A DNA stretch of 64,000 nucleotides from Pseudomonas sp. A34-9. GTDB lineage: Bacteria > Pseudomonadota > Gammaproteobacteria > Pseudomonadales > Pseudomonadaceae. A program made the position numbers and the translations under genes. Below, piece after piece: positions 1-64,000 of the stretch; positions within the stretch are counted from its first letter, which is position 1; every line of letters starts with the position of its first letter. The stretch is from assembly GCF_029543085.1 (NCBI RefSeq), contig NZ_CP119967.1, positions 6,145,001 through 6,209,000 on the forward strand, written 5' to 3'. The notes beneath the pieces were generated by a model. The model was given only the letters and a program-made list of their open reading frames with translations, was not told the origin of the DNA and did not search any database.

Positions 1-1
1 C

Positions 2-790
2 ATCAACAGCCCGGCGCTGTTGCTGCGATCGGACGCCCCGGATCCGCATAAAAATTTGGGTAAACGTACCTTTCTGCACCCGGTGAACATGTCCGCCGCG
101 CGCTTCGACGAAGTCATCAACCCGTTTTACGGGGCGCCGCAGTCGATCTATTCCGACCATTTCCAATGGAAGGACGGCACCAGCGGACCGATGGCTTTCA
201 AACTTGAAGTACCACCGCTGCATCCGGCACTGGCAGCCACGCTGCTCGGCGGCTTTGGTGAGGAAAGTGCACAACACATGGCTGACCTGCCGCACACCCA
301 CGCCATGCTGGCCTTGCTGCGCGACGGTTTTCATCCGGACAGCACGGGCGGTGCAGTCGAGTTGCGGGGCGATGGTTCGCCGGTGCTCGACTATCAGGTT
401 TCGCCCTACGCCTGGGAAGGCCTGCGCCGGGCCTTTCATGTCATGGCCGAAATCCAGTTCGCCGGCGGCGCAAAAGCGGTGATGCCGATGCACGCCGATG
501 CCCGTTACGTGAAAACCCTGGCCGAAGCCCGCACCCTGATCGATGGTTTGAGCCTCGAGCTGTACCGTACACGGCTCGGCAGCGCCCACGTCATGGGCGG
601 CTGCGCGATGGGCGAAGACCCGAAAAGCGCGGTCACCGACAGTCTCGGCCGGCATCATCAACTGGCTAATCTGTCGATCCATGACGGCTCACTGTTCCCC
701 ACCAGCATCGGCGCCAACCCGCAGCTGTCGGTGTATGGCCTGACCGCGCAACTGGCGACATCCCTCGCCGATCGGCTGAGAAACCCGTGA
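2..790 (+). CDS. GMC-family FAD-dependent oxidoreductase, C-terminal part
   Basis: This is the 3' end of a gene that begins before the window; the frame is open from base 2 to the stop at 788-790. The visible 262 residues hold the C-terminal substrate and catalytic domain of glucose-methanol-choline oxidoreductases. The family's His is in AHVMGGC (about base 590) and its partner Asn is in GANPQLS (about base 712), next to the conserved FAD-contacting end. In PAO1 (from memory) a GMC oxidoreductase also lies directly upstream of coaD. The substrate cannot be told from this part; GMC enzymes oxidise alcohols and sugars. The FAD-binding N-terminus is outside the window. Confidence 0.88.
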   Translation: MNSPALLLRSDAPDPHKNLGKRTFLHPVNMSAARFDEVINPFYGAPQSIYSDHFQWKDGTSGPMAFKLEVPPLHPALAATLLGGFGEESAQHMADLPHTHAMLALLRDGFHPDSTGGAVELRGDGSPVLDYQVSPYAWEGLRRAFHVMAEIQFAGGAKAVMPMHADARYVKTLAEARTLIDGLSLELYRTRLGSAHVMGGCAMGEDPKSAVTDSLGRHHQLANLSIHDGSLFPTSIGANPQLSVYGLTAQLATSLADRLRNP

Positions 791-818
791 AAAAACCGAT
801 TATTGCCATCGTCTATAG

Positions 819-1385
<567 letters not shown>

Positions 1386-1386
1386 A

Positions 1387-1425
1387 AGCTGCCGCAGGCT
1401 GCGATCTTTTGCTTTTAAAAGATTG
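1387..1425. repeat. REP half-element (GCTGCCGCAGGCTGCGATC family)
   Basis: This is a single copy of the GCTGCCGCAGGCTGCGATCTTTT core right after the coaD stop codon. Longer inverted pairs of the same core occur near 24250, 28080, 35590, 37770 and 53460. It is not coding. Confidence 0.8.
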
Positions 1426-1493
1426 CAGTCTCGTGCCCTTGATCGCAGCAACGTGCACTGCGCCCGCCAATGCGGCACAATTGCGCGCATTGA

Positions 1494-1784
<291 letters not shown>

Positions 1785-1808
1785 TCTAACGGACTTGTAG
1801 CGCTCTTA

Positions 1809-1887
1809 CGGGCCTCTTCGCGAGCAAGCTCGCTCCCACATTGAAATGCATTTCAAATGTGGGAGCGAGCTTGCTCGCGAAAGGGCC
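1809..1887. repeat. REPIN, GTGGGAGCGAGCTTGCTCGCGAA family
   Basis: Two inverted copies of a REP sequence (TTCGCGAGCAAGCTCGCTCCCACA and its reverse complement) flank a short AT-rich palindromic centre, so the whole can fold into one long hairpin. It fills the gap between fdx1 and the convergent small gene at 1917. Confidence 0.9.
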
Positions 1888-1916
1888 ATCAGCTACACAG
1901 CAAATCCCTGATCCGC

Positions 1917-2240
1917 TCACTCACGCTGCTCAAACCCCTCCCCGATACACCCCAGACACCGCACAAAAGCAGCTTTCGCCGGATCCACCACCAACGCCTG
2001 CCCCGCATCGCCCACCCCGCCACCCAGCGCGGTAAACGGCAACGACACGACGAACGCGCCAGCACCAATCACCGTCGCCACCACCAATAAAGGTCGGGCA
2101 ATCAGCAAGTCGCCGATCATCGCGTAGGCCGGGGGATTCTGGATGGTGTAGCGCGGATCACCGCTGCCATTTTCCGTGGCCTGGACAGCCAGACTGGAAC
2201 ACAGCAGCAGCGTGACAAAGAGGACTTGCAAGGATTTCAT
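1917..2240 (-). CDS. Small exported or membrane protein of unknown function
   Basis: A 107-residue protein that I cannot assign. It starts with a signal peptide ([21 protein letters not shown]), followed by a short polar stretch, a hydrophobic segment at about residues 47-75 ([20 protein letters not shown]) and a C-terminal part with two Cys (RCLGCIG). An AAGGA site 7 bases before the ATG supports the start. Orthologues sit in the same place in other pseudomonads and are often labelled multidrug transporter, which such a short one-helix protein does not support. It is transcribed opposite to fdx1 and in the same direction as mutM. Confidence 0.75.
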
Positions 2241-2309
2241 GGCACGATCCTTCGGGCTGAACGGTGAGACAACTCACTATAGACCGTAGGACTTTTTCAA
2301 CTTTTTGCC

Positions 2310-3122
2310 TCAGCTCTGGCAGCGCGGGCAGAACACACTGGCCCTCTGACCGAGCTTCACTTCACGCAAGCCGGTGCCACAGACCTTGCAGTGTTCACCG
2401 CCACGGCCATAGACAAACAGCTCCTGCTGGAAATACCCCGGCTGCCCGTCACCGCCAATAAAATCACGCAACGTCGTACCGCCACGCTCGATAGCGGCGG
2501 CCAGAATGCGTTTGATCTCGATCGCCAGTTTCAGATACCGCCCCCGGGAAATCCCCCCGGCCTCACGGCGCGGATCAATCCCGGCGGCAAACAATGCTTC
2601 GGTCGCATAAATATTGCCGACCCCGACCACCACCGCGTTGTCCATGATGAACGGCTTGACCGCCATCGAACGCCCGCGCGACAGCTGAAACAAGCGCTCG
2701 CCATCGAACAGATCGGTCAGCGGTTCCGGTCCGAGGCGAATCAGCAATTCATGGTTGAGTGGATCATTGCTCCACAACATCGCGCCGAACCGTCGCGGAT
2801 CGGTGTAGCGCAGCGCCAGCCCCGACTCCAGTTCAATATCGACATGTTCATGCTTGAGCGCCGGCAGACCGACTTCGACCAGACGCAAGTTACCCGACAT
2901 GCCCAGGTGGCTGATCAGCGTCCCAACCTCGGCGTTGATCAACAGGTACTTGGCACGTCGTTCGACCAGTACGATACGCTGCCCCGACAGGCGCACATCG
3001 AGGTCTTCGGGGATCGGCCAGCGCAGCCGGCGGTCACGCACGATCACCCGACTGACGCGCTGGCCTTCCAGGTGCGGGGCAATCCCGCGGCGGGTGGTTT
3101 CGACTTCCGGCAATTCAGGCAT
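2310..3122 (-). CDS. mutM: Formamidopyrimidine-DNA glycosylase (8-oxoguanine repair)
   Basis: A bifunctional base-excision repair enzyme that removes 8-oxoG and formamidopyrimidines and nicks the abasic site. After removal of Met the N-terminus is [12 protein letters not shown], giving the catalytic Pro and Glu. The conserved Lys lies in RRAKYLLI near residue 57. The C-terminus has the DNA-binding zinc finger, CKVCGTG then CPRCQS. The 270-residue length fits the family. It starts 12 bases after the HDOD gene ends, so the two are probably co-transcribed with the HDOD gene first. Confidence 0.97.
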
Positions 3123-3134
3123 GGCGTTCTCGGA

Positions 3135-4001
3135 TCAATGCGCGCCGAGGTCGCGGATCGTTTGTTTGAGGGTTTCGAAGTCGTAATCCGACAGTCCTAC
3201 ATAGTCGAGTACCAGCGGCCCGACGGCGTTCCATTCAAAATCTTCGGTCTGGTTGCCCAGCACGCGATACGACGCGCAAATATGCTCGGCCATTTTCAGG
3301 ATCGCCAGCAGGTTTTTCAGCTGGCTGTTGCGCGACGATTCATCACTGAAAATCGCCAGGGCGTTGTGGTGATTGGCGATGGCTGCGCTGACATGTTCCG
3401 GCAGGCGCCAGGACTTGGCGGTGTAGTAGCCGACCACGGCGTGGTTAGTGTTGAACTCGGCGTTTTCGGTATCCACCACACGGCATTCGGCGCTGGCATT
3501 GGCGTAAGCCTTTTCCAGCACCGACATGTAATTAGGGAAGCGTTGCAGCATCAACGGCACGCCGCAATCGTGGAACAGGCCCAAGGCGTAGGCCTCGTCG
3601 CCCGCCTGGGTGCCGATGCGCTTGGCCAGCGTCAGGCACGTCATCGCTACGTCCTGGGCGGTGTCCCAGAAACGATTGAGGGTGACGATGGTGTCGTCGT
3701 TCATTTCGCCCTTGATCGACTGTGCGTTGATCAGGTTGATGATCGAGCGACTGCCCAACAGGTTCACCGCGCGCTGAATCGAGGTGATCTTGTTGCTCAA
3801 GCCGTAATACGGCGAATTGACGATTTTCAGCAGCGAGCCGGACAGGCCTGGGTCCTGAGCAATCAGCTTGGCGATCACCTCCAGGTCCGGGTCGGGCATG
3901 TACTGCTCCATTTGCAGATCCACCATGATCTGCGGCTGCGCGGGCACACTGATGCCCTGCAGGGATTGTTGAATCTGTTCGGTGGTCAGCTCTTGGGACA
4001 T
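3135..4001 (-). CDS. HDOD domain signalling protein
   Basis: A 288-residue cytoplasmic protein made mostly of an HDOD domain, a relative of HD phosphohydrolases that is usually not catalytic and acts in signalling. Visible landmarks are PAQPQIMVDL near residue 20, the helical PGLSGSLLKIVNSPYYG segment near 50-65 that typifies HDOD proteins, LGSRSIINLI, and FHDCGVP in the centre. There is no attached GGDEF, EAL or receiver domain. It lies directly upstream of mutM on the same strand, but nothing in the sequence ties it to repair. Confidence 0.9.
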   Translation of the reverse strand: MSQELTTEQIQQSLQGISVPAQPQIMVDLQMEQYMPDPDLEVIAKLIAQDPGLSGSLLKIVNSPYYGLSNKITSIQRAVNLLGSRSIINLINAQSIKGEMNDDTIVTLNRFWDTAQDVAMTCLTLAKRIGTQAGDEAYALGLFHDCGVPLMLQRFPNYMSVLEKAYANASAECRVVDTENAEFNTNHAVVGYYTAKSWRLPEHVSAAIANHHNALAIFSDESSRNSQLKNLLAILKMAEHICASYRVLGNQTEDFEWNAVGPLVLDYVGLSDYDFETLKQTIRDLGAH

Positions 4002-4175
4002 AAGTACACACTCTGGGACAGGCGGCGATTCTAACCCCTAAAAACCGCAAGACGACACACCAGTGGGCAATTGTCAGGAACTTTCATTCAAGCCCAGGCT
4101 TCGGACTCTGTAATGCCCGACGGTTCATTGAGGTCCCGTGGGGCGGCTATTTCCAACAGACTCAGGAGCTTATCG

Positions 4176-4715
4176 ATGGCCACTTCTCTCAACGGCAAGC
4201 GCGTCGCTTTTTTGGTAACCGATGGTTTCGAACAGGTTGAATTGACCGGCCCCAAGCAAGCCCTGGAACAGGCCGGTGCACAGGTCGATATCCTCTCGGC
4301 CGAGGAAGGCACGGTCAAAGGCTGGAACCACGACAAACCGGCGGACGATTTCCCGGTCGACCAGACTTTCCAGGCCGCCAGCAGCGAGCAATATGACGCG
4401 ATCGTGCTGCCCGGCGGCGTGCAGAACTCCGACACTATCCGCATCGACCAGGACGCACAGCATCTGGTCAAGACCGGCACCTCGGCCGGCAAACCGATTG
4501 CGGTGATCTGCCATGGCAGCTGGTTGCTGATTTCAGCGGGGCTGGTCAATGGCAAGACGATGACCAGTTACAAGACGCTCAAGGACGATCTGGTCAACGC
4601 AGGTGTAAATTGGGTGGATCAGGAGGTGGTCAAGGACGGTCACTTGATCAGCAGTCGCCAGCCGGATGATATTCCAGCGTTCAACAAGGAGCTGATCGAC
4701 GCGCTGTCGGCGTAG
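4176..4715 (+). CDS. pfpI: DJ-1/PfpI-family protein
   Basis: A 179-residue member of the type 1 glutamine amidotransferase-like DJ-1/PfpI superfamily. The nucleophile elbow is AVICHGSW, with Cys112 followed by His113, and the glycine-rich LPGGVQN loop is at 78-84. The family includes PfpI-type proteases and YhbO-like stress proteins said to act on glycated proteins; which activity applies here is not decided by sequence. I place the start at 4176 because a GGAG site sits 7 bases upstream and MATSLNGKRVAFL aligns with the family start; the longer frame from 4071 has no such support. Confidence 0.9.
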   Translation: MATSLNGKRVAFLVTDGFEQVELTGPKQALEQAGAQVDILSAEEGTVKGWNHDKPADDFPVDQTFQAASSEQYDAIVLPGGVQNSDTIRIDQDAQHLVKTGTSAGKPIAVICHGSWLLISAGLVNGKTMTSYKTLKDDLVNAGVNWVDQEVVKDGHLISSRQPDDIPAFNKELIDALSA

Positions 4716-4724
4716 CTCTCAAGA

Positions 4725-4810
4725 CCGCTTTCGCGAGCAGGCTCGCTCCCACAGCGCACTTGTGCCCGACACAAGACCAATATGGGAGCGCACCTGCTCG
4801 CGAAGGCGTC
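4725..4810. repeat. REPIN, GTGGGAGCGAGC family
   Basis: Inverted copies of the TTCGCGAGCAGGCTCGCTCCCACA core with a central spacer, between pfpI and rlmI. The right arm is mutated (GGGAGCGCACCTGCTCGCGAA). Confidence 0.85.
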
Positions 4811-4888
4811 ATCAGCGTTTCATCGCCGGCCAAGCCCGACACAAGTCGCAACACGGTATACTCCCGCTCTTTTTTCCGGAGCGACGTC

Positions 4889-6085
4889 ATGTCCCTGCCT
4901 AGCTTGCGCCTCAAAGCCAACGCCGACCGTCGCCTGCGCGCCGGTCACCTGTGGGTCTACAGCAACGAAATCGATGTAGCTGCCACCCCGCTGCACGGCT
5001 TCAATGCCGGTGACCAGGCCATCCTCGAAGCCGCTGGCGGCAAGCCGTTGGGCATCGTGGCGATGAGCCCGAACAACCTGATCTGCGCCCGCCTGCTGTC
5101 GCGCGACATTAAAGTTGCGCTGGACAAATCGCTGCTGGTGCACCGCCTGAATGTGGCCTTGTCGCTGCGCGAGCGCCTGTTCGACAAGCCGTTCTATCGC
5201 CTGGTCTACGGTGACTCCGATCTGCTGCCAGGTCTGGTGGTCGACCGTTTCGGCGACATCCTCGTCGTCCAGATCGCCTCGGCGACCATGGAAGCGCATA
5301 AGGATGACGTGATCGCGGCACTGACCCAAGTGCTCAAGCCAAGCGGCATCCTGTTCAAGAACGACTCCGCCGCCCGTGATGCCGAAGGCCTCAACCGCTA
5401 CGTCGAAACCGTGTTCGGTCTGGTGCCCGAGTGGGTGGCGCTGGAAGAGAACGGCGTGAAGTTCGAAGCCCCGGTCATTCAGGGCCAGAAAACCGGCTGG
5501 TTCTACGACCATCGCATGAACCGCGCACGCCTGGCCCCTTACGCCAAAGGCAAACGCGTCCTCGACCTCTATAGCTACATTGGTGGCTGGGGCGTGCAGG
5601 CTGCCGCGTTCGGCGCCAGCGAAGTGTTCTGCGTTGATGCTTCGGCGTTCGCCCTCGACGGCGTTGAGCGCAATGCCGCGCTGAACGGCTTCGCCGACAA
5701 GATGACCTGTATCGAAGGCGACGTTTTCGAAGCCCTGAAAGAACTGAAAGCCAGCGAAGAGCGCTTCGACGTGATCGTCGCCGACCCGCCAGCGTTCATC
5801 AAGCGCAAGAAAGACATGAAAAACGGCGAAGGCGCCTACCGTCGCCTGAACGAGCAAGCCATGCGCCTGCTCAACAAGGACGGCATCCTGGTCAGCGCGT
5901 CCTGCTCGATGCACCTGCCGGAAGATGATCTGCAGAACATCCTGCTGACCAGCGCGCGTCACCTGGACCGCAATATCCAGTTGCTGGAGCGCGGTGGTCA
6001 GGGCCCGGATCACCCGGTGCACCCGGCCATCGCTGAAACGCGCTACATCAAGAGCATCACCTGCCGCTTGCTGCCCAACAGCTGA
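4889..6085 (+). CDS. rlmI: 23S rRNA (cytosine-1962-C5)-methyltransferase
   Basis: A SAM-dependent methyltransferase expected to make m5C1962 in 23S rRNA. It has a PUA-like RNA-binding domain at residues 1-75, a central RlmI-specific part, and a Rossmann methyltransferase domain with LDLYSYIGGWG (SAM loop, about 223-233) and DPPAFIKRK (motif IV). The catalytic Cys is in SASCSMHL. The start at 4889 gives 398 residues, close to the E. coli protein, and has GGAG 7 bases upstream; the longer frame from 4760 would translate through the REP element and is unlikely. A strong terminator follows. Confidence 0.95.
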   Translation: MSLPSLRLKANADRRLRAGHLWVYSNEIDVAATPLHGFNAGDQAILEAAGGKPLGIVAMSPNNLICARLLSRDIKVALDKSLLVHRLNVALSLRERLFDKPFYRLVYGDSDLLPGLVVDRFGDILVVQIASATMEAHKDDVIAALTQVLKPSGILFKNDSAARDAEGLNRYVETVFGLVPEWVALEENGVKFEAPVIQGQKTGWFYDHRMNRARLAPYAKGKRVLDLYSYIGGWGVQAAAFGASEVFCVDASAFALDGVERNAALNGFADKMTCIEGDVFEALKELKASEERFDVIVADPPAFIKRKKDMKNGEGAYRRLNEQAMRLLNKDGILVSASCSMHLPEDDLQNILLTSARHLDRNIQLLERGGQGPDHPVHPAIAETRYIKSITCRLLPNS

Positions 6086-6095
6086 TCCATGCGGA

Positions 6096-6127
6096 AAAAG
6101 GGGAGCCAGCAGGCTCCCCTTTTTTTT
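6096..6127 (+). terminator. Rho-independent terminator of rlmI
   Basis: A perfect 12-bp stem (AAAAGGGGAGCC with GGCTCCCCTTTT) has a 4-base loop and runs into eight T residues. It marks the left edge of the accessory island. Confidence 0.95.
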
Positions 6128-6299
6128 GGCGCGCCCCCCTTCCTCCCCGCTATTTCCCAATAATTCCTACAAGTACTTTCTCGCTGACGTGCAGGATATT
6201 TCCTTACGCCCTTTAATTATCGAAACTTGGCCTACAAGTTTATTCGCGACTAAAGACCACTCCGACAAAATTACTGGAAATTTCCTACTTAATATCCCC

Positions 6300-6328
6300 T
6301 TGCCAATAATCCATTACAAACTATTATG
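6300..6328 (+). promoter_or_regulatory. Candidate sigma-70 promoter of the SagB/AurF island
   Basis: TTGCCA at 6300-6305 is separated by 16-17 bases from TATTAT/ATTATG at 6322-6328, in a visibly AT-rich stretch. A hairpin (GTTG-TCACC, loop, GGTGA-bulge-CAAC, 6331-6355) follows just after the expected start point. The elements are close to consensus, but the start site is inferred. Confidence 0.55.
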
Positions 6329-6380
6329 AAGTTGTCACCACGAGGTGACTTCAACTTTAAATGAACAAGGAGTTCACATC

Positions 6381-6452
6381 ATGAAACGTATTTCTCTGGA
6401 AAGTAAAAAAATCGCAAACCTGGCTTTTCTGGTTGCCCCTAAAGCCCGCTAA
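6381..6452 (+). CDS. 23-residue peptide gene, candidate precursor peptide
   Basis: A short ORF encoding MKRISLESKKIANLAFLVAP followed by KAR. AAGGAG is 8 bases before the ATG, a likely promoter lies 50-80 bases upstream, and a hairpin follows the stop at once. The N-terminal part is basic and amphipathic (KRISLESKK), the centre is hydrophobic, and the end is a short Pro-Lys-Ala-Arg tail. It has two Ser and no Cys, Thr, Trp or Tyr. Its place before a SagB-type dehydrogenase, an AurF-like oxygenase and an exporter, and its separation from them by an attenuator, resemble the position of PqqA-like precursors. No homologue is known to me. It could instead be a regulatory leader peptide. Confidence 0.6.
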   Translation: MKRISLESKKIANLAFLVAPKAR

Positions 6453-6460
6453 GTAAGTCA

Positions 6461-6504
6461 GGACGCTGGGAACTGCCGGCAACCCGGCGTCCTTTTGACT
6501 TTTT
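6461..6504 (+). terminator. Attenuator or partial terminator between peptide ORF and sagB-like gene
   Basis: GGACGCTGGG (6461-6470) pairs with CCCGGCGTCC (6483-6492) across a 12-base loop, with one T-G wobble, followed by TTTTGACTTTTT. The interrupted T run suggests partial readthrough, which would leave the peptide message in excess over the downstream enzyme genes. Confidence 0.8.
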
Positions 6505-6523
6505 CCAGAGTGAATCGACAGAC

Positions 6524-7597
6524 ATGTACATCAACCCCTACTTATTTATATTGCCGCGCTCACCCGGGCAAATCGTGTGGAACTATAAAAACCACACACA
6601 GTACGAACTTGATCTGAATTATGCCAATCGACTTGCACAACTAATCCATAACCCGGGACTTTTCGACGCCCACAACATAATAGACACACAATTATTAAGC
6701 GCGGGCATTCTAACTGTTTCACAAATAGACAGTCCGCCATGGGGTTGGGATGAGCTGTCGAAGATTTATCACATCGGCACGCAAAATATTCCCTGCGAAC
6801 ATACCCCACAGAATATTCACGAATGGTCCAGACAATATCTGGCGCACTGCAACGAAGTACTGGCCACCCAACAGCCTGCTACAGATCGCCCGACGCCAGC
6901 ACCCGCGCAGCGTATCGCCCTGCCTGCGCCGTGCGCTTTGAATGACGACCGTCTGGGAAATGTTCTGCGGCAGCGCAAAACCTGCCGTTCCTATACAGGT
7001 GCAGCGATAACGCTGAAGGACGTCGGCACCCTGCTCTACCTCGCCCTCGGCTATCTCCAGGAACGTGACCATGACCGCGACGACAGCATCGCCCAAGGGC
7101 TCGGCGCACGCCGCAGCAGTCCTTCCGCTGGCGGCCTGAACGCTTGCGAAGGCTTTCTGCTGGTGCAGAACGTCGATGGCCTGGAACCCGGCATCTATGC
7201 CTATCATCCGGCCGAACACACCCTGAGCCGGGTCAATCCGCTGCCTGAACCGGCGCTCGGCCACTTGCTCGGCGGGCAGCATTTCATCAACAACCTGCCA
7301 TTGGGGTTGTTCATCACCGCCCGTTTCGACCGGCTCTGGTGGAAGTACGAACACTCGCGGGCCTATCGCATGGCTTTCGTCGAAGCCGGCCACCTGTCGC
7401 AGACCTTTCAACTGGTCGCCACGGCATTGGGCCTCAACACGTGGTTGACCGGCGCGTTTGCCGACCAGCAGGTCGAAGCACTCCTCAAGCTTGAGGGCAG
7501 TGCTGAACAACCGCTGTTCTTCGTTGGTTGCGGACAAAGCGACGGGCAAGTGATGTGTCACGAAATGCGCGAGCTGTTGCGCGAGGGGCAAGCATGA
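6524..7597 (+). CDS. SagB-type FMN-dependent dehydrogenase (nitroreductase fold)
   Basis: A 357-residue protein whose C-terminal 210 residues form a SagB/ThcOx-like nitroreductase domain. Landmarks are QRKTCRSYTG at 150-159 (FMN phosphate site), SPSAGGLNACE at 199-209, GIYAYHP at 223-229 and the MAFVEAGHLSQ helix at 283-293. The first 140 residues form a separate, more AT-rich domain ending in a Pro/Ala linker. SagB enzymes oxidise azolines to azoles in modified peptides, and relatives act in other oxidative tailoring steps. No YcaO cyclodehydratase is nearby and the adjacent peptide has no Cys or Thr, so ordinary azole formation is unlikely. It overlaps the next gene by 4 bases (ATGA). Confidence 0.85.
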   Translation: MYINPYLFILPRSPGQIVWNYKNHTQYELDLNYANRLAQLIHNPGLFDAHNIIDTQLLSAGILTVSQIDSPPWGWDELSKIYHIGTQNIPCEHTPQNIHEWSRQYLAHCNEVLATQQPATDRPTPAPAQRIALPAPCALNDDRLGNVLRQRKTCRSYTGAAITLKDVGTLLYLALGYLQERDHDRDDSIAQGLGARRSSPSAGGLNACEGFLLVQNVDGLEPGIYAYHPAEHTLSRVNPLPEPALGHLLGGQHFINNLPLGLFITARFDRLWWKYEHSRAYRMAFVEAGHLSQTFQLVATALGLNTWLTGAFADQQVEALLKLEGSAEQPLFFVGCGQSDGQVMCHEMRELLREGQA

Positions 7598-8571
7598 CGC
7601 TGTCGATTGCCGCCCCGGATGAAGCGCCGGTGTGCTGGGCACTCAAATTCACCTTGGGGGACTGGGACAGCCGTGCCTCGGTGCGTAGCAGTACCCACGA
7701 TTATCAATTGCCTGATGACGTGCCGCTGCAACTGCAAACCCGCCACTGGTTTCCACCGGCGTTTCTACCTTATCTGGCACACCCGGCTATCCAGGCGGCG
7801 GGGCGGGATGTGTTGCACCGACTGTCAGCCAATCACCTGGTGCACTTTCTCGATTACACCACCCTGCTCGAACACCGCATCGTCAACCGCGCCGTGGAAG
7901 TCATCGTGCACCACGAACTGCCCATTCACGTGCCTCTGGAAATGAAAAACGCCGCGCTGCAGCTCTACACCGACGAGGGTTATCACGCGTTGTTCTCCAA
8001 TCGCCTCGCAGAGCAGATCGCCGCGTTTTACGGGTTCACCGGACGTCCGGTGATTGCGAAGCGCGTCACCCGCATGAACGCTCTGATTACCCGCACCCCG
8101 GAAAAGAACCGGGCACTGGCATGGTTTCTGCTCGGTTTCGTCTCGGAAACCATCATTGCCCGGGAGCTGCTGGACGTTTGCCGCGACAGCCTGGTATCCA
8201 GCGTGAGCGACATGCTGCGCGACCACCTGACTGACGAAGCCCGCCACAGTCGCTACTTCAGCGAAGTGTTCCATTATCTCTGGCTGTCGATGAACAGCCG
8301 CCAGCGTACGTTTGTGAGCAGAACACTGCTGGAGATCATCGGGATTTTTTTCGAGGCCGACGAAGTCTGGCTGCAACAGAGCCTGCGAGGAGCCGGCATC
8401 GCCGACAGCGACGTGATGGACATCGTCGGCGGCATGGCAACGGTGCTGGCCAATCGTGCTCGTGCGCGATCAGGTTCCATCGCTACGCTCGACGCACTGC
8501 GCAAGGCGGGTTTTTTCGCACTTGCCCATAACCAGAAGCTTTTTGCCAAGGCAGGACTGATCGATGGATAA
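7594..8571 (+). CDS. AurF-like non-heme diiron oxygenase
   Basis: A 325-residue helical protein with the full ligand set of the p-aminobenzoate N-oxygenase family. Glu93 is followed 35 residues later by Glu128-x-x-His131 (DEGYH), then Glu185 (VSETII), then His211-x3-Glu215-x2-His218 (HLTDEARH). Order and spacing match AurF as I recall it, so it is probably active. Known members oxidise amines to hydroxylamine, nitroso or nitro groups; PvfB/MgoB relatives act on amino-acid-derived substrates. No NRPS is nearby here. The start overlaps the sagB-like gene by 4 bases and the stop overlaps the exporter by 8, so the three are translationally coupled. The substrate is unknown. Confidence 0.82.
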   Translation: MTLSIAAPDEAPVCWALKFTLGDWDSRASVRSSTHDYQLPDDVPLQLQTRHWFPPAFLPYLAHPAIQAAGRDVLHRLSANHLVHFLDYTTLLEHRIVNRAVEVIVHHELPIHVPLEMKNAALQLYTDEGYHALFSNRLAEQIAAFYGFTGRPVIAKRVTRMNALITRTPEKNRALAWFLLGFVSETIIARELLDVCRDSLVSSVSDMLRDHLTDEARHSRYFSEVFHYLWLSMNSRQRTFVSRTLLEIIGIFFEADEVWLQQSLRGAGIADSDVMDIVGGMATVLANRARARSGSIATLDALRKAGFFALAHNQKLFAKAGLIDG

Positions 8572-9796
8572 CGGACAATCCAAGACAACCACAAGACAGC
8601 GCCGCGCAGCTGTCAGCCTGTTGCTGGCCATGGTGCTGCTGGGCGTGTTTCCACTGGATGTTCTGCTTCCTTCATTTCCAGCACTCGCGGCGCACTTTCG
8701 CAGAACACCGGCAGACATCGCGCTGTCCATCAGCCTGTTCGCTGTGGGGATCGCGTTTGCTCAGGTGCTGATCGGCCCCCTCTCGGACGTGATCGGCCGC
8801 AAGGGCCTGTTACTCGCCGGCATGAGCGTATCGATGCTGGGTGCGCTCGGTTGCGTGATGACCTCCGATTACACGCTATTTCTCATATTCCGGGTGATGC
8901 AGGCCCTGGGATGTGGATGTTTCGTGCTGTCCCAGGCGCTGGTGCAGGATCTGTTCGAAGGTGAGGAACGCGACCGTTTGCGGATCCTGATGGTCACGGC
9001 CACCGGGATCTTCATCTCGGTGTCGCCGCTGGCCGGCACCTTTCTTCAGGCCTCACTCGGTTGGCGCGGCAGCTTCTGGGTGTTTACCGCGCTGGCCGCC
9101 ACGGTGCTGATCAAAGCCTGGCTGTTTTTACCAAACAGCCGTCCGGCCTACAGCGGCACACGGCTCGGTTTCATTCAGTCTTACCGCCGCGTGCTGGGGG
9201 ATTTCGAGTTTGTCGGCTACTGGCTGATTTCAGCGTTCGCTTTCGCCTGCCACTTCTCGTTCATCGTCATTTCGCCGCTGATTTTCATGGATCAATTGCA
9301 GCTCGCGCCCTACGATTTTTCACTGATCCTGCTGGTTTACGGTGCGGCCTATGTCGTCGGTGGCATCCTCGCCACCGTACTCAATCGACGGATCACTCCT
9401 CCCCAGCAAGTCTTCACCGGGCTAAGTCTGATACTGCTGTCGGGGCTAACGATGCTGTACCTGGCAGCCAATCACGGGTTGGCGCCAGCCACTGTGTTGA
9501 TCCCGATGTTGATCTGCACGGCGGGCACCACCATTGCCCGCCCCGCCGCCACCTCCCGGGCCATGGGCCTGTTTCCTGAAAACGCCGGGACCTCGGCCTC
9601 GGCGGGCAGCACGATCATCTTTATTTGTGGTGGGTTTATCAGCGCGTTGATCAGCCTCAGCCCAGCCAATCTGCAAACGACGCTCGGCTACAGCTTTGTG
9701 TTGCTGAGCGCGATAGCGCTGGTGCTCAACAACAGGCTCAGCCGCCGCGCCGCAAACGTTGAAGCCAATGCCGCTGTACAGGCCGACGGTGATTAA
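8564..9796 (+). CDS. MFS exporter, Bcr/CflA type
   Basis: A 410-residue inner-membrane protein with about 12 hydrophobic segments and the MFS loop motif GPLSDVIGRKG between helices 2 and 3. The RVMQALGCG helix is typical of Bcr/CflA drug-H+ antiporters (DHA1). It is the last gene of the three-gene overlap with the SagB- and AurF-like genes, so it most likely exports their product or protects the cell from it. The substrate cannot be predicted from sequence. It lacks a clear terminator; the branched inverted-repeat region starts at its stop codon. Confidence 0.9.
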   Translation: MDNGQSKTTTRQRRAAVSLLLAMVLLGVFPLDVLLPSFPALAAHFRRTPADIALSISLFAVGIAFAQVLIGPLSDVIGRKGLLLAGMSVSMLGALGCVMTSDYTLFLIFRVMQALGCGCFVLSQALVQDLFEGEERDRLRILMVTATGIFISVSPLAGTFLQASLGWRGSFWVFTALAATVLIKAWLFLPNSRPAYSGTRLGFIQSYRRVLGDFEFVGYWLISAFAFACHFSFIVISPLIFMDQLQLAPYDFSLILLVYGAAYVVGGILATVLNRRITPPQQVFTGLSLILLSGLTMLYLAANHGLAPATVLIPMLICTAGTTIARPAATSRAMGLFPENAGTSASAGSTIIFICGGFISALISLSPANLQTTLGYSFVLLSAIALVLNNRLSRRAANVEANAAVQADGD

Positions 9797-9917
9797 ACCC
9801 GCCGGTCGTCATTCCATATACGCCGTCTGGACTGGAACAACACTTTGCGCCATTCCCTCCAGACGCCAGCGGTGTAGAATCGGCTGATTCATCGCCATTC
9901 ATCCCCCGGCGGGTTTA
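9794..9917. other. Nested inverted repeats, possible structured RNA or processing site
   Basis: An outer perfect 12-bp pair (TAAACCCGCCGG at 9794-9805 and CCGGCGGGTTTA at 9906-9917) encloses two independent hairpins: CGTCTGGA with TCCAGACG (9824-9831, 9858-9865) and GAATC-GGCT-GATTC (9877-9890). Together they can form a three-way junction. It starts at the exporter stop codon and ends 136 bases before ilvD. It could be a terminator-like end, an ilvD leader or a small RNA; no known family is recognised. Confidence 0.5.
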
Positions 9918-10053
9918 TGAGCTCAGGCTGAGACCAGCGGCGATCCCGCAACGTCATCGGCAACTTCACGGACACACGGCCATTTCTGAGTGTTCCAGAC
10001 GTCAATAGAAGCTCACTCCCCTTTGATACCTGATTAGCCGCCCGGAGTGCTCC

Positions 10054-11895
10054 ATGCCAGATTACCGTTCAAAAACATCCACCCACGGCCGCAACATGGC
10101 CGGTGCCCGCGCATTGTGGCGCGCCACGGGGATGAAAGATGACGACTTCAAAAAGCCGATCATCGCCATTGCCAACTCGTTCACCCAGTTCGTACCGGGC
10201 CACGTACACCTGAAGGATCTGGGCCAGCTGGTCGCCCGCGAAATCGAACGCGCCGGTGGCGTGGCCAAGGAATTCAACACCATTGCCGTCGATGACGGCA
10301 TCGCCATGGGCCACGACGGCATGCTCTATTCGCTGCCGAGTCGCGAGATCATCGCCGACTCCGTCGAGTACATGGTCAACGCCCACTGCGCCGACGCCAT
10401 TGTCTGCATTTCCAATTGCGACAAGATCACCCCGGGCATGTTGATGGCTGCCTTGCGCCTGAACATTCCGGTGATCTTCGTTTCCGGCGGCCCGATGGAA
10501 GCCGGCAAGACCAAACTCGCTTCCCATGGCCTCGACCTCGTCGACGCCATGGTGATCGCCGCCGACGCCAGCGCTTCTGACGAGAAAGTCGCTGAGTACG
10601 AGCGCAGCGCCTGCCCGACCTGCGGTTCGTGCTCCGGCATGTTCACCGCCAACTCGATGAACTGCCTGACCGAAGCCCTCGGCCTCGCATTGCCGGGCAA
10701 CGGTTCGACCCTCGCTACCCACAGCGACCGCGAACAACTGTTCCTGCAGGCCGGCCGCACCATCGTCGAGCTGTGCAAGCGTTACTACGGCGAAAACGAC
10801 GAATCGGTGCTGCCGCGCAACATCGCCAACTTCAAGGCGTTCGAGAACGCGATGATGCTCGACATCGCCATGGGCGGTTCGACCAACACCATCCTGCACT
10901 TGCTCGCTGCCGCCCAAGAGGCCGAGATCGATTTCGACCTGCGCGACATCGACCGTCTCTCGCGCAGCGTTCCACAGCTGTGCAAGGTTGCGCCGAATAT
11001 CCAGAAGTACCACATGGAAGACGTGCACCGCGCTGGCGGCATCTTCAGCATTCTCGGTTCGCTGGCCCGTGGCGGCCTGCTGCACACCGACCTGCCGACC
11101 GTGCACAGCCGCAGCATGGAAGAAGCCATCGCCAAATGGGACATCACGCAGACCACCGATGAAGCGGTACACCACTTCTTCAAGGCTGGCCCTGCCGGTA
11201 TCCCGACGCAGACGGCGTTCAGCCAGTCGACCCGTTGGGAAACCCTCGATGACGACCGTGAAAACGGCTGCATCCGCAGCTTCGAACACGCCTATTCACA
11301 AGAAGGTGGCCTGGCCGTGCTGTACGGCAACATCGCCCTCGACGGTTGCGTGGTGAAAACCGCCGGTGTTGACGAATCGATCCACGTCTTCGAAGGCAAC
11401 GCGAAGATCTTCGAAAGCCAGGACAGCGCCGTGCGCGGCATCCTCGCTGATGAGGTGAAGGAAGGCGACATCGTCATCATTCGCTACGAAGGTCCGAAAG
11501 GTGGTCCGGGCATGCAGGAAATGCTCTACCCGACGTCGTACCTGAAATCCAAAGGCCTGGGCAAAGCCTGCGCGCTGCTCACCGACGGGCGTTTCTCCGG
11601 CGGTACTTCCGGCCTGTCCATCGGCCACGCTTCGCCTGAGGCTGCGGCCGGCGGTGCGATCGGTCTGGTGCAGGATGGCGACAAGGTGCTGATCGACATT
11701 CCGAACCGTTCGATCAACCTGTTGGTCAGCGACGAAGAACTGGCTGCACGCCGCGCCGAACAGGACAAGAAAGGCTGGAAACCGGTCGAGATCCGTCCAC
11801 GCAAGGTGACCACCGCCCTCAAGGCCTACGCCCTGCTGGCAACCAGTGCCGACAAAGGTGCTGTGCGTAACAAAGCGATGCTCGACGGGCTGTAA
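10054..11895 (+). CDS. ilvD: Dihydroxy-acid dehydratase
   Basis: It dehydrates 2,3-dihydroxy-isovalerate and 2,3-dihydroxy-3-methylvalerate to the 2-keto acids in valine and isoleucine synthesis. The protein is 613 residues, as in E. coli and Pseudomonas. Cluster-binding Cys residues are seen in [10 protein letters not shown] and [16 protein letters not shown]. Further signatures are [10 protein letters not shown] near the C-terminus and AMGGSTNT in the middle. GGAG lies just before the ATG. It is monocistronic here: a 257-base leader region precedes it and a terminator follows. It partners in pathway with ilvA at 36-37 kb. Confidence 0.98.
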
Positions 11896-11913
11896 GGCTC
11901 ATCCGTCGCGTAT

Positions 11914-11946
11914 AAAAATGCCCCGCCAAGTGCGGGGTATTTTTTT
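11914..11946 (+). terminator. Rho-independent terminator of ilvD
   Basis: CCCCGC (11921-11926) pairs with GCGGGG (11932-11937); flanking A and T runs extend the stem, and a run of T follows. Confidence 0.92.
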
Positions 11947-11954
11947 GCCTTATC

Positions 11955-12055
11955 GATCGTTCCCACGCTCTGCGTGGGAATGCCTGAAGGGACGCTCTGC
12001 GTCCAGTGACGCGGAGCGTCACGGGCTGCATTCCCACGCAGAGCGTGGGAATGAT
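11955..12055. repeat. TTCCCACGCTCTGCGTGGGAA-type palindromic repeat pair
   Basis: Two outer copies of GATCGTTCCCACGCTCTGCG in opposite orientation flank an inner inverted pair (GACGCTCTGCGTC and GACGCGGAGCGTC). The same family appears at 14802-14907 and in half form at 39796-39845. A REP half-element (GAGCGAGCCTGCTCGCGA) follows at 12064-12085. Confidence 0.88.
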
Positions 12056-12098
12056 CAGCCTGCAGAGCGAGCCTGCTCGCGATGAAGGCGACTAGGTG

Positions 12099-13160
12099 TT
12101 ACTGGATTTCCTCTGGTTTGACGATCACCCAGTTCTTGTCCGCCGTCACCGGCAAACCTTCCTTGGCCTGCGCCGCCGCGTGCTTGGCCATCATGCCGTT
12201 CAACTGCGTCATGTATTTGTCCTTGCGGTTGATCCACAAGTGAATCCCGCCCTTGGCCACGTCAACATCGTGGAACAGCATGTAACCGTCGCTGGTCGGC
12301 GTATCGCCACCCACCAGTACCGGTTTTTTCCACTCGTCGATGTAGGTGAGGATCGCCGCGTGCTTGCCGGCCATCCACGTCGCCGGGGTCCACAGGTACG
12401 GGGTCAGTTCGAGGCCAAGGTTGGCCTTCTCGTCATATTTGCCGGCCGTGATCTGTTTGCGCGCAGTGGTCAGCTCATTGGTTTCGCGATTCTTCAGCAG
12501 CGTGGTCACGCCAATGACGTTCTGCGGTTTGACGTTGTAGCCGTACTTCGGATCCGCTGCGACCATACGCACCAGTTCTTCAGAAGCAGCGGTCATCACG
12601 TAGACCTCGATGCCGTTCTCCATCAACTTGTTGTACAGCTCAACCTGGCCGGTGAAGATTTTCGGCGGCTGCACGTCGAGGTTCTTCACCACATCGCCTT
12701 CGTAATAGGTCGCCGGCACCGGTTTGCCCGAGGCCATCAGTTCATCGACGTAGCCCTTGAGTTCCTTGAGAGTGAAGCCCGAGAACACCTGCGCCACCCA
12801 CGGGTAGCAGACCATGTCGTCGACTTCGCAGAGGCGATAGTAGTAACTGAACAGGCTTTCCTTGTGGTCGGCGGTGTCCTTGAACGGCATCAGTTTCAGG
12901 GAAGGGTCGAGTTTGTCGCGGGTGATCAGGCCCTTGTTTTCCATGAACGGCAACAAGGACTCTTCGAGGTCGTAGCGGTAACTGGTGTTGTCCATGTCGA
13001 ACACCGCGTAGTTACCCTTGTTGGCATTGGCGGCGATCATCGCATCCAGCGCCTTGGCCTGATCGGCCGGCCAGTGTTTCAGGTCGGTGGCGAACGCCTG
13101 AGTAGCCAGGCTCATGCCCAACGTCAGTGCGACAGCCAGAAATTTCGGTGCGAACTTCAT
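12099..13160 (-). CDS. pchP: Phosphorylcholine phosphatase, periplasmic HAD enzyme
   Basis: A 353-residue exported HAD-superfamily phosphatase with a signal peptide (residues 1-24, ending near QAFA). The nucleophile motif is FDMDNTSYRYD near residues 54-64, with Asp as phosphate acceptor and acid/base; the later acidic motif GGDTPTSDGYM lies near 287-297. This layout and length match P. aeruginosa PchP, which releases choline from phosphorylcholine and is linked to choline and phosphate scavenging. A purine-rich AGGGAGAAGAGG site precedes the ATG. The name rests on recognised family features; phosphoserine phosphatase-like alternatives share the fold but are shorter and not exported. Confidence 0.82.
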   Translation of the reverse strand: MKFAPKFLAVALTLGMSLATQAFATDLKHWPADQAKALDAMIAANANKGNYAVFDMDNTSYRYDLEESLLPFMENKGLITRDKLDPSLKLMPFKDTADHKESLFSYYYRLCEVDDMVCYPWVAQVFSGFTLKELKGYVDELMASGKPVPATYYEGDVVKNLDVQPPKIFTGQVELYNKLMENGIEVYVMTAASEELVRMVAADPKYGYNVKPQNVIGVTTLLKNRETNELTTARKQITAGKYDEKANLGLELTPYLWTPATWMAGKHAAILTYIDEWKKPVLVGGDTPTSDGYMLFHDVDVAKGGIHLWINRKDKYMTQLNGMMAKHAAAQAKEGLPVTADKNWVIVKPEEIQ

Positions 13161-13402
13161 AAGCCTCTTCTCCCTGATTCAAAGAGATCGACGCTAACAA
13201 ATAAGTGTGACAGTCCTCGTCTGTCCACGACCGCTAAGGCGCCTATTTGCGCCAGCTGCATTGCCGAGAGCGACACAGGCTTATTCCAAAAACGACGGAC
13301 ACCCTGCGATTTCGGTATTAAATCATTGCAAATCAAACTGTTAGGCTTGCCGGTTCGCAGTTGCCCAAGAATGCGACTGGCATACGTCTTATCGGAGTTT
13401 TC

Positions 13403-14794
13403 ATGAATCTGCCGCTGATCCTCAATCTGCTGGTGTTCCTCGCCCTGCTCTTCGGTCTGGCGCAAACCCGCCACACCACGTGGAGCCTGGCGAAAAAAGT
13501 CCTGCTCGCGCTGGCGATGGGCGTCGCGTTCGGCGTGGCCCTGCACACTGTTTACGGTGCCGGTAACCCGGTGCTGAAAGCCTCGATCGGCTGGTTCGAT
13601 CTGGTCGGTAACGGCTACGTGCAGTTGCTGCAAATGATCGTCATCCCGCTGGTGTTCGCCTCGATCCTCAGCGCCGTGGCGCGCCTGCATAACGCTTCGT
13701 CGCTGGGCAAGATCAGCTTCCTGACCATCGGCACCCTGCTGTTCACTACCGCGATTGCGGCGCTGATTGGCATCGGCCTGACCAACCTGTTCGGCCTCAC
13801 CGCCGAAGGTCTGGTCGCCGGCACCCAGGAAATGGCCCGTCTGCAAACCATTCAGACTGACTACGCCGGCAAGGTTGCTGACCTGAACGTGCCGCAACTG
13901 CTGCTGTCGTTCATCCCGCAAAACCCGTTCGCCGATCTGGCCCGGGCCAAGCCGACTTCGATCATCAGCGTGGTGATTTTCGCCGCGTTCCTCGGGGTCG
14001 CGGCGCTGCAACTACTCAAGGATGACGTCGAAAAAGGTCAGAAAGTGATCAACGCCATCGACACCCTGCAAGCCTGGGTAATGCGTCTGGTGCGTCTGGT
14101 GATGAAGCTGACCCCTTACGGCGTACTGGCGCTGATGACCAAAGTGGTCGCCGGTTCCAACCTGCAGGACATCATCAAGCTCGGCAGTTTCGTCGTGGTC
14201 TCGTACTTGGGTCTGGGCCTGATGTTCGTGGTTCACGGTTTGCTGGTGTCGGCGGCCGGGATCAACCCGCTACGTTTCTTCCGCAAGATCTGGCCAGTGC
14301 TGACGTTCGCGTTCACCAGCCGTTCCAGTGCCGCGAGCATTCCGCTGAGCATTGAAGCGCAGACCCGTCGTCTGGGGATTCCGCAATCGGTGGCGAGTTT
14401 TGCCGCATCGTTCGGCGCGACCATCGGCCAGAACGGTTGCGCCGGTCTGTACCCGGCAATGTTGGCGGTGATGGTTGCGCCGACTGTTGGTATCAACCCA
14501 CTGGATCCGCTGTGGATCGCGACGCTGGTGGCGATTGTGACCTTGAGTTCGGCGGGGGTTGCCGGTGTCGGTGGCGGCGCAACGTTCGCGGCGCTGATCG
14601 TGCTACCGGCGATGGGCCTGCCGGTGTCGCTGGTGGCGTTGCTGATTTCGGTTGAGCCGCTGATTGATATGGGCCGCACGGCGTTGAACGTGAGCGGTTC
14701 GATCACGGCCGGTGCGATTACCAGCCAGGTGATGCAGCAGACCGATAAAGAACTGCTGGATGCCGATGAGCATGCGGAGTTGGCGCAGGCTTAA
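13403..14794 (+). CDS. tcyP: L-cystine:cation symporter (DAACS family)
   Basis: A 463-residue membrane transporter of the dicarboxylate/amino acid:cation symporter family. It is close to E. coli YdjN/TcyP over its whole length as I recall it, including the start [15 protein letters not shown], the [14 protein letters not shown] loop and [14 protein letters not shown]. TcyP imports L-cystine at moderate affinity and is part of sulfur uptake. The start at 13403, with CGGAG upstream, gives exactly the E. coli length. It is divergent from pchP across about 240 bases that must hold both promoters. A pair of palindromic repeats follows the stop. Confidence 0.93.
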
Positions 14795-14801
14795 CCCAAG
14801 A

Positions 14802-14907
14802 TGATCGTTCCCACGCTCCGCGTGGGGATGCAGCCCGTGACGCTCCGCGTCACCTGGACGCGGAGCGTCCGTTAAGGCATTCCCACGCAGAGCGTGGGAA
14901 CGATCTA
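14802..14907. repeat. TTCCCACGCTCCGCGTGGG-type palindromic repeat pair
   Basis: This is the second copy of the family seen at 11955. Outer arms ATCGTTCCCACGCTCCGCGTGGG and CCCACGCAGAGCGTGGGAACGAT flank inner GACGCTCCGCGTC arms. It lies between convergent tcyP and folA and may end both transcripts. Confidence 0.88.
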
Positions 14908-15417
14908 TGCGCGCTCCCAAACCTCGAAGTTGTACGCGGGCTTATCTTCAACCGCCGGGTTTTCAACGTTCGACACCAGTTTCCACTGGTGCAAATCAAA
15001 CTCCGGAAACCACGCATCGCCTTCCGGGCTCAACGCCACACGGGTCAGGTACAGACGATCCGCATCAGCCAGCCCTTGCGCATACAACTGCGCGCCACCA
15101 ATCAGCATCAACTCATCGACGCCCTGCGCTTTCGCCCATTCCTCGGCGCGAACCACCGCTGCTTCCAGCGACGGATAAACTTCCGCACCTTCAAGCACCA
15201 GATCGGTCTGACGGCTGACCACAATGTTCAAGCGACCCGGCAACGGCCGACCGAGCGAATCCCAGGTCTTGCGCCCCATGATGATCGGCTTGCCCAAGGT
15301 CGTAGCCTTGAAGTATTTGAAGTCCCCCGGCAGGTGCCAGGGCATGCTGTTGTCGACGCCGATCACGCGGTTTTCACCGAGGGCTGCGATCAGGCTGAGG
15401 GGGAGTGATTTAGTCAT
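14905..15417 (-). CDS. folA: Dihydrofolate reductase
   Basis: It reduces dihydrofolate to tetrahydrofolate with NADPH; it works with thyA, which makes dihydrofolate and lies at 28-29 kb. Type signatures are the LIAALGENRVIG start, NSMPWHLPGDFKYFK (residues 24-38, substrate side) and IMGRKTWDSLGRPLPGR. The C-terminal part has LMLIGGAQLY. I set the start at 15417 (MTKSLPLS), giving 170 residues, the usual size; the frame extends upstream but the extra residues are not family-like. It is divergent from the DUF2868 gene. Confidence 0.96.
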   Translation of the reverse strand: MTKSLPLSLIAALGENRVIGVDNSMPWHLPGDFKYFKATTLGKPIIMGRKTWDSLGRPLPGRLNIVVSRQTDLVLEGAEVYPSLEAAVVRAEEWAKAQGVDELMLIGGAQLYAQGLADADRLYLTRVALSPEGDAWFPEFDLHQWKLVSNVENPAVEDKPAYNFEVWERA

Positions 15418-15502
15418 GCCGGCGAGGATACCAGAGCCGCGCTTACCCCGATAAGCGCCACAGCGGTTATGCTCTTCAATCAATTAAGCGACGGGACGCC
15501 GC

Positions 15503-16876
15503 GTGACTGAACTGACTCCACTGCAAAACCTCTGGCTGACCGAGACCGTGCGCCTGCGCGAAGAACACGCAGGCCCATTGGATGATCTGGAAGCCAACCG
15601 ACTGGCGCGCACGACCGGCGGTGATCTGCCGAGCCGTATTCAACGCAGGGCGTTATGGCTGGCCGAACGTGACGGGCTGACGGCAGCACTCAAACACTGG
15701 CTGCAAGGCGCACGTCTGGCGCTGGTGTTGCTGATGATCTTCGCGGTGTTGAGCGGCGCCGGTCTGGCCTTCGCCGCACTCGGCCAGACACCGGTCAACG
15801 TGTTTTGGGCCTTGGGCAGTCTGCTCGGGCTGAACCTGATTCTGTTGCTGAGCTGGTTGCTGGGATTGATCTTTGCCGGCGAACACGGCGCCACGCTCGG
15901 ACGATTGTGGTTATGGCTGAGCGAAAAACTCGCTCGCGATGCCAAAGCCGCGCATCTGGGGCCGGCACTGCTCTTGATGCTGCAACGCAAGAAACTCAAT
16001 CGCTGGGCGCTCGGTACGCTGGTCAACGGCTTGTGGTTGCTGGCGATGCTCAGCGCATTGATTCTGCTGCTGACGCTGATGGCGACCCGGCGCTACGGCT
16101 TCGTCTGGGAAACCACGATTCTCAGCGCCGACACCTTTATCCACGTCACCCACGCGCTCGGCTATCTGCCGTCGCTGCTCGGTTTCAACGTGCCGACGGT
16201 GGAGATGATCCGCGCCAGCGGCGACGGCGCGCTCGACATCGAAAGCGCCCGACAGGCCTGGGCGACCTGGCTGGTCGGCGTGTTGGTGGTGTATGGCGTG
16301 CTGCCGCGTCTGCTGCTGGCACTGTTATGTTTCTGGCGCTGGAACAGCGGCAAATCCGCGCTGCGCCTGGACTTGAACCTGCCCGGCTATGCCCAACTGC
16401 GTGAACGCCTGATGCCGACCAGCGAACGCCTCGGCGTCAACGACCCGGAGCCGGCGCAGCTGCACCGCGTGGCAAGCAGCGTCGGCGAACTCGCCAGTGA
16501 AGGCGCATTACTGGTCGCCATCGAACTCGACGAACAACGCCCATGGCCACCGGCATTGCCGAAAAACGTCAGCAACGCCGGCATCCTCGACAGCCGCGAA
16601 TCACGCCACAAACTCCTCGAACAATTGAGCCGTTTCCCGCCAGCACGGCTGGCGATTGCTTGCGACCCACGGCGCTCGCCGGATCGCGGCAGCCTTGCCT
16701 TGATCGCCGAACTGGCGCGCAACGCCGGCGAAACCCGTGTCTGGCTGCTGCAAGCGCCGCCGGGCGAAGCACTGGATGCCGAACGCCTCGGCGACTGGCA
16801 CGTCGCGCTGCAACAGCTTGATCTGACGTTTGCCGATTGCGCGCCGCTGAACTGGCTGGAGACTGGCCATGACTGA
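15503..16876 (+). CDS. DUF2868 membrane protein
   Basis: A 457-residue protein with a GTG start at 15503. The N-terminal 70 residues are soluble; hydrophobic segments lie near residues 72-95 and 100-122, near 175-200 and around 255-275; the C-terminal 180 residues are soluble and include a DPRRSPDRGS stretch. The family has no assigned function. It overlaps the downstream DUF3482 GTPase gene by 8 bases, and the two families normally occur together, so the products probably act as one unit at the inner membrane, the GTPase perhaps gating or regulating this protein. That is inference from pairing only. Confidence 0.85.
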   Translation: MTELTPLQNLWLTETVRLREEHAGPLDDLEANRLARTTGGDLPSRIQRRALWLAERDGLTAALKHWLQGARLALVLLMIFAVLSGAGLAFAALGQTPVNVFWALGSLLGLNLILLLSWLLGLIFAGEHGATLGRLWLWLSEKLARDAKAAHLGPALLLMLQRKKLNRWALGTLVNGLWLLAMLSALILLLTLMATRRYGFVWETTILSADTFIHVTHALGYLPSLLGFNVPTVEMIRASGDGALDIESARQAWATWLVGVLVVYGVLPRLLLALLCFWRWNSGKSALRLDLNLPGYAQLRERLMPTSERLGVNDPEPAQLHRVASSVGELASEGALLVAIELDEQRPWPPALPKNVSNAGILDSRESRHKLLEQLSRFPPARLAIACDPRRSPDRGSLALIAELARNAGETRVWLLQAPPGEALDAERLGDWHVALQQLDLTFADCAPLNWLETGHD

Positions 16877-18254
16877 TGCCTGGAAAGCGCCGTTGAAACT
16901 CGCGGTGGTCGGCCACACCAACGTCGGCAAGACCTCACTGCTGCGCACGTTGACCCGCGATGTGGGCTTCGGCGAAGTCTCCCATCGCCCGAGCACTACC
17001 CGACATGTCGAGGGCGCGCGGTTGTCGGTAGACGGCGAGCCGCTGCTTGATCTCTACGACACACCGGGGCTGGAAGACGCCATCGCCCTGCTCGATTTTC
17101 TCGAACGTCTGGAGCGCCCCGGTGAACGCCTCGACGGCCCGGCAAGACTGGCGCGGTTTCTCGACGGCAGCGAGGCGCGACAGCGTTTCGAGCAGGAAGC
17201 CAAAGTGCTGCGGCAACTGCTCGCCTCCGATGCGGGCTTGTATGTGATCGACGCCCGCGAACCGGTGCTGGCCAAGTACCGCGATGAACTGGAAGTGCTT
17301 GCCAGTTGCGGCAAACCGCTGCTGCCGGTGCTGAATTTTGTCAGCAGCGCCAACCATCGTGAGCCGGATTGGCGCGAGGCTTTGGCCCGGCTCGGATTGC
17401 ATGCGCTGGTACGTTTCGACAGCGTGGCGCCGCCCGAGGATGGCGAGCGACGGCTGTATGAAAGCCTCGCGTTGCTGCTGGAAAACGCCCGCCCGCAACT
17501 GGAGCGGTTGATTGCCGATCAGCAGGCCCAGCGCCTCGCCCGGCAGCAAAGTGCGGCGCGATTGATCGCTGAGTTATTAATCGACTGCGCCGCGTGCCGA
17601 CGCAGTGTGGTCAGCGAAGCGGCGCAGGAACAGCAAGCCATCAGCGAACTGCGCAAAGCCGTACGCCAGCGCGAGCAAAAATGCGTCGAGGCATTGCTCA
17701 AGCTCTACGCATTTCGCCCGCAGGATGCGGCGGCCAGTGATTTGCCGTTGCTCGATGGGCGTTGGGGCGATGACTTGTTCAATCCGGAAACCCTCAAGCA
17801 ACTGGGTGTGCGGGTCGGTGGCGGAATCGCCGCAGGCGCGGCGGCGGGGGCTGGCGTCGATTTGTTGGTCGGCGGGATTACGCTCGGCGCTGCAGCGTTG
17901 GCTGGCGCGATTGCTGGCGGTGCGCTGCAAACGGCGCGCAGTTATGGCAGCCGCCTGCTCGGCAAGATCAAAGGCCAGCGTGAGCTGACGGTGGATGACG
18001 CGGTGTTGCGGCTGTTGGCGTTGCGCCAGCGCCAGTTGTTGCTGGCGCTGGATCAGCGCGGGCACGCAGCGATGGACGCCGTTCAAGTGGCGACGCCGCA
18101 AGACAAGACCTGGCGCGAGGGCAAGTTGCCCGAGGCGCTGAGCAAGGCGCGGGCGCATCCGCAGTGGTCGTCGTTGAATCCGCAGGCGAAGTTGAATCAG
18201 GCGGAAAGGCAGGAGCAGATTGAGGGGCTGGTTGAACGGGTGCTTGAGCTTTAG
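16869..18254 (+). CDS. GTPase with DUF3482 domain
   Basis: A 461-residue protein. The N-terminal TRAFAC-type GTPase domain has the P-loop GHTNVGKTSL at about residues 15-24 and DTPGLE (G3) near 61-66; the expected G4 motif is degenerate (NFVSSAN). The C-terminal half is the DUF3482 region: a charged helical stretch near 200-280, then a Gly/Ala-rich hydrophobic part at about 315-355 (GGGIAAGAAAGAG) that could insert in or lie on a membrane. Coupled translation with the DUF2868 gene suggests a shared role, unknown at present. A MITE-like repeat follows the stop. Confidence 0.87.
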   Translation: MTDAWKAPLKLAVVGHTNVGKTSLLRTLTRDVGFGEVSHRPSTTRHVEGARLSVDGEPLLDLYDTPGLEDAIALLDFLERLERPGERLDGPARLARFLDGSEARQRFEQEAKVLRQLLASDAGLYVIDAREPVLAKYRDELEVLASCGKPLLPVLNFVSSANHREPDWREALARLGLHALVRFDSVAPPEDGERRLYESLALLLENARPQLERLIADQQAQRLARQQSAARLIAELLIDCAACRRSVVSEAAQEQQAISELRKAVRQREQKCVEALLKLYAFRPQDAAASDLPLLDGRWGDDLFNPETLKQLGVRVGGGIAAGAAAGAGVDLLVGGITLGAAALAGAIAGGALQTARSYGSRLLGKIKGQRELTVDDAVLRLLALRQRQLLLALDQRGHAAMDAVQVATPQDKTWREGKLPEALSKARAHPQWSSLNPQAKLNQAERQEQIEGLVERVLEL

Positions 18255-18261
18255 ATCGCTA

Positions 18262-18434
18262 CCCCCTCACCCCAGCCCTCTCCCCCAAGGGGTAGAGGGG
18301 AAAGGGAGCCGATCTTCAAGCTTTCCAAACCTGAGCTCGACTGGATAACTCAGGTCGATGTATCACCTGAGAACAACTCCGTAGGCTCCCTCTCCCTCCG
18401 GGAGAGGGCTGGGCGGGCGGCGATCCGATGAGGG
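18262..18434. repeat. MITE-like element, copy A
   Basis: It starts with CCCCTCACCCCAGCCCTCTCCC and ends with GGGAGAGGGCTGGGCGGGCGGCGATCCGATGAGGG. Internal sequence carries imperfect inverted parts around CTCAGGTCGATGTA. Related copies are at 31763, 45833 and 52273. No ORF is inside. It lies between the DUF3482 gene and the convergent PhnZ-like gene. Confidence 0.85.
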
Positions 18435-18440
18435 CAGCAA

Positions 18441-19001
18441 TCACTCAGCCGACAACAAAACTTCAGCCTTGCGCTTGAGAACTACTAGATCAATCACCGG
18501 CACCGCCGTCTCCTTCGCCAGCTCATCCCACTGGCGCATCCGCAGGCTGACCGCACACAACGGATCCCGCTCAAACACATCCGCCTCAGCCTCGGTCATC
18601 ACCCCGCCCTGATATTCCAGCGTCCGCCGACTCGCCTCACTCAAGCGGGCGAAATACCCCGGCTCACGCAACGTCAGATACCGCTTGGCCTGCACGTGAT
18701 ATTCCACCAGCCGCGCCAACCGCTCGCTGAAACCGGCCTCACGCAAATAATCCGCGCCCAGCCGTTCATGGCTGACCACGCCATAGCCGCCCATATTTTC
18801 CGCGCCCTCGGCACACAAATGACCGATGTCGTGGAAGAACGCGGCGAGCACCACTTCATCATCAAAACCCTCTGCCATCGCCAACTGCGCGGCCTGAGAC
18901 ATGTGCTCGATCTGCGACACCGGTTCGCCGATGTAATCGCGGGTGCCGAAGCGTTCATACAACCCGAATACCCGCGCGATGACTGGTTCATGACCTGTCA
19001 T
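18441..19001 (-). CDS. PhnZ-like HD-domain phosphonate oxygenase
   Basis: A 186-residue HD-domain protein of the phosphonate-degradation type. All metal ligands expected from PhnZ (as I recall) are present at matching spacing: His33, His57-Asp58 (FFHDIGH), His78, His102 and Asp159. Tyr23-x-x-Glu26 and Lys106 also match PhnZ residues at the substrate. PhnZ uses a mixed-valence diiron centre and O2 to cut the C-P bond of 2-amino-1-hydroxyethylphosphonate to glycine and phosphate. Its start overlaps the stop of the FAD oxidoreductase gene by 4 bases, so the two are co-translated. No PhnY hydroxylase gene lies nearby, so the source of the hydroxylated substrate is open. Confidence 0.85.
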   Translation of the reverse strand: MTGHEPVIARVFGLYERFGTRDYIGEPVSQIEHMSQAAQLAMAEGFDDEVVLAAFFHDIGHLCAEGAENMGGYGVVSHERLGADYLREAGFSERLARLVEYHVQAKRYLTLREPGYFARLSEASRRTLEYQGGVMTEAEADVFERDPLCAVSLRMRQWDELAKETAVPVIDLVVLKRKAEVLLSAE

Positions 19002-20134
19002 GCAATTTCCTCCAGCAATTGCGCAACATTGCGCTCGGCCATCGCCGGACCAACGCTCATGCCGACACCAGTGTGCATCAGCGCCACACTCAATCCCGCT
19101 GCCGGGCGCAGCAACGAAAACGGCCCCGGCCCCCGGGAACCATAGACGCCTTGCCAGCGCTCGAGCACTTGCACCTTGCAGCCCAGCGTCTGTTCGGCCA
19201 GTTCCAGCATCCAGTTGTCCACTTGCTCGGCGTTGAACGGTGAAGGGTCGCTGCCGTAGTGGTGCGAGTCGCCGATGATCAGTTCGCCGTACGGTGTCGG
19301 GCTGATCAGCAGGTGGATGCCGTTGTCGTGCAGGTGCGGTTGTTCACGCAGGATCTGCGCCTGCACTGCCGCTGCTTCCGGCAGATCGGCGAAGGCGCCG
19401 TAGTGCACGCAGCTCAGGCCGGTGAGCAAGGCGTGCTGCAGATTCAGCGCGATCTGCGGTTTGGCGCGGAGCATTTGCAGGCGACAGATCTGCGGGTCGA
19501 GTGCGGCAATCGGCTCGGCCAGCAGGGTTTGATAATCGTGGCCGGAGCAGACGATGATCTGTTTAGCGGTGAACGAGCCGGCAGTGCTGTGCAGGCGCCC
19601 AGGTTCGACGTCGCGCACCAGCGTCGAGAAGTGAAACTCGACGCCGAGGTCGCGGCGCAGGTAGTCGATCAGTGCCGGAATCGCTTCGCGTGAATACAGC
19701 TGTTGATCGTCAATGCCATGAAGGGCGGCACGGTGGTGGCTGAACTGGCCGCTGTACAGATCGCGCAGTGCTGCGCCGCGCAACAGGTCGACGTTGTAGC
19801 TGTGTTCAACCGCACGGCCGGTACTGAAGGCTTCGAGCAGGTGTTCTTCGGCTTCGGTTCTGGCGAAGAGGTACGAGCCGTTGCGCTTGATTTGCAGGCC
19901 GGCGAGTTGCGCCCAGTCGCCCCATATCTCGCGGCTGGCCTTGGCCAACTCCAGCATCGGGCCGGGGGGCTGGCCGGTGACCAGCGCCTGGCCGAAGTTG
20001 CGCACCGACGCGCCGAGGGGTGTGGCGGTGCGTTCGAAGACGGCGACCTTGAGGCCGCGTTTGGCGGCGGCGTAGGCGTGAGACAGGCCGAGGATGCCGG
20101 CGCCTACGATGAGCAGGTCTTTGGGTTGTGTCAT
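18998..20134 (-). CDS. FAD-dependent oxidoreductase of phosphonate clusters (DAO family)
   Basis: A 378-residue flavoprotein of the D-amino-acid/glycine oxidase type. The dinucleotide motif is LLIVGAGILGLSHAYAA near residues 7-23; VICSG-type motifs and the C-terminal HTGVGMSVGPAMAERN, which closes the FAD site, follow. It matches the family of FAD oxidoreductases found beside phosphonate genes (TIGR03364 type); related enzymes oxidise N-methylated 2-aminoethylphosphonate. I place the start at 20134 (MTQPKD), where AGGA lies 10 bases upstream; a longer frame reads through a REP element and is unlikely to be used. It is upstream of the PhnZ-like gene with a 4-base overlap. Confidence 0.82.
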   Translation of the reverse strand: MTQPKDLLIVGAGILGLSHAYAAAKRGLKVAVFERTATPLGASVRNFGQALVTGQPPGPMLELAKASREIWGDWAQLAGLQIKRNGSYLFARTEAEEHLLEAFSTGRAVEHSYNVDLLRGAALRDLYSGQFSHHRAALHGIDDQQLYSREAIPALIDYLRRDLGVEFHFSTLVRDVEPGRLHSTAGSFTAKQIIVCSGHDYQTLLAEPIAALDPQICRLQMLRAKPQIALNLQHALLTGLSCVHYGAFADLPEAAAVQAQILREQPHLHDNGIHLLISPTPYGELIIGDSHHYGSDPSPFNAEQVDNWMLELAEQTLGCKVQVLERWQGVYGSRGPGPFSLLRPAAGLSVALMHTGVGMSVGPAMAERNVAQLLEEIA

Positions 20135-20155
20135 CTGGATGATGTCCTGCATGGG

Positions 20156-20265
20156 AGACCGCTTTCGCGAGCAGGCTCGCTCCCACAGGGGATTTTTGGT
20201 GCCCACGGACTTTGTGTTCACTGAAGATCCAATGTGGGAGCGAGCCTGCTCGCGAAGGGGCCCTG
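20156..20265. repeat. REPIN, GTGGGAGCGAGC family
   Basis: Inverted TTCGCGAGCAGGCTCGCTCCCACA (about 20164-20187) and TGTGGGAGCGAGCCTGCTCGCGAA (20233-20256) flank a spacer of about 45 bases. It separates the importer genes from the two catabolic genes of the phosphonate module. Confidence 0.88.
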
Positions 20266-20281
20266 TCAGTCGATAAAGGTC

Positions 20282-21307
20282 TTACTTGGCGGCGACTTTC
20301 TCGGACTTGCCGTCATAACGCTTGCGCCATTCGGTGAGGATCTCGTCGCGATTCTTCGAGGCCCAGGCAAAGTCGTTCTTGATCAAACGCTGCTCGTAAT
20401 CCGCCGGCAATTCGGTCTGCGGCTTGGCGATACCCGGCTGCGCGAGAACAGCGAAGTTCTCCTTGTACAGATCCATCGCCTCGGCACTTGCCGAGAAGTC
20501 AGCCAGTTTCTTCGCCGCTTCTTCATGCGCCGTGCCTTTGATCACGGCGGTCGCTTCGATCTCCCAGCCCAGGCCTTCCTTCGGCAGGATGATGTCCAGC
20601 GGCGCCCCCTGACGCTTCAACTGAACGGCCGGGTATTCGAAGGAAATCCCGATCGGGAATTCCCCTGCCGCCGCCAGTTTGCAAGGCTTGGAGCCGGAGT
20701 GAACGTACTGGCCAATGTTCTGGTGCAGGCCGTCCATATAGGCCCAGCCCTGCTTTTCGCCGAAGGTTTGCAGCCAGGCACTGACGTCGAGAAAACCGGT
20801 GCCGGACGATGCCGGATTCGGCATGACGATCTTGCCCTTGTACTCAGGCTTGGTCAGGTCCTGCCAGCTCACGGGCTTGGTCAAACCCTGTTTCTCGGCT
20901 TCGACGGTGTTGAAGCAAATCGTCGCGGCCCAGACGTCCATGCCGACCCAGGCTGGCGGGTTGGCAGCGTCGCGGTAGTTCGCGCCGATCTTGCCGAGGT
21001 CCTTCGGCGCGTAGCTTTGCAGCATGCCTTGCTGATCGAGGATCGCCAGGCTCGACGCTGCCAGGCCCCACACCGCGTCAGCCTGTGGACGGGCCTTTTC
21101 AGCGAGCAGTTTGGCGGTGATGATCCCGGTGGAATCACGTACCCATTTGATCTCGACGTCCGGGTTGGCCTTTTCGAACGCTTCTTTGTAGGACTTCAAT
21201 TGCTCGGCTTCGAGGGCGGTGTACACCGTCAACTCGGTTTTTGCCGCAAAGGCATTCAGGCTGAAAGTAGCGAGCACAGCAGCGGCCAGGGCCATAGGCT
21301 TGAACAT
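20282..21307 (-). CDS. 2-aminoethylphosphonate-type ABC substrate-binding protein
   Basis: A 341-residue periplasmic protein with a signal peptide (cleavage near NAFAAKTELTVYT). The mature start TELTVYTALEAEQLKSY and later WVRDSTGIITAKLLAEK, NPASSGTG and GISFEYPAVQLKRQGAP are typical of the iron/AEP-binding class used by PhnS2-type importers. It is the first gene of a set with the fused permease (37 bases downstream) and the ATPase. The catabolic genes next door make a phosphonate ligand likely. Thiamine or Fe(III) binding proteins of the same fold are alternatives but lack this context. Confidence 0.82.
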   Translation of the reverse strand: MFKPMALAAAVLATFSLNAFAAKTELTVYTALEAEQLKSYKEAFEKANPDVEIKWVRDSTGIITAKLLAEKARPQADAVWGLAASSLAILDQQGMLQSYAPKDLGKIGANYRDAANPPAWVGMDVWAATICFNTVEAEKQGLTKPVSWQDLTKPEYKGKIVMPNPASSGTGFLDVSAWLQTFGEKQGWAYMDGLHQNIGQYVHSGSKPCKLAAAGEFPIGISFEYPAVQLKRQGAPLDIILPKEGLGWEIEATAVIKGTAHEEAAKKLADFSASAEAMDLYKENFAVLAQPGIAKPQTELPADYEQRLIKNDFAWASKNRDEILTEWRKRYDGKSEKVAAK

Positions 21308-21343
21308 GATCGTTTTCCTGTAGTGAGTTGAACGGGGTTGGAA

Positions 21344-23068
21344 TCAGTGACCGGGCGCGGTTTGCCGCCAGGCCTGGGAACGGCGCAGCAAGCCGCGCGA
21401 AGCCCACGCCAGCAGCAAGGACACGCCCGCCGAGGTGAACAGAATCAGGGTCGACATCGCCGCCGCGCCGCCGACATTGCCAGCGTCATCCATGTTCAGC
21501 ACCGCGACCGCCGCGAGGATGGTGTCGGGGCTGTAGAGGAAGATCGCTGCGGAGACCGTGGTCATCGCCGAGACGAACAGGTAGCGCACGATGTCGAGCA
21601 GCGCCGGCAGGCAGATCGGCACGGTGACGCGCAGGTAGTGCCGATACAGCGGCGCCTTCAGCGACAGCGCAGCCGCTTCGAACTCGGCGTCGAGTTGGCG
21701 CAGGGCGGTGGTCGCGGTCATTTGTGCGGTGGTCAGGTAGTGCGCAATGGTGCAGACGATCAGCAGCGTCATCGTCCCGTACAGCACATGCAGCGGGTTG
21801 CCGCTGAGGTTGAAGAAGAAAACGTATCCGAGACCGAGCACCAGCCCCGGCACCGCCATCGGCACGAAGCTGAGCATGCGCAAGGTCAGGTTAAGGCCGC
21901 GTTGGCTGCGGGTTTTTTCCATCAGGTAGGCGCCGGTAAAAATCAGCACGCTGCCGATCAACGCCGTGCCCAAGGCCATCTTCAAACTGTTGCTGTAGGC
22001 CAGCCAGCCACCGCCAGCGGTTTCGTTGAACTGGTAATGATTGAGCGACAGCGACAGGTTGTACGGCCAGAACTTCACCAGCGAAGAGAACACCGCCATG
22101 CCGAACACCAGAATCAATGCGGCGCTGATCAGCAAAACAATCGCCAGATAGCAGCCGTCGCGGAGTTTCGACGGTGCTGGTTTGAACACCTGCGCACGCC
22201 CGCTCATGGAGTCGCCGTGACGTCGACGCAGCCAGGCATCGACGCCGAAGCTGAACAGCGCCGGCAGCAACAGCACCATGCCGATCAATGCGCCGCGACC
22301 GAATTGTTGCTGGCCGACCACGGCTTTGTAGGCTTCCAGCGCCAGCACTTGATAGTCGCCCCCGACCACCACCGGCACACCGAAATCGGTGATGGTCAGG
22401 GTGAACACCAGACAGAACGCGGCGAACACAGCCTGTCGGGTCGCCGGCCATGTGATGCTGCGAAAGGCCTTCGCCGGACTGGCGCCCATGCTCGATGCGG
22501 CATCGAACAGGCGTGCATCGGCCAGCGACAGCGCCGACAGCAAAATCATCAGCGCATGCGGGAAGGTGTAAATCACCTCGCCCAGCACAATCCCCCAGAA
22601 CCCGTAGATGTTGTCCGAGAGCAGCCCGCGCAACATGCCCTGGTTGCCGAACAGATAGACCAGCGCAATACCCGGCAGCATCGACGGCGCCATCAGCGGC
22701 AGCAGGGAAATCCCGCGCCAGATACCCTTCGCCGGAATCAGCGTGCGTTGCAAGGCGTAGGCAAACAGATAGGCCAGCGGCACGACGATGGCCGCGACAC
22801 TGAGGGAAACCTTCAGGCTGTTGCCGAGCAACCAGTGGAAATTCTCGCTGGTCACCAGTTCCTTCGCCGCAACCCAGCCACCGCCCTGCCCGGCTTCACT
22901 GCTGAAGCCGCGCCAGAAGATCGCCAGCAACGGCAACAGCACCGCAACGCCAAGCAATACCAGCAAAAGGACTTTGCCGCCGACGACAAAAATGCGGTCG
23001 CCGATCTCGGCTTTCGAAGACTGTCGCACCTGCTTGTGCGGTAGCGGCAGCGCGAGGTTGCTGTTCAT
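21344..23068 (-). CDS. ABC permease, 2-aminoethylphosphonate type (double-length)
   Basis: A 574-residue inner-membrane protein with two permease halves in one chain, each with about six helices and an EAA-type loop (FDAASSMGASPAKAF in the first half, FEAAALSLKAPLYRH in the second). This FbpB-like fused arrangement is typical of iron and AEP importers. Its start and the stop of the ATPase gene share base 23068, which points to tight co-transcription. With the binding protein and ATPase it forms a complete importer. Confidence 0.85.
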   Translation of the reverse strand: MNSNLALPLPHKQVRQSSKAEIGDRIFVVGGKVLLLVLLGVAVLLPLLAIFWRGFSSEAGQGGGWVAAKELVTSENFHWLLGNSLKVSLSVAAIVVPLAYLFAYALQRTLIPAKGIWRGISLLPLMAPSMLPGIALVYLFGNQGMLRGLLSDNIYGFWGIVLGEVIYTFPHALMILLSALSLADARLFDAASSMGASPAKAFRSITWPATRQAVFAAFCLVFTLTITDFGVPVVVGGDYQVLALEAYKAVVGQQQFGRGALIGMVLLLPALFSFGVDAWLRRRHGDSMSGRAQVFKPAPSKLRDGCYLAIVLLISAALILVFGMAVFSSLVKFWPYNLSLSLNHYQFNETAGGGWLAYSNSLKMALGTALIGSVLIFTGAYLMEKTRSQRGLNLTLRMLSFVPMAVPGLVLGLGYVFFFNLSGNPLHVLYGTMTLLIVCTIAHYLTTAQMTATTALRQLDAEFEAAALSLKAPLYRHYLRVTVPICLPALLDIVRYLFVSAMTTVSAAIFLYSPDTILAAVAVLNMDDAGNVGGAAAMSTLILFTSAGVSLLLAWASRGLLRRSQAWRQTAPGH

Positions 23069-24144
23069 CAGGCAAACACCTGCAGGCTGCGCGGCGGCAA
23101 GGCGACCATGATTTGCTGAGCGCCGAGGCGCGGCATGGCTTCCGGGGCGAGTTCGGCGAGCAAGGCGTGGCCCGGCAATTGATCGAGTTCGAAGCTCATG
23201 CGGCAGCGGTTGCCGAGGAAAGTGATCTCGCGGACTTTGGCCGGGAACAGGTTTTCTTCATGCACCAACGGATTGACGTTGATCGCTTCCGGGCGGCAAA
23301 ACAAACGACCCGAGGCGCGCTGGACGCTGCCGTCGCTCAGGCGCAGGTTCATCCCGCCGACCTGCGCATGGCTGTCGCTGCTGCGCTGGAACGGCAGCCA
23401 GTTACCCTGCCCGACAAACTCGGCCACGAACGGCGTAGCCGGGCGATTGTAGATTTCCTGCGGGGTGGCGTACTGCTCGACGCGGCCGTTGTTCATCACC
23501 GCAATGCGGTCGGCCATCAGCATGGCTTCATCCTGATTGTGCGTGACCATCAGCGTGGTGATACCGAGGTTGCGTTGCAGCTGGCGCAGCTCGGTGCACA
23601 GATGCTCGCGGACGCGGGCGTCGAGGGCGGACATCGGTTCATCGAGCAACAACAGCGACGGTGCCGGCGCCAGAGCACGAGCCAGCGCGACGCGTTGCTG
23701 TTGGCCACCGGACAATTGACCGGGGTACTTTTTCTCGCTGCCGGTGAGGCCGACCAGCTCCAGCATCTGCCCGACGCGGCGGCGCACTTCGTCGCGACCG
23801 CTGCCGGCCAGGCCGTAGGCAATGTTCGCTTCGACGGTCAGATTGGGGAACAGCGCGTAGGACTGGAACAAAATCCCGTAGTCGCGGGCTTGTGGGGCGA
23901 GGTGTGAGACATCGCGATCGCCGAGGTACAGCTCGCCGCTGTCCTGCTTTTCCAGGCCGGCGATGCAGCGCAGCAACGTGGTCTTGCCGCAGCCCGACGG
24001 GCCGAGCAGGCACACCAGCTCACCGGCGGCGACGTCGAGGGAAACGTTATCCAGCGCAGTGAACGCGCCGAAGCGTTTCTGCACGCCGCGCACTTTCATC
24101 GGCGCACCGGGGTTGGTCAGGGCAGTTGCGATGGCAGGATTCAT
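23068..24144 (-). CDS. ABC ATPase of the phosphonate importer
   Basis: A 358-residue ATPase with Walker A GPSGCGKTTLL near residues 53-63, the ABC signature LSGGQQQRVALARAL, Walker B LLLLDEPMSALD and the switch His in VTHNQDEA. The C-terminal 110 residues form an OB-type regulatory domain (TOBE) as in PotA/FbpC/PhnT proteins. It is the first gene of the transport part on this strand; the order is ATPase, permease, binding protein, then FAD enzyme and PhnZ-like protein. A REPIN lies upstream, between it and the LysR gene. Confidence 0.88.
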   Translation of the reverse strand: MNPAIATALTNPGAPMKVRGVQKRFGAFTALDNVSLDVAAGELVCLLGPSGCGKTTLLRCIAGLEKQDSGELYLGDRDVSHLAPQARDYGILFQSYALFPNLTVEANIAYGLAGSGRDEVRRRVGQMLELVGLTGSEKKYPGQLSGGQQQRVALARALAPAPSLLLLDEPMSALDARVREHLCTELRQLQRNLGITTLMVTHNQDEAMLMADRIAVMNNGRVEQYATPQEIYNRPATPFVAEFVGQGNWLPFQRSSDSHAQVGGMNLRLSDGSVQRASGRLFCRPEAINVNPLVHEENLFPAKVREITFLGNRCRMSFELDQLPGHALLAELAPEAMPRLGAQQIMVALPPRSLQVFA

Positions 24145-24245
24145 GGACAGACCTCATCAAGCAGATGAGGCCAATCCTAGAGTTGTAATGCGTCCGTCAT
24201 GTGGCAGTGAGGCAAAAACGGCCGATAGTGGTATTCGGGGATTTT

Positions 24246-24345
24246 GGTTGGAGATCAAAAGATCGCAGCCTTCGGCAGCTCCTACAGGGGGACGCATTCC
24301 AATGTAGGAGCTGCCGAAGGCTGCGATCTTTTGATCTTCAAGCCG
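24246..24345. repeat. REPIN, GTAGGAGCTGCC family
   Basis: Inverted copies of AAAAGATCGCAGCCTTCGGCAGCTCCTACA flank a short centre, between the LysR gene and the ABC operon. Its right end overlaps the last codons of the LysR gene. Confidence 0.9.
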
Positions 24346-25201
24346 GGGACATTTCCTGCGCCAACCCCAGAAACGCCGCCGGCAACCGCGCGCCCTTCCT
24401 CTCCTTGAGGCAATACAGATACTCGGGAATCTGCGGCGCATTCTCGATGGTCAACACGCGCAACTGCGGATCATGCGGCACTTCCTGCCGGGCAATGATG
24501 CTGATGCCGATATTGCGCAGCACCGCCTCACGGATCGACTCGCGGCTGCCGATCTCCAGCAACGGCCCGAAACTCACCCCGGCACTGGCCAGCAACTCTT
24601 CCGTCAGCCGCCGCGTCGTCGAACCCGACTCCCGCATCAACAAGGTATGCCCGGCCAGCGCACTCAGGGCCACATGCTCCTGCGTCGCCAGCGGATGATT
24701 GCGATGCACCGCCAGCACCAGCGGATCAGTGCCCAGCACCCGGCGAATCAGCCGCGCATCATCGAGCAACTGCGACGACGCCGCGATGTCCACCCGGTAA
24801 TCCTCCAGCGCTTCGAGCACCTGCTGCGAGTTGCCGATTTCCACCGACACCTCCACGTGCGGCAGACGCTCGCGGAAGGTTTTCACCAGATCGAGGATGT
24901 AATACGGCGCCGTCGCGGCGATGCGCAACGTGCCCTGCACCTGGCCGCTGTTGCGCAGGAAGAACTCAATGTCGGCTTCCTGCTGCAACAGCGTCTTGAC
25001 CATCGGCAGCAACCGCGCGCCTTCGTCACTGACACTCAGGCGCCGGCCACCACGGTAGAACAACTCCACCGAATACTGACTTTCCAGATGGCGGATCTGC
25101 GTGGTCACGGTCGGTTGGCTGAGGCCGAGTTTTTTCGCCGCCAGCGTGATGCTGCCCAGGCGGGCGACCATGTAAAACGCTTTCAGCTCGGCACTCAGCA
25201 C
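24338..25201 (-). CDS. LysR-family transcription regulator
   Basis: A 287-residue LTTR. The N-terminal helix-turn-helix (FYMVARLGSITLAAKKLGLS, then QPTVTTQIRHLE) is followed by the effector domain from about residue 90. The start codon is GTG at 25201, backed by GAGGAAAGG just upstream. It stands in the same orientation as the phosphonate module and directly upstream of it, so control of that module is likely but not proven. It ends inside a REPIN arm, so its last residues are encoded by repeat-derived sequence. The P-type ATPase cadA ends 13 bases before its start, so part of its transcription may come from cadA readthrough. Confidence 0.87.
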   Translation of the reverse strand: MLSAELKAFYMVARLGSITLAAKKLGLSQPTVTTQIRHLESQYSVELFYRGGRRLSVSDEGARLLPMVKTLLQQEADIEFFLRNSGQVQGTLRIAATAPYYILDLVKTFRERLPHVEVSVEIGNSQQVLEALEDYRVDIAASSQLLDDARLIRRVLGTDPLVLAVHRNHPLATQEHVALSALAGHTLLMRESGSTTRRLTEELLASAGVSFGPLLEIGSRESIREAVLRNIGISIIARQEVPHDPQLRVLTIENAPQIPEYLYCLKERKGARLPAAFLGLAQEMSPA

Positions 25202-25214
25202 AACCTTTCCTCAT

Positions 25215-27524
25215 CTATTTGCGCAGCAGGCGCAAACCGTTGAACACCACCAACAGGCTCACGCCCATGTCGGCGAACACCGCCATCCACATGGTGGCGA
25301 GCCCGGCGAAGGTTACCGCAAGAAAGATAGCCTTGATCACCAGGGCCAGCGCGATGTTCTGTTTCAGGATGCTCGCGGTGTTGCGCGACAGGCTGATGAA
25401 GGCCGGGATCTTGCGCAGATCGTCGTCCATCAGGGCGACATCGGCGGTTTCGATCGCGGTGTCGGTGCCAGCCGCGGCCATGGCAAAACCGATCTCGGCG
25501 CGGGCCAGCGCCGGCGCGTCGTTGATGCCGTCGCCAACCATGCCGACCCGGTGGCCCTGTTTGTACAGGTCCTCGATGGCTTGCAGCTTGTCGCTTGGCA
25601 GCATGTCGCCCTTGGCTTGGTCGATACCGACCTGAGCGGCAATCGCCTGCGCGGTGTGAACGTTGTCGCCGGTCAGCATCAGGGTTTTCACGCCCAGCGC
25701 ATGCAACTGACGTATCGCCTCGCGGCTGCTCTCCTTGACCGTGTCGGCCACGGCAAACAGCGCCAATGGGCCGGACTTGTCGAGCAACAACACCACGGAT
25801 TTGCCCTGCTTCTCCAGCGCAAACAGCTTTTCTTCCAGTTGCGGCGAGCACAGGCCCAGCTCTTCGACCAGACGATGGTTGCCCAAGTGGTAGGTCTGGC
25901 CGTTGATCTCGCCTTTCACACCACGGCCGCCGAGTGCTGCAAAGTTATCCACAATCAACGGCGTGAAGTTTTTATCCACAGCCGCATTGGCGATGGCCAG
26001 TGACACCGGGTGGTCGGAACGCCCGGCCAGTGCCGCCGCGATTGCCGGCGCCGTAGCCTCCGCCGTCGGGTCGAGGGACAGGTAATCGGTCTGCACCGGT
26101 TTGCCGTGGGTGATCGTCCCGGTTTTATCCAGCGCCAGATAAGCGAGCTTGAAGCCGCCCTCCAGGTACACGCCGCCCTTGACCAGAATGCCTTTGCGCG
26201 CCGCTGCCGCGAGGCCGCTGACGATGGTTACCGGGGTGGAAATGACCAAGGCACATGGGCACGCGACCACCAGCAGCACCAGCGCGCGATAGATCCAGTC
26301 GAACCACACCGCGCCCATGAACAGCGGCGGGATGATCGCCACGGCCAGGGCCAGAACGAACACCACCGGGGTGTAGATTTTCGAGAATTGATCGACGAAA
26401 CGCTGGGTCGGCGCCCGTGCGCCCTGGGCTTGCTCGACGGCGTGGATGATGCGTGCCAGGGTCGAGTTGTTCGCCGCCGCAGTCACCGTGTATTCCAGCG
26501 AGCCGGCCTGGTTGATGGTGCCGGCGAAGACTTTGTCGCCGACGGTTTTTTCCACCGGCAAGCTTTCACCAGTGATCGGCGCCTGGTCGATGGTCGAACT
26601 GCCGCTGAGCACTTCGCCGTCCAGCGCGATGCGCTCACCGGGTTTTACCCGTACGCGGGCACCCAGTTCGACGACTTTAACCTCCTGTTCAAGCCAGCTG
26701 CCGTCAGACTGCTGCACGGTCGCCTGCTCGGGTGTCATCTGCATCAAGCCACCGATTGCGTTACGCGCACGATCCAGCGAGCGCGCTTCGATCAACTCGG
26801 CGACGGTGAAAAGGAACATCACCATCGCCGCTTCCGGCCACTGGCCGATGAGGATGGCACCGGTGACGGCGATGCTCATCAGCGCATTGATGTTGAGATT
26901 GAGGTTCTTCAGGGCAATCCAGCCCTTTTTATAGGTGGTCAGGCCACCGCTGAGGATCGACACCAGCGCAATGATCGCCACCACCCAGGTCGGCGCGGCG
27001 TTGGTGAAGTGAATCACTTCGGCAGCCAGTGCACCGACACCGGACAGCGCCAGCGGCCACCAGTGTTTTTTCACTGGCGCGGGGGCTTGGGTTTCAACGC
27101 CCGCTTCCAGCGGTTCGGCGTGCATGCCGAGGGATTTGATTGCCTCGGTAATGGGCTCGGTGCCCGGCAGCGTGTGGGTCACGCCGAGCACACGGTTGAT
27201 CAGGTTGAATTCCAGCTGCTCGACGCCGGCCAGTTTGCCAAGCTTGTTCTGGATCAGCGTCTGCTCGGTCGGGCAGTCCATCGCCTCGATGCGGAAACTG
27301 CTCAACCGCGCATCGGCGCTGGTCTTTTCGCTCAGCTGCACCAGCGCAGGCGCGGCGGCTGCCGACGAGCAGCAGGAATCTTCGTGCGCATGAACCGGTG
27401 CCGGTGCGGCGACTTTCGATCCGCAGCAGGCATCGCCGCCATGGGAATGCTTGTGCACAGGCTGCAATTTATGACTGTGATCGTGCCCGTCGCCGGGTTT
27501 GTGGGTGTGCTGGGAATCGCTCAT
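25215..27524 (-). CDS. cadA: Cd2+/Zn2+/Pb2+-exporting P1B-type ATPase
   Basis: A 769-residue heavy-metal pump in the inner membrane. A His- and Cys-rich leader (residues 1-55, with CCGSK and CCSS) precedes one HMA domain in which the usual CxxC is CPTE (MDCPTEQT). The transmembrane metal site is CPC in VACPCALVIS, the phosphorylation motif is DKTGTITHG, and the hinge is GDGINDAPALA; further on are the family's HP locus (SDHPVSLA) and TGES (TGESLP). It exports soft divalent metals for resistance. Control is by the divergent cadR, with a MerR-type operator in the shared promoter region. Confidence 0.94.
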   Translation of the reverse strand: MSDSQHTHKPGDGHDHSHKLQPVHKHSHGGDACCGSKVAAPAPVHAHEDSCCSSAAAAPALVQLSEKTSADARLSSFRIEAMDCPTEQTLIQNKLGKLAGVEQLEFNLINRVLGVTHTLPGTEPITEAIKSLGMHAEPLEAGVETQAPAPVKKHWWPLALSGVGALAAEVIHFTNAAPTWVVAIIALVSILSGGLTTYKKGWIALKNLNLNINALMSIAVTGAILIGQWPEAAMVMFLFTVAELIEARSLDRARNAIGGLMQMTPEQATVQQSDGSWLEQEVKVVELGARVRVKPGERIALDGEVLSGSSTIDQAPITGESLPVEKTVGDKVFAGTINQAGSLEYTVTAAANNSTLARIIHAVEQAQGARAPTQRFVDQFSKIYTPVVFVLALAVAIIPPLFMGAVWFDWIYRALVLLVVACPCALVISTPVTIVSGLAAAARKGILVKGGVYLEGGFKLAYLALDKTGTITHGKPVQTDYLSLDPTAEATAPAIAAALAGRSDHPVSLAIANAAVDKNFTPLIVDNFAALGGRGVKGEINGQTYHLGNHRLVEELGLCSPQLEEKLFALEKQGKSVVLLLDKSGPLALFAVADTVKESSREAIRQLHALGVKTLMLTGDNVHTAQAIAAQVGIDQAKGDMLPSDKLQAIEDLYKQGHRVGMVGDGINDAPALARAEIGFAMAAAGTDTAIETADVALMDDDLRKIPAFISLSRNTASILKQNIALALVIKAIFLAVTFAGLATMWMAVFADMGVSLLVVFNGLRLLRK

Positions 27525-27561
27525 TGGTCGCGTCCATGAAGGTGCCTGTTGCCAAGTAAAG

Positions 27562-27582
27562 ACCCTGTAGCCACTATAGGGT
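27562..27582. promoter_or_regulatory. MerR-type operator between cadA and cadR
   Basis: A dyad ACCCTGTAG-CCAC-TATAGGGT lies between the two divergent genes. Read toward cadA, TTGACC and TTACTT are about 20 bases apart with the dyad between them, the over-long spacer that MerR-family activators correct when metal binds. Confidence 0.82.
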
Positions 27583-27608
27583 CAAGCACCCTTTTGGAGA
27601 TTGCCGTC

Positions 27609-28058
27609 ATGAAGATCGGAGAACTGGCGAAACTCACCGACTGCGCCGTGGAAACCATCCGCTATTACGAGCGCGAAAACCTGCTGCCAGAGCCGGCCCG
27701 CAGCGACGGCAACTACCGCGTCTACACCCAGGCCCACGCCGAACGCCTGACCTTCATCCGCAACTGCCGCACCCTCGACATGACTCTCGAAGAGATCCGC
27801 AGCCTGCTGACCTTGCGTGACAGCCCGCAGGACCAATGCGAAAGCGTCAATGCGCTGATCGACGAGCACATCCAGCATGTAAAGGCGCGTATTGACGGGT
27901 TGCTGGCGTTGCAGGCACAACTGCTCGACCTGCGCCAACGCTGTGGCGAAGGGCCGGGGGCGGATCAATGCGGGATTTTGCAGCGACTGGAAGTGAGTGG
28001 CGGGGTTGTCGCGACGGAAGTTGAGCATTCGCATGTGGGCCGTAGTCACGGCCATTGA
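27609..28058 (+). CDS. cadR: MerR-family metal sensor, CadR type
   Basis: A 149-residue regulator. The start MKIGELAKLTDCAVETIRYYE is the MerR/CadR winged-helix; the dimer helix follows at about 80-120. The metal-binding Cys expected in CadR are Cys77 near QDQCESV, and Cys112 and Cys119 (RCGEGPGADQCG); a His-rich tail (HSHVGRSHGH) ends the protein, as in P. putida CadR. I set the start at 27609 because it aligns with the family and has GGAG upstream. It should bind the dyad at 27562 and turn on cadA when Cd or Zn rises. Confidence 0.93.
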   Translation: MKIGELAKLTDCAVETIRYYERENLLPEPARSDGNYRVYTQAHAERLTFIRNCRTLDMTLEEIRSLLTLRDSPQDQCESVNALIDEHIQHVKARIDGLLALQAQLLDLRQRCGEGPGADQCGILQRLEVSGGVVATEVEHSHVGRSHGH

Positions 28059-28076
28059 GCCCTTCATAAAACCCAA

Positions 28077-28157
28077 TGTAGGAGCTGCCGCAGGCTGCGA
28101 TCTTTTGATCTTATAAACAGCAAGATCAAAAGATCGCAGCCTTCGGCAGCTCCTACA
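28077..28157. repeat. REPIN, GTAGGAGCTGCC family
   Basis: Inverted TGTAGGAGCTGCCGCAGGCTGCGATCTTTT and AAAAGATCGCAGCCTTCGGCAGCTCCTACA arms have a short AT-rich centre, between convergent cadR and thyA. Confidence 0.92.
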
Positions 28158-28179
28158 CAGGGGTGTTGCGTACTACTTG

Positions 28180-29151
28180 TCAGACCGCCATTGGCGCAGT
28201 CATCGGCGCGTGGTGCTCATAGCCTTCCAGCGAGAAATCGCTCGGCTCGACCAGTTCCAGCCATTCCGGTTGATACACGCCAGTCTTGGCAAACTCCGGC
28301 ACACGATCCGAAATCTTCAGCTTGGGCATGGCGAACGGCTCGCGCTTGAGCTGTTCGTTGAGCATGTCCAGGTGGTTCTCGTAGACGTGCGCATCACCAA
28401 TGAAATAGGTGAACCAGCGCGGCGTGTAACCGGTCAGGCGACCGATCAGGCTCAGCAGCGCGGCGCCTTCGGTGAGGTTGAACGGCGTGCCCAGACCCAG
28501 ATCGTTGGAACGGATGTAGAGGGTCAGAGAAATCTCTTTGGTCTCGACATTCGGGTGGAACTGATACAGCAGGTGGCACGGCGGCAGGGCCATTTCATCC
28601 AGCTGGGCGACGTTCCAGCCGTGGAACAGGATGCGACGGCTGCCCGGATCGTTGATGATCGTGTCGACGCACTGGCGCACCTGGTCGATGGCTTTGTACA
28701 GCACCACGTAAGCCTGGCCGTCTTCTTCGCCCTGAGCGATCTGCTTGTAGCCGTTGCTCAAGGTTTGTTCGATGGCGGCGGTGTTACTTAGCGGGATCTG
28801 CTTGTACGCCGGCCACTTACGCCATTGCACGCCGTAGATTTCGCCGAGGTCGTCGTCACCCTGACGGAACGGGTTGGCCAGCCACTGCGCGTTTTCGTTG
28901 GCGTTCTGGTCCCAGACCTTGCAGCCCAGCGCACGGAATTCAGCGGCGTTGTTCACGCCACGGAGAAAACCGCACATCTCGCCGATGGCCGACTTGAAGG
29001 CCATCTTGCGGGTGGTGATCGCCGGAAAACCTTCCTGCAGATCGAAACGCAGCATCGCACCCGGGAAGCTGATGGTGTTGATGCCGGTGCGGTTGGCCTG
29101 TTTGCTGCCGTTCTGAATGACGTGCGAGACCAGTTCGAGATATTGCTTCAT
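28180..29151 (-). CDS. thyA: Thymidylate synthase
   Basis: It methylates dUMP to dTMP with methylene-tetrahydrofolate, yielding dihydrofolate that FolA recycles. The catalytic Cys is in [11 protein letters not shown] (Cys 198-199 region), and [13 protein letters not shown] holds the dUMP-binding Arg-Ser-x-Asp. The C-terminal YxxHAPM end is close to the family's. At 323 residues it is longer than E. coli ThyA (264); the extra length is an inserted segment in the first half, as is usual for Pseudomonas. It lies 50 bases downstream of lgt, and the two form a conserved pair. Confidence 0.97.
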
Positions 29152-29201
29152 GAGTTACCTGTGTCCTTTGAGCCCCGGCGTCGCGCGCCGGGGTTCGTAG
29201 T

Positions 29202-30017
29202 TTAAGCCGTCGGCGCGAGCGGTGCTGCCGGTGCGCGACGATAGGCCAGCCAGATCAGGAACAGCCCGCCGACGATCATCGGCACGCAGAGTACCTGGCC
29301 CATGGTCAGCCAGTTCCAGGCCAGATAGCCCAGTTGCGCATCCGGCACGCGAACGAACTCGACGATGAACCGGAAGATGCCATAGAACAGCGCGAACATG
29401 CCCGAGACGGCCATGGTCGGACGCGGTTTGCGCGAGAAAATCCACAGGATCAGGAACAACGCCACGCCTTCGAGCGCGAACTGATACAGCTGCGACGGGT
29501 GACGCGGCAGCTGCGCCGGATCGCTGAACGGCGGGAAGACCATGGCCCACGGCACGTCGGTGGCTTTGCCCCACAATTCGGCGTTGATGAAGTTGCCGAT
29601 ACGTCCAGCGCCCAGACCAATCGGCACCATCGGCGCGACGAAGTCCATCAACTGGAAGAACGACTTGCCGTTGCGCTTGCCGAACCACAACGCGGCCAGC
29701 ATCACACCGATAAACCCGCCGTGGAACGACATGCCGCCCTTCCATACTTCGAAAATCAGCGTCGGATTGGCCAGATAAGCGCTCAGGTCGTAGAACAGCA
29801 CGTAACCCAGACGTCCGCCGACGATCACGCCCATCGATAGCCAGAACACCAGATCGGAGAGTTTCTCCTTGGTCCAGGTCGGGTCGAAACGGTTGAGCCG
29901 GCTCGATGCCAGCAGCCACGCACCGCCGATGCCGACGAGGTACATGAGACCGTACCAGTGGATTTTCAGCGGACCGATGGCCAGGGCCACCGGGTCGATC
30001 TGCGGGTAAGGCAGCAT
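29202..30017 (-). CDS. lgt: Prolipoprotein diacylglyceryl transferase
   Basis: An inner-membrane enzyme that transfers diacylglycerol from phosphatidylglycerol to the lipobox Cys of prolipoproteins, the first step of lipoprotein maturation. The 271-residue protein has about seven hydrophobic segments, the MSFHGGFIG motif and the signature [15 protein letters not shown]. The start [11 protein letters not shown] has CGAGGAG upstream. It precedes thyA on the same strand, as in many proteobacteria. Confidence 0.97.
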
Positions 30018-30094
30018 TGCGACTCCTCGTTAGAGTTGAAACCAAAATTCCCGGGCGACGCTGCCACCTCAGGATTAAGCCAGGATTGCGACGG

Positions 30095-30877
30095 TTAAAG
30101 CAGGAAGCTCACACCCACGCTGAACAGCAAAGCGGCGAACAGGCGTTTCAGCAAGCGCGGCGACAATCGGTGCGCCAGACGCGCGCCGATGCGGGCGAAG
30201 ACCATGCTGGTCAGGGCGATGCCCAACAACGCCGGCAAATACACAAAACCGAGACTATGCGGCGGCAACAACGGATCGTGCCAGCCCAGAATCATGAAAC
30301 TTAATGCACTGACCAAGGCGATCGGCAGACCGCAGGCCGACGAGGTCGCCACGGCTTGCTGCATCGGCACACTGCGCCAGGTCAGGAACGGCACGGTCAG
30401 CGAACCGCCACCAACCCCAAAAATCGCCGAGGCCCAGCCAATCACACTGCCGGCCACGGTCAGACCGAGTTTGCCCGGCACCGTTCGGCTGGCCTTGGGT
30501 TTGATCTCCAGCGCCAGTTGCACCGAGATGATCAAGGCAAACACGCCGATGATCTTTTGCAGGTGCGGCCCGGAGATCGCCTCGGCAGTCAGTGCGCCGA
30601 AACCTGCACCGAGCAGAATGCCAACGGCCATCCACATAAAGATCGGCCAGCGCACCGCGCCGCGACGGTGATGCTCACGCACAGCGTTGACCGAGGTGAA
30701 AATAATCGTCGCCAGCGACGTGCCGACCGCCAGATGCGTAAGGATCGACGGATCAAAGCCCTGCAGGGTGAAACTGAACACCAGCACCGGGACGATAATG
30801 ATCCCGCCACCGACGCCAAACAGTCCGGCCAGCACGCCCGCACAGGCGCCCAGCGCCAGATAGAGCAGAAATTCCAT
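30095..30877 (-). CDS. TSUP-family membrane permease (TauE/SafE)
   Basis: A 260-residue inner-membrane protein with about seven to eight hydrophobic segments. It has the internal repeat typical of TauE/SafE permeases: GLFGVGGGIIIVPVL near the start and AIFGVGGGSLTVPFL in the middle. Such proteins move sulfite, sulfoacetate or other anions; the substrate cannot be told here. I set the start at 30877 (MEFLLYLAL), because the longer frame upstream lies over the promoter region and antisense to the next gene. It is followed by lgt and thyA on the same strand. Confidence 0.88.
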   Translation of the reverse strand: MEFLLYLALGACAGVLAGLFGVGGGIIIVPVLVFSFTLQGFDPSILTHLAVGTSLATIIFTSVNAVREHHRRGAVRWPIFMWMAVGILLGAGFGALTAEAISGPHLQKIIGVFALIISVQLALEIKPKASRTVPGKLGLTVAGSVIGWASAIFGVGGGSLTVPFLTWRSVPMQQAVATSSACGLPIALVSALSFMILGWHDPLLPPHSLGFVYLPALLGIALTSMVFARIGARLAHRLSPRLLKRLFAALLFSVGVSFLL

Positions 30878-31009
30878 GACCGTCTCCCCAGACCGCATCC
30901 GCAAAACCGGAGCGGCATGGTAACGGATGCACACCCATCTGCTCCACTGGCGATGGATGCACGGACGCTGGATGCGTAGAGTGGACAAAAAACACACAAG
31001 GACCACCTT

Positions 31010-31756
31010 ATGTGCCTGATTGTTTTCGCCTGGCGCCCGGGCCATGCCCAGCCGCTGATCGTCGCGGCCAACCGTGACGAGTTTTACGCAAGGCCCAGTC
31101 TGCCGCTGGCGCAATGGCCGGAAGCACCCCATGTGCATGCCGGGCGCGACCTTGAAGCGGGTGGCACCTGGCTGGGGATTGGCGCCAATGGCCGCTTTGC
31201 CGCGCTGACCAACATTCGCGACCCGCATCAGCCACCGGCGCGCAAGTCGCGGGGTGAGTTGGTCGCGCGGTTTCTCACCGGTGATGCGTCGATTGATGAT
31301 TATTTGAACGATGTGGTCGGACGTGCGCCGGAATATGCCGGGTTCAATCTGCTGCTGGGCAATAGTCATGAGCTGTGGCACTTCAATGCGCGGATGTCAG
31401 AGCCGGTGATGCTCGAGTCCGGCGTCTACGGGGTGTCCAATGCGGGGCTGGATACGCCGTGGCCGAAGTTGCTCAAGGCCAAGGCTGCGTTGGGCGCGGT
31501 GCTGGAGGATCCGCAGCCTGAGCGGTTGCTGGAACTGCTGGGCGATGCGCAGACCGCGCCGTTTGCCGAGTTGCCGGATACCGGGGTGGGTCTGGCGACT
31601 GAATCACTGCTGTCGAGTGTGTTTATTGCCAGCCAGAGTTACGGGACGAGGGCGAGTACGGCGTTGATTGTGCAGGCGGATGGGATGCGGCGGATGGTGG
31701 AGCGGAGTTTTGGGCCGTATGGCGGGCATCTGGGCGAAGTGGAAATAACAGTTTAA
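31010..31756 (+). CDS. NRDE (TANGO2-like) family protein
   Basis: A 248-residue protein starting MCLIVFAW, with AANRDEFYARP (the NRDE signature) at residues 20-30, GGTWLGI near 49 and RFAALTNIR near 59. The Cys directly after the initiator Met suggests an Ntn-hydrolase-like fold. The eukaryotic relative TANGO2 is tied to Golgi organisation and haem or lipid handling; the bacterial role is not settled. It is divergent from the TSUP permease and followed by a MITE-like element. Confidence 0.88.
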   Translation: MCLIVFAWRPGHAQPLIVAANRDEFYARPSLPLAQWPEAPHVHAGRDLEAGGTWLGIGANGRFAALTNIRDPHQPPARKSRGELVARFLTGDASIDDYLNDVVGRAPEYAGFNLLLGNSHELWHFNARMSEPVMLESGVYGVSNAGLDTPWPKLLKAKAALGAVLEDPQPERLLELLGDAQTAPFAELPDTGVGLATESLLSSVFIASQSYGTRASTALIVQADGMRRMVERSFGPYGGHLGEVEITV

Positions 31757-31762
31757 AAGCCG

Positions 31763-31990
31763 ACCCTCACCCCAGCCCTCTCCCAAAGGGAGAGGGGGCC
31801 GACCGTGGTGTCTTGAGCCATACATCGACCTGAAAGACCGAGTCGATTATGGATTCAGCAGCACCTCGTCGGTGTGATTCGATTATGGATTCAACACAAC
31901 ACTTTCAGGTCGGCGTACCTCTACAGCATCCCCCAATCAGTCCCTTCTCCCTTTGGGAGAGGGGTAGGCGGGCGGCGTTCCGATGAGGGG
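31763..31990. repeat. MITE-like element, copy B
   Basis: Ends are CCCTCACCCCAGCCCTCTCCC and GGGAGAGGGGTAGGCGGGCGG followed by CGTTCCGATGAGGG. Inside, CATCGACCTGAAAGACCGAG and CTTTCAGGTCGGCG are inverted to each other, and TCGATTATGGATTCA occurs twice. It fills the gap between the NRDE gene and ptsP. Confidence 0.88.
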
Positions 31991-32000
31991 CTTTTGATCT

Positions 32001-34280
32001 TCAGAGGGCCTTGACGACCGCCGGCGGATTCATCTTCGACAACCCGAGGTTCTTCAACGCCAATTGCAGCGAGCTGTGGATCACTTGCGGGTTATCGATG
32101 GTCATCAGCTCCGCCAGCAATTCCTTGGCCTTGCTCAGATTGACCTGACGCAGCATCCACTTCACCTTCGGCAAGTTGGTGGCGTTCATCGACAGGCTGT
32201 CGAAACCCATCGCCATCAACAGCACCGCCGCCGCCGGATCACCGGCCATCTCGCCGCAGATACTCACCGGTTTGCCTTCGGCATGGGCGTCGCGCACCAC
32301 GGTTTGCAGGGCTTGCAGCACCGCCGGGTGCAGGTAGTCGTAAAGATCGGCTACACGCGGGTTGTTACGGTCGACCGCCAGCAAATACTGGGTCAAGTCG
32401 TTGGAACCGACGGACAGGAAGTCGACCATCCGCGCCAGTTCCTTGGTCTGGTACACCGCTGCCGGAATCTCGATCATCACGCCGATCGGCGGCATCGGCA
32501 CGTCGGTGCCTTCGTCGCGCACTTCGCCCCAGGCCCGGTGGATCAGGTGCAGGGCTTCTTCGAGTTCGTGGGTGCCGGAGATCATCGGCAGCAGAATCCG
32601 CAGGTTGTTCAGGCCTTCGCTGGCCTTGAGCATCGCGCGGGTCTGCACCAGGAAGATTTCCGGGTGGTCGAGGGTGACGCGGATGCCGCGCCAGCCAAGG
32701 AACGGGTTGTCTTCCTTGATCGGGAAGTACGACAGCGACTTGTCACCACCGATGTCGAGGCTGCGCATGGTCACCGGTTGCGGGTGGAACGCGGCGAGCT
32801 GCTCGCGGTAGATCGCCAGTTGTTCCTTCTCGCTCGGGAAGCGCTGGTTGATCATGAACGGCACTTCGGTGCGGTACAGGCCGACACCTTCGGCGCCACG
32901 CTTTTGCGCCCGCGCCACGTCCGCCAGCAAACCGGTGTTGACCCACAGCGGCATGCGGTGGCCATCGAGGGTCACGCACGGCAGGTCGCGCAGGGTGTCG
33001 AGGCCCAGCGCCAGTTGTTTCTCTTCTTCGACGACTTCGGCGAACTGCTTGCGCAGCACTTCGCTCGGGTTGGTGTAGACCTCGCCGCGTGTGCCATCGA
33101 CGATCATTTCGATGCCGTCGACCTTGGCGTATGGCAGGTCGACCAGACCCATCACCGTCGGAATGCCCATGGCCCGGGCAAGAATCGCTACGTGGGAGTT
33201 GCCCGAACCGAGTACCGAGACCAGACCGACCAGCGTGCCTTCCGGCACCTCGCCGAGCATCGCCGGCGTCAGTTCTTCGCTGACCAGAATGGTTTTTTCC
33301 GGATAGACCAGGTTCTGCTGACGCTCTTCCTGCAAATAGGCGAGCAGGCGGCGGCCGAGGTCCTTGACGTCCGAGGCACGCTCACGCAGGTAAGCGTCGT
33401 CCATCAGCTCGAAACGGTTGACGTGTTCGGTGACCACCTGACGCAGCGCGCCCTGGGCCCACTGGCCGGTCTTGATCACGGTGGTGATTTCGCTGCCCAG
33501 CGAGGCATCGTCGAGCATCATCAGGTAGACGTCGAACAGCGCGCGCTCTTCCGGGCGCAACTGGGTCGCAAGCTTGGCGGACAACGCGCGCATGTCGGCG
33601 CGTACGCCTTCGATGGCGGTCTTGAACAGCGCCAGCTCAGCGTCGATGTCAGTGATGTTTTTGTCCGGCACCACGTCGAGATCGGCCGGCGGCAGCATGA
33701 CCACCGCAGTACCGACCGCCGCACCCGGCGAACCCGGCACGCCGACGAACTTGGCTTCCTGAATCCCTTTGCCCTGACGGCCCAGACCACGGATCGAACC
33801 GGTGGCCTCGGCGTGGGCGATGACGCCGGCGAGCTGCGCGCTCATGGTCACGAGGAAGGCTTCTTCACCTTCGTCGAACTGACGGCGTTCTTTTTGCTGG
33901 ATAACCAACACGCCGACGACGCGGCGGTGGTGAATGATCGGTGCACCGAGGAACGAGGCGTAACGCTCTTCACCGGTTTCGGCAAAGTAGCGGTAGCGCG
34001 GGTGATCCGCAGCGTTTTCGAGGTTCAGGGGTTCTTCACGCGTGCCGACCAGACCGACCAGACCTTCGTTGGGTGCCATGCTGACCTTGCCGATCGAGCG
34101 CTTGTTCAAGCCCTCGGTGGCCATCAGGACGAAGCGGTTGGTCTCGGGATCAAGCAGGTAGACCGAGCAGACCTGGCTGCCCATGGCCTCTTTGACGCGC
34201 AACACAATAATCCCCAACGCCGCCTTGAGATCCTTGGCGGAGTTAACTTCCTGGACGATCTTGCGCAGCGTATTGAGCAT
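32001..34280 (-). CDS. ptsP: Enzyme I-Ntr, PEP-protein phosphotransferase
   Basis: The first phosphotransferase of the nitrogen-related PTS; it takes phosphate from PEP and passes it to NPr (PtsO). In order, the 759-residue protein has an N-terminal GAF domain (residues 1-150, the glutamine and 2-oxoglutarate sensor), the PEP-utiliser N domain, the phospho-His in GSGNSHVAILARAMG near 360, and the PEP-binding barrel with IEIPAAV and SVGSNDLTQY. Length and order match NifA-like EINtr. It is 22 bases downstream of rppH on the same strand, as in other gammaproteobacteria. Confidence 0.97.
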   Translation of the reverse strand: MLNTLRKIVQEVNSAKDLKAALGIIVLRVKEAMGSQVCSVYLLDPETNRFVLMATEGLNKRSIGKVSMAPNEGLVGLVGTREEPLNLENAADHPRYRYFAETGEERYASFLGAPIIHHRRVVGVLVIQQKERRQFDEGEEAFLVTMSAQLAGVIAHAEATGSIRGLGRQGKGIQEAKFVGVPGSPGAAVGTAVVMLPPADLDVVPDKNITDIDAELALFKTAIEGVRADMRALSAKLATQLRPEERALFDVYLMMLDDASLGSEITTVIKTGQWAQGALRQVVTEHVNRFELMDDAYLRERASDVKDLGRRLLAYLQEERQQNLVYPEKTILVSEELTPAMLGEVPEGTLVGLVSVLGSGNSHVAILARAMGIPTVMGLVDLPYAKVDGIEMIVDGTRGEVYTNPSEVLRKQFAEVVEEEKQLALGLDTLRDLPCVTLDGHRMPLWVNTGLLADVARAQKRGAEGVGLYRTEVPFMINQRFPSEKEQLAIYREQLAAFHPQPVTMRSLDIGGDKSLSYFPIKEDNPFLGWRGIRVTLDHPEIFLVQTRAMLKASEGLNNLRILLPMISGTHELEEALHLIHRAWGEVRDEGTDVPMPPIGVMIEIPAAVYQTKELARMVDFLSVGSNDLTQYLLAVDRNNPRVADLYDYLHPAVLQALQTVVRDAHAEGKPVSICGEMAGDPAAAVLLMAMGFDSLSMNATNLPKVKWMLRQVNLSKAKELLAELMTIDNPQVIHSSLQLALKNLGLSKMNPPAVVKAL

Positions 34281-34302
34281 GGCTCGGGGTCGAACTCCGT
34301 CG

Positions 34303-34782
34303 TCAGTCGCGCGCTAAAAGGCGCGGGGCAAGCTCTTTGAGGGCGCGGCGATACACCTCGCGCTTGAATGTCACCACCTGGCCCAACGGATACCAATAGC
34401 TGACCCAGCGCCAGCCATCGAACTCCGGTTTACCGGTCAAATCCATCCGCACCCGCTGCTCGTTGGAGATCAGGCGCAGGAGAAACCATTTCTGTTTCTG
34501 GCCGATGCACAGCGGTTGGCTGTGCGTGCGCACCAGGCGTTGCGGCAAACGATAGCGCAACCAGCCCCGAGTACAGGCCAGTATTTCAACATCTTCACGT
34601 TCCAGGCCAACTTCTTCGTTCAGCTCGCGGTACAAGGCGTCTTCCGGCGTCTCCTCAGGGTTGATTCCCCCTTGCGGAAACTGCCAGGCATCTTGATTGA
34701 TACGGCGAGCCCATAGCACCTGGCCGGCGTCATTCGTCAGAATGATCCCGACATTGGGGCGGAAACCATCGGGGTCGATCAC
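34303..34782 (-). CDS. rppH: RNA pyrophosphohydrolase
   Basis: It removes pyrophosphate from the 5' end of mRNA, which triggers RNase E decay. The 159-residue Nudix protein has [11 protein letters not shown] at the start and a full Nudix box (GX5EX7REUXEEXGU) near residues 38-60, beginning [10 protein letters not shown]. The GTG at 34782 is the best start: GAGG lies 8 bases upstream, and it gives [11 protein letters not shown], the family N-terminus. A longer ATG frame is possible but adds residues not seen in relatives. It is upstream of ptsP. Confidence 0.95.
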
Positions 34783-34925
34783 GGCAACAACCTCGCAAAC
34801 GCATGTCGCCGCATTGTTCCACAAAGGTTGATAAGGCGGCAACGAAGCTTCCTACCTTATGTGCACTCTTGTGAAAAGACCGTATTCTTGTCGCCTTTTT
34901 ACAGACTTATCAGCGGGTAACTGCA

Positions 34926-35582
34926 ATGCGCCTGGCACTCTTCGATTTGGACAACACCCTTCTGGGCGGCGACAGCGATCACGCCTGGGGCGACTATCTG
35001 TGTGAACGCGGCTTCCTCGACCCGATTGCGTACAAAGCGCGCAACGACGAGTTCTATCAGGATTACCTGGCCGGCAAACTGGATAACGCCGCGTACCTGA
35101 ACTTCTGCCTGGAGATCCTCGGCCGCACCGAAATGGCCGTGCTCGAGCAATGGCACAACGATTACATGCGCGACTGCATCGAACCGATCGTGCTACCGAA
35201 GGCGCTGGAGCTGCTGAAACAACACCGTGATGCCGGCGACAAACTGGTGATCATCACCGCGACCAATCGCTTCGTCACTGCACCGATTGCCGTGCGCCTG
35301 GGCGTCGACACCCTGATCGCCACCGAATGCGAAATGATCGACGGCCGCTACACCGGGCGCAGCACCGACATTCCGTGCTTCCGCGAAGGCAAGGTGACGC
35401 GCCTGAACCGTTGGCTGGAAGAGACCGGGTATTCGCTGGACGACAGCTATTTCTATAGCGATTCGATGAATGATTTGCCGCTGCTGGAGCAGGTGGCGAA
35501 TCCGGTGGCGGTCGATCCGGATCCGAATCTGCGGGCCGAGGCCGAGAAGCGTGGTTGGCCGGTTATCTCGCTGCGCGGCTGA
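34926..35582 (+). CDS. HAD-IB family phosphatase
   Basis: A 218-residue cytoplasmic phosphatase of the SerB-like HAD-IB subclass. Motif I is [12 protein letters not shown] (residues 4-15), motif II is VIITATN near residue 108, and motif IV is [12 protein letters not shown] near 178. The helical cap sits between motifs I and II. Relatives include YrbI-, SerB- and CicA-like proteins; a histidinol-phosphate or phosphoserine role is sometimes predicted but is not decided here. It is divergent from rppH-ptsP, with REP repeats downstream. Confidence 0.9.
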
Positions 35583-35696
35583 AGATCAAAAGATCGCAGC
35601 CTTCGGCAGCTCCTACAGGTTCGGTGTCAGACCACATTTTTGTGATCGACAAAAATCCCCTGTAGGAGCTGCCGCAGGCTGCGATCTTTTCACTTC
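35582..35696. repeat. REPIN, GTAGGAGCTGCC family
   Basis: AAAAGATCGCAGCCTTCGGCAGCTCCTACAGG and CTGTAGGAGCTGCCGCAGGCTGCGATCTTTT are inverted across a centre of about 50 bases, between the HAD gene and the convergent DUF2269 gene. Confidence 0.9.
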
Positions 35697-36126
35697 ACAC
35701 CGGTTTGGCCCCCATCAACCCGGCAATCGCCACAAAACACACGAAGCTGAACAACGCCAAGGCAAAACTGAAACGCCCCACCCCGCCCGGCGCCTTGCGC
35801 AACCGATTCAAGCGCACCAGCAACCAGAACCACGCCAGCGCCGCCACGGTGTACAGCACGCTCGACGCCAGAATCCAGGTCTGCCCCAGCGGCCAGCCGA
35901 CCAGATGGACCATCCACCAGCCGGTAAACGGCATGCTCAGCAGCGCCAGCCCCATCAGCAGCCAGACAAATAGCCGTGGCCGCTGCAACGTACGGCTGCC
36001 CGCCGTCGCATCACCTTTGCGCCGGGCCAGGAAAACCCAGATCCCCAGACCCAGCGCACTGGCCAGCAAGACCACGGTGGCGACCACGTGCGCCATTTTC
36101 AGGGCCGTTAACGTTTCCATTGTCAA
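35695..36126 (-). CDS. DUF2269-type integral membrane protein
   Basis: A 143-residue protein with four hydrophobic segments (about residues 9-30, 50-70, 85-105 and 120-138). It has a short basic loop ARRKGDATAGSRTLQRP, and HVVATVVLLASALG near the start fits DUF2269 family proteins. No function is known. The start could also be the second Met (METLTALKMAH), two codons in. It lies just before ilvA on the same strand, about 34 bases after the ilvA start region ends, with no sign of a shared function. Confidence 0.72.
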   Translation of the reverse strand: MTMETLTALKMAHVVATVVLLASALGLGIWVFLARRKGDATAGSRTLQRPRLFVWLLMGLALLSMPFTGWWMVHLVGWPLGQTWILASSVLYTVAALAWFWLLVRLNRLRKAPGGVGRFSFALALFSFVCFVAIAGLMGAKPV

Positions 36127-36159
36127 AATTCCTTATGCCTTGCCCATCAGCGTAGCCGC

Positions 36160-37674
36160 TCAGCCAAGAAACAGCTGATAAGCCGGGTTCTCGCTTTCAT
36201 CCCAGTACGGATAGCCGATTTCTTCAAGCGCTGCCGGCACCAGATGACGCTCGTCGTGCGGTACTTGCAGGCCCGCGACCACGCGGCCATCGGCGGCGCC
36301 GTGGTTGCGGTAGTGGAACATCGAGATGTTCCAGCGCCCGCCCAGCTTATTAAGGAAGTTGAACAGCGCCCCCGGACGCTCCGGGAATTCGAAGCGGAAC
36401 ACCACTTCATCAATCACGTGCGCCGCGTGCCCGCCGACCATGTGGCGGATGTGCAGCTTGGCCAGTTCGTTGTCGGTCAAATCGGTGACCGGGAAACCCT
36501 GCTCGGTCAGGCTCGCCAGCAGTGCGCTACGCGGGTCGTTTTCCGGATGGGTCTGCACGCCAACGAAGATGTGCGCTTCGCTGCCGGTGTTGTAGCGGTA
36601 GTTGAACTCGGTGATCTGGCGCTTGCCGATGGCTTCGCAGAAGTTTTTGAAGCTGCCGGCCTTCTCGGGAATGGTCACGGCGATGATCGCTTCGCGGCCT
36701 TCGCCGAGTTCGGCGCGCTCGGCGACGTGGCGCAGGCGGTCAAAATTGACGTTGGCGCCGGAGTCGATGGCGACGAAGGTCTGGCCGCTGACACCACGCA
36801 GCTCGACGTACTTCTTGATTCCGGCCACGCCCAACGCGCCGGCAGGTTCGGTGATCGAGCGGGTATCGTCGTAGATATCCTTGATCGCCGCGCAGATTTC
36901 GTCGGTGCTGACGGTGATCACTTCATCGACGTAATCCTTGCAGATGTCGAAAGTGTGTTGGCCAATCTGCGCCACCGCCACGCCGTCAGCAAAGATGCCC
37001 ACGGTCGGCAGCACCACGCGCTCACCGGCGGCCATCGCCGCTTGCAGACAGTTGGAGTCGTCCGGCTCGACGCCGATGACTTTGATGTCCGGGCGCAGGT
37101 ATTTCACGTACGCAGCGATGCCGGCGATCAGACCGCCGCCACCGACCGGGACGAAAATCGCGTCCAGCGGCTGCGGGTGCTGGCGCAGAATTTCCATCGC
37201 CACGGTGCCCTGCCCGGCGATGGTGTGCGGATCGTCGTACGGGTGGATGTAGACGTAGCCTTTTTCGTCGACCAGTTTCAGCGAGTAGGCCAAAGCCTCC
37301 GGAAACGAATCGCCGTGCAGCACCACTTTGCCGCCGCGCGAGCGTACGCCTTCGACTTTGATTTCCGGCGTGGTCTTGGGCATGACGATGGTGGCTTTGA
37401 CGCCCAGCACTTTCGCCGCCAGGGCCAGGCCCTGCGCATGGTTGCCCGCCGAGGCGGTGACCACGCCACGGGCGCGCTCTTCATCGCTCAGTTGCGTCAG
37501 CTTGTTGTAGGCGCCGCGAATCTTGAACGAGAACACTGGCTGCAAGTCTTCGCGCTTGAGCCAAATGTCATTGCCCAGCCGCTCGGAGAGCTGGCGAGCG
37601 TTCTGCAGCGGGGTTTCTACGGCAACGTCATAAACGCGCGAGGTGAGGATCTTTTTGACGTACTGTTCGAGCAT
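36160..37674 (-). CDS. ilvA: Biosynthetic threonine dehydratase
   Basis: A PLP enzyme that turns threonine into 2-oxobutanoate, the entry to isoleucine synthesis. The PLP Lys is in SFKIRGAYNK near residue 50, and the glycine loop is PVGGGGLIAG near residue 180. Two ACT-like regulatory domains fill residues 330-504, as in the isoleucine-inhibited form, so feedback control by isoleucine is expected. The 504-residue length matches IlvA. It is transcribed toward the DUF2269 gene and away from rpiA. Confidence 0.96.
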   Translation of the reverse strand: MLEQYVKKILTSRVYDVAVETPLQNARQLSERLGNDIWLKREDLQPVFSFKIRGAYNKLTQLSDEERARGVVTASAGNHAQGLALAAKVLGVKATIVMPKTTPEIKVEGVRSRGGKVVLHGDSFPEALAYSLKLVDEKGYVYIHPYDDPHTIAGQGTVAMEILRQHPQPLDAIFVPVGGGGLIAGIAAYVKYLRPDIKVIGVEPDDSNCLQAAMAAGERVVLPTVGIFADGVAVAQIGQHTFDICKDYVDEVITVSTDEICAAIKDIYDDTRSITEPAGALGVAGIKKYVELRGVSGQTFVAIDSGANVNFDRLRHVAERAELGEGREAIIAVTIPEKAGSFKNFCEAIGKRQITEFNYRYNTGSEAHIFVGVQTHPENDPRSALLASLTEQGFPVTDLTDNELAKLHIRHMVGGHAAHVIDEVVFRFEFPERPGALFNFLNKLGGRWNISMFHYRNHGAADGRVVAGLQVPHDERHLVPAALEEIGYPYWDESENPAYQLFLG

Positions 37675-37770
37675 CGGAAAGCATCACTGAGCGGGTTGGG
37701 CAGGGCCAAGGAGTCTAACCCGGCTTTTGCCCGGGCGACCACACTAAACAGGTGGTTTTAGCCGTACCTT

Positions 37771-37850
37771 AAAAGATCGCAGCCTGCGGCAGCTCCTGCA
37801 GGGTGCATGCGGTTCCTGTACGAGCTGCCGCAGGCTGCGATCTCTTGACC
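37771..37850. repeat. REPIN, GTAGGAGCTGCC family
   Basis: AAAAGATCGCAGCCTGCGGCAGCTCCTGCAGG and TACGAGCTGCCGCAGGCTGCGATCT are inverted to each other in the gap between divergent ilvA and rpiA; the gap must also hold both promoters. Confidence 0.88.
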
Positions 37851-37933
37851 TGCCAATAGGTCAATGACCTGCACCGCCCCGCGGCCTATAATGCCGGCCT
37901 TTCGTTCCCCCTCTTCGGCACCTCGGAGCCCGC

Positions 37934-38608
37934 ATGACCCAGGATCAACTCAAACAGGCAGTGGCTCAGGCCGCGGTCGACTTCATCCTTCCGAAACTCG
38001 ACGACAAGAGCATCGTCGGGGTCGGCACCGGCTCCACCGCCAACTGCTTCATCGACGCACTGGCCCAACACAAGGGCGCGTTCGATGGCGCGGTTGCCAG
38101 TTCCGAAGCCACTGCCGCGCGCCTGAAAGGCCACGGGATTCCGGTGTATGAGCTGAACACCGTCAGCGACCTGGAGTTCTATGTGGATGGCGCCGATGAA
38201 AGCGACGCGCACCTGAATCTGATCAAAGGTGGCGGCGCCGCCCTGACCCGCGAGAAGATCGTTGCCGCCGTGGCCAAGACCTTCATCTGCATCGCCGACG
38301 CCAGCAAACTCGTGCCGGTCCTGGGCGAATTCCCGCTGCCAGTCGAAGTGATCCCGATGGCCCGCAGCCACGTCGCGCGCCAATTGGTGAAACTGGGCGG
38401 CGACCCGGTGTACCGCGAAGGCGTTTTGACCGACAACGGCAACATCATCCTCGACGTGTTCAACCTGCAGATCACCAACCCGGTGGAGCTGGAAGCGCAG
38501 ATCAATGCGATCGTCGGCGTGGTCACCAACGGCCTGTTCGCGGCGCGTCCGGCGGACCTGTTACTGCTGGGCACCAGCGAAGGCGTAAAAACTCTCAAGG
38601 CCGAGTAA
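37934..38608 (+). CDS. rpiA: Ribose-5-phosphate isomerase A
   Basis: It interconverts ribose-5-phosphate and ribulose-5-phosphate in the pentose phosphate pathway. The 224-residue protein has [12 protein letters not shown] (residues 28-39, phosphate loop), VDGADESD (catalytic acid residues, near 82-89) and [20 protein letters not shown] site precedes the ATG at 37934. It is followed by a REPIN. Confidence 0.97.
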
Positions 38609-38644
38609 GCCCGGTCACCCACATTGTGTGGGCGGATGAAATAC

Positions 38645-38740
38645 CCCTGTAGGAGTGAGCCTGCTCGCGATAGCGGTGTGTCAGTGGAGATTGATGGCGA
38701 CTGACACACCGCTATCGCGAGCAGGCTCACTCCTACATTG
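38645..38740. repeat. REPIN, GTAGGAGTGAGCCTGCTCGCGATAG variant
   Basis: CCTGTAGGAGTGAGCCTGCTCGCGATAGCGGTGTGTCAG and its near-perfect reverse complement flank a short centre (TGGAGATTGATGGCGA). This variant has a longer conserved arm than the GTGGGAGCGAGC form and recurs at 54304. Confidence 0.92.
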
Positions 38741-38754
38741 ATGTGTGATGTTGG

Positions 38755-39672
38755 TCAGGGCTGTGCCGGTTTTTTGAAGACGTAGAACAGATTCGGCTCA
38801 CTGACCAGATACAACGTCCCGTCATCATCCATCGCAATGCCTTCCGCCTGCGGTACGGTCTTCTTCAAACCCTGACGCCCGCCACTGATGGACATCGTGC
38901 TCAACGGCCGCCCGTCCACATCCAGCTCCAGAATCAACCGCGACTCATCCGACAACGCCAGCAAATGCCCGCTGCGCTCGTCGTACTGCAAACTTGACAG
39001 GTCGCGCACAAACATCCCGGCGTCACGCTTGGGATCGTTGATCACATGAACGGCGTAGGACTTCTCCGGATTGAAGTGCGGGAAACCGTGCACTTCGTAG
39101 ATCAGCATTGGATTGCGCTCTTTCGCGACAAACAGGCGCTTGCCCACCGAGTCGTACGCCAAGCCTTCGAAACCCTTGTTGCCGGCCATGTGCACGCCAA
39201 GGGTCATCTGTTCGGCGTCCGCCGCGTCGAGGAAGGTGGTGTCGTCTTGCAGGTGAATCTTGATCAGCCGCTGCTGGCGCTCGTCGGTGATCACGTAAGT
39301 GTCAGCACTGATGTACTCGACCGCTTCGGGGTCGCCGAAACCGATCAGAGCGATGCGCCGCAGGATCTTGCCTTCCAGCGACAACTCGACCAACTCGGCA
39401 TTCTTGTTGGTCACGGTGAACAGGCTTTTGCGCACCGGATCGAAGGTCAGCGCCGAAACGTCGGCCTCCAGACCGTCAATCACCCGCGCCTCGATGTCTA
39501 CCCGATATTGATCCAGGCCGATGGCCTGACTGTTCAGCGGCTGCCACAGGGTGTGCAGGTTGAACCAGGCGCGCTCGAACAGGCGCATGTATTGGCCGAT
39601 CGCAATCAACGCGATCAGGGCAATCACCGACAGGAGGATAATCAGAGGCTTGGGACGGGCAAGTCGACGCAT
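38755..39672 (-). CDS. SdiA-regulated domain protein, membrane-anchored
   Basis: A 305-residue protein with one N-terminal membrane helix (residues 10-27, IILLSVIALIALIAIG) and an exported beta-propeller of the SdiA-regulated type. Signature stretches are VSALTFDPVRKSLFTVTNKN, GFGDPEAVEYI, GFEGLAYD and VPQAEGIAMDDDGTLYLVSEPNLFY; the last gives the family's C-terminal end. The activity is not known. A paralogue with the same layout lies about 240 bases upstream at 39913. The name reflects a first report in Salmonella; it does not show regulation by SdiA here. Confidence 0.85.
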   Translation of the reverse strand: MRRLARPKPLIILLSVIALIALIAIGQYMRLFERAWFNLHTLWQPLNSQAIGLDQYRVDIEARVIDGLEADVSALTFDPVRKSLFTVTNKNAELVELSLEGKILRRIALIGFGDPEAVEYISADTYVITDERQQRLIKIHLQDDTTFLDAADAEQMTLGVHMAGNKGFEGLAYDSVGKRLFVAKERNPMLIYEVHGFPHFNPEKSYAVHVINDPKRDAGMFVRDLSSLQYDERSGHLLALSDESRLILELDVDGRPLSTMSISGGRQGLKKTVPQAEGIAMDDDGTLYLVSEPNLFYVFKKPAQP

Positions 39673-39795
39673 TCGGGCGGGCTCGGAATCAAAACAGGCG
39701 GATGAAATATCACGCCTGTCTGAACTGAAGCTTAATGGCCACTTGCCTGTCAGGACAATCAGACTTATCTGAAATTGCCGGAGGACAGTTATTTG

Positions 39796-39900
39796 ATCGT
39801 TCCCACGCTCTGCGTGGGAATGCAGCCGGGGACGCTCTGCGTCCGACAGTCAAAAGATCGTCCGAACGCGGCCCGAACCTTTGGCAGCTCCTACAGGGGA
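39796..39900. repeat. TTCCCACGC-type palindromic repeat and degraded REP
   Basis: GATCGTTCCCACGCTCTGCGTGGGAATGCAGCCGGGGACGCTCTGCGTCC is one half of the palindromic family seen at 11955 and 14802. It is followed by a damaged copy of the GATCGCAGCCTTCGGCAGCTCCTACAGGGG repeat at about 39850-39900. It lies between the two SdiA-regulated paralogues. Confidence 0.78.
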
Positions 39901-39912
39901 TCGATGAGGCTG

Positions 39913-40836
39913 CTATTGCTGTTTTTCGAAGCGATAGAACAGGTTGGGCTCGCTGACCATGTACAGCGTGCCCGCCTCGTCCATGGTCACGCCTTCGGCG
40001 CGGGGGATGGTGTTCTTCAGGCCATTGAAGCCGCCAAGCAGGGTCATGAAGCTGACCTGCTCGCCCTTCTCGTCCAGTTCCAGCAGCAGGTGCGAATCAG
40101 CGGACAGCACCAGAGTGTGTTGGGTGCGCGGGTCAATCGCCAAGGCAGAGAGGTTGCGAATATCCAGTTCATCACTGGCGAGTTTTTGCTTGTCGCCCTT
40201 GAGAATCTGACTGCCATCGCTTTTCCAGGTGAACAGCGCCGGCGGGCGCTCCTCACCGAGCAGCAATTGCTGATTGTGGGGATCCCAGGTAATGGCTTCG
40301 AAGGCTTTGTTCTGGTCTTTCGACGGACCGAGGTCGTATTTCGGGAAATCGGCGATGTTCAATTCGCGGGTCTCGGCGTCGACCTTGACGATCGACAGCA
40401 TGTGCTGGCGCTCATCGACAATCGCCATCAGGCCGTTTTCCATGACGGTCAGGCCTTCCGGATTGCTCCAGCCCACCAGCGGCATCTTGCGCAGTACATC
40501 GCCCCGCAAAGTCAGCTCAGCGAGAAACGGGTTTTTTCCCATCACCGAAAACAGCGTTTTGGTCTGCGGGTTGTACGCCAGATCCGACGCCTCGTCCTTC
40601 TCCATCCCCGTCAACGGCTTGGCATCGATCACCACCCGATAGTCCGGCAGCCAGATGCTTTCTTTCTGCTCGGCCTGGCTTTCGAAGCGCTCCTGCAGCC
40701 AAAGCACACCGCGATCATCCCAATGCATGGCAAATGCCAAGGCATACGCGGCGGCAACCACCAGCAAGAGCCAGACATACCAACGCAGGGCGAAACGTGA
40801 ACGGCGGGTGGGTTTGAGCTGAGTTTGAGATGACAT
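39913..40836 (-). CDS. SdiA-regulated domain protein, paralogue of the neighbour
   Basis: A 307-residue protein with a basic N-terminus, one membrane helix (about residues 20-40, WYVWLLLVVAAAYALAF) and an exported propeller. It shares the landmarks of the 38755 gene: EASDLAYNPQTKTLFSVMGKN, GWSNPEGLTVM, FEAITWDP and IPRAEGVTMDEAGTLYMVSEPNLFY. The two genes are a tandem duplication that has diverged. Family members occur singly in many bacteria; keeping two suggests separate roles. It has a long upstream gap (40837-41105) with a REPIN and no gene. Confidence 0.85.
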   Translation of the reverse strand: MSSQTQLKPTRRSRFALRWYVWLLLVVAAAYALAFAMHWDDRGVLWLQERFESQAEQKESIWLPDYRVVIDAKPLTGMEKDEASDLAYNPQTKTLFSVMGKNPFLAELTLRGDVLRKMPLVGWSNPEGLTVMENGLMAIVDERQHMLSIVKVDAETRELNIADFPKYDLGPSKDQNKAFEAITWDPHNQQLLLGEERPPALFTWKSDGSQILKGDKQKLASDELDIRNLSALAIDPRTQHTLVLSADSHLLLELDEKGEQVSFMTLLGGFNGLKNTIPRAEGVTMDEAGTLYMVSEPNLFYRFEKQQ

Positions 40837-40992
40837 CGAGGGACGCGTTCCGAAATTTCAGGCTATGGGTAATAGCACAAAGAGGCCGGCTCAGACGCCA
40901 GAATGAGAGGAATTATCCGTACAGGATGTGAAAAAAACGGCAAATGGCGGGATTGTCGTGTGTTGCCAACCATCTTCAGGACACCACAAAAC

Positions 40993-41092
40993 AATGTGGG
41001 AGCGAGCTTGCTCGCGAAGGCAGAGTGTCAGTCGACATTTTTGTTGACTGAAAAAATGCTTTCGCGAGCAAGCTCGCTCCCACAGGGGGATT
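40993..41092. repeat. REPIN, GTGGGAGCGAGCTTGCTCGCGAA family
   Basis: ATGTGGGAGCGAGCTTGCTCGCGAAGGC and TTTCGCGAGCAAGCTCGCTCCCACAGGG are inverted across a centre containing CAGTCGACATTTTTGTTGACTG, itself an inverted repeat. The rest of the gap 40837-40990 shows nothing I can assign. Confidence 0.92.
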
Positions 41093-41105
41093 TACGGTGT
41101 GACGG

Positions 41106-41771
41106 TTAGCGCACGCTGCTGGTGAAACTGCTCGCACCGACCAGTTCGAGGACGATGTCATCGCCCACGTTCAGCGGACCAACACCCACCGGCGTGCCGG
41201 TGAGGATCACGTCACCGGCCTGCAGCGAGAAGCAGCCGGCCATGTGCTGGATCATCGGCACGATCGGATTGAGCATCGCGCTGCTGTTGCCGTCCTGGCG
41301 GACTTCGCCGTTGATGGTCAGGCGAATGCCGATGTCGGTCAGGTCAGCAAAGGTGCTGCCAACCACAAACGGAGCAATCACCGCCGCGCCGTCGAACGAC
41401 TTGGCGATTTCCCACGGCAAGCCTTTGGCTTTCAGCTCGGCCTGCTTGTCGCGCAGGGTCAGGTCCAGCGCCGGGGCAAAACCGGAAATGGCGTCGAGCA
41501 CTTCTTCACGGCTCGGTTTAGTCGACAACGGCTTGCCGATCAACACCGCGATTTCGGCTTCGTAGTGCACCGACCCGCGCTCGGTCGGAATGCTGAAGCC
41601 GCCTTCCAGCTCGACCACGCAACTGCCCGGCTTGATGAACAGCAACGGCTCGGTAGGCACCGGGTTGTCCAGTTCCTTGGCGTGTTCGGCGTAATTGCGG
41701 CCAATGCACACGACTTTCCCGATCGGAAAGTGAATGCGCGTGCCGTCGACGTACTGGTGCTGATAGCTCAT
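41106..41771 (-). CDS. Fumarylacetoacetate hydrolase family enzyme
   Basis: A 221-residue member of the FAH fold family. It has KVVCIGRNYAEHAKEL near the start, the acidic metal site in VHYEAEIAVLIGK, and the end GDVILTGTPVGVGPL typical of the family. Small FAH proteins hydrolyse acylpyruvates or act as oxaloacetate decarboxylases or tautomerases; which applies is not clear. It is 41 bases after the D-2-hydroxyglutarate dehydrogenase gene on the same strand and probably in one operon, so a 2-keto-acid substrate made or used there is a fair guess. Confidence 0.9.
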   Translation of the reverse strand: MSYQHQYVDGTRIHFPIGKVVCIGRNYAEHAKELDNPVPTEPLLFIKPGSCVVELEGGFSIPTERGSVHYEAEIAVLIGKPLSTKPSREEVLDAISGFAPALDLTLRDKQAELKAKGLPWEIAKSFDGAAVIAPFVVGSTFADLTDIGIRLTINGEVRQDGNSSAMLNPIVPMIQHMAGCFSLQAGDVILTGTPVGVGPLNVGDDIVLELVGASSFTSSVR

Positions 41772-41812
41772 TTACCGACTCCTGCCTTCATTGATTCATC
41801 AAAGATTGCCGA

Positions 41813-43207
41813 TCAAACCGCAAAAATCTTCCCCGGGTTCATGATGCCGTTCGGGTCGAACACCGCTTTCACCGCTTTCATGTACTCGATTTCGACCGGG
41901 GAACGGCTGTAGGTCAAGTAATCGCGCTTGGTCATGCCCACGCCATGTTCAGCGGAAATCGAACCGTTGTACTTCTCGACGGTTTCGAACACCCACTTGT
42001 TGACGGTCGCGCACTTGGCGAAAAACTCATCCTTGCTCAGGTTGTCCGGCTTGAGAATGTTCAAGTGCAGGTTGCCGTCACCGATGTGGCCAAACCAGAC
42101 GATTTCGAAGTCCGGATAGTGTTCGCCGACGATCGCGTCGATTTCTTTCAGGAACGCCGGCACTTTCGATACGGTGACCGAAATGTCGTTCTTGTACGGT
42201 GTCCAGTGCGAGATGGTCTCGGAGATGTACTCGCGCAGTTTCCACAGGTTCTGCAACTGGGTTTCGCTCTGGCTCATCACGCCGTCCAGTACCCAGCCCT
42301 GCTCGACGCAATGCTCGAAGGTTTCCAGTGCGCTGTTGGCCACTTCTTCGCTGGTCGCTTCGAATTCCAGCAGTGCGTAGAACGGGCAATCGGTTTCGAA
42401 TGGCGCCGGAACATCGCCACGGCCCATGACTTTGGCCAGGGCTTTGTCGGAGAAGAATTCGAACGCGGTCAGGTCGAGCTTGCCCTGGAAGGCGTGCAGC
42501 ACCGGCATGATCGAGTCGAAATCGGCGGTGCCGAGGACCATCGCGGTGAGATTTTTCGGCGCACGATCAAGGCGCATGGTCGCTTCAACGACGAAGCCGA
42601 GGGTGCCTTCAGCGCCGATAAACAGCTGACGCAGGTCGTAACCGGTGGCGTTCTTGATCAGATCCTTGTTCAGTTCCAGCACATCGCCCTTGCCGGTAAC
42701 GACTTTCATCCCCGCCACCCAGTTGCGGGTCATGCCGTAGCGAATCACTTTGATCCCGCCGGCATTGGTGCCGATATTGCCACCAATCTGGCTGGAACCG
42801 GCCGAAGCGAAGTCGACCGGGTAATACAGGCCCTTTTCTTCGGCGACGTTCTGCAAATGCTCGGTGACCACGCCCGGCTGACAGACGGCGGTGCGGTCAG
42901 TGAGGTTCACGTCGAGAATCTGATTCATGTAGTCGAACGACACGACCACTTCGCCATTCGCGGCCACGGCGGCGGCGGAAAGCCCGGTGCGTCCGCCCGA
43001 TGGCACCAGCGCCACCTTGTGCTCGTTGGCCCAACGGACAACGGCCTGCACCTGCTCGATGGTCTTGGGGAACACGATGGCGCTTGGGGCCGGGGCGAAG
43101 TGCTTGGTCCAATCCTTGCCGTACGCGTTCAGGGAGTCGGCGTCGGTCAGGACCTTGCCAGGCTCGACCAGGGTCTTCAGTTCATCAATCAGGGCAGGAT
43201 TGGTCAT
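41813..43207 (-). CDS. D-2-hydroxyglutarate dehydrogenase (FAD-linked)
   Basis: A 464-residue flavoprotein of the GlcD/D-lactate dehydrogenase type. It has the FAD-binding PCMH domain (VVRWANEHKVALVPSGGRTG near 58-77) and GGNIGTNAGGIKVIRYG, and a C-terminal half with HIGDGNLHLNI and SAEHGVGMTKRDYL. In P. stutzeri the gene beside serA was shown to be D-2-hydroxyglutarate dehydrogenase; it reoxidises the D-2-HG that SerA makes, so that serine synthesis can go on. Context and length support the same role here. I set the start at 43207 (MTNPALIDELK). It is divergent from serA. Confidence 0.88.
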   Translation of the reverse strand: MTNPALIDELKTLVEPGKVLTDADSLNAYGKDWTKHFAPAPSAIVFPKTIEQVQAVVRWANEHKVALVPSGGRTGLSAAAVAANGEVVVSFDYMNQILDVNLTDRTAVCQPGVVTEHLQNVAEEKGLYYPVDFASAGSSQIGGNIGTNAGGIKVIRYGMTRNWVAGMKVVTGKGDVLELNKDLIKNATGYDLRQLFIGAEGTLGFVVEATMRLDRAPKNLTAMVLGTADFDSIMPVLHAFQGKLDLTAFEFFSDKALAKVMGRGDVPAPFETDCPFYALLEFEATSEEVANSALETFEHCVEQGWVLDGVMSQSETQLQNLWKLREYISETISHWTPYKNDISVTVSKVPAFLKEIDAIVGEHYPDFEIVWFGHIGDGNLHLNILKPDNLSKDEFFAKCATVNKWVFETVEKYNGSISAEHGVGMTKRDYLTYSRSPVEIEYMKAVKAVFDPNGIMNPGKIFAV

Positions 43208-43283
43208 CGACAGAACTCTCGAACAATTCATGGTCATCCTGAGAACGCTTCACGTCGCAGGAATGAGTGTTTAGCGGGGCGGC

Positions 43284-43295
43284 TATGCTAGCATA
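43284..43295. promoter_or_regulatory. Palindrome in the divergent serA promoter region
   Basis: TATGCTAGCATA is a perfect 12-bp palindrome in the 206-base gap between the D-2-HG dehydrogenase gene and serA. Each half resembles a -10 hexamer (TATGCT), one on each strand, so it could be a shared operator or back-to-back promoter core. No matching -35 elements are clear. Confidence 0.4.
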
Positions 43296-43413
43296 TCGAC
43301 CCCGCAGGACAGTGCCCAAGGCCAGATCTGCGGTAACGGCTTTCCTGCCGTTTGGGTCAGCTCCAGGCTGCGCCCCTCCCTGCCATTTTTCTCCGGGATA
43401 CAGGTTTACGCAG

Positions 43414-44643
43414 ATGAGCAAGACTTCTCTCGATAAGAGCAAGATCAAGTTCCTTCTTCTCGAAGGCGTCCACCAATCGGCTGTCGACGTCCTCAAGGCG
43501 GCGGGCTACACCAGCATCGAATACCTGACAGGTTCCTTGCCGGAAGCCCAGCTCAAGGAAAAGATCGCTGACGCTCACTTCATCGGCATTCGTTCGCGCA
43601 CCCAACTGACCGAAGAGATCTTCGATCACGCGAAGAAGCTGGTGGCGGTCGGCTGTTTCTGCATCGGCACCAACCAGGTCGACCTGAGTGCTGCCCGTGA
43701 ACGCGGTATCGCCGTGTTCAACGCGCCATACTCCAACACCCGCTCCGTTGCCGAGCTGGTGCTGGCCGAAGCGATCCTGCTGCTGCGCGGCATCCCTGAG
43801 AAAAACGCCTCCTGCCACCGTGGCGGCTGGATCAAATCCGCAGCCAACTCCTTCGAGATCCGTGGCAAGAAACTGGGCATCGTCGGCTACGGTTCGATCG
43901 GTACTCAGCTGTCGGTTCTGGCTGAAGGCCTGGGCATGCAGGTGTTCTTCTACGACACCGTGACCAAGCTGCCGCTGGGCAACGCCACTCAGGTCGGCAA
44001 CCTGCACGAACTGCTGGGCATGTCCGATATCGTCACCCTGCACGTTCCGGAAACCGCTGCGACCCAGTGGATGATCGGCGAGAAGGAAATCCGCGCCATC
44101 AAGAAGGGCGGCATCCTGATCAACGCCGCGCGCGGTACCGTGGTCGAGCTGGACGCCTTGGCGGACGCGATCAAGGACAAGCACCTGATCGGCGCGGCCA
44201 TCGACGTGTTCCCGGTGGAACCACGCTCCAACGACGAAGAGTTCGAAAGCCCGCTGCGTGGCCTCGACAACGTCATCCTGACCCCGCACATCGGTGGCTC
44301 GACCGCTGAAGCGCAAGCCAACATCGGTCTGGAAGTGGCAGAGAAACTGGTCAAGTACAGCGACAACGGTACTTCGGTATCGTCGGTGAACTTCCCGGAA
44401 GTGGCCCTGCCGGCTCACCCTGGCAAGCACCGCCTGCTGCACATCCACGAGAACATCCCGGGTGTGATGAGCGAGATCAACAAGGTCTTCGCCGAAAACG
44501 GCATCAACATCTCCGGTCAGTTCCTGCAGACCAACGAGAAGGTTGGCTACGTGGTGATCGACGTCGACGCCGAGTACTCGGATCTGGCGCAAGAGAAGCT
44601 GCAGCACATCAACGGCACTATCCGTAGCCGTGTGTTGTTCTGA
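43414..44643 (+). CDS. serA: D-3-phosphoglycerate dehydrogenase
   Basis: It oxidises 3-phosphoglycerate to 3-phosphohydroxypyruvate, the first step of serine synthesis; many SerA enzymes couple this to reduction of 2-oxoglutarate to D-2-hydroxyglutarate. The 409-residue protein has the NAD motif GIVGYGSIGTQLSVLAE near residue 155, catalytic Arg, Glu and His with the last in LTPHIGGSTAEAQ, and a C-terminal ACT domain (HIHENIPGVMSEINKVF), so serine feedback is expected. I set the start at 43414 (MSKTSLDKSKIKF), as in E. coli. A strong terminator follows. Confidence 0.97.
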   Translation: MSKTSLDKSKIKFLLLEGVHQSAVDVLKAAGYTSIEYLTGSLPEAQLKEKIADAHFIGIRSRTQLTEEIFDHAKKLVAVGCFCIGTNQVDLSAARERGIAVFNAPYSNTRSVAELVLAEAILLLRGIPEKNASCHRGGWIKSAANSFEIRGKKLGIVGYGSIGTQLSVLAEGLGMQVFFYDTVTKLPLGNATQVGNLHELLGMSDIVTLHVPETAATQWMIGEKEIRAIKKGGILINAARGTVVELDALADAIKDKHLIGAAIDVFPVEPRSNDEEFESPLRGLDNVILTPHIGGSTAEAQANIGLEVAEKLVKYSDNGTSVSSVNFPEVALPAHPGKHRLLHIHENIPGVMSEINKVFAENGINISGQFLQTNEKVGYVVIDVDAEYSDLAQEKLQHINGTIRSRVLF

Positions 44644-44659
44644 TCAAGCGTTGAGCGAC

Positions 44660-44689
44660 AAAAAAAGGGAGCCTTCGGGCTCCCTTTTT
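44660..44689. terminator. Bidirectional terminator of serA and the DUF4399 gene
   Basis: A perfect hairpin AAAAAAGGGAGCC-TTCG-GGCTCCCTTTTT is flanked by an A run and a T run, so it can end transcripts from both convergent genes. Confidence 0.95.
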
Positions 44690-44705
44690 CATGCACGCCA
44701 GAAAT

Positions 44706-45131
44706 TTATTCGACGTTGACGGTGATTTTCTTCGAAACGATCGGTGGATCGAATGGCATGTGGCCGCTGTCACCCAATTCCAGCTGCAAGGTGTGCTTGC
44801 CAGGGGCCAGCTTGATTTCGGCCTGGGTTTGCGCCTTGCCGAAGTGCATGTGGTTGGCGTCGTTCGGAATCGGAGCACCGGCCGCTGGCAGCTTGTCGAC
44901 GTCGATCAGCAAATGGTGGTGTCCGGAGTTTTTGGTGACATCGCCAGCGGGTGCAAGGGAGACGTCCTTGACGCCGAACTTGACGGTAAAGGTCTGCGGA
45001 ACCTTGGCCCCGTCCTCGGGAGAAACGATGAACACTTCGGCGCCTTTTGGTGCCGGTGTCGCCGCACTGGCCAGCACCGAAACACCCATCAACACACCCG
45101 CCAACGCTGCACGTGACATAAAGCTTTTCAT
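44706..45131 (-). CDS. DUF4399 periplasmic protein
   Basis: A 141-residue exported protein. A signal peptide (residues 1-23, ending SVLASAA) precedes a beta-rich domain with FIVSPEDGAKV, a His-rich NSGHHHLLID, NHMHFGKAQ and GKHTLQLELGD. The conserved His and Asp suggest metal binding, but no function is established. TGGAGAAG lies just before the ATG. It stands convergent to serA, as in other pseudomonads. Confidence 0.85.
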   Translation of the reverse strand: MKSFMSRAALAGVLMGVSVLASAATPAPKGAEVFIVSPEDGAKVPQTFTVKFGVKDVSLAPAGDVTKNSGHHHLLIDVDKLPAAGAPIPNDANHMHFGKAQTQAEIKLAPGKHTLQLELGDSGHMPFDPPIVSKKITVNVE

Positions 45132-45266
45132 TTTCTTCTCCAGTTTTTCCGTAAAATCCGCACGGTCATGACAACTTCATGACCATTCGTTGTCGAAGGC
45201 ACTCGACAACCATAGCAAAGCGAGCCTGACTCAGAGCGTCGCGATAATGATTTCAAAGGAGTGACC

Positions 45267-45830
45267 ATGCGTTTTCTGCCTGGCCTGATCTGCCTGCTAC
45301 CCCTTTTGAGCCCTTTGGTTCACGCCGAACTGATTGATGACGTCAACGACCGTGGCGAGCTGCGCATAGCCCTTGAGGCTAATACACCGCCCTTCAATTT
45401 CAAGGACGGCGACACCCTCACGGGGTTCGAGGTCGAGCTGGGGCAACTGCTGGCCAACGAGCTGGATGTACGCGCCGACTTCATCGTCACGGATGAGGCC
45501 GACCTGCTCCAGGGCGTTGAAAGCGGCAAATACGATGTTGCGCTCAACCACATAGCAGTGACACCCGAACTCAAGGATCGTTTCGACTTCAGCGCGCCTT
45601 ACGGCAAGGCCGATGCGCAGTTGCTGGCGAAGAAGGATGAGCAGCCTCGGCCGATGGTGCTGGTGCAGGCGTTGACGGAAGAGAAGCCGAAAGCGGCAGA
45701 GCCGGTGGAGCTGGCGATTCCGTTTCAGAAGGGCAATCCGGCGTTTCAGGCCAGCCTTGCGAGCGCGATGCAGCGGATCAAGGCCGACGGACGCCTGGCG
45801 GCATTGACCGAGAAGTGGTTGAAGCCTTAA
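45267..45830 (+). CDS. Short amino-acid-type solute-binding protein
   Basis: A 187-residue exported protein with a signal peptide (MRFLPGLICLLPLLSPLVHA) and the N-terminal lobe of family 3 solute-binding proteins: RGELRIALEANTPPFNFKD, LTGFEVELGQLLANEL, VTPELKDRFDFSAPYG. After DAQLLAKKDE it jumps, through a Pro/Lys/Glu linker (EEKPKAAEPVE), to the family's C-terminal end (KGNPAFQASLASAMQRIKADGRLAALTEKWL). The whole central lobe of about 60-80 residues is missing, so normal two-lobed binding is unlikely. AAAGGA is 6 bases before the ATG at 45267. No permease or ATPase gene is beside it. Confidence 0.82.
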   Translation: MRFLPGLICLLPLLSPLVHAELIDDVNDRGELRIALEANTPPFNFKDGDTLTGFEVELGQLLANELDVRADFIVTDEADLLQGVESGKYDVALNHIAVTPELKDRFDFSAPYGKADAQLLAKKDEQPRPMVLVQALTEEKPKAAEPVELAIPFQKGNPAFQASLASAMQRIKADGRLAALTEKWLKP

Positions 45831-45832
45831 AA

Positions 45833-46057
45833 GCCCCTCACCCTAACCCTCCCGAAACGTCGGACCGCCCGTAGGGAGAGGGGACTGAATGGGGGTTGCT
45901 GAAGGGATACGCCGACCTGAAATGGATGTACCGAATCCGAAATCGACTGGTCAGGGCTTTATCGACTCCATAATCGGTGAGGTCTTTCAGGTCGATGCAA
46001 GACGCCGAACAACTCGGTCGGCCCCCTCTCCCTTTGGGAGAGGGCTGGGGTGAGGGC
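45833..46057. repeat. MITE-like element, copy C
   Basis: It begins CCCCTCACCCTAACCCTCCCGAAAC and ends CCCTCTCCCTTTGGGAGAGGGCTGGGGTGAGGG. The inside has CCGACCTGAAATGG and CTTTCAGGTCGATG as inverted arms and a TCGACTCCATAATCG part like that of copies B and D. It lies between convergent genes. Confidence 0.87.
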
Positions 46058-46069
46058 AACGATTCCGGA

Positions 46070-46555
46070 TCAGTCCAAAGCCTCCAGGGCCAGCGCGGCC
46101 TGCGGCAGTTCCAGCTCGCTGAAGACCTGCACGCCATGGCGTTTGAGCAGCGCAGCCGTCACGCCTTCGCCAGAGACCTTCACGCCACTGAACGTCCCGT
46201 CATACGTCAGCAGATTCCCGCAAGAAGGACTGTTGGCCTTAAGCACCGCCACACGAATACCGTGCTTCTGCACCAACGCCAGCGCCTGCCGTGCACCGTC
46301 GAGAAACTGCGCACTGACATCTTCGCCATCCGTGGTGATCACCGCCGCGGCGCCATCCAGCACTTCACCACCCTGCCCGCCCGGTATCTCCGCCGCGGCC
46401 CTTGGCGTCGGCAAACCACCGGCGACTTCCGGGCACAACGGCACCACCCGCCCCTCGGCAATCCACTGCTCAAGCAAATCATACGGCCCGCTCGCACCAC
46501 CGTCGTAACGCACGCGATGGCCCAACAGGCAGCGGCTGACCAGAATCTTTTCCAT
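46070..46555 (-). CDS. DUF523 (YbbK-type) protein
   Basis: A 161-residue protein with ILVSRCLLGHRVRYDG at the start, LCPEVAGGLPTPR at about 43-55, and LKANSPSCG near residue 107. The conserved Cys in these motifs (RCLLG, LCPE, SPSCG) could bind a metal or cluster; the family is related to 2-thiouracil desulfidase proteins, a link from memory. I set the start at 46555 (MEKILVSRC). It lies 1 base after the 2OG oxygenase gene on the same strand, so they may share a transcript. Confidence 0.87.
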   Translation of the reverse strand: MEKILVSRCLLGHRVRYDGGASGPYDLLEQWIAEGRVVPLCPEVAGGLPTPRAAAEIPGGQGGEVLDGAAAVITTDGEDVSAQFLDGARQALALVQKHGIRVAVLKANSPSCGNLLTYDGTFSGVKVSGEGVTAALLKRHGVQVFSELELPQAALALEALD

Positions 46556-46556
46556 C

Positions 46557-47180
46557 TCAGAACGGCTCGTTGCCACGGCGGCGAAACCAGCCGGTCAGCG
46601 ACAGGCGCTCGCGGTTCGCCGGCAATACTTCGTGCGGCACTTCACCGGAGAGAAACACCACCAGACAACCGCCCGTAGGCTGCACGTCATGCACGCGCTC
46701 ATCGTTGAGGTACATGCGCAACTGGCCACCGTCCTCCGGCAGCCAGGCGTCATTGAGGTAGACCACCACCGACACCATGCGCTTGTCATCGTCGCGAAAA
46801 CGGTCGACATGCCGTCGATAAAAAGCACCCGGCGGGTACAGGGCGAAATGGCACTCAAAATCCTCAAGACCGAGAAACAGGCCACGGTTGAGCGCTTCAC
46901 GCAGGCTTTCCATCAAGTTCAGATAGCGGTCGCTGGCCTCGGCCTGGCCGGGATCGATCCACTGAATGTGGTCGCCACGAATCCCCTCGCGGATCTCCGA
47001 AAACGGCCCACGCCCCACCGCCGCTGGCGCCAGTTCACCCTCAGCCTCACGTTTGCGGCACTCGGCCGCCAGCTCGCGGGTCAAACCGGCGGGCAGGAAT
47101 ATGTTCTGCTGCGACCAGCCGTGTTCGGCCAGATCGTCGACAATGCGTAACAGCAGTGGGTGTTCAGAGGATATTTGCAT
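46557..47180 (-). CDS. 2-oxoglutarate/Fe(II) oxygenase (prolyl-4-hydroxylase type)
   Basis: A 207-residue protein with the double-stranded beta-helix of Fe(II)/2OG oxygenases. The iron triad is His-x-Asp in FYRRHVDRF plus the distal His of GEVPHEVLPA, with Arg in NRERLSLTGWFRR for 2-oxoglutarate. The layout PPGAFYRRHVDRF, SVVVYLN, GGQLRMY is that of prolyl-hydroxylase-like (P4Hc) proteins. The target is unknown. The ATG at 47180 or at 47189 (three codons earlier) may be the start; neither has a clear ribosome binding site. Confidence 0.86.
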   Translation of the reverse strand: MQISSEHPLLLRIVDDLAEHGWSQQNIFLPAGLTRELAAECRKREAEGELAPAAVGRGPFSEIREGIRGDHIQWIDPGQAEASDRYLNLMESLREALNRGLFLGLEDFECHFALYPPGAFYRRHVDRFRDDDKRMVSVVVYLNDAWLPEDGGQLRMYLNDERVHDVQPTGGCLVVFLSGEVPHEVLPANRERLSLTGWFRRRGNEPF

Positions 47181-47297
47181 GGCGCGCATAGTATGTCGGC
47201 GGCAAGAAATCCGACAGAGCCACGCGGCGGCTTGATACGAATTCTCGACAAGTACCGGCACCGCACGGAGAATAGTCCGCTGCTGACAGGAGTCCCT

Positions 47298-48029
47298 ATG
47301 CGCCGTTTGCTTTTTTCACTGTTGATGTTCTGCGTTTTGCCCGCCTGGGCGGACGGCCACGATCAGTTATACAAGGTCGCCGGCTGGCCAGATCAACGTG
47401 CGCATTTCAATGACGCCCTGAGTGCCGCGCAGCAGCGCTACCAGAACAGCCTGCCGCCCGCCGTGTTTCAGGCGCTGGTGAATAACAGCAACCAGCGCTT
47501 CGCCCCGCAGGCCGTGGATCAACGTGCCGAGGCGCAACTGCGAAAGAACCTCGCCGATCCGAAACCGGCCCTGTCCTTCTTCCAGTCACCACTGGGCAAG
47601 AAAATCGTCGCCGCCGAATTGCTGGCGACCCGCCGCGATCAACTGGCAAAAAATGCCAAGGGCTTGCCAAAGATGCAGGCCAGCGACAGCCGTCTGCTGA
47701 TCATTGGCCACCTCGCCCAGGCCTTGCCGGCGCGTGAAGCGGGCGCCGAAGTGAGCCTGGCGATCGCCGGCGTCGCGGCGGACAGTTTGAGCTCGATGAT
47801 CCCGGGGCTGCTCGGTGGGGGTCAGGCGCAAGGCATGCTCAATGGTCAGCGTCAGCGCTTGATGGATCAGATTGGCGCGGACATGAACAATACGCTGCTC
47901 TATGTCTATCGCGATCTGTCGGATGAAGAGCTGGAAGAGTTTGCGACGTTTGCCGAGTCGACTGAGGGCAAGGCGTATTACCAGGCGGCGTTGGCGGCGA
48001 TTCGGGCGGGGTTGGCGGTCGGGCAATGA
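47298..48029 (+). CDS. DUF2059 exported protein
   Basis: A 243-residue exported protein with a signal peptide (MRRLLFSLLMFCVLPAWA) and an all-helical body that carries a DUF2059-like end (YVYRDLSDEELEEFATFAES, then GKAYYQAALAAIRAG). Function unknown. An AGG/GGAG-like site (ACAGGAGTCCC) lies just before the ATG at 47298; the longer frame from 47160 would overlap the divergent oxygenase gene and is rejected. A REPIN follows. Confidence 0.82.
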   Translation: MRRLLFSLLMFCVLPAWADGHDQLYKVAGWPDQRAHFNDALSAAQQRYQNSLPPAVFQALVNNSNQRFAPQAVDQRAEAQLRKNLADPKPALSFFQSPLGKKIVAAELLATRRDQLAKNAKGLPKMQASDSRLLIIGHLAQALPAREAGAEVSLAIAGVAADSLSSMIPGLLGGGQAQGMLNGQRQRLMDQIGADMNNTLLYVYRDLSDEELEEFATFAESTEGKAYYQAALAAIRAGLAVGQ

Positions 48030-48040
48030 TCTTCGTTGTC

Positions 48041-48122
48041 TCTTAGACCGCTATCGCGAGCAGGCTCACTCCTACAGGGGTAAGCATTCCAAATGCAGGA
48101 GTGAGCCTGCTCGCGATAGGGC
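48041..48122. repeat. REPIN, GAGTGAGCCTGCTCGCGATAG family
   Basis: ACCGCTATCGCGAGCAGGCTCACTCCTACAGGGG and GCAGGAGTGAGCCTGCTCGCGATAGGGCC are inverted across a short AT-rich centre, between convergent genes. Confidence 0.9.
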
Positions 48123-48133
48123 CCTCACAGACG

Positions 48134-49081
48134 CTACAGATTCCGCCCCCTGATGCGCTTGCTCAGAAACTCGAAATACTCCTCACGCATCTCCGCCGTC
48201 TCATTCGCCAGATGATGCCGCGCCTCGGCCAGCAGCAAGATCTGCGGCCGATCGAACTTCCACTTCAACACCTGCAGATTGTGCTGCCAGTCCACCGTCA
48301 TGTCCGCCTGCCCCTGAATGATCAGCGGCCGGCGCGGACTTTTTTTCGCGTGCTCGACGCGGATGATCCAGCGCGACAACGCCCCTACCCATTTCGTCGG
48401 CAAGCGTCGTGGCTGCAACGGATCGGCCTGAAGAAACGGCAGGAAATCGGGATCGTTGGAGTTCTCGCTGAAGCGTCGTGCAACCCCTCTGACAAAAGGC
48501 CTCAGCAGGTAATAGCTCAGTTGCGACCAGCCCCACGCCCGTGGTCGCACCAGCGGCGCCATCAAAATCACCTGGCCCTGTGCCGGACTATTGTCACCAT
48601 GGTTGAGCAGATGATCGACGACAATCGCCCCGCCGGTGCTCTGCCCGCACAGATGCCACGGCTGCGGCAGCGCGATCGACTGCGCCTCGACGAACAACGC
48701 TTGCAGGACATCCTGGTATTCAGAGAAATCGCGGATGCTCGCGCGCGGGCCGCTCGACAGACCATGGCCCGGCAAGTCGCAGGCGATCACCGCAAAGTCC
48801 TGATCCAGCGCCCACTCGATCACATGCCGATACAGCCCGGTGTGATCGTAGTAACCGTGCAGCAGAAACAGCGTCGCCTTGACCTTCTCCGGCCACCAGC
48901 AGTGGCTGACCAGCTCATAGCCATCGACCTCGAAACGGCCCATGCCACGCCAGACATCACGATGGGGAAAATCGGTCTGGTAGAAGCGTTGATAGGCCTT
49001 GGCCTCCTCCGACAACGGCTGCCACGCGGCCAGTGGCTTGAGGCTGGCGCGTAAATGATCGGGATCGAAAGTGGCAGACAT
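48134..49081 (-). CDS. Alpha/beta hydrolase, lysophospholipase type
   Basis: A 315-residue hydrolase. The oxyanion stretch TLFLLHGYYDHTGLYRH and the nucleophile elbow WHLCGQSTGG (G-x-S-x-G) identify the fold; late Asp and His (GQADMTVDW and EARHHLANE) complete the triad. It resembles PldB-like monoacylglycerol lipases and lysophospholipases. No signal peptide is seen. The substrate is not fixed by sequence. It is divergent from the thioredoxin-like gene at 49181. Confidence 0.9.
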   Translation of the reverse strand: MSATFDPDHLRASLKPLAAWQPLSEEAKAYQRFYQTDFPHRDVWRGMGRFEVDGYELVSHCWWPEKVKATLFLLHGYYDHTGLYRHVIEWALDQDFAVIACDLPGHGLSSGPRASIRDFSEYQDVLQALFVEAQSIALPQPWHLCGQSTGGAIVVDHLLNHGDNSPAQGQVILMAPLVRPRAWGWSQLSYYLLRPFVRGVARRFSENSNDPDFLPFLQADPLQPRRLPTKWVGALSRWIIRVEHAKKSPRRPLIIQGQADMTVDWQHNLQVLKWKFDRPQILLLAEARHHLANETAEMREEYFEFLSKRIRGRNL

Positions 49082-49180
49082 GAGGCAATTCCAAAGCGGT
49101 AAACAGACTTTATCGGCCTGCGATATTCATCTGTCGCGGCAAGCATGGCAAGCTAGCCGACCTTTCGAGGATCGAAAACC

Positions 49181-49759
49181 ATGCGTTCGCCCTACCGCAC
49201 CGCACTGTTTGCCAGCCTGCTCGCGCTGATTTGCGCCGGGGTGCTGTGGGCGGCGTACGACTGGTTTCAGGGGCGTTATCTGCGTGCGTTCAGCGAACAC
49301 ACGGCGCTGTTTTCCGGTGATCCGCTGCGCTTGCCGGATAACCTCGCCGGCCCCGGCAAGATTCGCCTGGTGCACTTCTGGGACCCGGCCTGCCCGTGCA
49401 ACGTCGGCAACCAACAGCACCTGACCGAGATGGTCGAGCAGTTCAGCGACAAGGGCGTCGAGTTCTTCGCCGTGCAGAGAACCGGCAGCCACGGCCAGTT
49501 GCCCGCTACCCTCAGTAGCCTGAAAACCATCACGATATTGCCCGGCTCCGAACAGGTACCCGCCAGTCCGGCCGTGGCGATCTGGGATCGCAGCGGCAAA
49601 CTCGCGTACTTCGGCCCGTACAGCGAAGGCCTGACCTGCAATTCCAGCAACAGCTTTATCGAACCGATTTTGAATGCCCTGACGGAAGATCGCCCGGTCA
49701 ATGCCACGCACACCCTGGCGGTCGGATGTTACTGCCCGTGGCCGGTGGAGGCGCAGTAA
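49181..49759 (+). CDS. Thioredoxin-like membrane-anchored protein (DUF6436 type)
   Basis: A 192-residue protein with an N-terminal membrane helix (residues 6-25, RTALFASLLALICAGVLWAA) and an exported thioredoxin-like domain. The redox site is DPACPCNVGN, a Cys-Pro-Cys in place of CxxC. Two more Cys pairs lie near the end (TCNSS, GCYCPW). The fold suggests thiol-disulfide or peroxide chemistry in the periplasm, without proof. It runs toward the acylase gene, with about 100 bases between. Confidence 0.8.
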   Translation: MRSPYRTALFASLLALICAGVLWAAYDWFQGRYLRAFSEHTALFSGDPLRLPDNLAGPGKIRLVHFWDPACPCNVGNQQHLTEMVEQFSDKGVEFFAVQRTGSHGQLPATLSSLKTITILPGSEQVPASPAVAIWDRSGKLAYFGPYSEGLTCNSSNSFIEPILNALTEDRPVNATHTLAVGCYCPWPVEAQ

Positions 49760-49861
49760 GGCATTCCGGACTTTTCAAGGACAGCGCTGCACGGCACAGA
49801 AGGTCTGTGCTAATTGTTTGCAGCCCGACGGGCGGCAATCCCGCATGCACAAGGAGTCACC

Positions 49862-52270
49862 ATGAAGCGCGTGTTCACCGTACTTGGCTTGCTCATCGTT
49901 GTTCTGCTCGTCGGCGTCGGCGGGTATGTCTACAGCAAACAACCCACGCGCCAGGGCCAGGTCGAACTGCGTAACCTGCAAGGGTCGGTCACCGTGCGCT
50001 ACGACGAACGCGGCGTGCCGCACATTCGCGCCGAGAACGAAACCGACCTCTACCGCGCCCTCGGTTATGTGCATGCCCAGGATCGGCTGTTCCAGATGGA
50101 AGCCATGCGCCGCCTCGCCCGGGGCGAACTGGCTGAAGTGCTCGGGCCGAAGCTGCTCGACACCGACAAACTGTTTCGCAGCCTGCGCATTCGTGAGCGT
50201 GCCGCCAGTTATGTGGCCAGTCTCGATAAACAGTCGCCGGCGTGGAAGGGCCTGCAAGCCTATCTGGATGGCATCAACCAGTATCAGGACAGCCACGCCG
50301 CACCGACCGAGTTTGACGTGCTGGGCATCCCCAAGCGGCCGTTCACGGCAGAAGACAGCATCAGTGTCGCTGGCTACATGGCCTATAGCTTCGCGGCGGC
50401 GTTTCGTACCGAGCCGCTGCTGACTTATGTGCGCGATCAACTGGGTGCCGATTACCTCAACGTCTTCGACCTCGACTGGCAGCCCAAAGGCGTCCTCGCC
50501 AAGGATCACGGCAAATCGACGCCAACCCTCGCCGCCGGCGACTGGAAAGACCTCAACGTCCTCGCCCGCCTCAGCGAACAGGCGCTGATCGACAACGGTC
50601 TGCCGCAGTTCGAAGGCAGCAATGCCTGGGTGATTGCCGGCAGTCGCAGCCAGAGCGGCAAGCCTCTGCTGGCGGGTGATCCGCACATTCGCTTCTCGGT
50701 GCCGTCGGTGTGGTACGAGGCGCAACTGTCGGCGCCAGGCTTCGAGTTGTACGGCCATCATCAGGCGCTGGTGCCGTTTGCGTTTCTGGGGCACAACCTG
50801 GATTTCGGCTGGAGCCTGACCATGTTCCAGAACGACGATCTGGACCTGATCGCCGAGAAGGTAAACCCGCAAAACCCGAATCAGGTCTGGTATCGCGGCC
50901 AGTGGACCGACATGGTCGTTACCGAGCAGCAAATCAATGTGAAAGGCCAGACGCCGGCGACCCTCACCCTGCGCCAATCGCCCCACGGCCCGATCGTCAA
51001 CGATGCGCTCGGCACCGCTGCCGGCAAGACACCGATCGCGATGTGGTGGGCCTTTCTCGAAACGCCGAACCCGATCCTCGAAGGTTTCTATCAGCTCAAC
51101 CGCGCCGACACCCTGACCAAGGCCCGCGCGGCGGCAGCCAAGGTGCAAGCTCCGGGACTGAATCTGGTTTACGCCAACGCCAAGGGTGACATCGCCTGGT
51201 GGGCCTCGGCCTTGCTGCCCAAGCGCCCGGCCGGGGTGAGGCCGGAATTCATTCTCGACGGCAGCAGCAATCAGGCCGACAAGGACGGTTACTACCCGTT
51301 CAGCGCCAACCCGCAGGAAGAGAACCCGGCGCGCGGCTATATCGTTTCGGCCAACTTCCAGCCGCTGTCGCCGACCGGCATGGAGATTCCCGGTTACTAC
51401 AACCTTGCCGATCGCGGGCAGCAACTCAATCGCCAGCTCAGCGACAAGAACGTGAAGTGGACCAACGAAGCCAATCAGAAACTGCAATTGGGCACGGCGA
51501 CCGGTTATGGCCCGCGTTTGCTCTCACCGTTGCTGCCGGTGTTGCGTGAGGTGGTCAGCGATCCGGCGCAACTGAAACTGGTCGAGCAACTGGCGCAGTG
51601 GCCAGGCGACTACCCGCTGGATTCGGTCAGTGCGACGGTGTTCAACCAGTTCCTCTACGACCTTGCCGACGCGGCGATGCGTGATGAGTTGGGCAATGAT
51701 TTCTTCGAGACCTTGCTGTCGACACGGGTGATCGATGCGGCGCTGCCGAAGCTGGCGGCGAACGCCGATTCACCTTGGTGGGATAACCGCAACACACCGA
51801 ACAAAGAGACCCGCGCCGATATCGTCCGCGCAGCGTGGCAGGCAAGCATGCAGCACCTGAAGCTGACCCTCGGCGAGAATACTGCCGAGTGGAAATGGGG
51901 CGCGGCGCACACGCTGACTCATGGTCATCCGCTGGGGCAACAGAAGCCGCTGGAGCGGATTTTCAACGTCGGGCCGTTTGCGGCGCCGGGCAGTCATGAA
52001 GTGCCGAACAACCTCTCGGCGAGGATCGGTCCGGCGCCGTGGCCGGTGACGTACGGGCCGTCGACGCGACGCCTGGTGGATTTTGCTGATCCGGCGCATG
52101 GCCTGACGATCAACCCGGTCGGTCAGAGCGGCGTGCCGTTCGACAGCCACTATGACGATCAGGCTGAGGCGTATGTCGACGGGATGTATGTGCAGGCGCA
52201 TTTCAGCGAGGAAGAGGTGACGGCGAATACGCGCAGTACGTTGAAGCTGTTGCCTGCGCGAGCACCTTGA
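49862..52270 (+). CDS. hacB: Penicillin-acylase family hydrolase, AHL acylase HacB-like
   Basis: An 802-residue Ntn-hydrolase, made as one chain that should be cut into two subunits. An N-terminal signal/anchor (KRVFTVLGLLIVVLLVGVGG) is followed by the alpha part; the cleavage and nucleophile Ser is in FEGSNAWVIAGSRS near residue 255, with GDPHIRFSVPSVWYE after it. In PAO1 the acylase next to spuDEFGH is PA0305 (HacB), reported to cleave acyl-homoserine lactones; the same position here supports that name. QuiP- and PvdQ-like enzymes are alternatives. No signal-making gene is in the window. AAGGAG precedes the ATG at 49862. Confidence 0.8.
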   Translation: MKRVFTVLGLLIVVLLVGVGGYVYSKQPTRQGQVELRNLQGSVTVRYDERGVPHIRAENETDLYRALGYVHAQDRLFQMEAMRRLARGELAEVLGPKLLDTDKLFRSLRIRERAASYVASLDKQSPAWKGLQAYLDGINQYQDSHAAPTEFDVLGIPKRPFTAEDSISVAGYMAYSFAAAFRTEPLLTYVRDQLGADYLNVFDLDWQPKGVLAKDHGKSTPTLAAGDWKDLNVLARLSEQALIDNGLPQFEGSNAWVIAGSRSQSGKPLLAGDPHIRFSVPSVWYEAQLSAPGFELYGHHQALVPFAFLGHNLDFGWSLTMFQNDDLDLIAEKVNPQNPNQVWYRGQWTDMVVTEQQINVKGQTPATLTLRQSPHGPIVNDALGTAAGKTPIAMWWAFLETPNPILEGFYQLNRADTLTKARAAAAKVQAPGLNLVYANAKGDIAWWASALLPKRPAGVRPEFILDGSSNQADKDGYYPFSANPQEENPARGYIVSANFQPLSPTGMEIPGYYNLADRGQQLNRQLSDKNVKWTNEANQKLQLGTATGYGPRLLSPLLPVLREVVSDPAQLKLVEQLAQWPGDYPLDSVSATVFNQFLYDLADAAMRDELGNDFFETLLSTRVIDAALPKLAANADSPWWDNRNTPNKETRADIVRAAWQASMQHLKLTLGENTAEWKWGAAHTLTHGHPLGQQKPLERIFNVGPFAAPGSHEVPNNLSARIGPAPWPVTYGPSTRRLVDFADPAHGLTINPVGQSGVPFDSHYDDQAEAYVDGMYVQAHFSEEEVTANTRSTLKLLPARAP

Positions 52271-52272
52271 AA

Positions 52273-52465
52273 GCCCCTCACCCTAACCCTCTCCCAGAGG
52301 GAGAGGGGACTGACCGAGGTGTCTTTTGTCATACATCGACCTGAAAGAACGGTGTCGATTATGGATTCACAACCGCTCACTCAGGTCGGCGTATCTCACC
52401 AATATCCCCGAATCGGCCCCCTCTCCCTCTGGGAGAGGGCTGGGCGGGCGGCGTTCCGATGAGGG
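52273..52465. repeat. MITE-like element, copy D
   Basis: Ends are CCCCTCACCCTAACCCTCTCCC and GGGAGAGGGCTGGGCGGGCGG followed by CGTTCCGATGAGGG. Inside are CATCGACCTGAAAGAACG, TCGATTATGGATTCA and ACTCAGGTCGGCGTA, shared with copy B. It sits between convergent hacB and the AraC-type gene. Confidence 0.9.
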
Positions 52466-53431
52466 TCACAGCATCACCGCAAAATTCAGCCGAAACTGCT
52501 GCGGCGTAACCCCCAACCTCCGGTTAAACACACTGCGCATATGCTGCGCATCACGAAACCCACACTGATACGCCACAGTCTTCAACGGCGCCGCCGTGCT
52601 TTCCAGCATCACCCGCGCCGCATCCACCCGCGCCCGCTCGACGAATTCCGCCGGCGTGACCTTCGCTTCCCGAGCAAACACCCGAGAGAAGTTACGCGCA
52701 CTCATGTTCGCCGCATTGGCCAGATCGGCAATGGTCAGGTCGCCCGTCAGATTGGCCAATACATACAACTGCACCATCGCCACCGCCGACGTCGGCTCCG
52801 CGTGCGGCGTGAGGAACGGGCTGAACTGCGACTGCCCACCGGAACGCTGAGTAAACACCACCAAGCGTTTGGCCACGCTCAACGCCAATTCAGCACCGTG
52901 ATCACGGGCCAGCAGATACAACGCCAGATCAATCCCCGCCGTGACCCCCGCCGAGGTGTAGAGCGCGCCGTCCTCGACATACAGACGATCCGCTTCGACC
53001 CGTGTCGTCGGACACAACTGCGCCAACGCCTCGGCATCGTTCCAGTGCGTGGTGACGGTACGCCCCTCCAGCAGTCCGGCCCGCGCGAGCATGAACGCGC
53101 CGTTGCAGATCGAACCGAAACGCTGCGCCCGTGCGCAGGCTGCACGCAGCCAACCGTCGAACGTCGCGCCGAAATCCATGAACGGCAATTGCGGCCCACC
53201 GGCGACCAGCAGCAGGTCATAGGCGTCGAGGGCTTCGCTGAAATGCCTATGGGCATTCAGGTGCAAACCGTTGGAACAGGCCATCGGCCCGTGTTCGACG
53301 CCGATCACTTCGAGCCGATAGTGATCTTCAGGCGGCAGGAAGCGGTTGGCCTCGGCGAACACATCCAGCGGGCCGCTGACGTCCAGCGACTGCACGCCTG
53401 CGAACACGACGATGGCGACGGTTTTGGTCAT
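52466..53431 (-). CDS. GlxA-type AraC-family regulator
   Basis: A 321-residue regulator with an N-terminal DJ-1/PfpI-like domain (residues 1-190, VAIVVFAGVQSLDVSGPLD, LLLVAGGPQLPF, GSICNGAFMLARAGLL) and a C-terminal AraC helix-turn-helix (MSARNFSRVFAREAKVTPAEF then CGFRDAQHMRSVFNRRLGVTP). Such GlxA proteins often control use of choline, carnitine or arginine derivatives in Pseudomonas; the target here is not known. I set the start at 53431 (MTKTVAIVVF), since the longer frame is REP sequence. It is divergent from the HD gene at 53655. Confidence 0.9.
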   Translation of the reverse strand: MTKTVAIVVFAGVQSLDVSGPLDVFAEANRFLPPEDHYRLEVIGVEHGPMACSNGLHLNAHRHFSEALDAYDLLLVAGGPQLPFMDFGATFDGWLRAACARAQRFGSICNGAFMLARAGLLEGRTVTTHWNDAEALAQLCPTTRVEADRLYVEDGALYTSAGVTAGIDLALYLLARDHGAELALSVAKRLVVFTQRSGGQSQFSPFLTPHAEPTSAVAMVQLYVLANLTGDLTIADLANAANMSARNFSRVFAREAKVTPAEFVERARVDAARVMLESTAAPLKTVAYQCGFRDAQHMRSVFNRRLGVTPQQFRLNFAVML

Positions 53432-53446
53432 GGCTGTGGCTTCCCC

Positions 53447-53530
53447 TTCAAGAGCAAAAGATCGCAGCCTGCGGCAGCTCCTGCAGAGAATGTGCACGAC
53501 GGTAGGAGCTGCCGCAGGCTGCGATCTTTC
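53447..53530. repeat. REPIN, GTAGGAGCTGCC family
   Basis: AAAAGATCGCAGCCTGCGGCAGCTCCTGCAGAG and GGTAGGAGCTGCCGCAGGCTGCGATCTTTC are inverted around a short centre, in the gap between two divergent genes. Confidence 0.9.
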
Positions 53531-53654
53531 AGCTTGGCACGATTTGCAGGTGGATTGGCAAGGATCGCAGCCATGTGTCGATTGTTCGCTTTCAGCGTCG
53601 GGAACAGACTTTCCCCATCAGCGCCACGACGGCGTTTCAGTGAGGAAACCTCCC

Positions 53655-54296
53655 ATGAGCACGACCATTGCCGGCATCAAAATTCCCGACAGCGCCCTCG
53701 CCCGCGCTACCACCGACTACATCCGCGACATCGAATCCGACCTGCTCTACCACCATTCACGCCGGGTATTTTTGTTCGGCGCACTGAGCGGTGAACGCCA
53801 ACAACTGGCTTACGATCCGGAACTGCTCTACGTCGGCGCGATGTTCCACGACCTCGGTCTGGTCGAAGGTCATCGCAGTGATGACGAGCGTTTCGAGGTG
53901 GATGGGGCGAACGCCGCGGCAGCGTTTCTCAAACCGTACGGGTTGAGCGATGACGACATCGAGCAAGTCTGGCTATCGATCGCCCTGCACACCACGCCGG
54001 GCGTACCGAAGCATCTGCGCCCGACCGTAGCGCTGGTCACCGCTGGCGTAGAAATGGACGTGCTGGGCATGGACTATGCGGCGTTCAGCACCGTGCAGCG
54101 CGAAGCGGTGGTGCATGCGCACCCGCGTGGAGAAGGTTTCAAGGAATGCATCATCTGCGCGTTTGCCGATGGTTTGCGCCATCGTCCGCAGACCACGTTC
54201 GGCAACGTGAAGACCGATGTGCTGGTGGATCAGGAGCCGGGGTTCAAGCCGATGAACTTCGTTGAAGTCATCCGCAATTCTCCCTGGACTGCATAA
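53655..54296 (+). CDS. HD-domain phosphohydrolase, cyanamide hydratase-like
   Basis: A 213-residue HD protein. The metal ligands are His in YHHSRRVF, His-Asp in AMFHDLGLVEGH, then His in IALHTTPG and the distal Asp in VTAGVEMDVLGMD. This layout fits the group containing cyanamide hydratase (Ddi2) and unnamed HD hydrolases. The substrate is unknown. I set the start at 53655 (MSTTIAGIKIP). It is divergent from the GlxA-type regulator, which may control it. Confidence 0.87.
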   Translation: MSTTIAGIKIPDSALARATTDYIRDIESDLLYHHSRRVFLFGALSGERQQLAYDPELLYVGAMFHDLGLVEGHRSDDERFEVDGANAAAAFLKPYGLSDDDIEQVWLSIALHTTPGVPKHLRPTVALVTAGVEMDVLGMDYAAFSTVQREAVVHAHPRGEGFKECIICAFADGLRHRPQTTFGNVKTDVLVDQEPGFKPMNFVEVIRNSPWTA

Positions 54297-54301
54297 AACC
54301 C

Positions 54302-54394
54302 ATTGTAGGAGTGAGCCTGCTCGCGATAGCGGTGTGTCAGCCAGGAAGTTTTCATCTGACACACCGCTATCGCGAGCAGGCTCACTCCTACATT
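54302..54394. repeat. REPIN, GTAGGAGTGAGCCTGCTCGCGATAG variant
   Basis: Long inverted arms TGTAGGAGTGAGCCTGCTCGCGATAGCGGTGTGTCAG and their reverse complement flank a short centre, matching the element at 38645. It separates the HD gene from the convergent spuH. Confidence 0.93.
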
Positions 54395-54398
54395 TTGA

Positions 54399-54433
54399 AT
54401 GGGGTTGGCCTTCAGAACGGGGCCAACCCCATT
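54399..54433 (-). terminator. Likely terminator downstream of spuH
   Basis: AATGGGGTTGGCC (54399-54411) and GGCCAACCCCATT (54421-54433) form a 12-13 bp stem just after the spuH stop. The T run on the minus strand is weak, so termination may be incomplete. Confidence 0.72.
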
Positions 54434-54436
54434 GGC

Positions 54437-55327
54437 TTACGCCGCTTCCGGCGCCGGCGCGCGACGCACGTCCGGCTGCTTCCACGAATCGGCTGCGCTT
54501 TCTTCGATGGCTTGCTGGATGGCTTTCTTGCGGGCTTCTTCGGCACGGCGGCTGAAGAACCAGACCATGAAGGTCACGATCGATACGGCCAGCAGTATCA
54601 GACTCGCTACGGCGTTGATCTCAGGCTTCACGCCCAGGCGCACCGCCGAGAACACTTCCATCGGCAGGGTCGTCGAACCCGGCCCGGAGACGAAGCTTGC
54701 CAGTACCAGGTCATCCAGCGACAGCGCGAACGACATCATGCCGCCCGCCGCCAGCGATGGCGCGATCATCGGGATGGTGATCAGAAAGAACACCTTCCAC
54801 GGCCGTGCACCGAGGTCCATCGCCGCCTCTTCGATCGACAGGTCGAGCTCACGCAGACGCGCCGACACCACCACCGCCACATACGCCGCACAGAATGTGG
54901 TGTGGGCGATCCAGATGGTGACGATGCCACGTTCCTGCGGCCAGCCGATCATCTGCGCCATGGCCACGAACAGCAGCAACAGCGACAGACCGGTGATCAC
55001 TTCCGGCATCACCAACGGCGCCGTCACCAGACCGCCGAACAGCGTGCGGCCCTTGAAGCGGGTGATGCGGGTCAGCACGAATGCCGCCAGCGTGCCCAGC
55101 GCCACCGCGGCAACCGCGGTGTAGCAGGCAATTTCCAGCGAGCGCAGCACCGAGCCCATCAGTTGCGTGTTATCGAGCAGGCCGACGTACCACTTGATCG
55201 ACCAGCCGCCCCACACCGTCACCAGTTTCGAGGCGTTGAACGAGTAGATCACCAGGATCAACATCGGCAGGTAGATGAACAACAAACCCAGAACCAGCAT
55301 CAGGCTGGAGAAACGGAAGCGCTTCAT
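54437..55327 (-). CDS. spuH: Polyamine ABC permease (PotI type)
   Basis: A 296-residue inner-membrane permease with about six helices and the EAA loop EEAAMDLGARPWKVFFLITIP near residues 170-190. With SpuF, SpuG and the binding proteins SpuD and SpuE it forms the importer for putrescine and spermidine. Its start overlaps the stop of spuG by 4 bases. The C-terminal 25 residues extend into the cytoplasm with a Pro/Ala tail (RRAPAPEAA). It is the last gene of the transporter operon. Confidence 0.93.
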   Translation of the reverse strand: MKRFRFSSLMLVLGLLFIYLPMLILVIYSFNASKLVTVWGGWSIKWYVGLLDNTQLMGSVLRSLEIACYTAVAAVALGTLAAFVLTRITRFKGRTLFGGLVTAPLVMPEVITGLSLLLLFVAMAQMIGWPQERGIVTIWIAHTTFCAAYVAVVVSARLRELDLSIEEAAMDLGARPWKVFFLITIPMIAPSLAAGGMMSFALSLDDLVLASFVSGPGSTTLPMEVFSAVRLGVKPEINAVASLILLAVSIVTFMVWFFSRRAEEARKKAIQQAIEESAADSWKQPDVRRAPAPEAA

Positions 55328-56244
55328 TCTTTACCCTCCATTTCCTTGGCCTGACTGCGGTTGAACAGAATGATCGGCACAATCAGGATCGCCAGCATCA
55401 CCACCGCCAGCGCGGACGCCACCGGCCAGTCACGGTTGTTGAAGAACTCTTGCCAGAGCACTTTACCGATCATCAGGGTTTCCGGACCGCCGAGCAGTTC
55501 CGGGATCACGAACTCGCCGACCACCGGGATGAACACCAGCATGCAGCCGGCAATGATCCCGTTCTTGGACAGTGGAATAGTGATTTTCCAGAAGCTGTTG
55601 AAGGTGCTCGAACCGAGGTCGGAGGCTGCTTCCAGCAGGCTTTGATCGTGCTTCACCAGGTTGGCGTACAGCGGCAAGATCATGAACGGCAGGTACGAGT
55701 AAACGACACCGATGTACACCGCAAGGTTAGTGTTGAGGATCTGCAGCGGCTCATCGATAAAGCCCATGCTCATCAGGAAACCGTTGAGCAAACCGTTGTT
55801 GCTGAGGATGCCCATCCACGCGTAAACGCGGATCAGGATCGCCGTCCAGGTCGGCATCATGATCAGCAGCACCAGCACCGTTTGCAGCTCTTTACGGGCG
55901 GTGGCGATGGCGTAGGCCATCGGGTAACCAATCAACAGGCACAACAACGTGCTGAAAAACGCCATCTTCAACGAGCCGAGGTAAGCGGCGATGTACAACT
56001 CGTCGCCCGCCAGCATCGCGTAGTTGCCCAGGTTCAGCAGCAGTTGCAGCTTCTGCTCGGCGTACGTGTAGATCTCGGTGTACGGCGGGATGGCCACGTC
56101 GGCTTCGGCGAAGCTGATCTTCAAAACGATGAAGAACGGCAGCATGAAGAACAGGAACAGCCAGATGAACGGGACCCCGATGACCAACTGCCGGCCATTG
56201 GGGATTATTCGGTTGATGCGGCGTTTGAATTTGCGCATGTTCAT
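55324..56244 (-). CDS. spuG: Polyamine ABC permease (PotH type)
   Basis: A 306-residue inner-membrane permease with six helices and the EAA loop LEAASDLGSSTFNSFWKITIP. A basic N-terminus (MRKFKRRINRIIPNGR) precedes the first helix. I set the start at 56244 (MNMRKFK), where the ATG overlaps the spuF stop by 4 bases (ATGA); the Met two codons later is possible. It is the partner of SpuH in the membrane part of the importer. Confidence 0.93.
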   Translation of the reverse strand: MNMRKFKRRINRIIPNGRQLVIGVPFIWLFLFFMLPFFIVLKISFAEADVAIPPYTEIYTYAEQKLQLLLNLGNYAMLAGDELYIAAYLGSLKMAFFSTLLCLLIGYPMAYAIATARKELQTVLVLLIMMPTWTAILIRVYAWMGILSNNGLLNGFLMSMGFIDEPLQILNTNLAVYIGVVYSYLPFMILPLYANLVKHDQSLLEAASDLGSSTFNSFWKITIPLSKNGIIAGCMLVFIPVVGEFVIPELLGGPETLMIGKVLWQEFFNNRDWPVASALAVVMLAILIVPIILFNRSQAKEMEGKE

Positions 56245-57383
56245 GAGCGAAGTACCACGCCGCTGTCGTCTTCCCACCACACGTAGACCTGATCGCCCCA
56301 GGTCGGGCGCGCGCCACGACGTTCGGCGTTGGCCACGAACGACTGCACCAGTTTGCCGCTCGGCAGTTCAACGTAGAACACCGAGTGGCCGCCGAGGTAA
56401 GCGATGTCGTGGACCTTGCCGCTCGACCAGTTGTATTCGCAGGTCGGCTGGTCGGCGGTGACCAGCAGCTTCTCCGGACGAATCGCGTAAGTCACCGATT
56501 TGTCCTGCACCGACGTGCTGATGCCGTGGCCGACGTAGATCTGCCGGTCAAGGTCTTTGCAGGTAATGGTCGCGTGGCCTTCGGCGTCGTCGATCACTTC
56601 GCCTTCGAAGATGTTCACGTTACCGATGAATTCGCAGACCAGGCGGCTGGTCGGGGTTTCGTAGATGTCGATCGGGCTGCCGATCTGGGCGATCCAGCCC
56701 AGGTGCATGATCGCGATGCGCTCGGCCATGGTCATGGCCTCTTCCTGGTCGTGGGTCACCATCACGCAGGTCACGCCGACGCGCTCGATGATTTCTACCA
56801 GTTCCAGCTGCATCTGCGAACGCAGTTTCTTGTCCAGTGCGCCCATCGGCTCATCGAGCAACAGCAGCTTCGGCCGCTTGGCCAGCGAACGTGCCAGCGC
56901 CACACGCTGACGCTGACCGCCCGACAGTTGATGCGGCTTGCGCTTGGCGTACTGGCTCATCTGCACCAGCTTGAGCATCTCGGCCACACGGGCATCGACC
57001 TCAGCCTTGGGAATCTTGTCCTGCTGCAGGCCGAAGGCGATGTTCTGCGCCACGGTCATGTGTGGGAACAAGGCGTACGACTGGAACATCATGTTGATCG
57101 GTCGCTCGTACGGCGGCATGTCGGTGATGTCGACGCCGTCGAGGAAAATGCGCCCCTCCGTGGGCCGTTCGAACCCTGCCAGCATCCGCAGCAGAGTGGA
57201 TTTGCCCGATCCCGAACCGCCGAGCAGGGCGAAGATCTCGCCCTTTTTGATTTCCAGGGACACATCGTCCACGGCAATCGTCTCGTCGAACTTCTTCGTG
57301 ACCCGGTCGATTTTGACCAACACCTGCTTAGGTGTCTGGTCGCCCTCGAGGGCTTTCTTATAGGCGCCGGAGGCAACTGCCAT
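56241..57383 (-). CDS. spuF: Polyamine ABC ATPase (PotG type)
   Basis: A 380-residue ATPase with Walker A GGSGSGKSTLL near residue 54, signature LSGGQRQRVALARSL, Walker B LLLLDEPMGALD and the switch His in VTHDQEEAMT. The C-terminal 130 residues form the TOBE domain. It is 66 bases downstream of spuE and joined to spuG by a 4-base overlap. It powers polyamine uptake. Confidence 0.94.
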   Translation of the reverse strand: MAVASGAYKKALEGDQTPKQVLVKIDRVTKKFDETIAVDDVSLEIKKGEIFALLGGSGSGKSTLLRMLAGFERPTEGRIFLDGVDITDMPPYERPINMMFQSYALFPHMTVAQNIAFGLQQDKIPKAEVDARVAEMLKLVQMSQYAKRKPHQLSGGQRQRVALARSLAKRPKLLLLDEPMGALDKKLRSQMQLELVEIIERVGVTCVMVTHDQEEAMTMAERIAIMHLGWIAQIGSPIDIYETPTSRLVCEFIGNVNIFEGEVIDDAEGHATITCKDLDRQIYVGHGISTSVQDKSVTYAIRPEKLLVTADQPTCEYNWSSGKVHDIAYLGGHSVFYVELPSGKLVQSFVANAERRGARPTWGDQVYVWWEDDSGVVLRS

Positions 57384-57449
57384 TTACGAAACTCCCAGAA
57401 AAAAACAGTGCAGTTCGCCCACGCAGGCGAACCCTGGATAGTGTGTGCC

Positions 57450-58676
<1,227 letters not shown>

Positions 58677-58681
58677 TTAAT

Positions 58682-58717
58682 CCGCTGGCCGCCCTCGCGG
58701 GGAATGACGGCCAGCGG
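58682..58717. other. Hairpin between spuD and spuE
   Basis: CCGCTGGCCG and CGGCCAGCGG form a perfect 10-bp stem with a 16-base loop. On the coding strand it is followed by an AT-rich stretch without a long T run. It may stabilise the spuD message or cut readthrough into spuE, so that binding protein SpuD is made in excess. Confidence 0.7.
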
Positions 58718-58735
58718 TTGTTGCTTCAAACCGGT

Positions 58736-59845
58736 TTATTTACCGGATTTGATCTTGGTCCAGCTGCGCGTCATTTCACGCTGGGTCGCCGCCGGCAAGT
58801 CGGCGATGGCATACAACTTGGCCTGCACGTCGGCTGGCGGGTAGATGCCTGGATCACTGGTGATGTCTTTTTCCACCAGTGGCGTTGCCGCAGCGTTACC
58901 GTTCGGGAAACGTACAGCGTTGGTGATGCCGGCCATGACTTCAGGCTTCTGCAGGAAGGTCATGAACTTGTAGGCGCCTTCAACGTTTTCGGCATCTTTA
59001 GGGATGGCGACCATGTCGAAGAAGCTGCCCGCGCCTTCTTTCGGAATGGCGTAGCTGACTTTCACCTTGTCACCGGCCTCGGCGGCACGCGACTTGGCCT
59101 GCTGCACGTCACCCGAGTAGCCGACCGCTACGCAGATGTTGCCGTTGGCCAGGTCCGAGATGTACTTGGAGGAGTGGAAGTAGGTGATCGAAGGACGAAT
59201 CTTGAGGAACAGTTCCTCGGCTTTCTTGATGTCTTCTTTCTTCTGGCTGTCGGTTGGCAGGCCCAGGTAGTGCAGCGCGACCGGGAGCATTTCGGTCGGC
59301 GAATCGAGGAAGCTCACACCGCAACCCTTGAGCTTGGCGATGTTCTCAGGCTTGAGCAGCACATCCCACGAGTCGATCGTGTCGACGCCCAGCGCAGCCT
59401 TGACCTTCTCCGGGTTGTAGCCGATGCCGATCGAGCCCCACATGTACGGGAAGGCGTGCTTGTTGCCCGGATCGCTGACCGACACGGCCTTGAGCAGGTC
59501 CTGGTTGAGGTTCTTCCAGTTAGGCAGCTTGGACTGGTCCAGCTCCTGGTAAACGCCAGCCTTGATCTGCTTGGCCAGGAAGTTGTTCGACGGTACGACC
59601 ACATCGTAGCCGGACTTGCCCGCGAGCAGTTTGGCTTCCAGGGTCTCGTTACTGTCGAATACGTCGTAGACGACCTTGATCCCCGACTCTTTCTCGAAGT
59701 TGGCGATGGTGTCTGGCGCAATGTAGTCGGACCAGTTGTAGACGTGCAGCACTTTGTCGTCCGCGTGAACCGCACCCGCCATCATGCCCGCCACGGACAG
59801 CGCGAGAAGTGTCTTGCCAGCAAGCTTTTTACCTAATGCCTTCAT
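58736..59845 (-). CDS. spuD: Putrescine-binding protein (SpuD-like)
   Basis: A 369-residue periplasmic protein with a signal peptide (ending GAVHADD), then [50 protein letters not shown] and the end [12 protein letters not shown]. It is a paralogue of SpuE next door. In P. aeruginosa SpuD binds putrescine. It is the first transport gene after spuC; the 170-base gap upstream has a GGTCTTT/AAAGACC hairpin (59941-59960 region) and room for a promoter. Confidence 0.9.
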
Positions 59846-60016
59846 GCGTCATGCTCCAAATTTTTCTTTTTTGAACCACTTTGTTCAGCGGCCGAACCCG
59901 GACAACTGGAACCGCGGCTAGTCTGGCAAGATCCGAGGCGGTCTTTCAAGAAAAGACCAGCCTTTCTGACAGCTTTGAGCGAGAGCGCCGCGGCTCCCCC
60001 GCTCAGAGCCTAGCAC

Positions 60017-61381
60017 TTAGCCCTGCAGCGCACTGAGGGTCAGGTCCAGACACTTGCGTGCCTTGGTCACCAGCTCATCGATCTCGGCTTTGCTGATCAC
60101 CAGCGGCGGCGCGATGATCATGGTGTCGCCCACAGCGCGCATGATCAGGCCGTTGTCGAAGCAGAACTGACGGCAAATCATGCCGACGCCCTTGCCTTCG
60201 TAACGCTTGCGCGTGGCCTTGTCCTGCACCAGCTCGATTGCGCCCAACAGACCGACGCCGCGAACTTCACCCACCAATGGGTGATCGTTCAGTTCCCGCA
60301 GACGTTTCTGCAAATACGGTGCCGTTTCGTTGTGCGCGTTCTCGATAATTTTTTCATCGCGCAGGATGCGGATGTTTTCCAGGCCCACCGCTGCCGCCAC
60401 CGGGTGACCGGAGTAGGTGAAGCCGTGGTTGAAATCGCCGCCCTCGTTGAGTACTGCCACCACCGAGTCGCGAACGATCAGGCCACCCATCGGGATGTAG
60501 CCGGAAGTCAGGCCTTTGGCGATGGTCATCATGTCCGGCTTGAGGTCGTAGAAATCGCTGCCGAACCACTCACCGGTACGGCCGAAACCGCAAATCACTT
60601 CGTCCGCGACGAACAGGATGTCGTACTTGGCGAGGATTTCCTTGATGCGCGGCCAGTAGGTGTCGGGCGGAATGATCACGCCGCCAGCGCCCTGGATCGG
60701 CTCGGCAATAAAGGCACCGACGTTGTCGACGCCGACTTCGAGAATCTTCTCTTCCAGCTGATTGGCCGCCCAGATGCCGAACTCTTCCGGGGACATGTCG
60801 CCACCCTCGGCAAACCAGTACGGCTGCGCGATGTGGACGATGCCCGGAATCGGCAAGTCGCCTTGTTCGTGCATGTAAGTCATGCCGCCGAGGCTCGCGC
60901 CGGCCACAGTGGAACCGTGATAACCGTTCTTGCGGCTGATGATGACTTTCTTGTTCGGCTGGCCCTTGATCGCCCAGTAGTGGCGAACCATGCGCAGCAT
61001 GGTGTCGTTGCCTTCGGAGCCGGAACCGGTGAAGAACACGTGGTTCATGCCTTGCGGTGCGACGTCGGCGATTGCCTTGGCCAGCTCCAGTGCCGGCGGG
61101 TGCGCGGTCTGGAAGAACAGGTTGTAGTACGGCAGTTCGCGCATCTGTTTGGCGGCGGCGTCGGCCAGTTCATCGCGACCGTAACCGATGGCCACGCACC
61201 ACAGACCGGCCATGCCGTCGAGGATCTTGTTGCCTTCGCTGTCCCACAGGTAAACACCCTTGGCGTTGGTGATGATCCGCGGGCCTTTCTCTTTCAACTG
61301 CTTGAAGTCGCTGAACGGGGCCAGGTGGTGCTCATTGCTGAGTGCTTGCCACTCGCGGGTTTGCGGGTTGTTGCTGGTCAT
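60017..61381 (-). CDS. spuC: Putrescine-pyruvate aminotransferase
   Basis: A 454-residue class III PLP aminotransferase that moves the amino group of putrescine (and perhaps other diamines) to pyruvate. It has the PLP-binding GSGSEGNDTMLRM near residue 120, the Asp in LFVADEVICGFGRTG and the Schiff-base Lys in MTIAKGLTSGYIPMG near 289. Place and length match SpuC. It stands between spuB and spuD on one strand; 56 bases separate it from spuB. Confidence 0.94.
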   Translation of the reverse strand: MTSNNPQTREWQALSNEHHLAPFSDFKQLKEKGPRIITNAKGVYLWDSEGNKILDGMAGLWCVAIGYGRDELADAAAKQMRELPYYNLFFQTAHPPALELAKAIADVAPQGMNHVFFTGSGSEGNDTMLRMVRHYWAIKGQPNKKVIISRKNGYHGSTVAGASLGGMTYMHEQGDLPIPGIVHIAQPYWFAEGGDMSPEEFGIWAANQLEEKILEVGVDNVGAFIAEPIQGAGGVIIPPDTYWPRIKEILAKYDILFVADEVICGFGRTGEWFGSDFYDLKPDMMTIAKGLTSGYIPMGGLIVRDSVVAVLNEGGDFNHGFTYSGHPVAAAVGLENIRILRDEKIIENAHNETAPYLQKRLRELNDHPLVGEVRGVGLLGAIELVQDKATRKRYEGKGVGMICRQFCFDNGLIMRAVGDTMIIAPPLVISKAEIDELVTKARKCLDLTLSALQG

Positions 61382-61437
61382 GCCAATTCTCCTTGTTATC
61401 GGTGAAGGCGCGGCCGGTGAGGACCGCGCCCGGCGTA

Positions 61438-62796
61438 TCAGACGGCGAAGAGCAGGTATTCACGCTCCCAGGAACTGATCACGCGCTTGAAGTTTTCATG
61501 CTCGGCCCGTTTTACCGCGACGTAGCCAGTGATGAAGGTTTTGCCCAGGTACTTCTCGATGGTCGCGCTGTTTTCCATACGCTCCAGCGCATCTTCGATG
61601 GTCAGCGGCAAGCGCAGGTTGCGGCGCTCGTAACCACGACCGACCACCGGTGCGCTCGGGTTGAGGCCTTCGACCATGCCGATGTAACCGCAGAGCAGGC
61701 TCGCGGCAATCGCCAGGTACGGGTTGGCGTCAGCGCCCGGCAGGCGGTTTTCCACGCGGCGGTTCTGCGGACCGGCATCCGGTACACGCAGACCCACGGT
61801 ACGGTTTTCCTCGCCCCACTCGACGTTTACTGGCGCGGAGGTGTCCGGCAGGAAGCGGCGGAACGAGTTGACGTTAGGGGCGAACAGCGGCAGCAATTCC
61901 GGGATCAGCTTCTGCAAACCACCGATGTGGTGCAGGAACAGCTGGCTCATGGTCCCGTCTTCATTGGAGAAGACGTTCTTGCCGGTTTCGATGTCGATGA
62001 TGCTCTGGTGCAAGTGCATCGCACTGCCCGGTTCGCCGGTCATCGGCTTGGCCATAAAGGTGGCTGCCACGTCGTGCTTGAGCGCGGCTTCGCGCATGGT
62101 GCGTTTGAACACCAGAATCTGGTCGGCCAGCGACAGCGCGTCGCCGTGACGGAAGTTGATCTCCATCTGCGCCGTGCCGTCTTCATGGATCAGCGTGTCG
62201 AGGTCCAGTTCCTGCAGTTCGCACCAGTCGTAGACGTCTTCGAACAGCGGGTCGAATTCGTTCGCCGCTTCAATGGAGAACGACTGACGACCGATTTCCG
62301 GACGGCCCGAGCGACCAATCGGCGGCTGCAACGGATAGTCGGGGTCGTCGCTGCGCTTGGTCAGGTAAAACTCCATTTCAGGCGCCACGATCGGCTGCCA
62401 GCCCTTGTCGGCATAGAGTTTGAGGACTTTCTTGAGGACGTTGCGCGGCGACAGCTCGATCGGGTTGCCTTGCTTGTCGTAGGTGTCGTGGATCACCTGC
62501 GCGGTCGGCTCGATGGCCCATGGCACCATGTACACGGCGTTCTGGTCGGGGCGGCAGATCATGTCGATGTCGGCCGGGTCGAGCAGTTCGTAATAGATGT
62601 CGTCTTCGACGTAGTCGCCGGTCACGGTCTGCAACAGCACGCTTTCTGGCAGGCGCATGCCTTTTTCGGCGATGAACTTGTTGGTCGGCGAAATCTTGCC
62701 CCGGGTGATACCGGTCAAGTCGGCGATCATGCATTCGACTTCTGTGATCTTGTGGTCTTTCAACCAATCGGTGAGCTGGTCGAGGTTGTTACTCAT
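61438..62796 (-). CDS. spuB: Glutamine synthetase-like gamma-glutamylpolyamine synthetase
   Basis: A 452-residue GS-family enzyme that in P. aeruginosa joins glutamate to polyamines such as putrescine or spermidine. It has the GS metal sites in VAPEMEFYLTK and LHQSI, GENRTVGLRVPD-like motifs near residue 330, and NPYLAIAASLLCG. It lacks the adenylylation loop Tyr of true GlnA. It is the first gene of the downstream group (spuB, spuC, spuD...). The start MSNNLDQLTDWLKD has GGAGACTCAG in front. Confidence 0.93.
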   Translation of the reverse strand: MSNNLDQLTDWLKDHKITEVECMIADLTGITRGKISPTNKFIAEKGMRLPESVLLQTVTGDYVEDDIYYELLDPADIDMICRPDQNAVYMVPWAIEPTAQVIHDTYDKQGNPIELSPRNVLKKVLKLYADKGWQPIVAPEMEFYLTKRSDDPDYPLQPPIGRSGRPEIGRQSFSIEAANEFDPLFEDVYDWCELQELDLDTLIHEDGTAQMEINFRHGDALSLADQILVFKRTMREAALKHDVAATFMAKPMTGEPGSAMHLHQSIIDIETGKNVFSNEDGTMSQLFLHHIGGLQKLIPELLPLFAPNVNSFRRFLPDTSAPVNVEWGEENRTVGLRVPDAGPQNRRVENRLPGADANPYLAIAASLLCGYIGMVEGLNPSAPVVGRGYERRNLRLPLTIEDALERMENSATIEKYLGKTFITGYVAVKRAEHENFKRVISSWEREYLLFAV

Positions 62797-62889
62797 AAAT
62801 GCCTCTGGGCTGAGTCTCCTGACGTGGTGTCAGGCAAAGTTTGACGCCGGGGCGTCGCGTTAAAGGGGGCTTGCTCGCGCAGTGCCGGC

Positions 62890-63246
62890 TTATGCCTGGC
62901 ACCGCGCATAGACAATGAAAGAGGAGCTTACCTGCCCTTTACGCTGGCGTTGCATTTCCTGTGCACATTCAAGGCGTGCAGAATCATGAGCACGACTTGG
63001 CAAGCGGCACAGGCTTTGAGGGTGAAAGCGATCTATATTGGAGGGGGACGCCATAAACAGGGTGCTTTCCCGTACGTCCAGAATATCGGACGCTGACGCT
63101 TGAACGGTCATGGACGGGAACATCGTCGGCAAGCGGCGAGCCTTGCTGGCTGCGCTATCGACGGATTTGTCGCCACTGATGTGATGAGCATGCAGACCGG
63201 ACTGTTGCGAGCAGTCAGTGATGCCGATTAACGGCAGGCGAGACAT
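62890..63246 (-). pseudogene. spuA: Decayed spuA (gamma-glutamyl-GABA hydrolase) remnant
   Basis: A 118-codon frame that starts like a PuuD/SpuA class I amidotransferase: MSRLPLIGITDC, then HISGDKSV, LPTMFPS, SDILD, MASPSNIDRFHPQ and RAHDSARLE. After that it loses similarity and ends at a stop in a tail (VSSSFIVYARCQA). The catalytic Cys motif (GICRGFQEMN in the family) and the His-Glu pair are absent, and normal length is about 250 residues. It keeps the expected place between spuB and spuI, so I read it as a remnant made by internal deletion and decay. An alternative is a short protein with a new role. The hydrolase would have to come from another gene. Confidence 0.8.
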
Positions 63247-63485
63247 GAAGCACCCCGGTATTATTGCTGTTATGGGTTTGATCCGAGCTTAGCCTTGTTC
63301 ATTTTTTTACACAACACCCCCGTAAAAAATACAACACGGCCTGCTCAAGCCCGCGGGTGCCAACTGCCCCAAGGACAAAAAACCGCCCAAAAGTGCCCCA
63401 TAAATGCCCTCACAGCGCTTTTTTAGGGCAAAAAAGGCCTCGCTTGACTTCGGCAGGCCGTTCGGGTTGACTGAAACCAGAAAAG

Positions 63486-63498
63486 ATCAATGATTGAT
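63486..63498. promoter_or_regulatory. Inverted repeat ATCAAT-G-ATTGAT upstream of spuI
   Basis: A perfect 6-bp inverted repeat with a 1-base centre lies 27 bases before the spuI start, in an AT-rich stretch that must hold the spuI promoter (TTGACT lies at about 63466). It could be an operator, such as for a polyamine regulator; no known site is matched. Confidence 0.35.
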
Positions 63499-63524
63499 AT
63501 TTTTAACAACAAAGGTGTTGCATC

Positions 63525-64000
63525 ATGTCGGTACCCCCGCGTGCCGTTCAGCTCAACGAAGCGAACGCGTTCCTTAAGGAACATCCTGAGGTTCTGTACG
63601 TTGACCTTCTGATTGCGGATATGAATGGTGTGGTGCGCGGCAAGCGCATTGAACGCACCAGCCTCCACAAGGTTTACGAGAAAGGCATCAACCTGCCGGC
63701 CTCTCTATTTGCTCTGGATATCAACGGCTCTACGGTGGAAAGCACCGGCCTGGGCCTGGACATCGGCGATGCCGATCGTATCTGCTATCCAATCCCCGAT
63801 ACCCTGTGCAACGAGCCATGGCAGAAGCGCCCGACCGCGCAACTGTTGATGACCATGCACGAACTCGAAGGTGACCCATTCTTCGCCGATCCGCGCGAAG
63901 TGCTCCGTCAAGTTGTTGCAAAGTTTGACGAGCTGGGCCTGACCATCTGCGCCGCATTCGAACTCGAGTTCTACCTGATCGACCAGGAAAACGTGAACGG
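63525..64000 (+). CDS. spuI: Glutamine synthetase-like gamma-glutamylpolyamine synthetase, 5' part
   Basis: The first 158 codons of a GS-family gene that runs past the window end. It starts MSVPPRAVQLNEANAFLKE at the ATG at 63525, then has LYVDLLIADMNGVVRGKRIE (the GS N-terminal domain), SLFALDINGSTVESTG and CAAFELEFYLID (first metal-binding Glu). In PAO1 spuI is a second gamma-glutamylpolyamine ligase and stands divergent from spuA-spuB; the same layout is kept here, with spuA decayed. AAAGGTG precedes the ATG. Confidence 0.92.
   Translation, partial: MSVPPRAVQLNEANAFLKEHPEVLYVDLLIADMNGVVRGKRIERTSLHKVYEKGINLPASLFALDINGSTVESTGLGLDIGDADRICYPIPDTLCNEPWQKRPTAQLLMTMHELEGDPFFADPREVLRQVVAKFDELGLTICAAFELEFYLIDQENVN

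Follow-up and report, generated by a model that had tools for sequence, protein, structure and literature searches.

A short peptide gene, two oxidative enzymes and an exporter in Pseudomonas: a cassette that looks like a route to a modified ribosomal peptide

What is a 23-codon gene doing in front of two oxidative enzymes and a pump? The question is raised by an island at 6300..9796 of the window, by which we mean the whole analysed stretch of 64,000 nucleotides from Pseudomonas sp. A34-9. The four-part cassette looks like an uncharacterised route to a modified peptide, or to a small molecule cut from the peptide; the best reading is a RiPP-type pathway or a ribosomal peptide that serves as scaffold for a small oxidised metabolite, and we give a RiPP-type pathway without a YcaO of its own a probability of roughly 0.6. 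The parts of the island, all found in the window by sequence and by Pfam and NCBIfam models, are:

6300..6327, + strand: sigma-70-like promoter TTGCCA-16-TATTAT (consensus scan, 10/12 matches)
6332..6349, + strand: 5' inverted repeat GTCACC-N4-GGTGAC, putative operator or 5' mRNA hairpin (pattern count against shuffles)
6367..6372, + strand: Shine-Dalgarno sequence AAGGAG (sequence; multi-sequence alignment)
6381..6452, + strand: 23-codon peptide gene, MKRISLESKKIANLAFLVAPKAR (motif search, pN/pS, genome profile search)
6461..6492, + strand: conserved hairpin between the peptide and SagB genes, putative terminator-like or RNA-processing element (covariation)
6524..7597, + strand: SagB-type FMN dehydrogenase, 357 aa, with an N-terminal domain of predicted RRE-like topology (PF00881, TIGR03605, AF2 model)
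7594..8571, + strand: AurF-type ferritin-like diiron oxygenase, 325 aa, overlapping the SagB gene (PF11583, invariant ligand positions)
8564..9796, + strand: putative Bcr/CflA-type MFS exporter, 410 aa, overlapping the AurF gene (PF07690, TIGR00710)

The analysis confirms the island and shows the ORF at 6381-6452, of 23 residues, to be a genuine gene. On one side lies an rlmI-like 23S rRNA methyltransferase gene, which, in each NCBIfam model that it matches, scores under the curated cut-off, and on the other ilvD, which is above its own; the promoter, the 23-codon ORF with its AAGGAG and the three overlapping genes that the first-pass annotation had placed between them are all present. Its term 'AT-rich island' applies to the first half kilobase (GC 0.437 at 6086-6380, 0.417 in the peptide gene, 0.485 in SagB codons 1-130) but not to the AurF and MFS genes, at 0.593-0.596 against 0.603 for the whole window.

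That the ORF is conserved at the protein level is seen from its relatives. A peptide ORF lies 123-163 nt upstream of SagB in 81/81 loci with a SagB N-terminus, as found with a motif that required E or Q at position 7 and N at position 13; no locus failed it, reverse complements gave 0/81 matches and shuffles 1/810, and over 1,260 window pieces each of the seven matches was the true ORF. The 81 loci hold 63 distinct peptide sequences, with synonymous variation at the conserved residues, and pN/pS is 0.41 over the 62 distinct 23-codon sequences. A chance or relic ORF inside a conserved promoter region, to which a length of just 23 codons might point, is already contradicted by this variation and these controls, as it is by the peptide's own profile, which finds it in 104 of 398 Pseudomonas genomes, almost solely with the enzymes; the probability of such an origin is practically nil.

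The same searches give the AurF-type gene in 103/398 genomes, roughly one in four of the Pseudomonas species sampled, and both genes in 102/398; the three genomes with one of the two alone (two of them, of the 398, with the peptide and no AurF-type gene) all have decayed operons. The earlier proposal groups the short peptide functionally with both oxidative enzymes and the pump, and expects the peptide to be kept where the enzymes are; this expectation is borne out in 102 of the 103 genomes with an AurF-type gene. Linkage of a short gene for a ribosomal precursor to genes for tailoring enzymes, as a RiPP locus would have it, is found in 81/81 loci and these 102/103 genomes. The cassette also stays one unit across at least three changes of location (43 location labels, with the rlmI-like gene as position marker). 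Further afield, a class-wide search with the SagB profile gave 23/369 genomes at 1e-20, of which all except the own genome cover the profile incompletely (query start at least 48); a phylum-wide search with the AurF profile gave 6/398, all within the genus; and an order-wide search gave 3/145 including the own genome, no SagB being found in the other two, either in the first loci or on visual inspection of the ORFs in the wider loci. A plasmid search with the AurF-type protein of locus L064 returned seven records, all below 60% identity.

Within the peptide, E7, A12 and N13 are invariant in 71/71 intact systems, and whole-family invariance is confined to positions 1-13. This set is the 81 loci minus ten, of which L060, L072, L078 and L081 are damaged and L025, L037, L054, L068, L079 and L085 fall under a length rule; over all 81, E7 is kept in 80 (Gln in L060), A12 in 80 (Glu in L068), N13 in 81 and K2 in 78. 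The suggestion that the AurF-like enzyme oxidises the nitrogen of Lys or Arg is not favoured, because K2 (68/71), K10 (56/71) and the Arg in column 23 (59/71) all fall short of invariance; Lys or Arg as the universal AurF site was rejected, whereas E7, A12 and N13 are invariant. As to azoles, the window peptide has two Ser and, as first described, no Cys or Thr, but relatives do carry Cys and Thr, so that the argument from their lack holds for this peptide and not for the family.

Nucleic-acid elements lie on both sides of the gene. Upstream, the scanned region has two promoter-like sites against 0.9 expected in shuffles, and the hexamers are not invariant in 16 aligned sequences; the repeat, as GTCRC-N3-7-GYGRC, occurs in 56 of the 72 unique 5' regions and in 0/72 shuffles, with an inner pair of A/T in 39, G/C in 13 and others in 4. 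In its own genome the repeat has one exact match, the one here, and one with three mismatches; the reversed-pattern control has four. Downstream, the hairpin mostly begins 5-16 nt past the peptide stop codon; 66 of the 76 unique 3' regions have a stem with 8 or more pairs (11/76 shuffles), and GCCGGC likewise in 66/76. In the alignment 98.0% of cells are paired, against 39.6-55.2% in slid controls, and eight of ten pairs change on both sides (25 alignable sequences, picked by the analyst from 75). At least five T within eight bases after the stem follow in only 13 of the 66 hairpin-bearing regions, and an intrinsic (Rho-independent) terminator as a universal feature was rejected since this run is mostly missing; of the 'hairpin attenuator' first proposed, the conserved, covarying hairpin stands, and the attenuator is unproven.

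A hairpin so placed, between the stop of a short ORF and the enzyme genes, would also suit a regulatory leader peptide, in which ribosome stalling or release controls the hairpin and the enzymes, and these act on a free small molecule; so would the drug-efflux type of the pump, the single length shared by 69/81 peptides and the tight last eight codons of the 23-codon group, where pN/pS is 0.30 for codons 16-23 and 0.49 for codons 2-15 (62 distinct genes). Among 23-codon relatives the constraint on the tail is thus no weaker than that on the front; the tail differs between subfamilies, not freely. Known stalling peptides are generally most conserved near their C-terminal stall site, whereas here the family's only invariant residues are at the front, and between N13 and the stop there are anywhere from 8 to 13 residues. 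The scarcity of the T-run does not fit either, and the likeness of SagB to peptide oxidases would be left unexplained; we hold a leader peptide to be unlikely.

This likeness begins at the level of family models. The SagB protein reaches 126.8 bits with TIGR03605, over the curated cut-off of 78.4, and matches PF00881; its best NCBIfam match is TIGR04511, with 166.7 bits under a cut-off of 240, in an alignment that begins at profile position 149 and leaves the N-terminal part unmatched. A Lys-Tyr pair is invariant in 71/71 intact systems. The AF2 model aligns with ThcOx and BmdC over its residues 1-341 (VIA-align) and with McbC over 21-340, the ThcOx alignment starting at ThcOx residue 117, inside the second clamp domain; the predicted SagB fold is similar to that of RiPP and NRP oxidases that bear RRE-like domains at the N-terminus. 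At the sequence level, Pfam gave no RRE family in ten SagB N-terminal pieces, and profile-profile comparison (hhalign) found no match between SagB residues 1-90 and 27 PqqD sequences (27 of 30 loci, three being left out for their short loci); controls were similar, save one AurF piece at probability 16. In an AF2 read-through fusion of peptide and SagB, run without a scrambled control, the peptide was unplaced (pLDDT about 30), and covariation between the two showed no N-terminal enrichment, with 22 of the top 100 pairs in a domain that makes up 87 of 250 columns. The lack of a PqqD/RRE sequence match, the unplaced peptide and the lack of covariation enrichment were counted against a RiPP-type pathway. 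SagB and peptide distances correlate with r 0.857, which may reflect nothing beyond shared descent.

The missing predicted contact with SagB, which weighs against a RiPP-type pathway, weighs also against the peptide being a working micro-protein, for instance a membrane-active peptide or a small subunit that binds one of the two enzymes, SagB or AurF, next to enzymes with another substrate. Strict co-occurrence and co-mobility would suit a subunit no less than a substrate, and AlbAB, a nitroreductase-fold cyclodipeptide oxidase that is among the fold matches of the SagB model (8uc3), dehydrogenates small cyclic dipeptides, according to the passages of PMC11055893 drawn on here. A strong ribosome site of its own with a hairpin behind it would rather fit production in excess, and we hold a micro-protein to be quite unlikely.

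The second enzyme is a member of family PF11583 by score (73.5 bits, gathering cut-off 29.6) and by its seven diiron ligand positions (3H/4C), invariant in 71/71 intact systems; AurF (3chh) is the top PDB match of its profile. Its score with the 4-aminobenzoate N-oxygenase model is 56.8 bits for a cut-off of 620, and N-oxygenase activity is putative. The MFS protein is above the cut-off of PF07690 (MFS_1) and just below that of TIGR00710 (189.6 bits, cut-off 200.9). The operon holds neither a protease gene nor a typical peptide exporter.

Between the rlmI-like gene and ilvD the window has peptide, SagB, AurF and MFS genes only; the remark that there is no YcaO is correct for the cassette but not for the genome, which has a YcaO gene (736-codon frame) about 2.4 Mb away. 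YcaO is found elsewhere in nine of ten cassette genomes tested, so that a distant partner may exist for most; the tenth, G181, has a complete cassette and none. Azole formation, as in a TOMM (azol(in)e RiPP), was rejected: the window cassette is without YcaO, and in none of the columns of the 71 peptides is Cys, Ser or Thr invariant.

From the gene content, the conservation of the peptide, its co-occurrence and co-mobility with the enzymes, their intact catalytic positions and the predicted SagB fold, we infer the following order of events for a RiPP-type pathway. A ribosomal peptide of 21-26 residues would be translated from a hairpin-bounded message; its front (IxLE...KIAN), with the family's only invariant residues, would be gripped by the RRE-like domain of SagB; SagB and the AurF-type enzyme would then oxidise residues within or past this segment, most likely at or next to N13. 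Cellular peptidases would release the modified peptide or a small product, and the Bcr/CflA-type pump would export it. A more specific version, which we offer tentatively and consider rather doubtful, makes the peptide a scaffold: both enzymes act on E7...N13, the rest is discarded, and a small oxidised metabolite, possibly with an N-O bond, leaves through the drug-type pump, so that the maker is protected. If this were true, AurF-type chemistry would be joined to a gene-encoded peptide. The four-part system would count as a new oxidative peptide pathway, one that could yield a new class of Pseudomonas metabolite; its chemistry is directly testable, the peptide being short enough for chemical synthesis and having many natural variants.

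A literature search, with subscription papers mostly outside it, found no paper on this cassette, nor a report of AurF-type chemistry joined to a gene-encoded peptide or of the two enzyme families, paired here, acting jointly on a ribosomal one. Known systems share single parts. The putative TIGR04510/TIGR04511 peptide-modification cassettes have a SagB-related dehydrogenase that is named for putative peptide maturation; the loci L126, L127 and L129, which belong to different families within the class, have TIGR04511 and TIGR04510 close together, whereas the cassette here has an AurF-type enzyme in place of the TIGR04510 cyclase. The cyanobactin oxidase ThcOx, McbC and the bacillamide oxidase BmdC are nitroreductase-fold FMN oxidases like SagB, but the azolines that they oxidise come from a cyclodehydratase or an NRPS, neither of which is encoded in the cassette. 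ThcOx and BmdC have N-terminal peptide-clamp/RRE-like domains, and in the passages cited their authors deem the second ThcOx clamp domain unlikely to be active (PMC5108345) and the BmdC domain a likely relic (PMC8795117). These remarks were counted against a RiPP-type pathway, as were the constrained tail, the lack of a protease and a typical peptide exporter, and the YcaO elsewhere.

The OS3 cluster of Pseudomonas sp. Os17 shares the genus, a small precursor and a SagB-type dehydrogenase; as far as the cited portion of PMC7726476 goes, its authors found no sagA, sagC or sagD homologues, and the cluster differs in its 85-aa precursor, acetyltransferase, HEXXH-type protein, 650-aa SagB and other transporter, its four genes including no AurF-type gene. 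The arylamine N-oxygenases AurF and CmlI have a 3-His/4-carboxylate ligand set (PMC13108848, in the part cited). The AurF-type protein here has this set and PF11583 in common with them.

Very short ribosomal peptides from which, or on which, products arise are known from PqqA/PQQ and from pearlin-type scaffolds. The cassette differs in being without a radical SAM enzyme, PqqC or a tRNA-dependent ligase; its very short peptide, in which few residues are invariant, and its putative small-molecule exporter would fit this pattern.

The cassette lies between an rlmI-like methyltransferase gene on one side and ilvD on the other, and all the elements that the first-pass annotation had claimed for it (the short ORF, its AAGGAG and three overlapping enzyme and pump genes) are present in the window sequence; the AT-rich island in which it had placed them is AT-rich in the first half kilobase, and not in the remainder.

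6381-6452, + strand: peptide ORF, MKRISLESKKIANLAFLVAPKAR, preceded by AAGGAG
6524-7597, + strand: gene for the SagB-type dehydrogenase (SagB), overlapping the AurF-type gene
7594-8571, + strand: gene for the AurF-type oxygenase (AurF), overlapping both neighbours
8564-9796, + strand: gene for the Bcr/CflA-type MFS pump, overlapping the AurF-type gene

Scanning named genomes with the AurF-type protein gives 15 loci, Pseudomonas in every case, and the peptide is found at the same place in all 15 without the use of any motif. Searching 398 Pseudomonas genomes added 30 loci, and 40 extra regions were retrieved: 38 are sites of the cassette's AurF type, picked to be diverse, and the other two hold distant AurF-type genes. 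The SagB N-terminus is present in 81/85 loci of the full set, and in all 81 of these, which include near-copies and the window itself (L016), an ORF matching the peptide pattern lies 123-163 nt upstream of SagB; 63 of the peptide sequences are distinct. Since this pattern (L/M-E/Q at positions 6-7, N at 13) is in part drawn from the first finds, controls are important: it matches 0/81 reverse complements and 1/810 shuffles, and over 1,260 pieces of the window the true ORF is its sole match. Across the 62 distinct 23-codon genes, A12 is written with four codons, N13 with two and L14 with five, and pN/pS is 0.41 over the whole gene, with codons 2-15 at 0.49 and codons 16-23 at 0.30; judged from these sequences, selection on the peptide gene is at the protein level.

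In the 71 intact systems M1, E7, A12 and N13 are invariant; I/V4, L/M6 and I/L11 are also kept in 71/71, K2 in 68/71 and L14 in 66/71, while positions 3, 5, 8 and 9 vary freely. The alternation at positions 3-6 would suit a strand lying on a sheet. The LVAPKAR-like tail is well conserved in near relatives (pN/pS 0.30); between subfamilies it differs in sequence and in length (8-13 residues after N13). The C-terminal residue is Lys or Arg in 78/81 peptides, yet the alignment contains no invariant Lys or Arg column.

This tail constraint fits the main rival reading, that the peptide is a leader peptide, as does the hairpin 3' of its stop codon, which in 25 chosen alignable sequences has 98.0% of cells paired and both-side changes in 8/10 pairs, and whose loop (window 6475-6480) is GCCGGC in 66/76 unique regions, though the stem changes freely. 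The same reading is at odds with the family-wide invariants near the peptide front, and with the mostly absent T-run, which follows the hairpin in just 13/66. On the 5' side, an inverted repeat with paired changes in relatives lies a few bases past the -10 box (window 6332-6349); the GTCRC...GYGRC form occurs in 56/72 unique 5' regions, its changes mostly paired, and in its own genome the copy in the window is almost unique, with one other loose match. The cassette contains no regulator gene. Two hairpins flanking a short ORF suggest a peptide message that is stable or separately ended.

About a quarter of the 398 Pseudomonas genomes carry the cassette. The first-pass annotation had proposed an undescribed peptide-modification system, and the peptide is indeed conserved alongside the enzymes: a peptide-only search with a profile built from 21 peptides finds it in 104 genomes, the AurF-type gene (scored present at E 2.6e-38 or better) is found in 103 and both in 102, reported as counts rather than as a probability because the sampled genomes are related. 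The three exceptional genomes hold an AurF fragment without SagB or peptide (G031), the peptide and the MFS gene with SagB reduced to 123 residues (G158), and a peptide of changed tail with an AurF remnant and the MFS gene (G307); in all three the MFS frame has 0.92-0.97 of the reference length. The MFS gene stays open in the decayed cassettes of three genomes (loci L142, L143 and L080), from which SagB and AurF are mostly or wholly lost. An open MFS gene in decayed cassettes fits a pump retained for self-protection, but as a hint only, because the MFS gene is broken in a second copy in genome G188 (L145) and shortened at locus L078. At locus L060, SagB is frameshifted and the peptide lacks a ribosome site and has Q for E7.

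In a SagB tree of 43 rows (34 at the rlmI-ilvD site, with both flanks in each, and 9 elsewhere), for which the program warned of long branches among divergent rows, well-supported branches require at least three changes between this site and others, the unit being whole after each. One genome (G052) carries two complete copies with different peptides. A relocated cassette (L056, 6263-13245) lies near a gene that we take, from the start of its protein, to be glmS-like; a known hot spot for insertions may be the reason.

The absence of YcaO noted in the first pass holds for the window's cassette but not for its genome, which has a YcaO gene in a 736-codon frame far from the cassette (G000:C1:3699550-3700557). 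YcaO is found in 9/10 cassette genomes tested, the match in G010 being much weaker (89 bits). Genome G181 has none at E 1e-5, and at its locus (L063) SagB, AurF and MFS are open and the peptide is present; the cassette is thus able to exist without YcaO, and a distant YcaO partner is possible in the other cassette genomes.

We favour a RiPP-type pathway, in which SagB would hold the peptide and, together with the AurF-type enzyme, oxidise it in the conserved stretch or after it; cellular peptidases would then trim it, and the trimmed product would be exported. Within this frame, the drug-type pump speaks for an alternative in which the peptide serves as a scaffold and a small molecule is cut out of it. 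The tail constraint among near relatives counts against the favoured mechanism. Because of this constraint, and because the SagB N-terminus gave no sequence similarity to PqqD, a tethered model no docking of the peptide and the covariation analysis no enrichment, the proposed role of this N-terminus as an RRE is plausible at most.

No complete cassette was seen outside Pseudomonas in class, phylum and order searches, and among the protein matches listed (the best 120 of 417 in one list and of 361 in another, and all 80 in a third) the genus, wherever named, is Pseudomonas. In another family of the order, an AurF-type gene is in the vicinity of an ORF of 2381 residues and an MFS gene (L124, 2649-11700), with no SagB among the ORFs listed. 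The combination of an AurF-type oxygenase with a peptide of 21-26 residues was not found in the literature searched. SagB-type dehydrogenases with small precursors are already known, one example being the OS3 cluster of Pseudomonas strain Os17. In three genomes (L126, L127, L129), which belong to two other families of the class, a TIGR04510 cyclase lies near a TIGR04511 SagB, a putative peptide-modification pair, and the putative TIGR04510/TIGR04511 system is already defined in NCBIfam.
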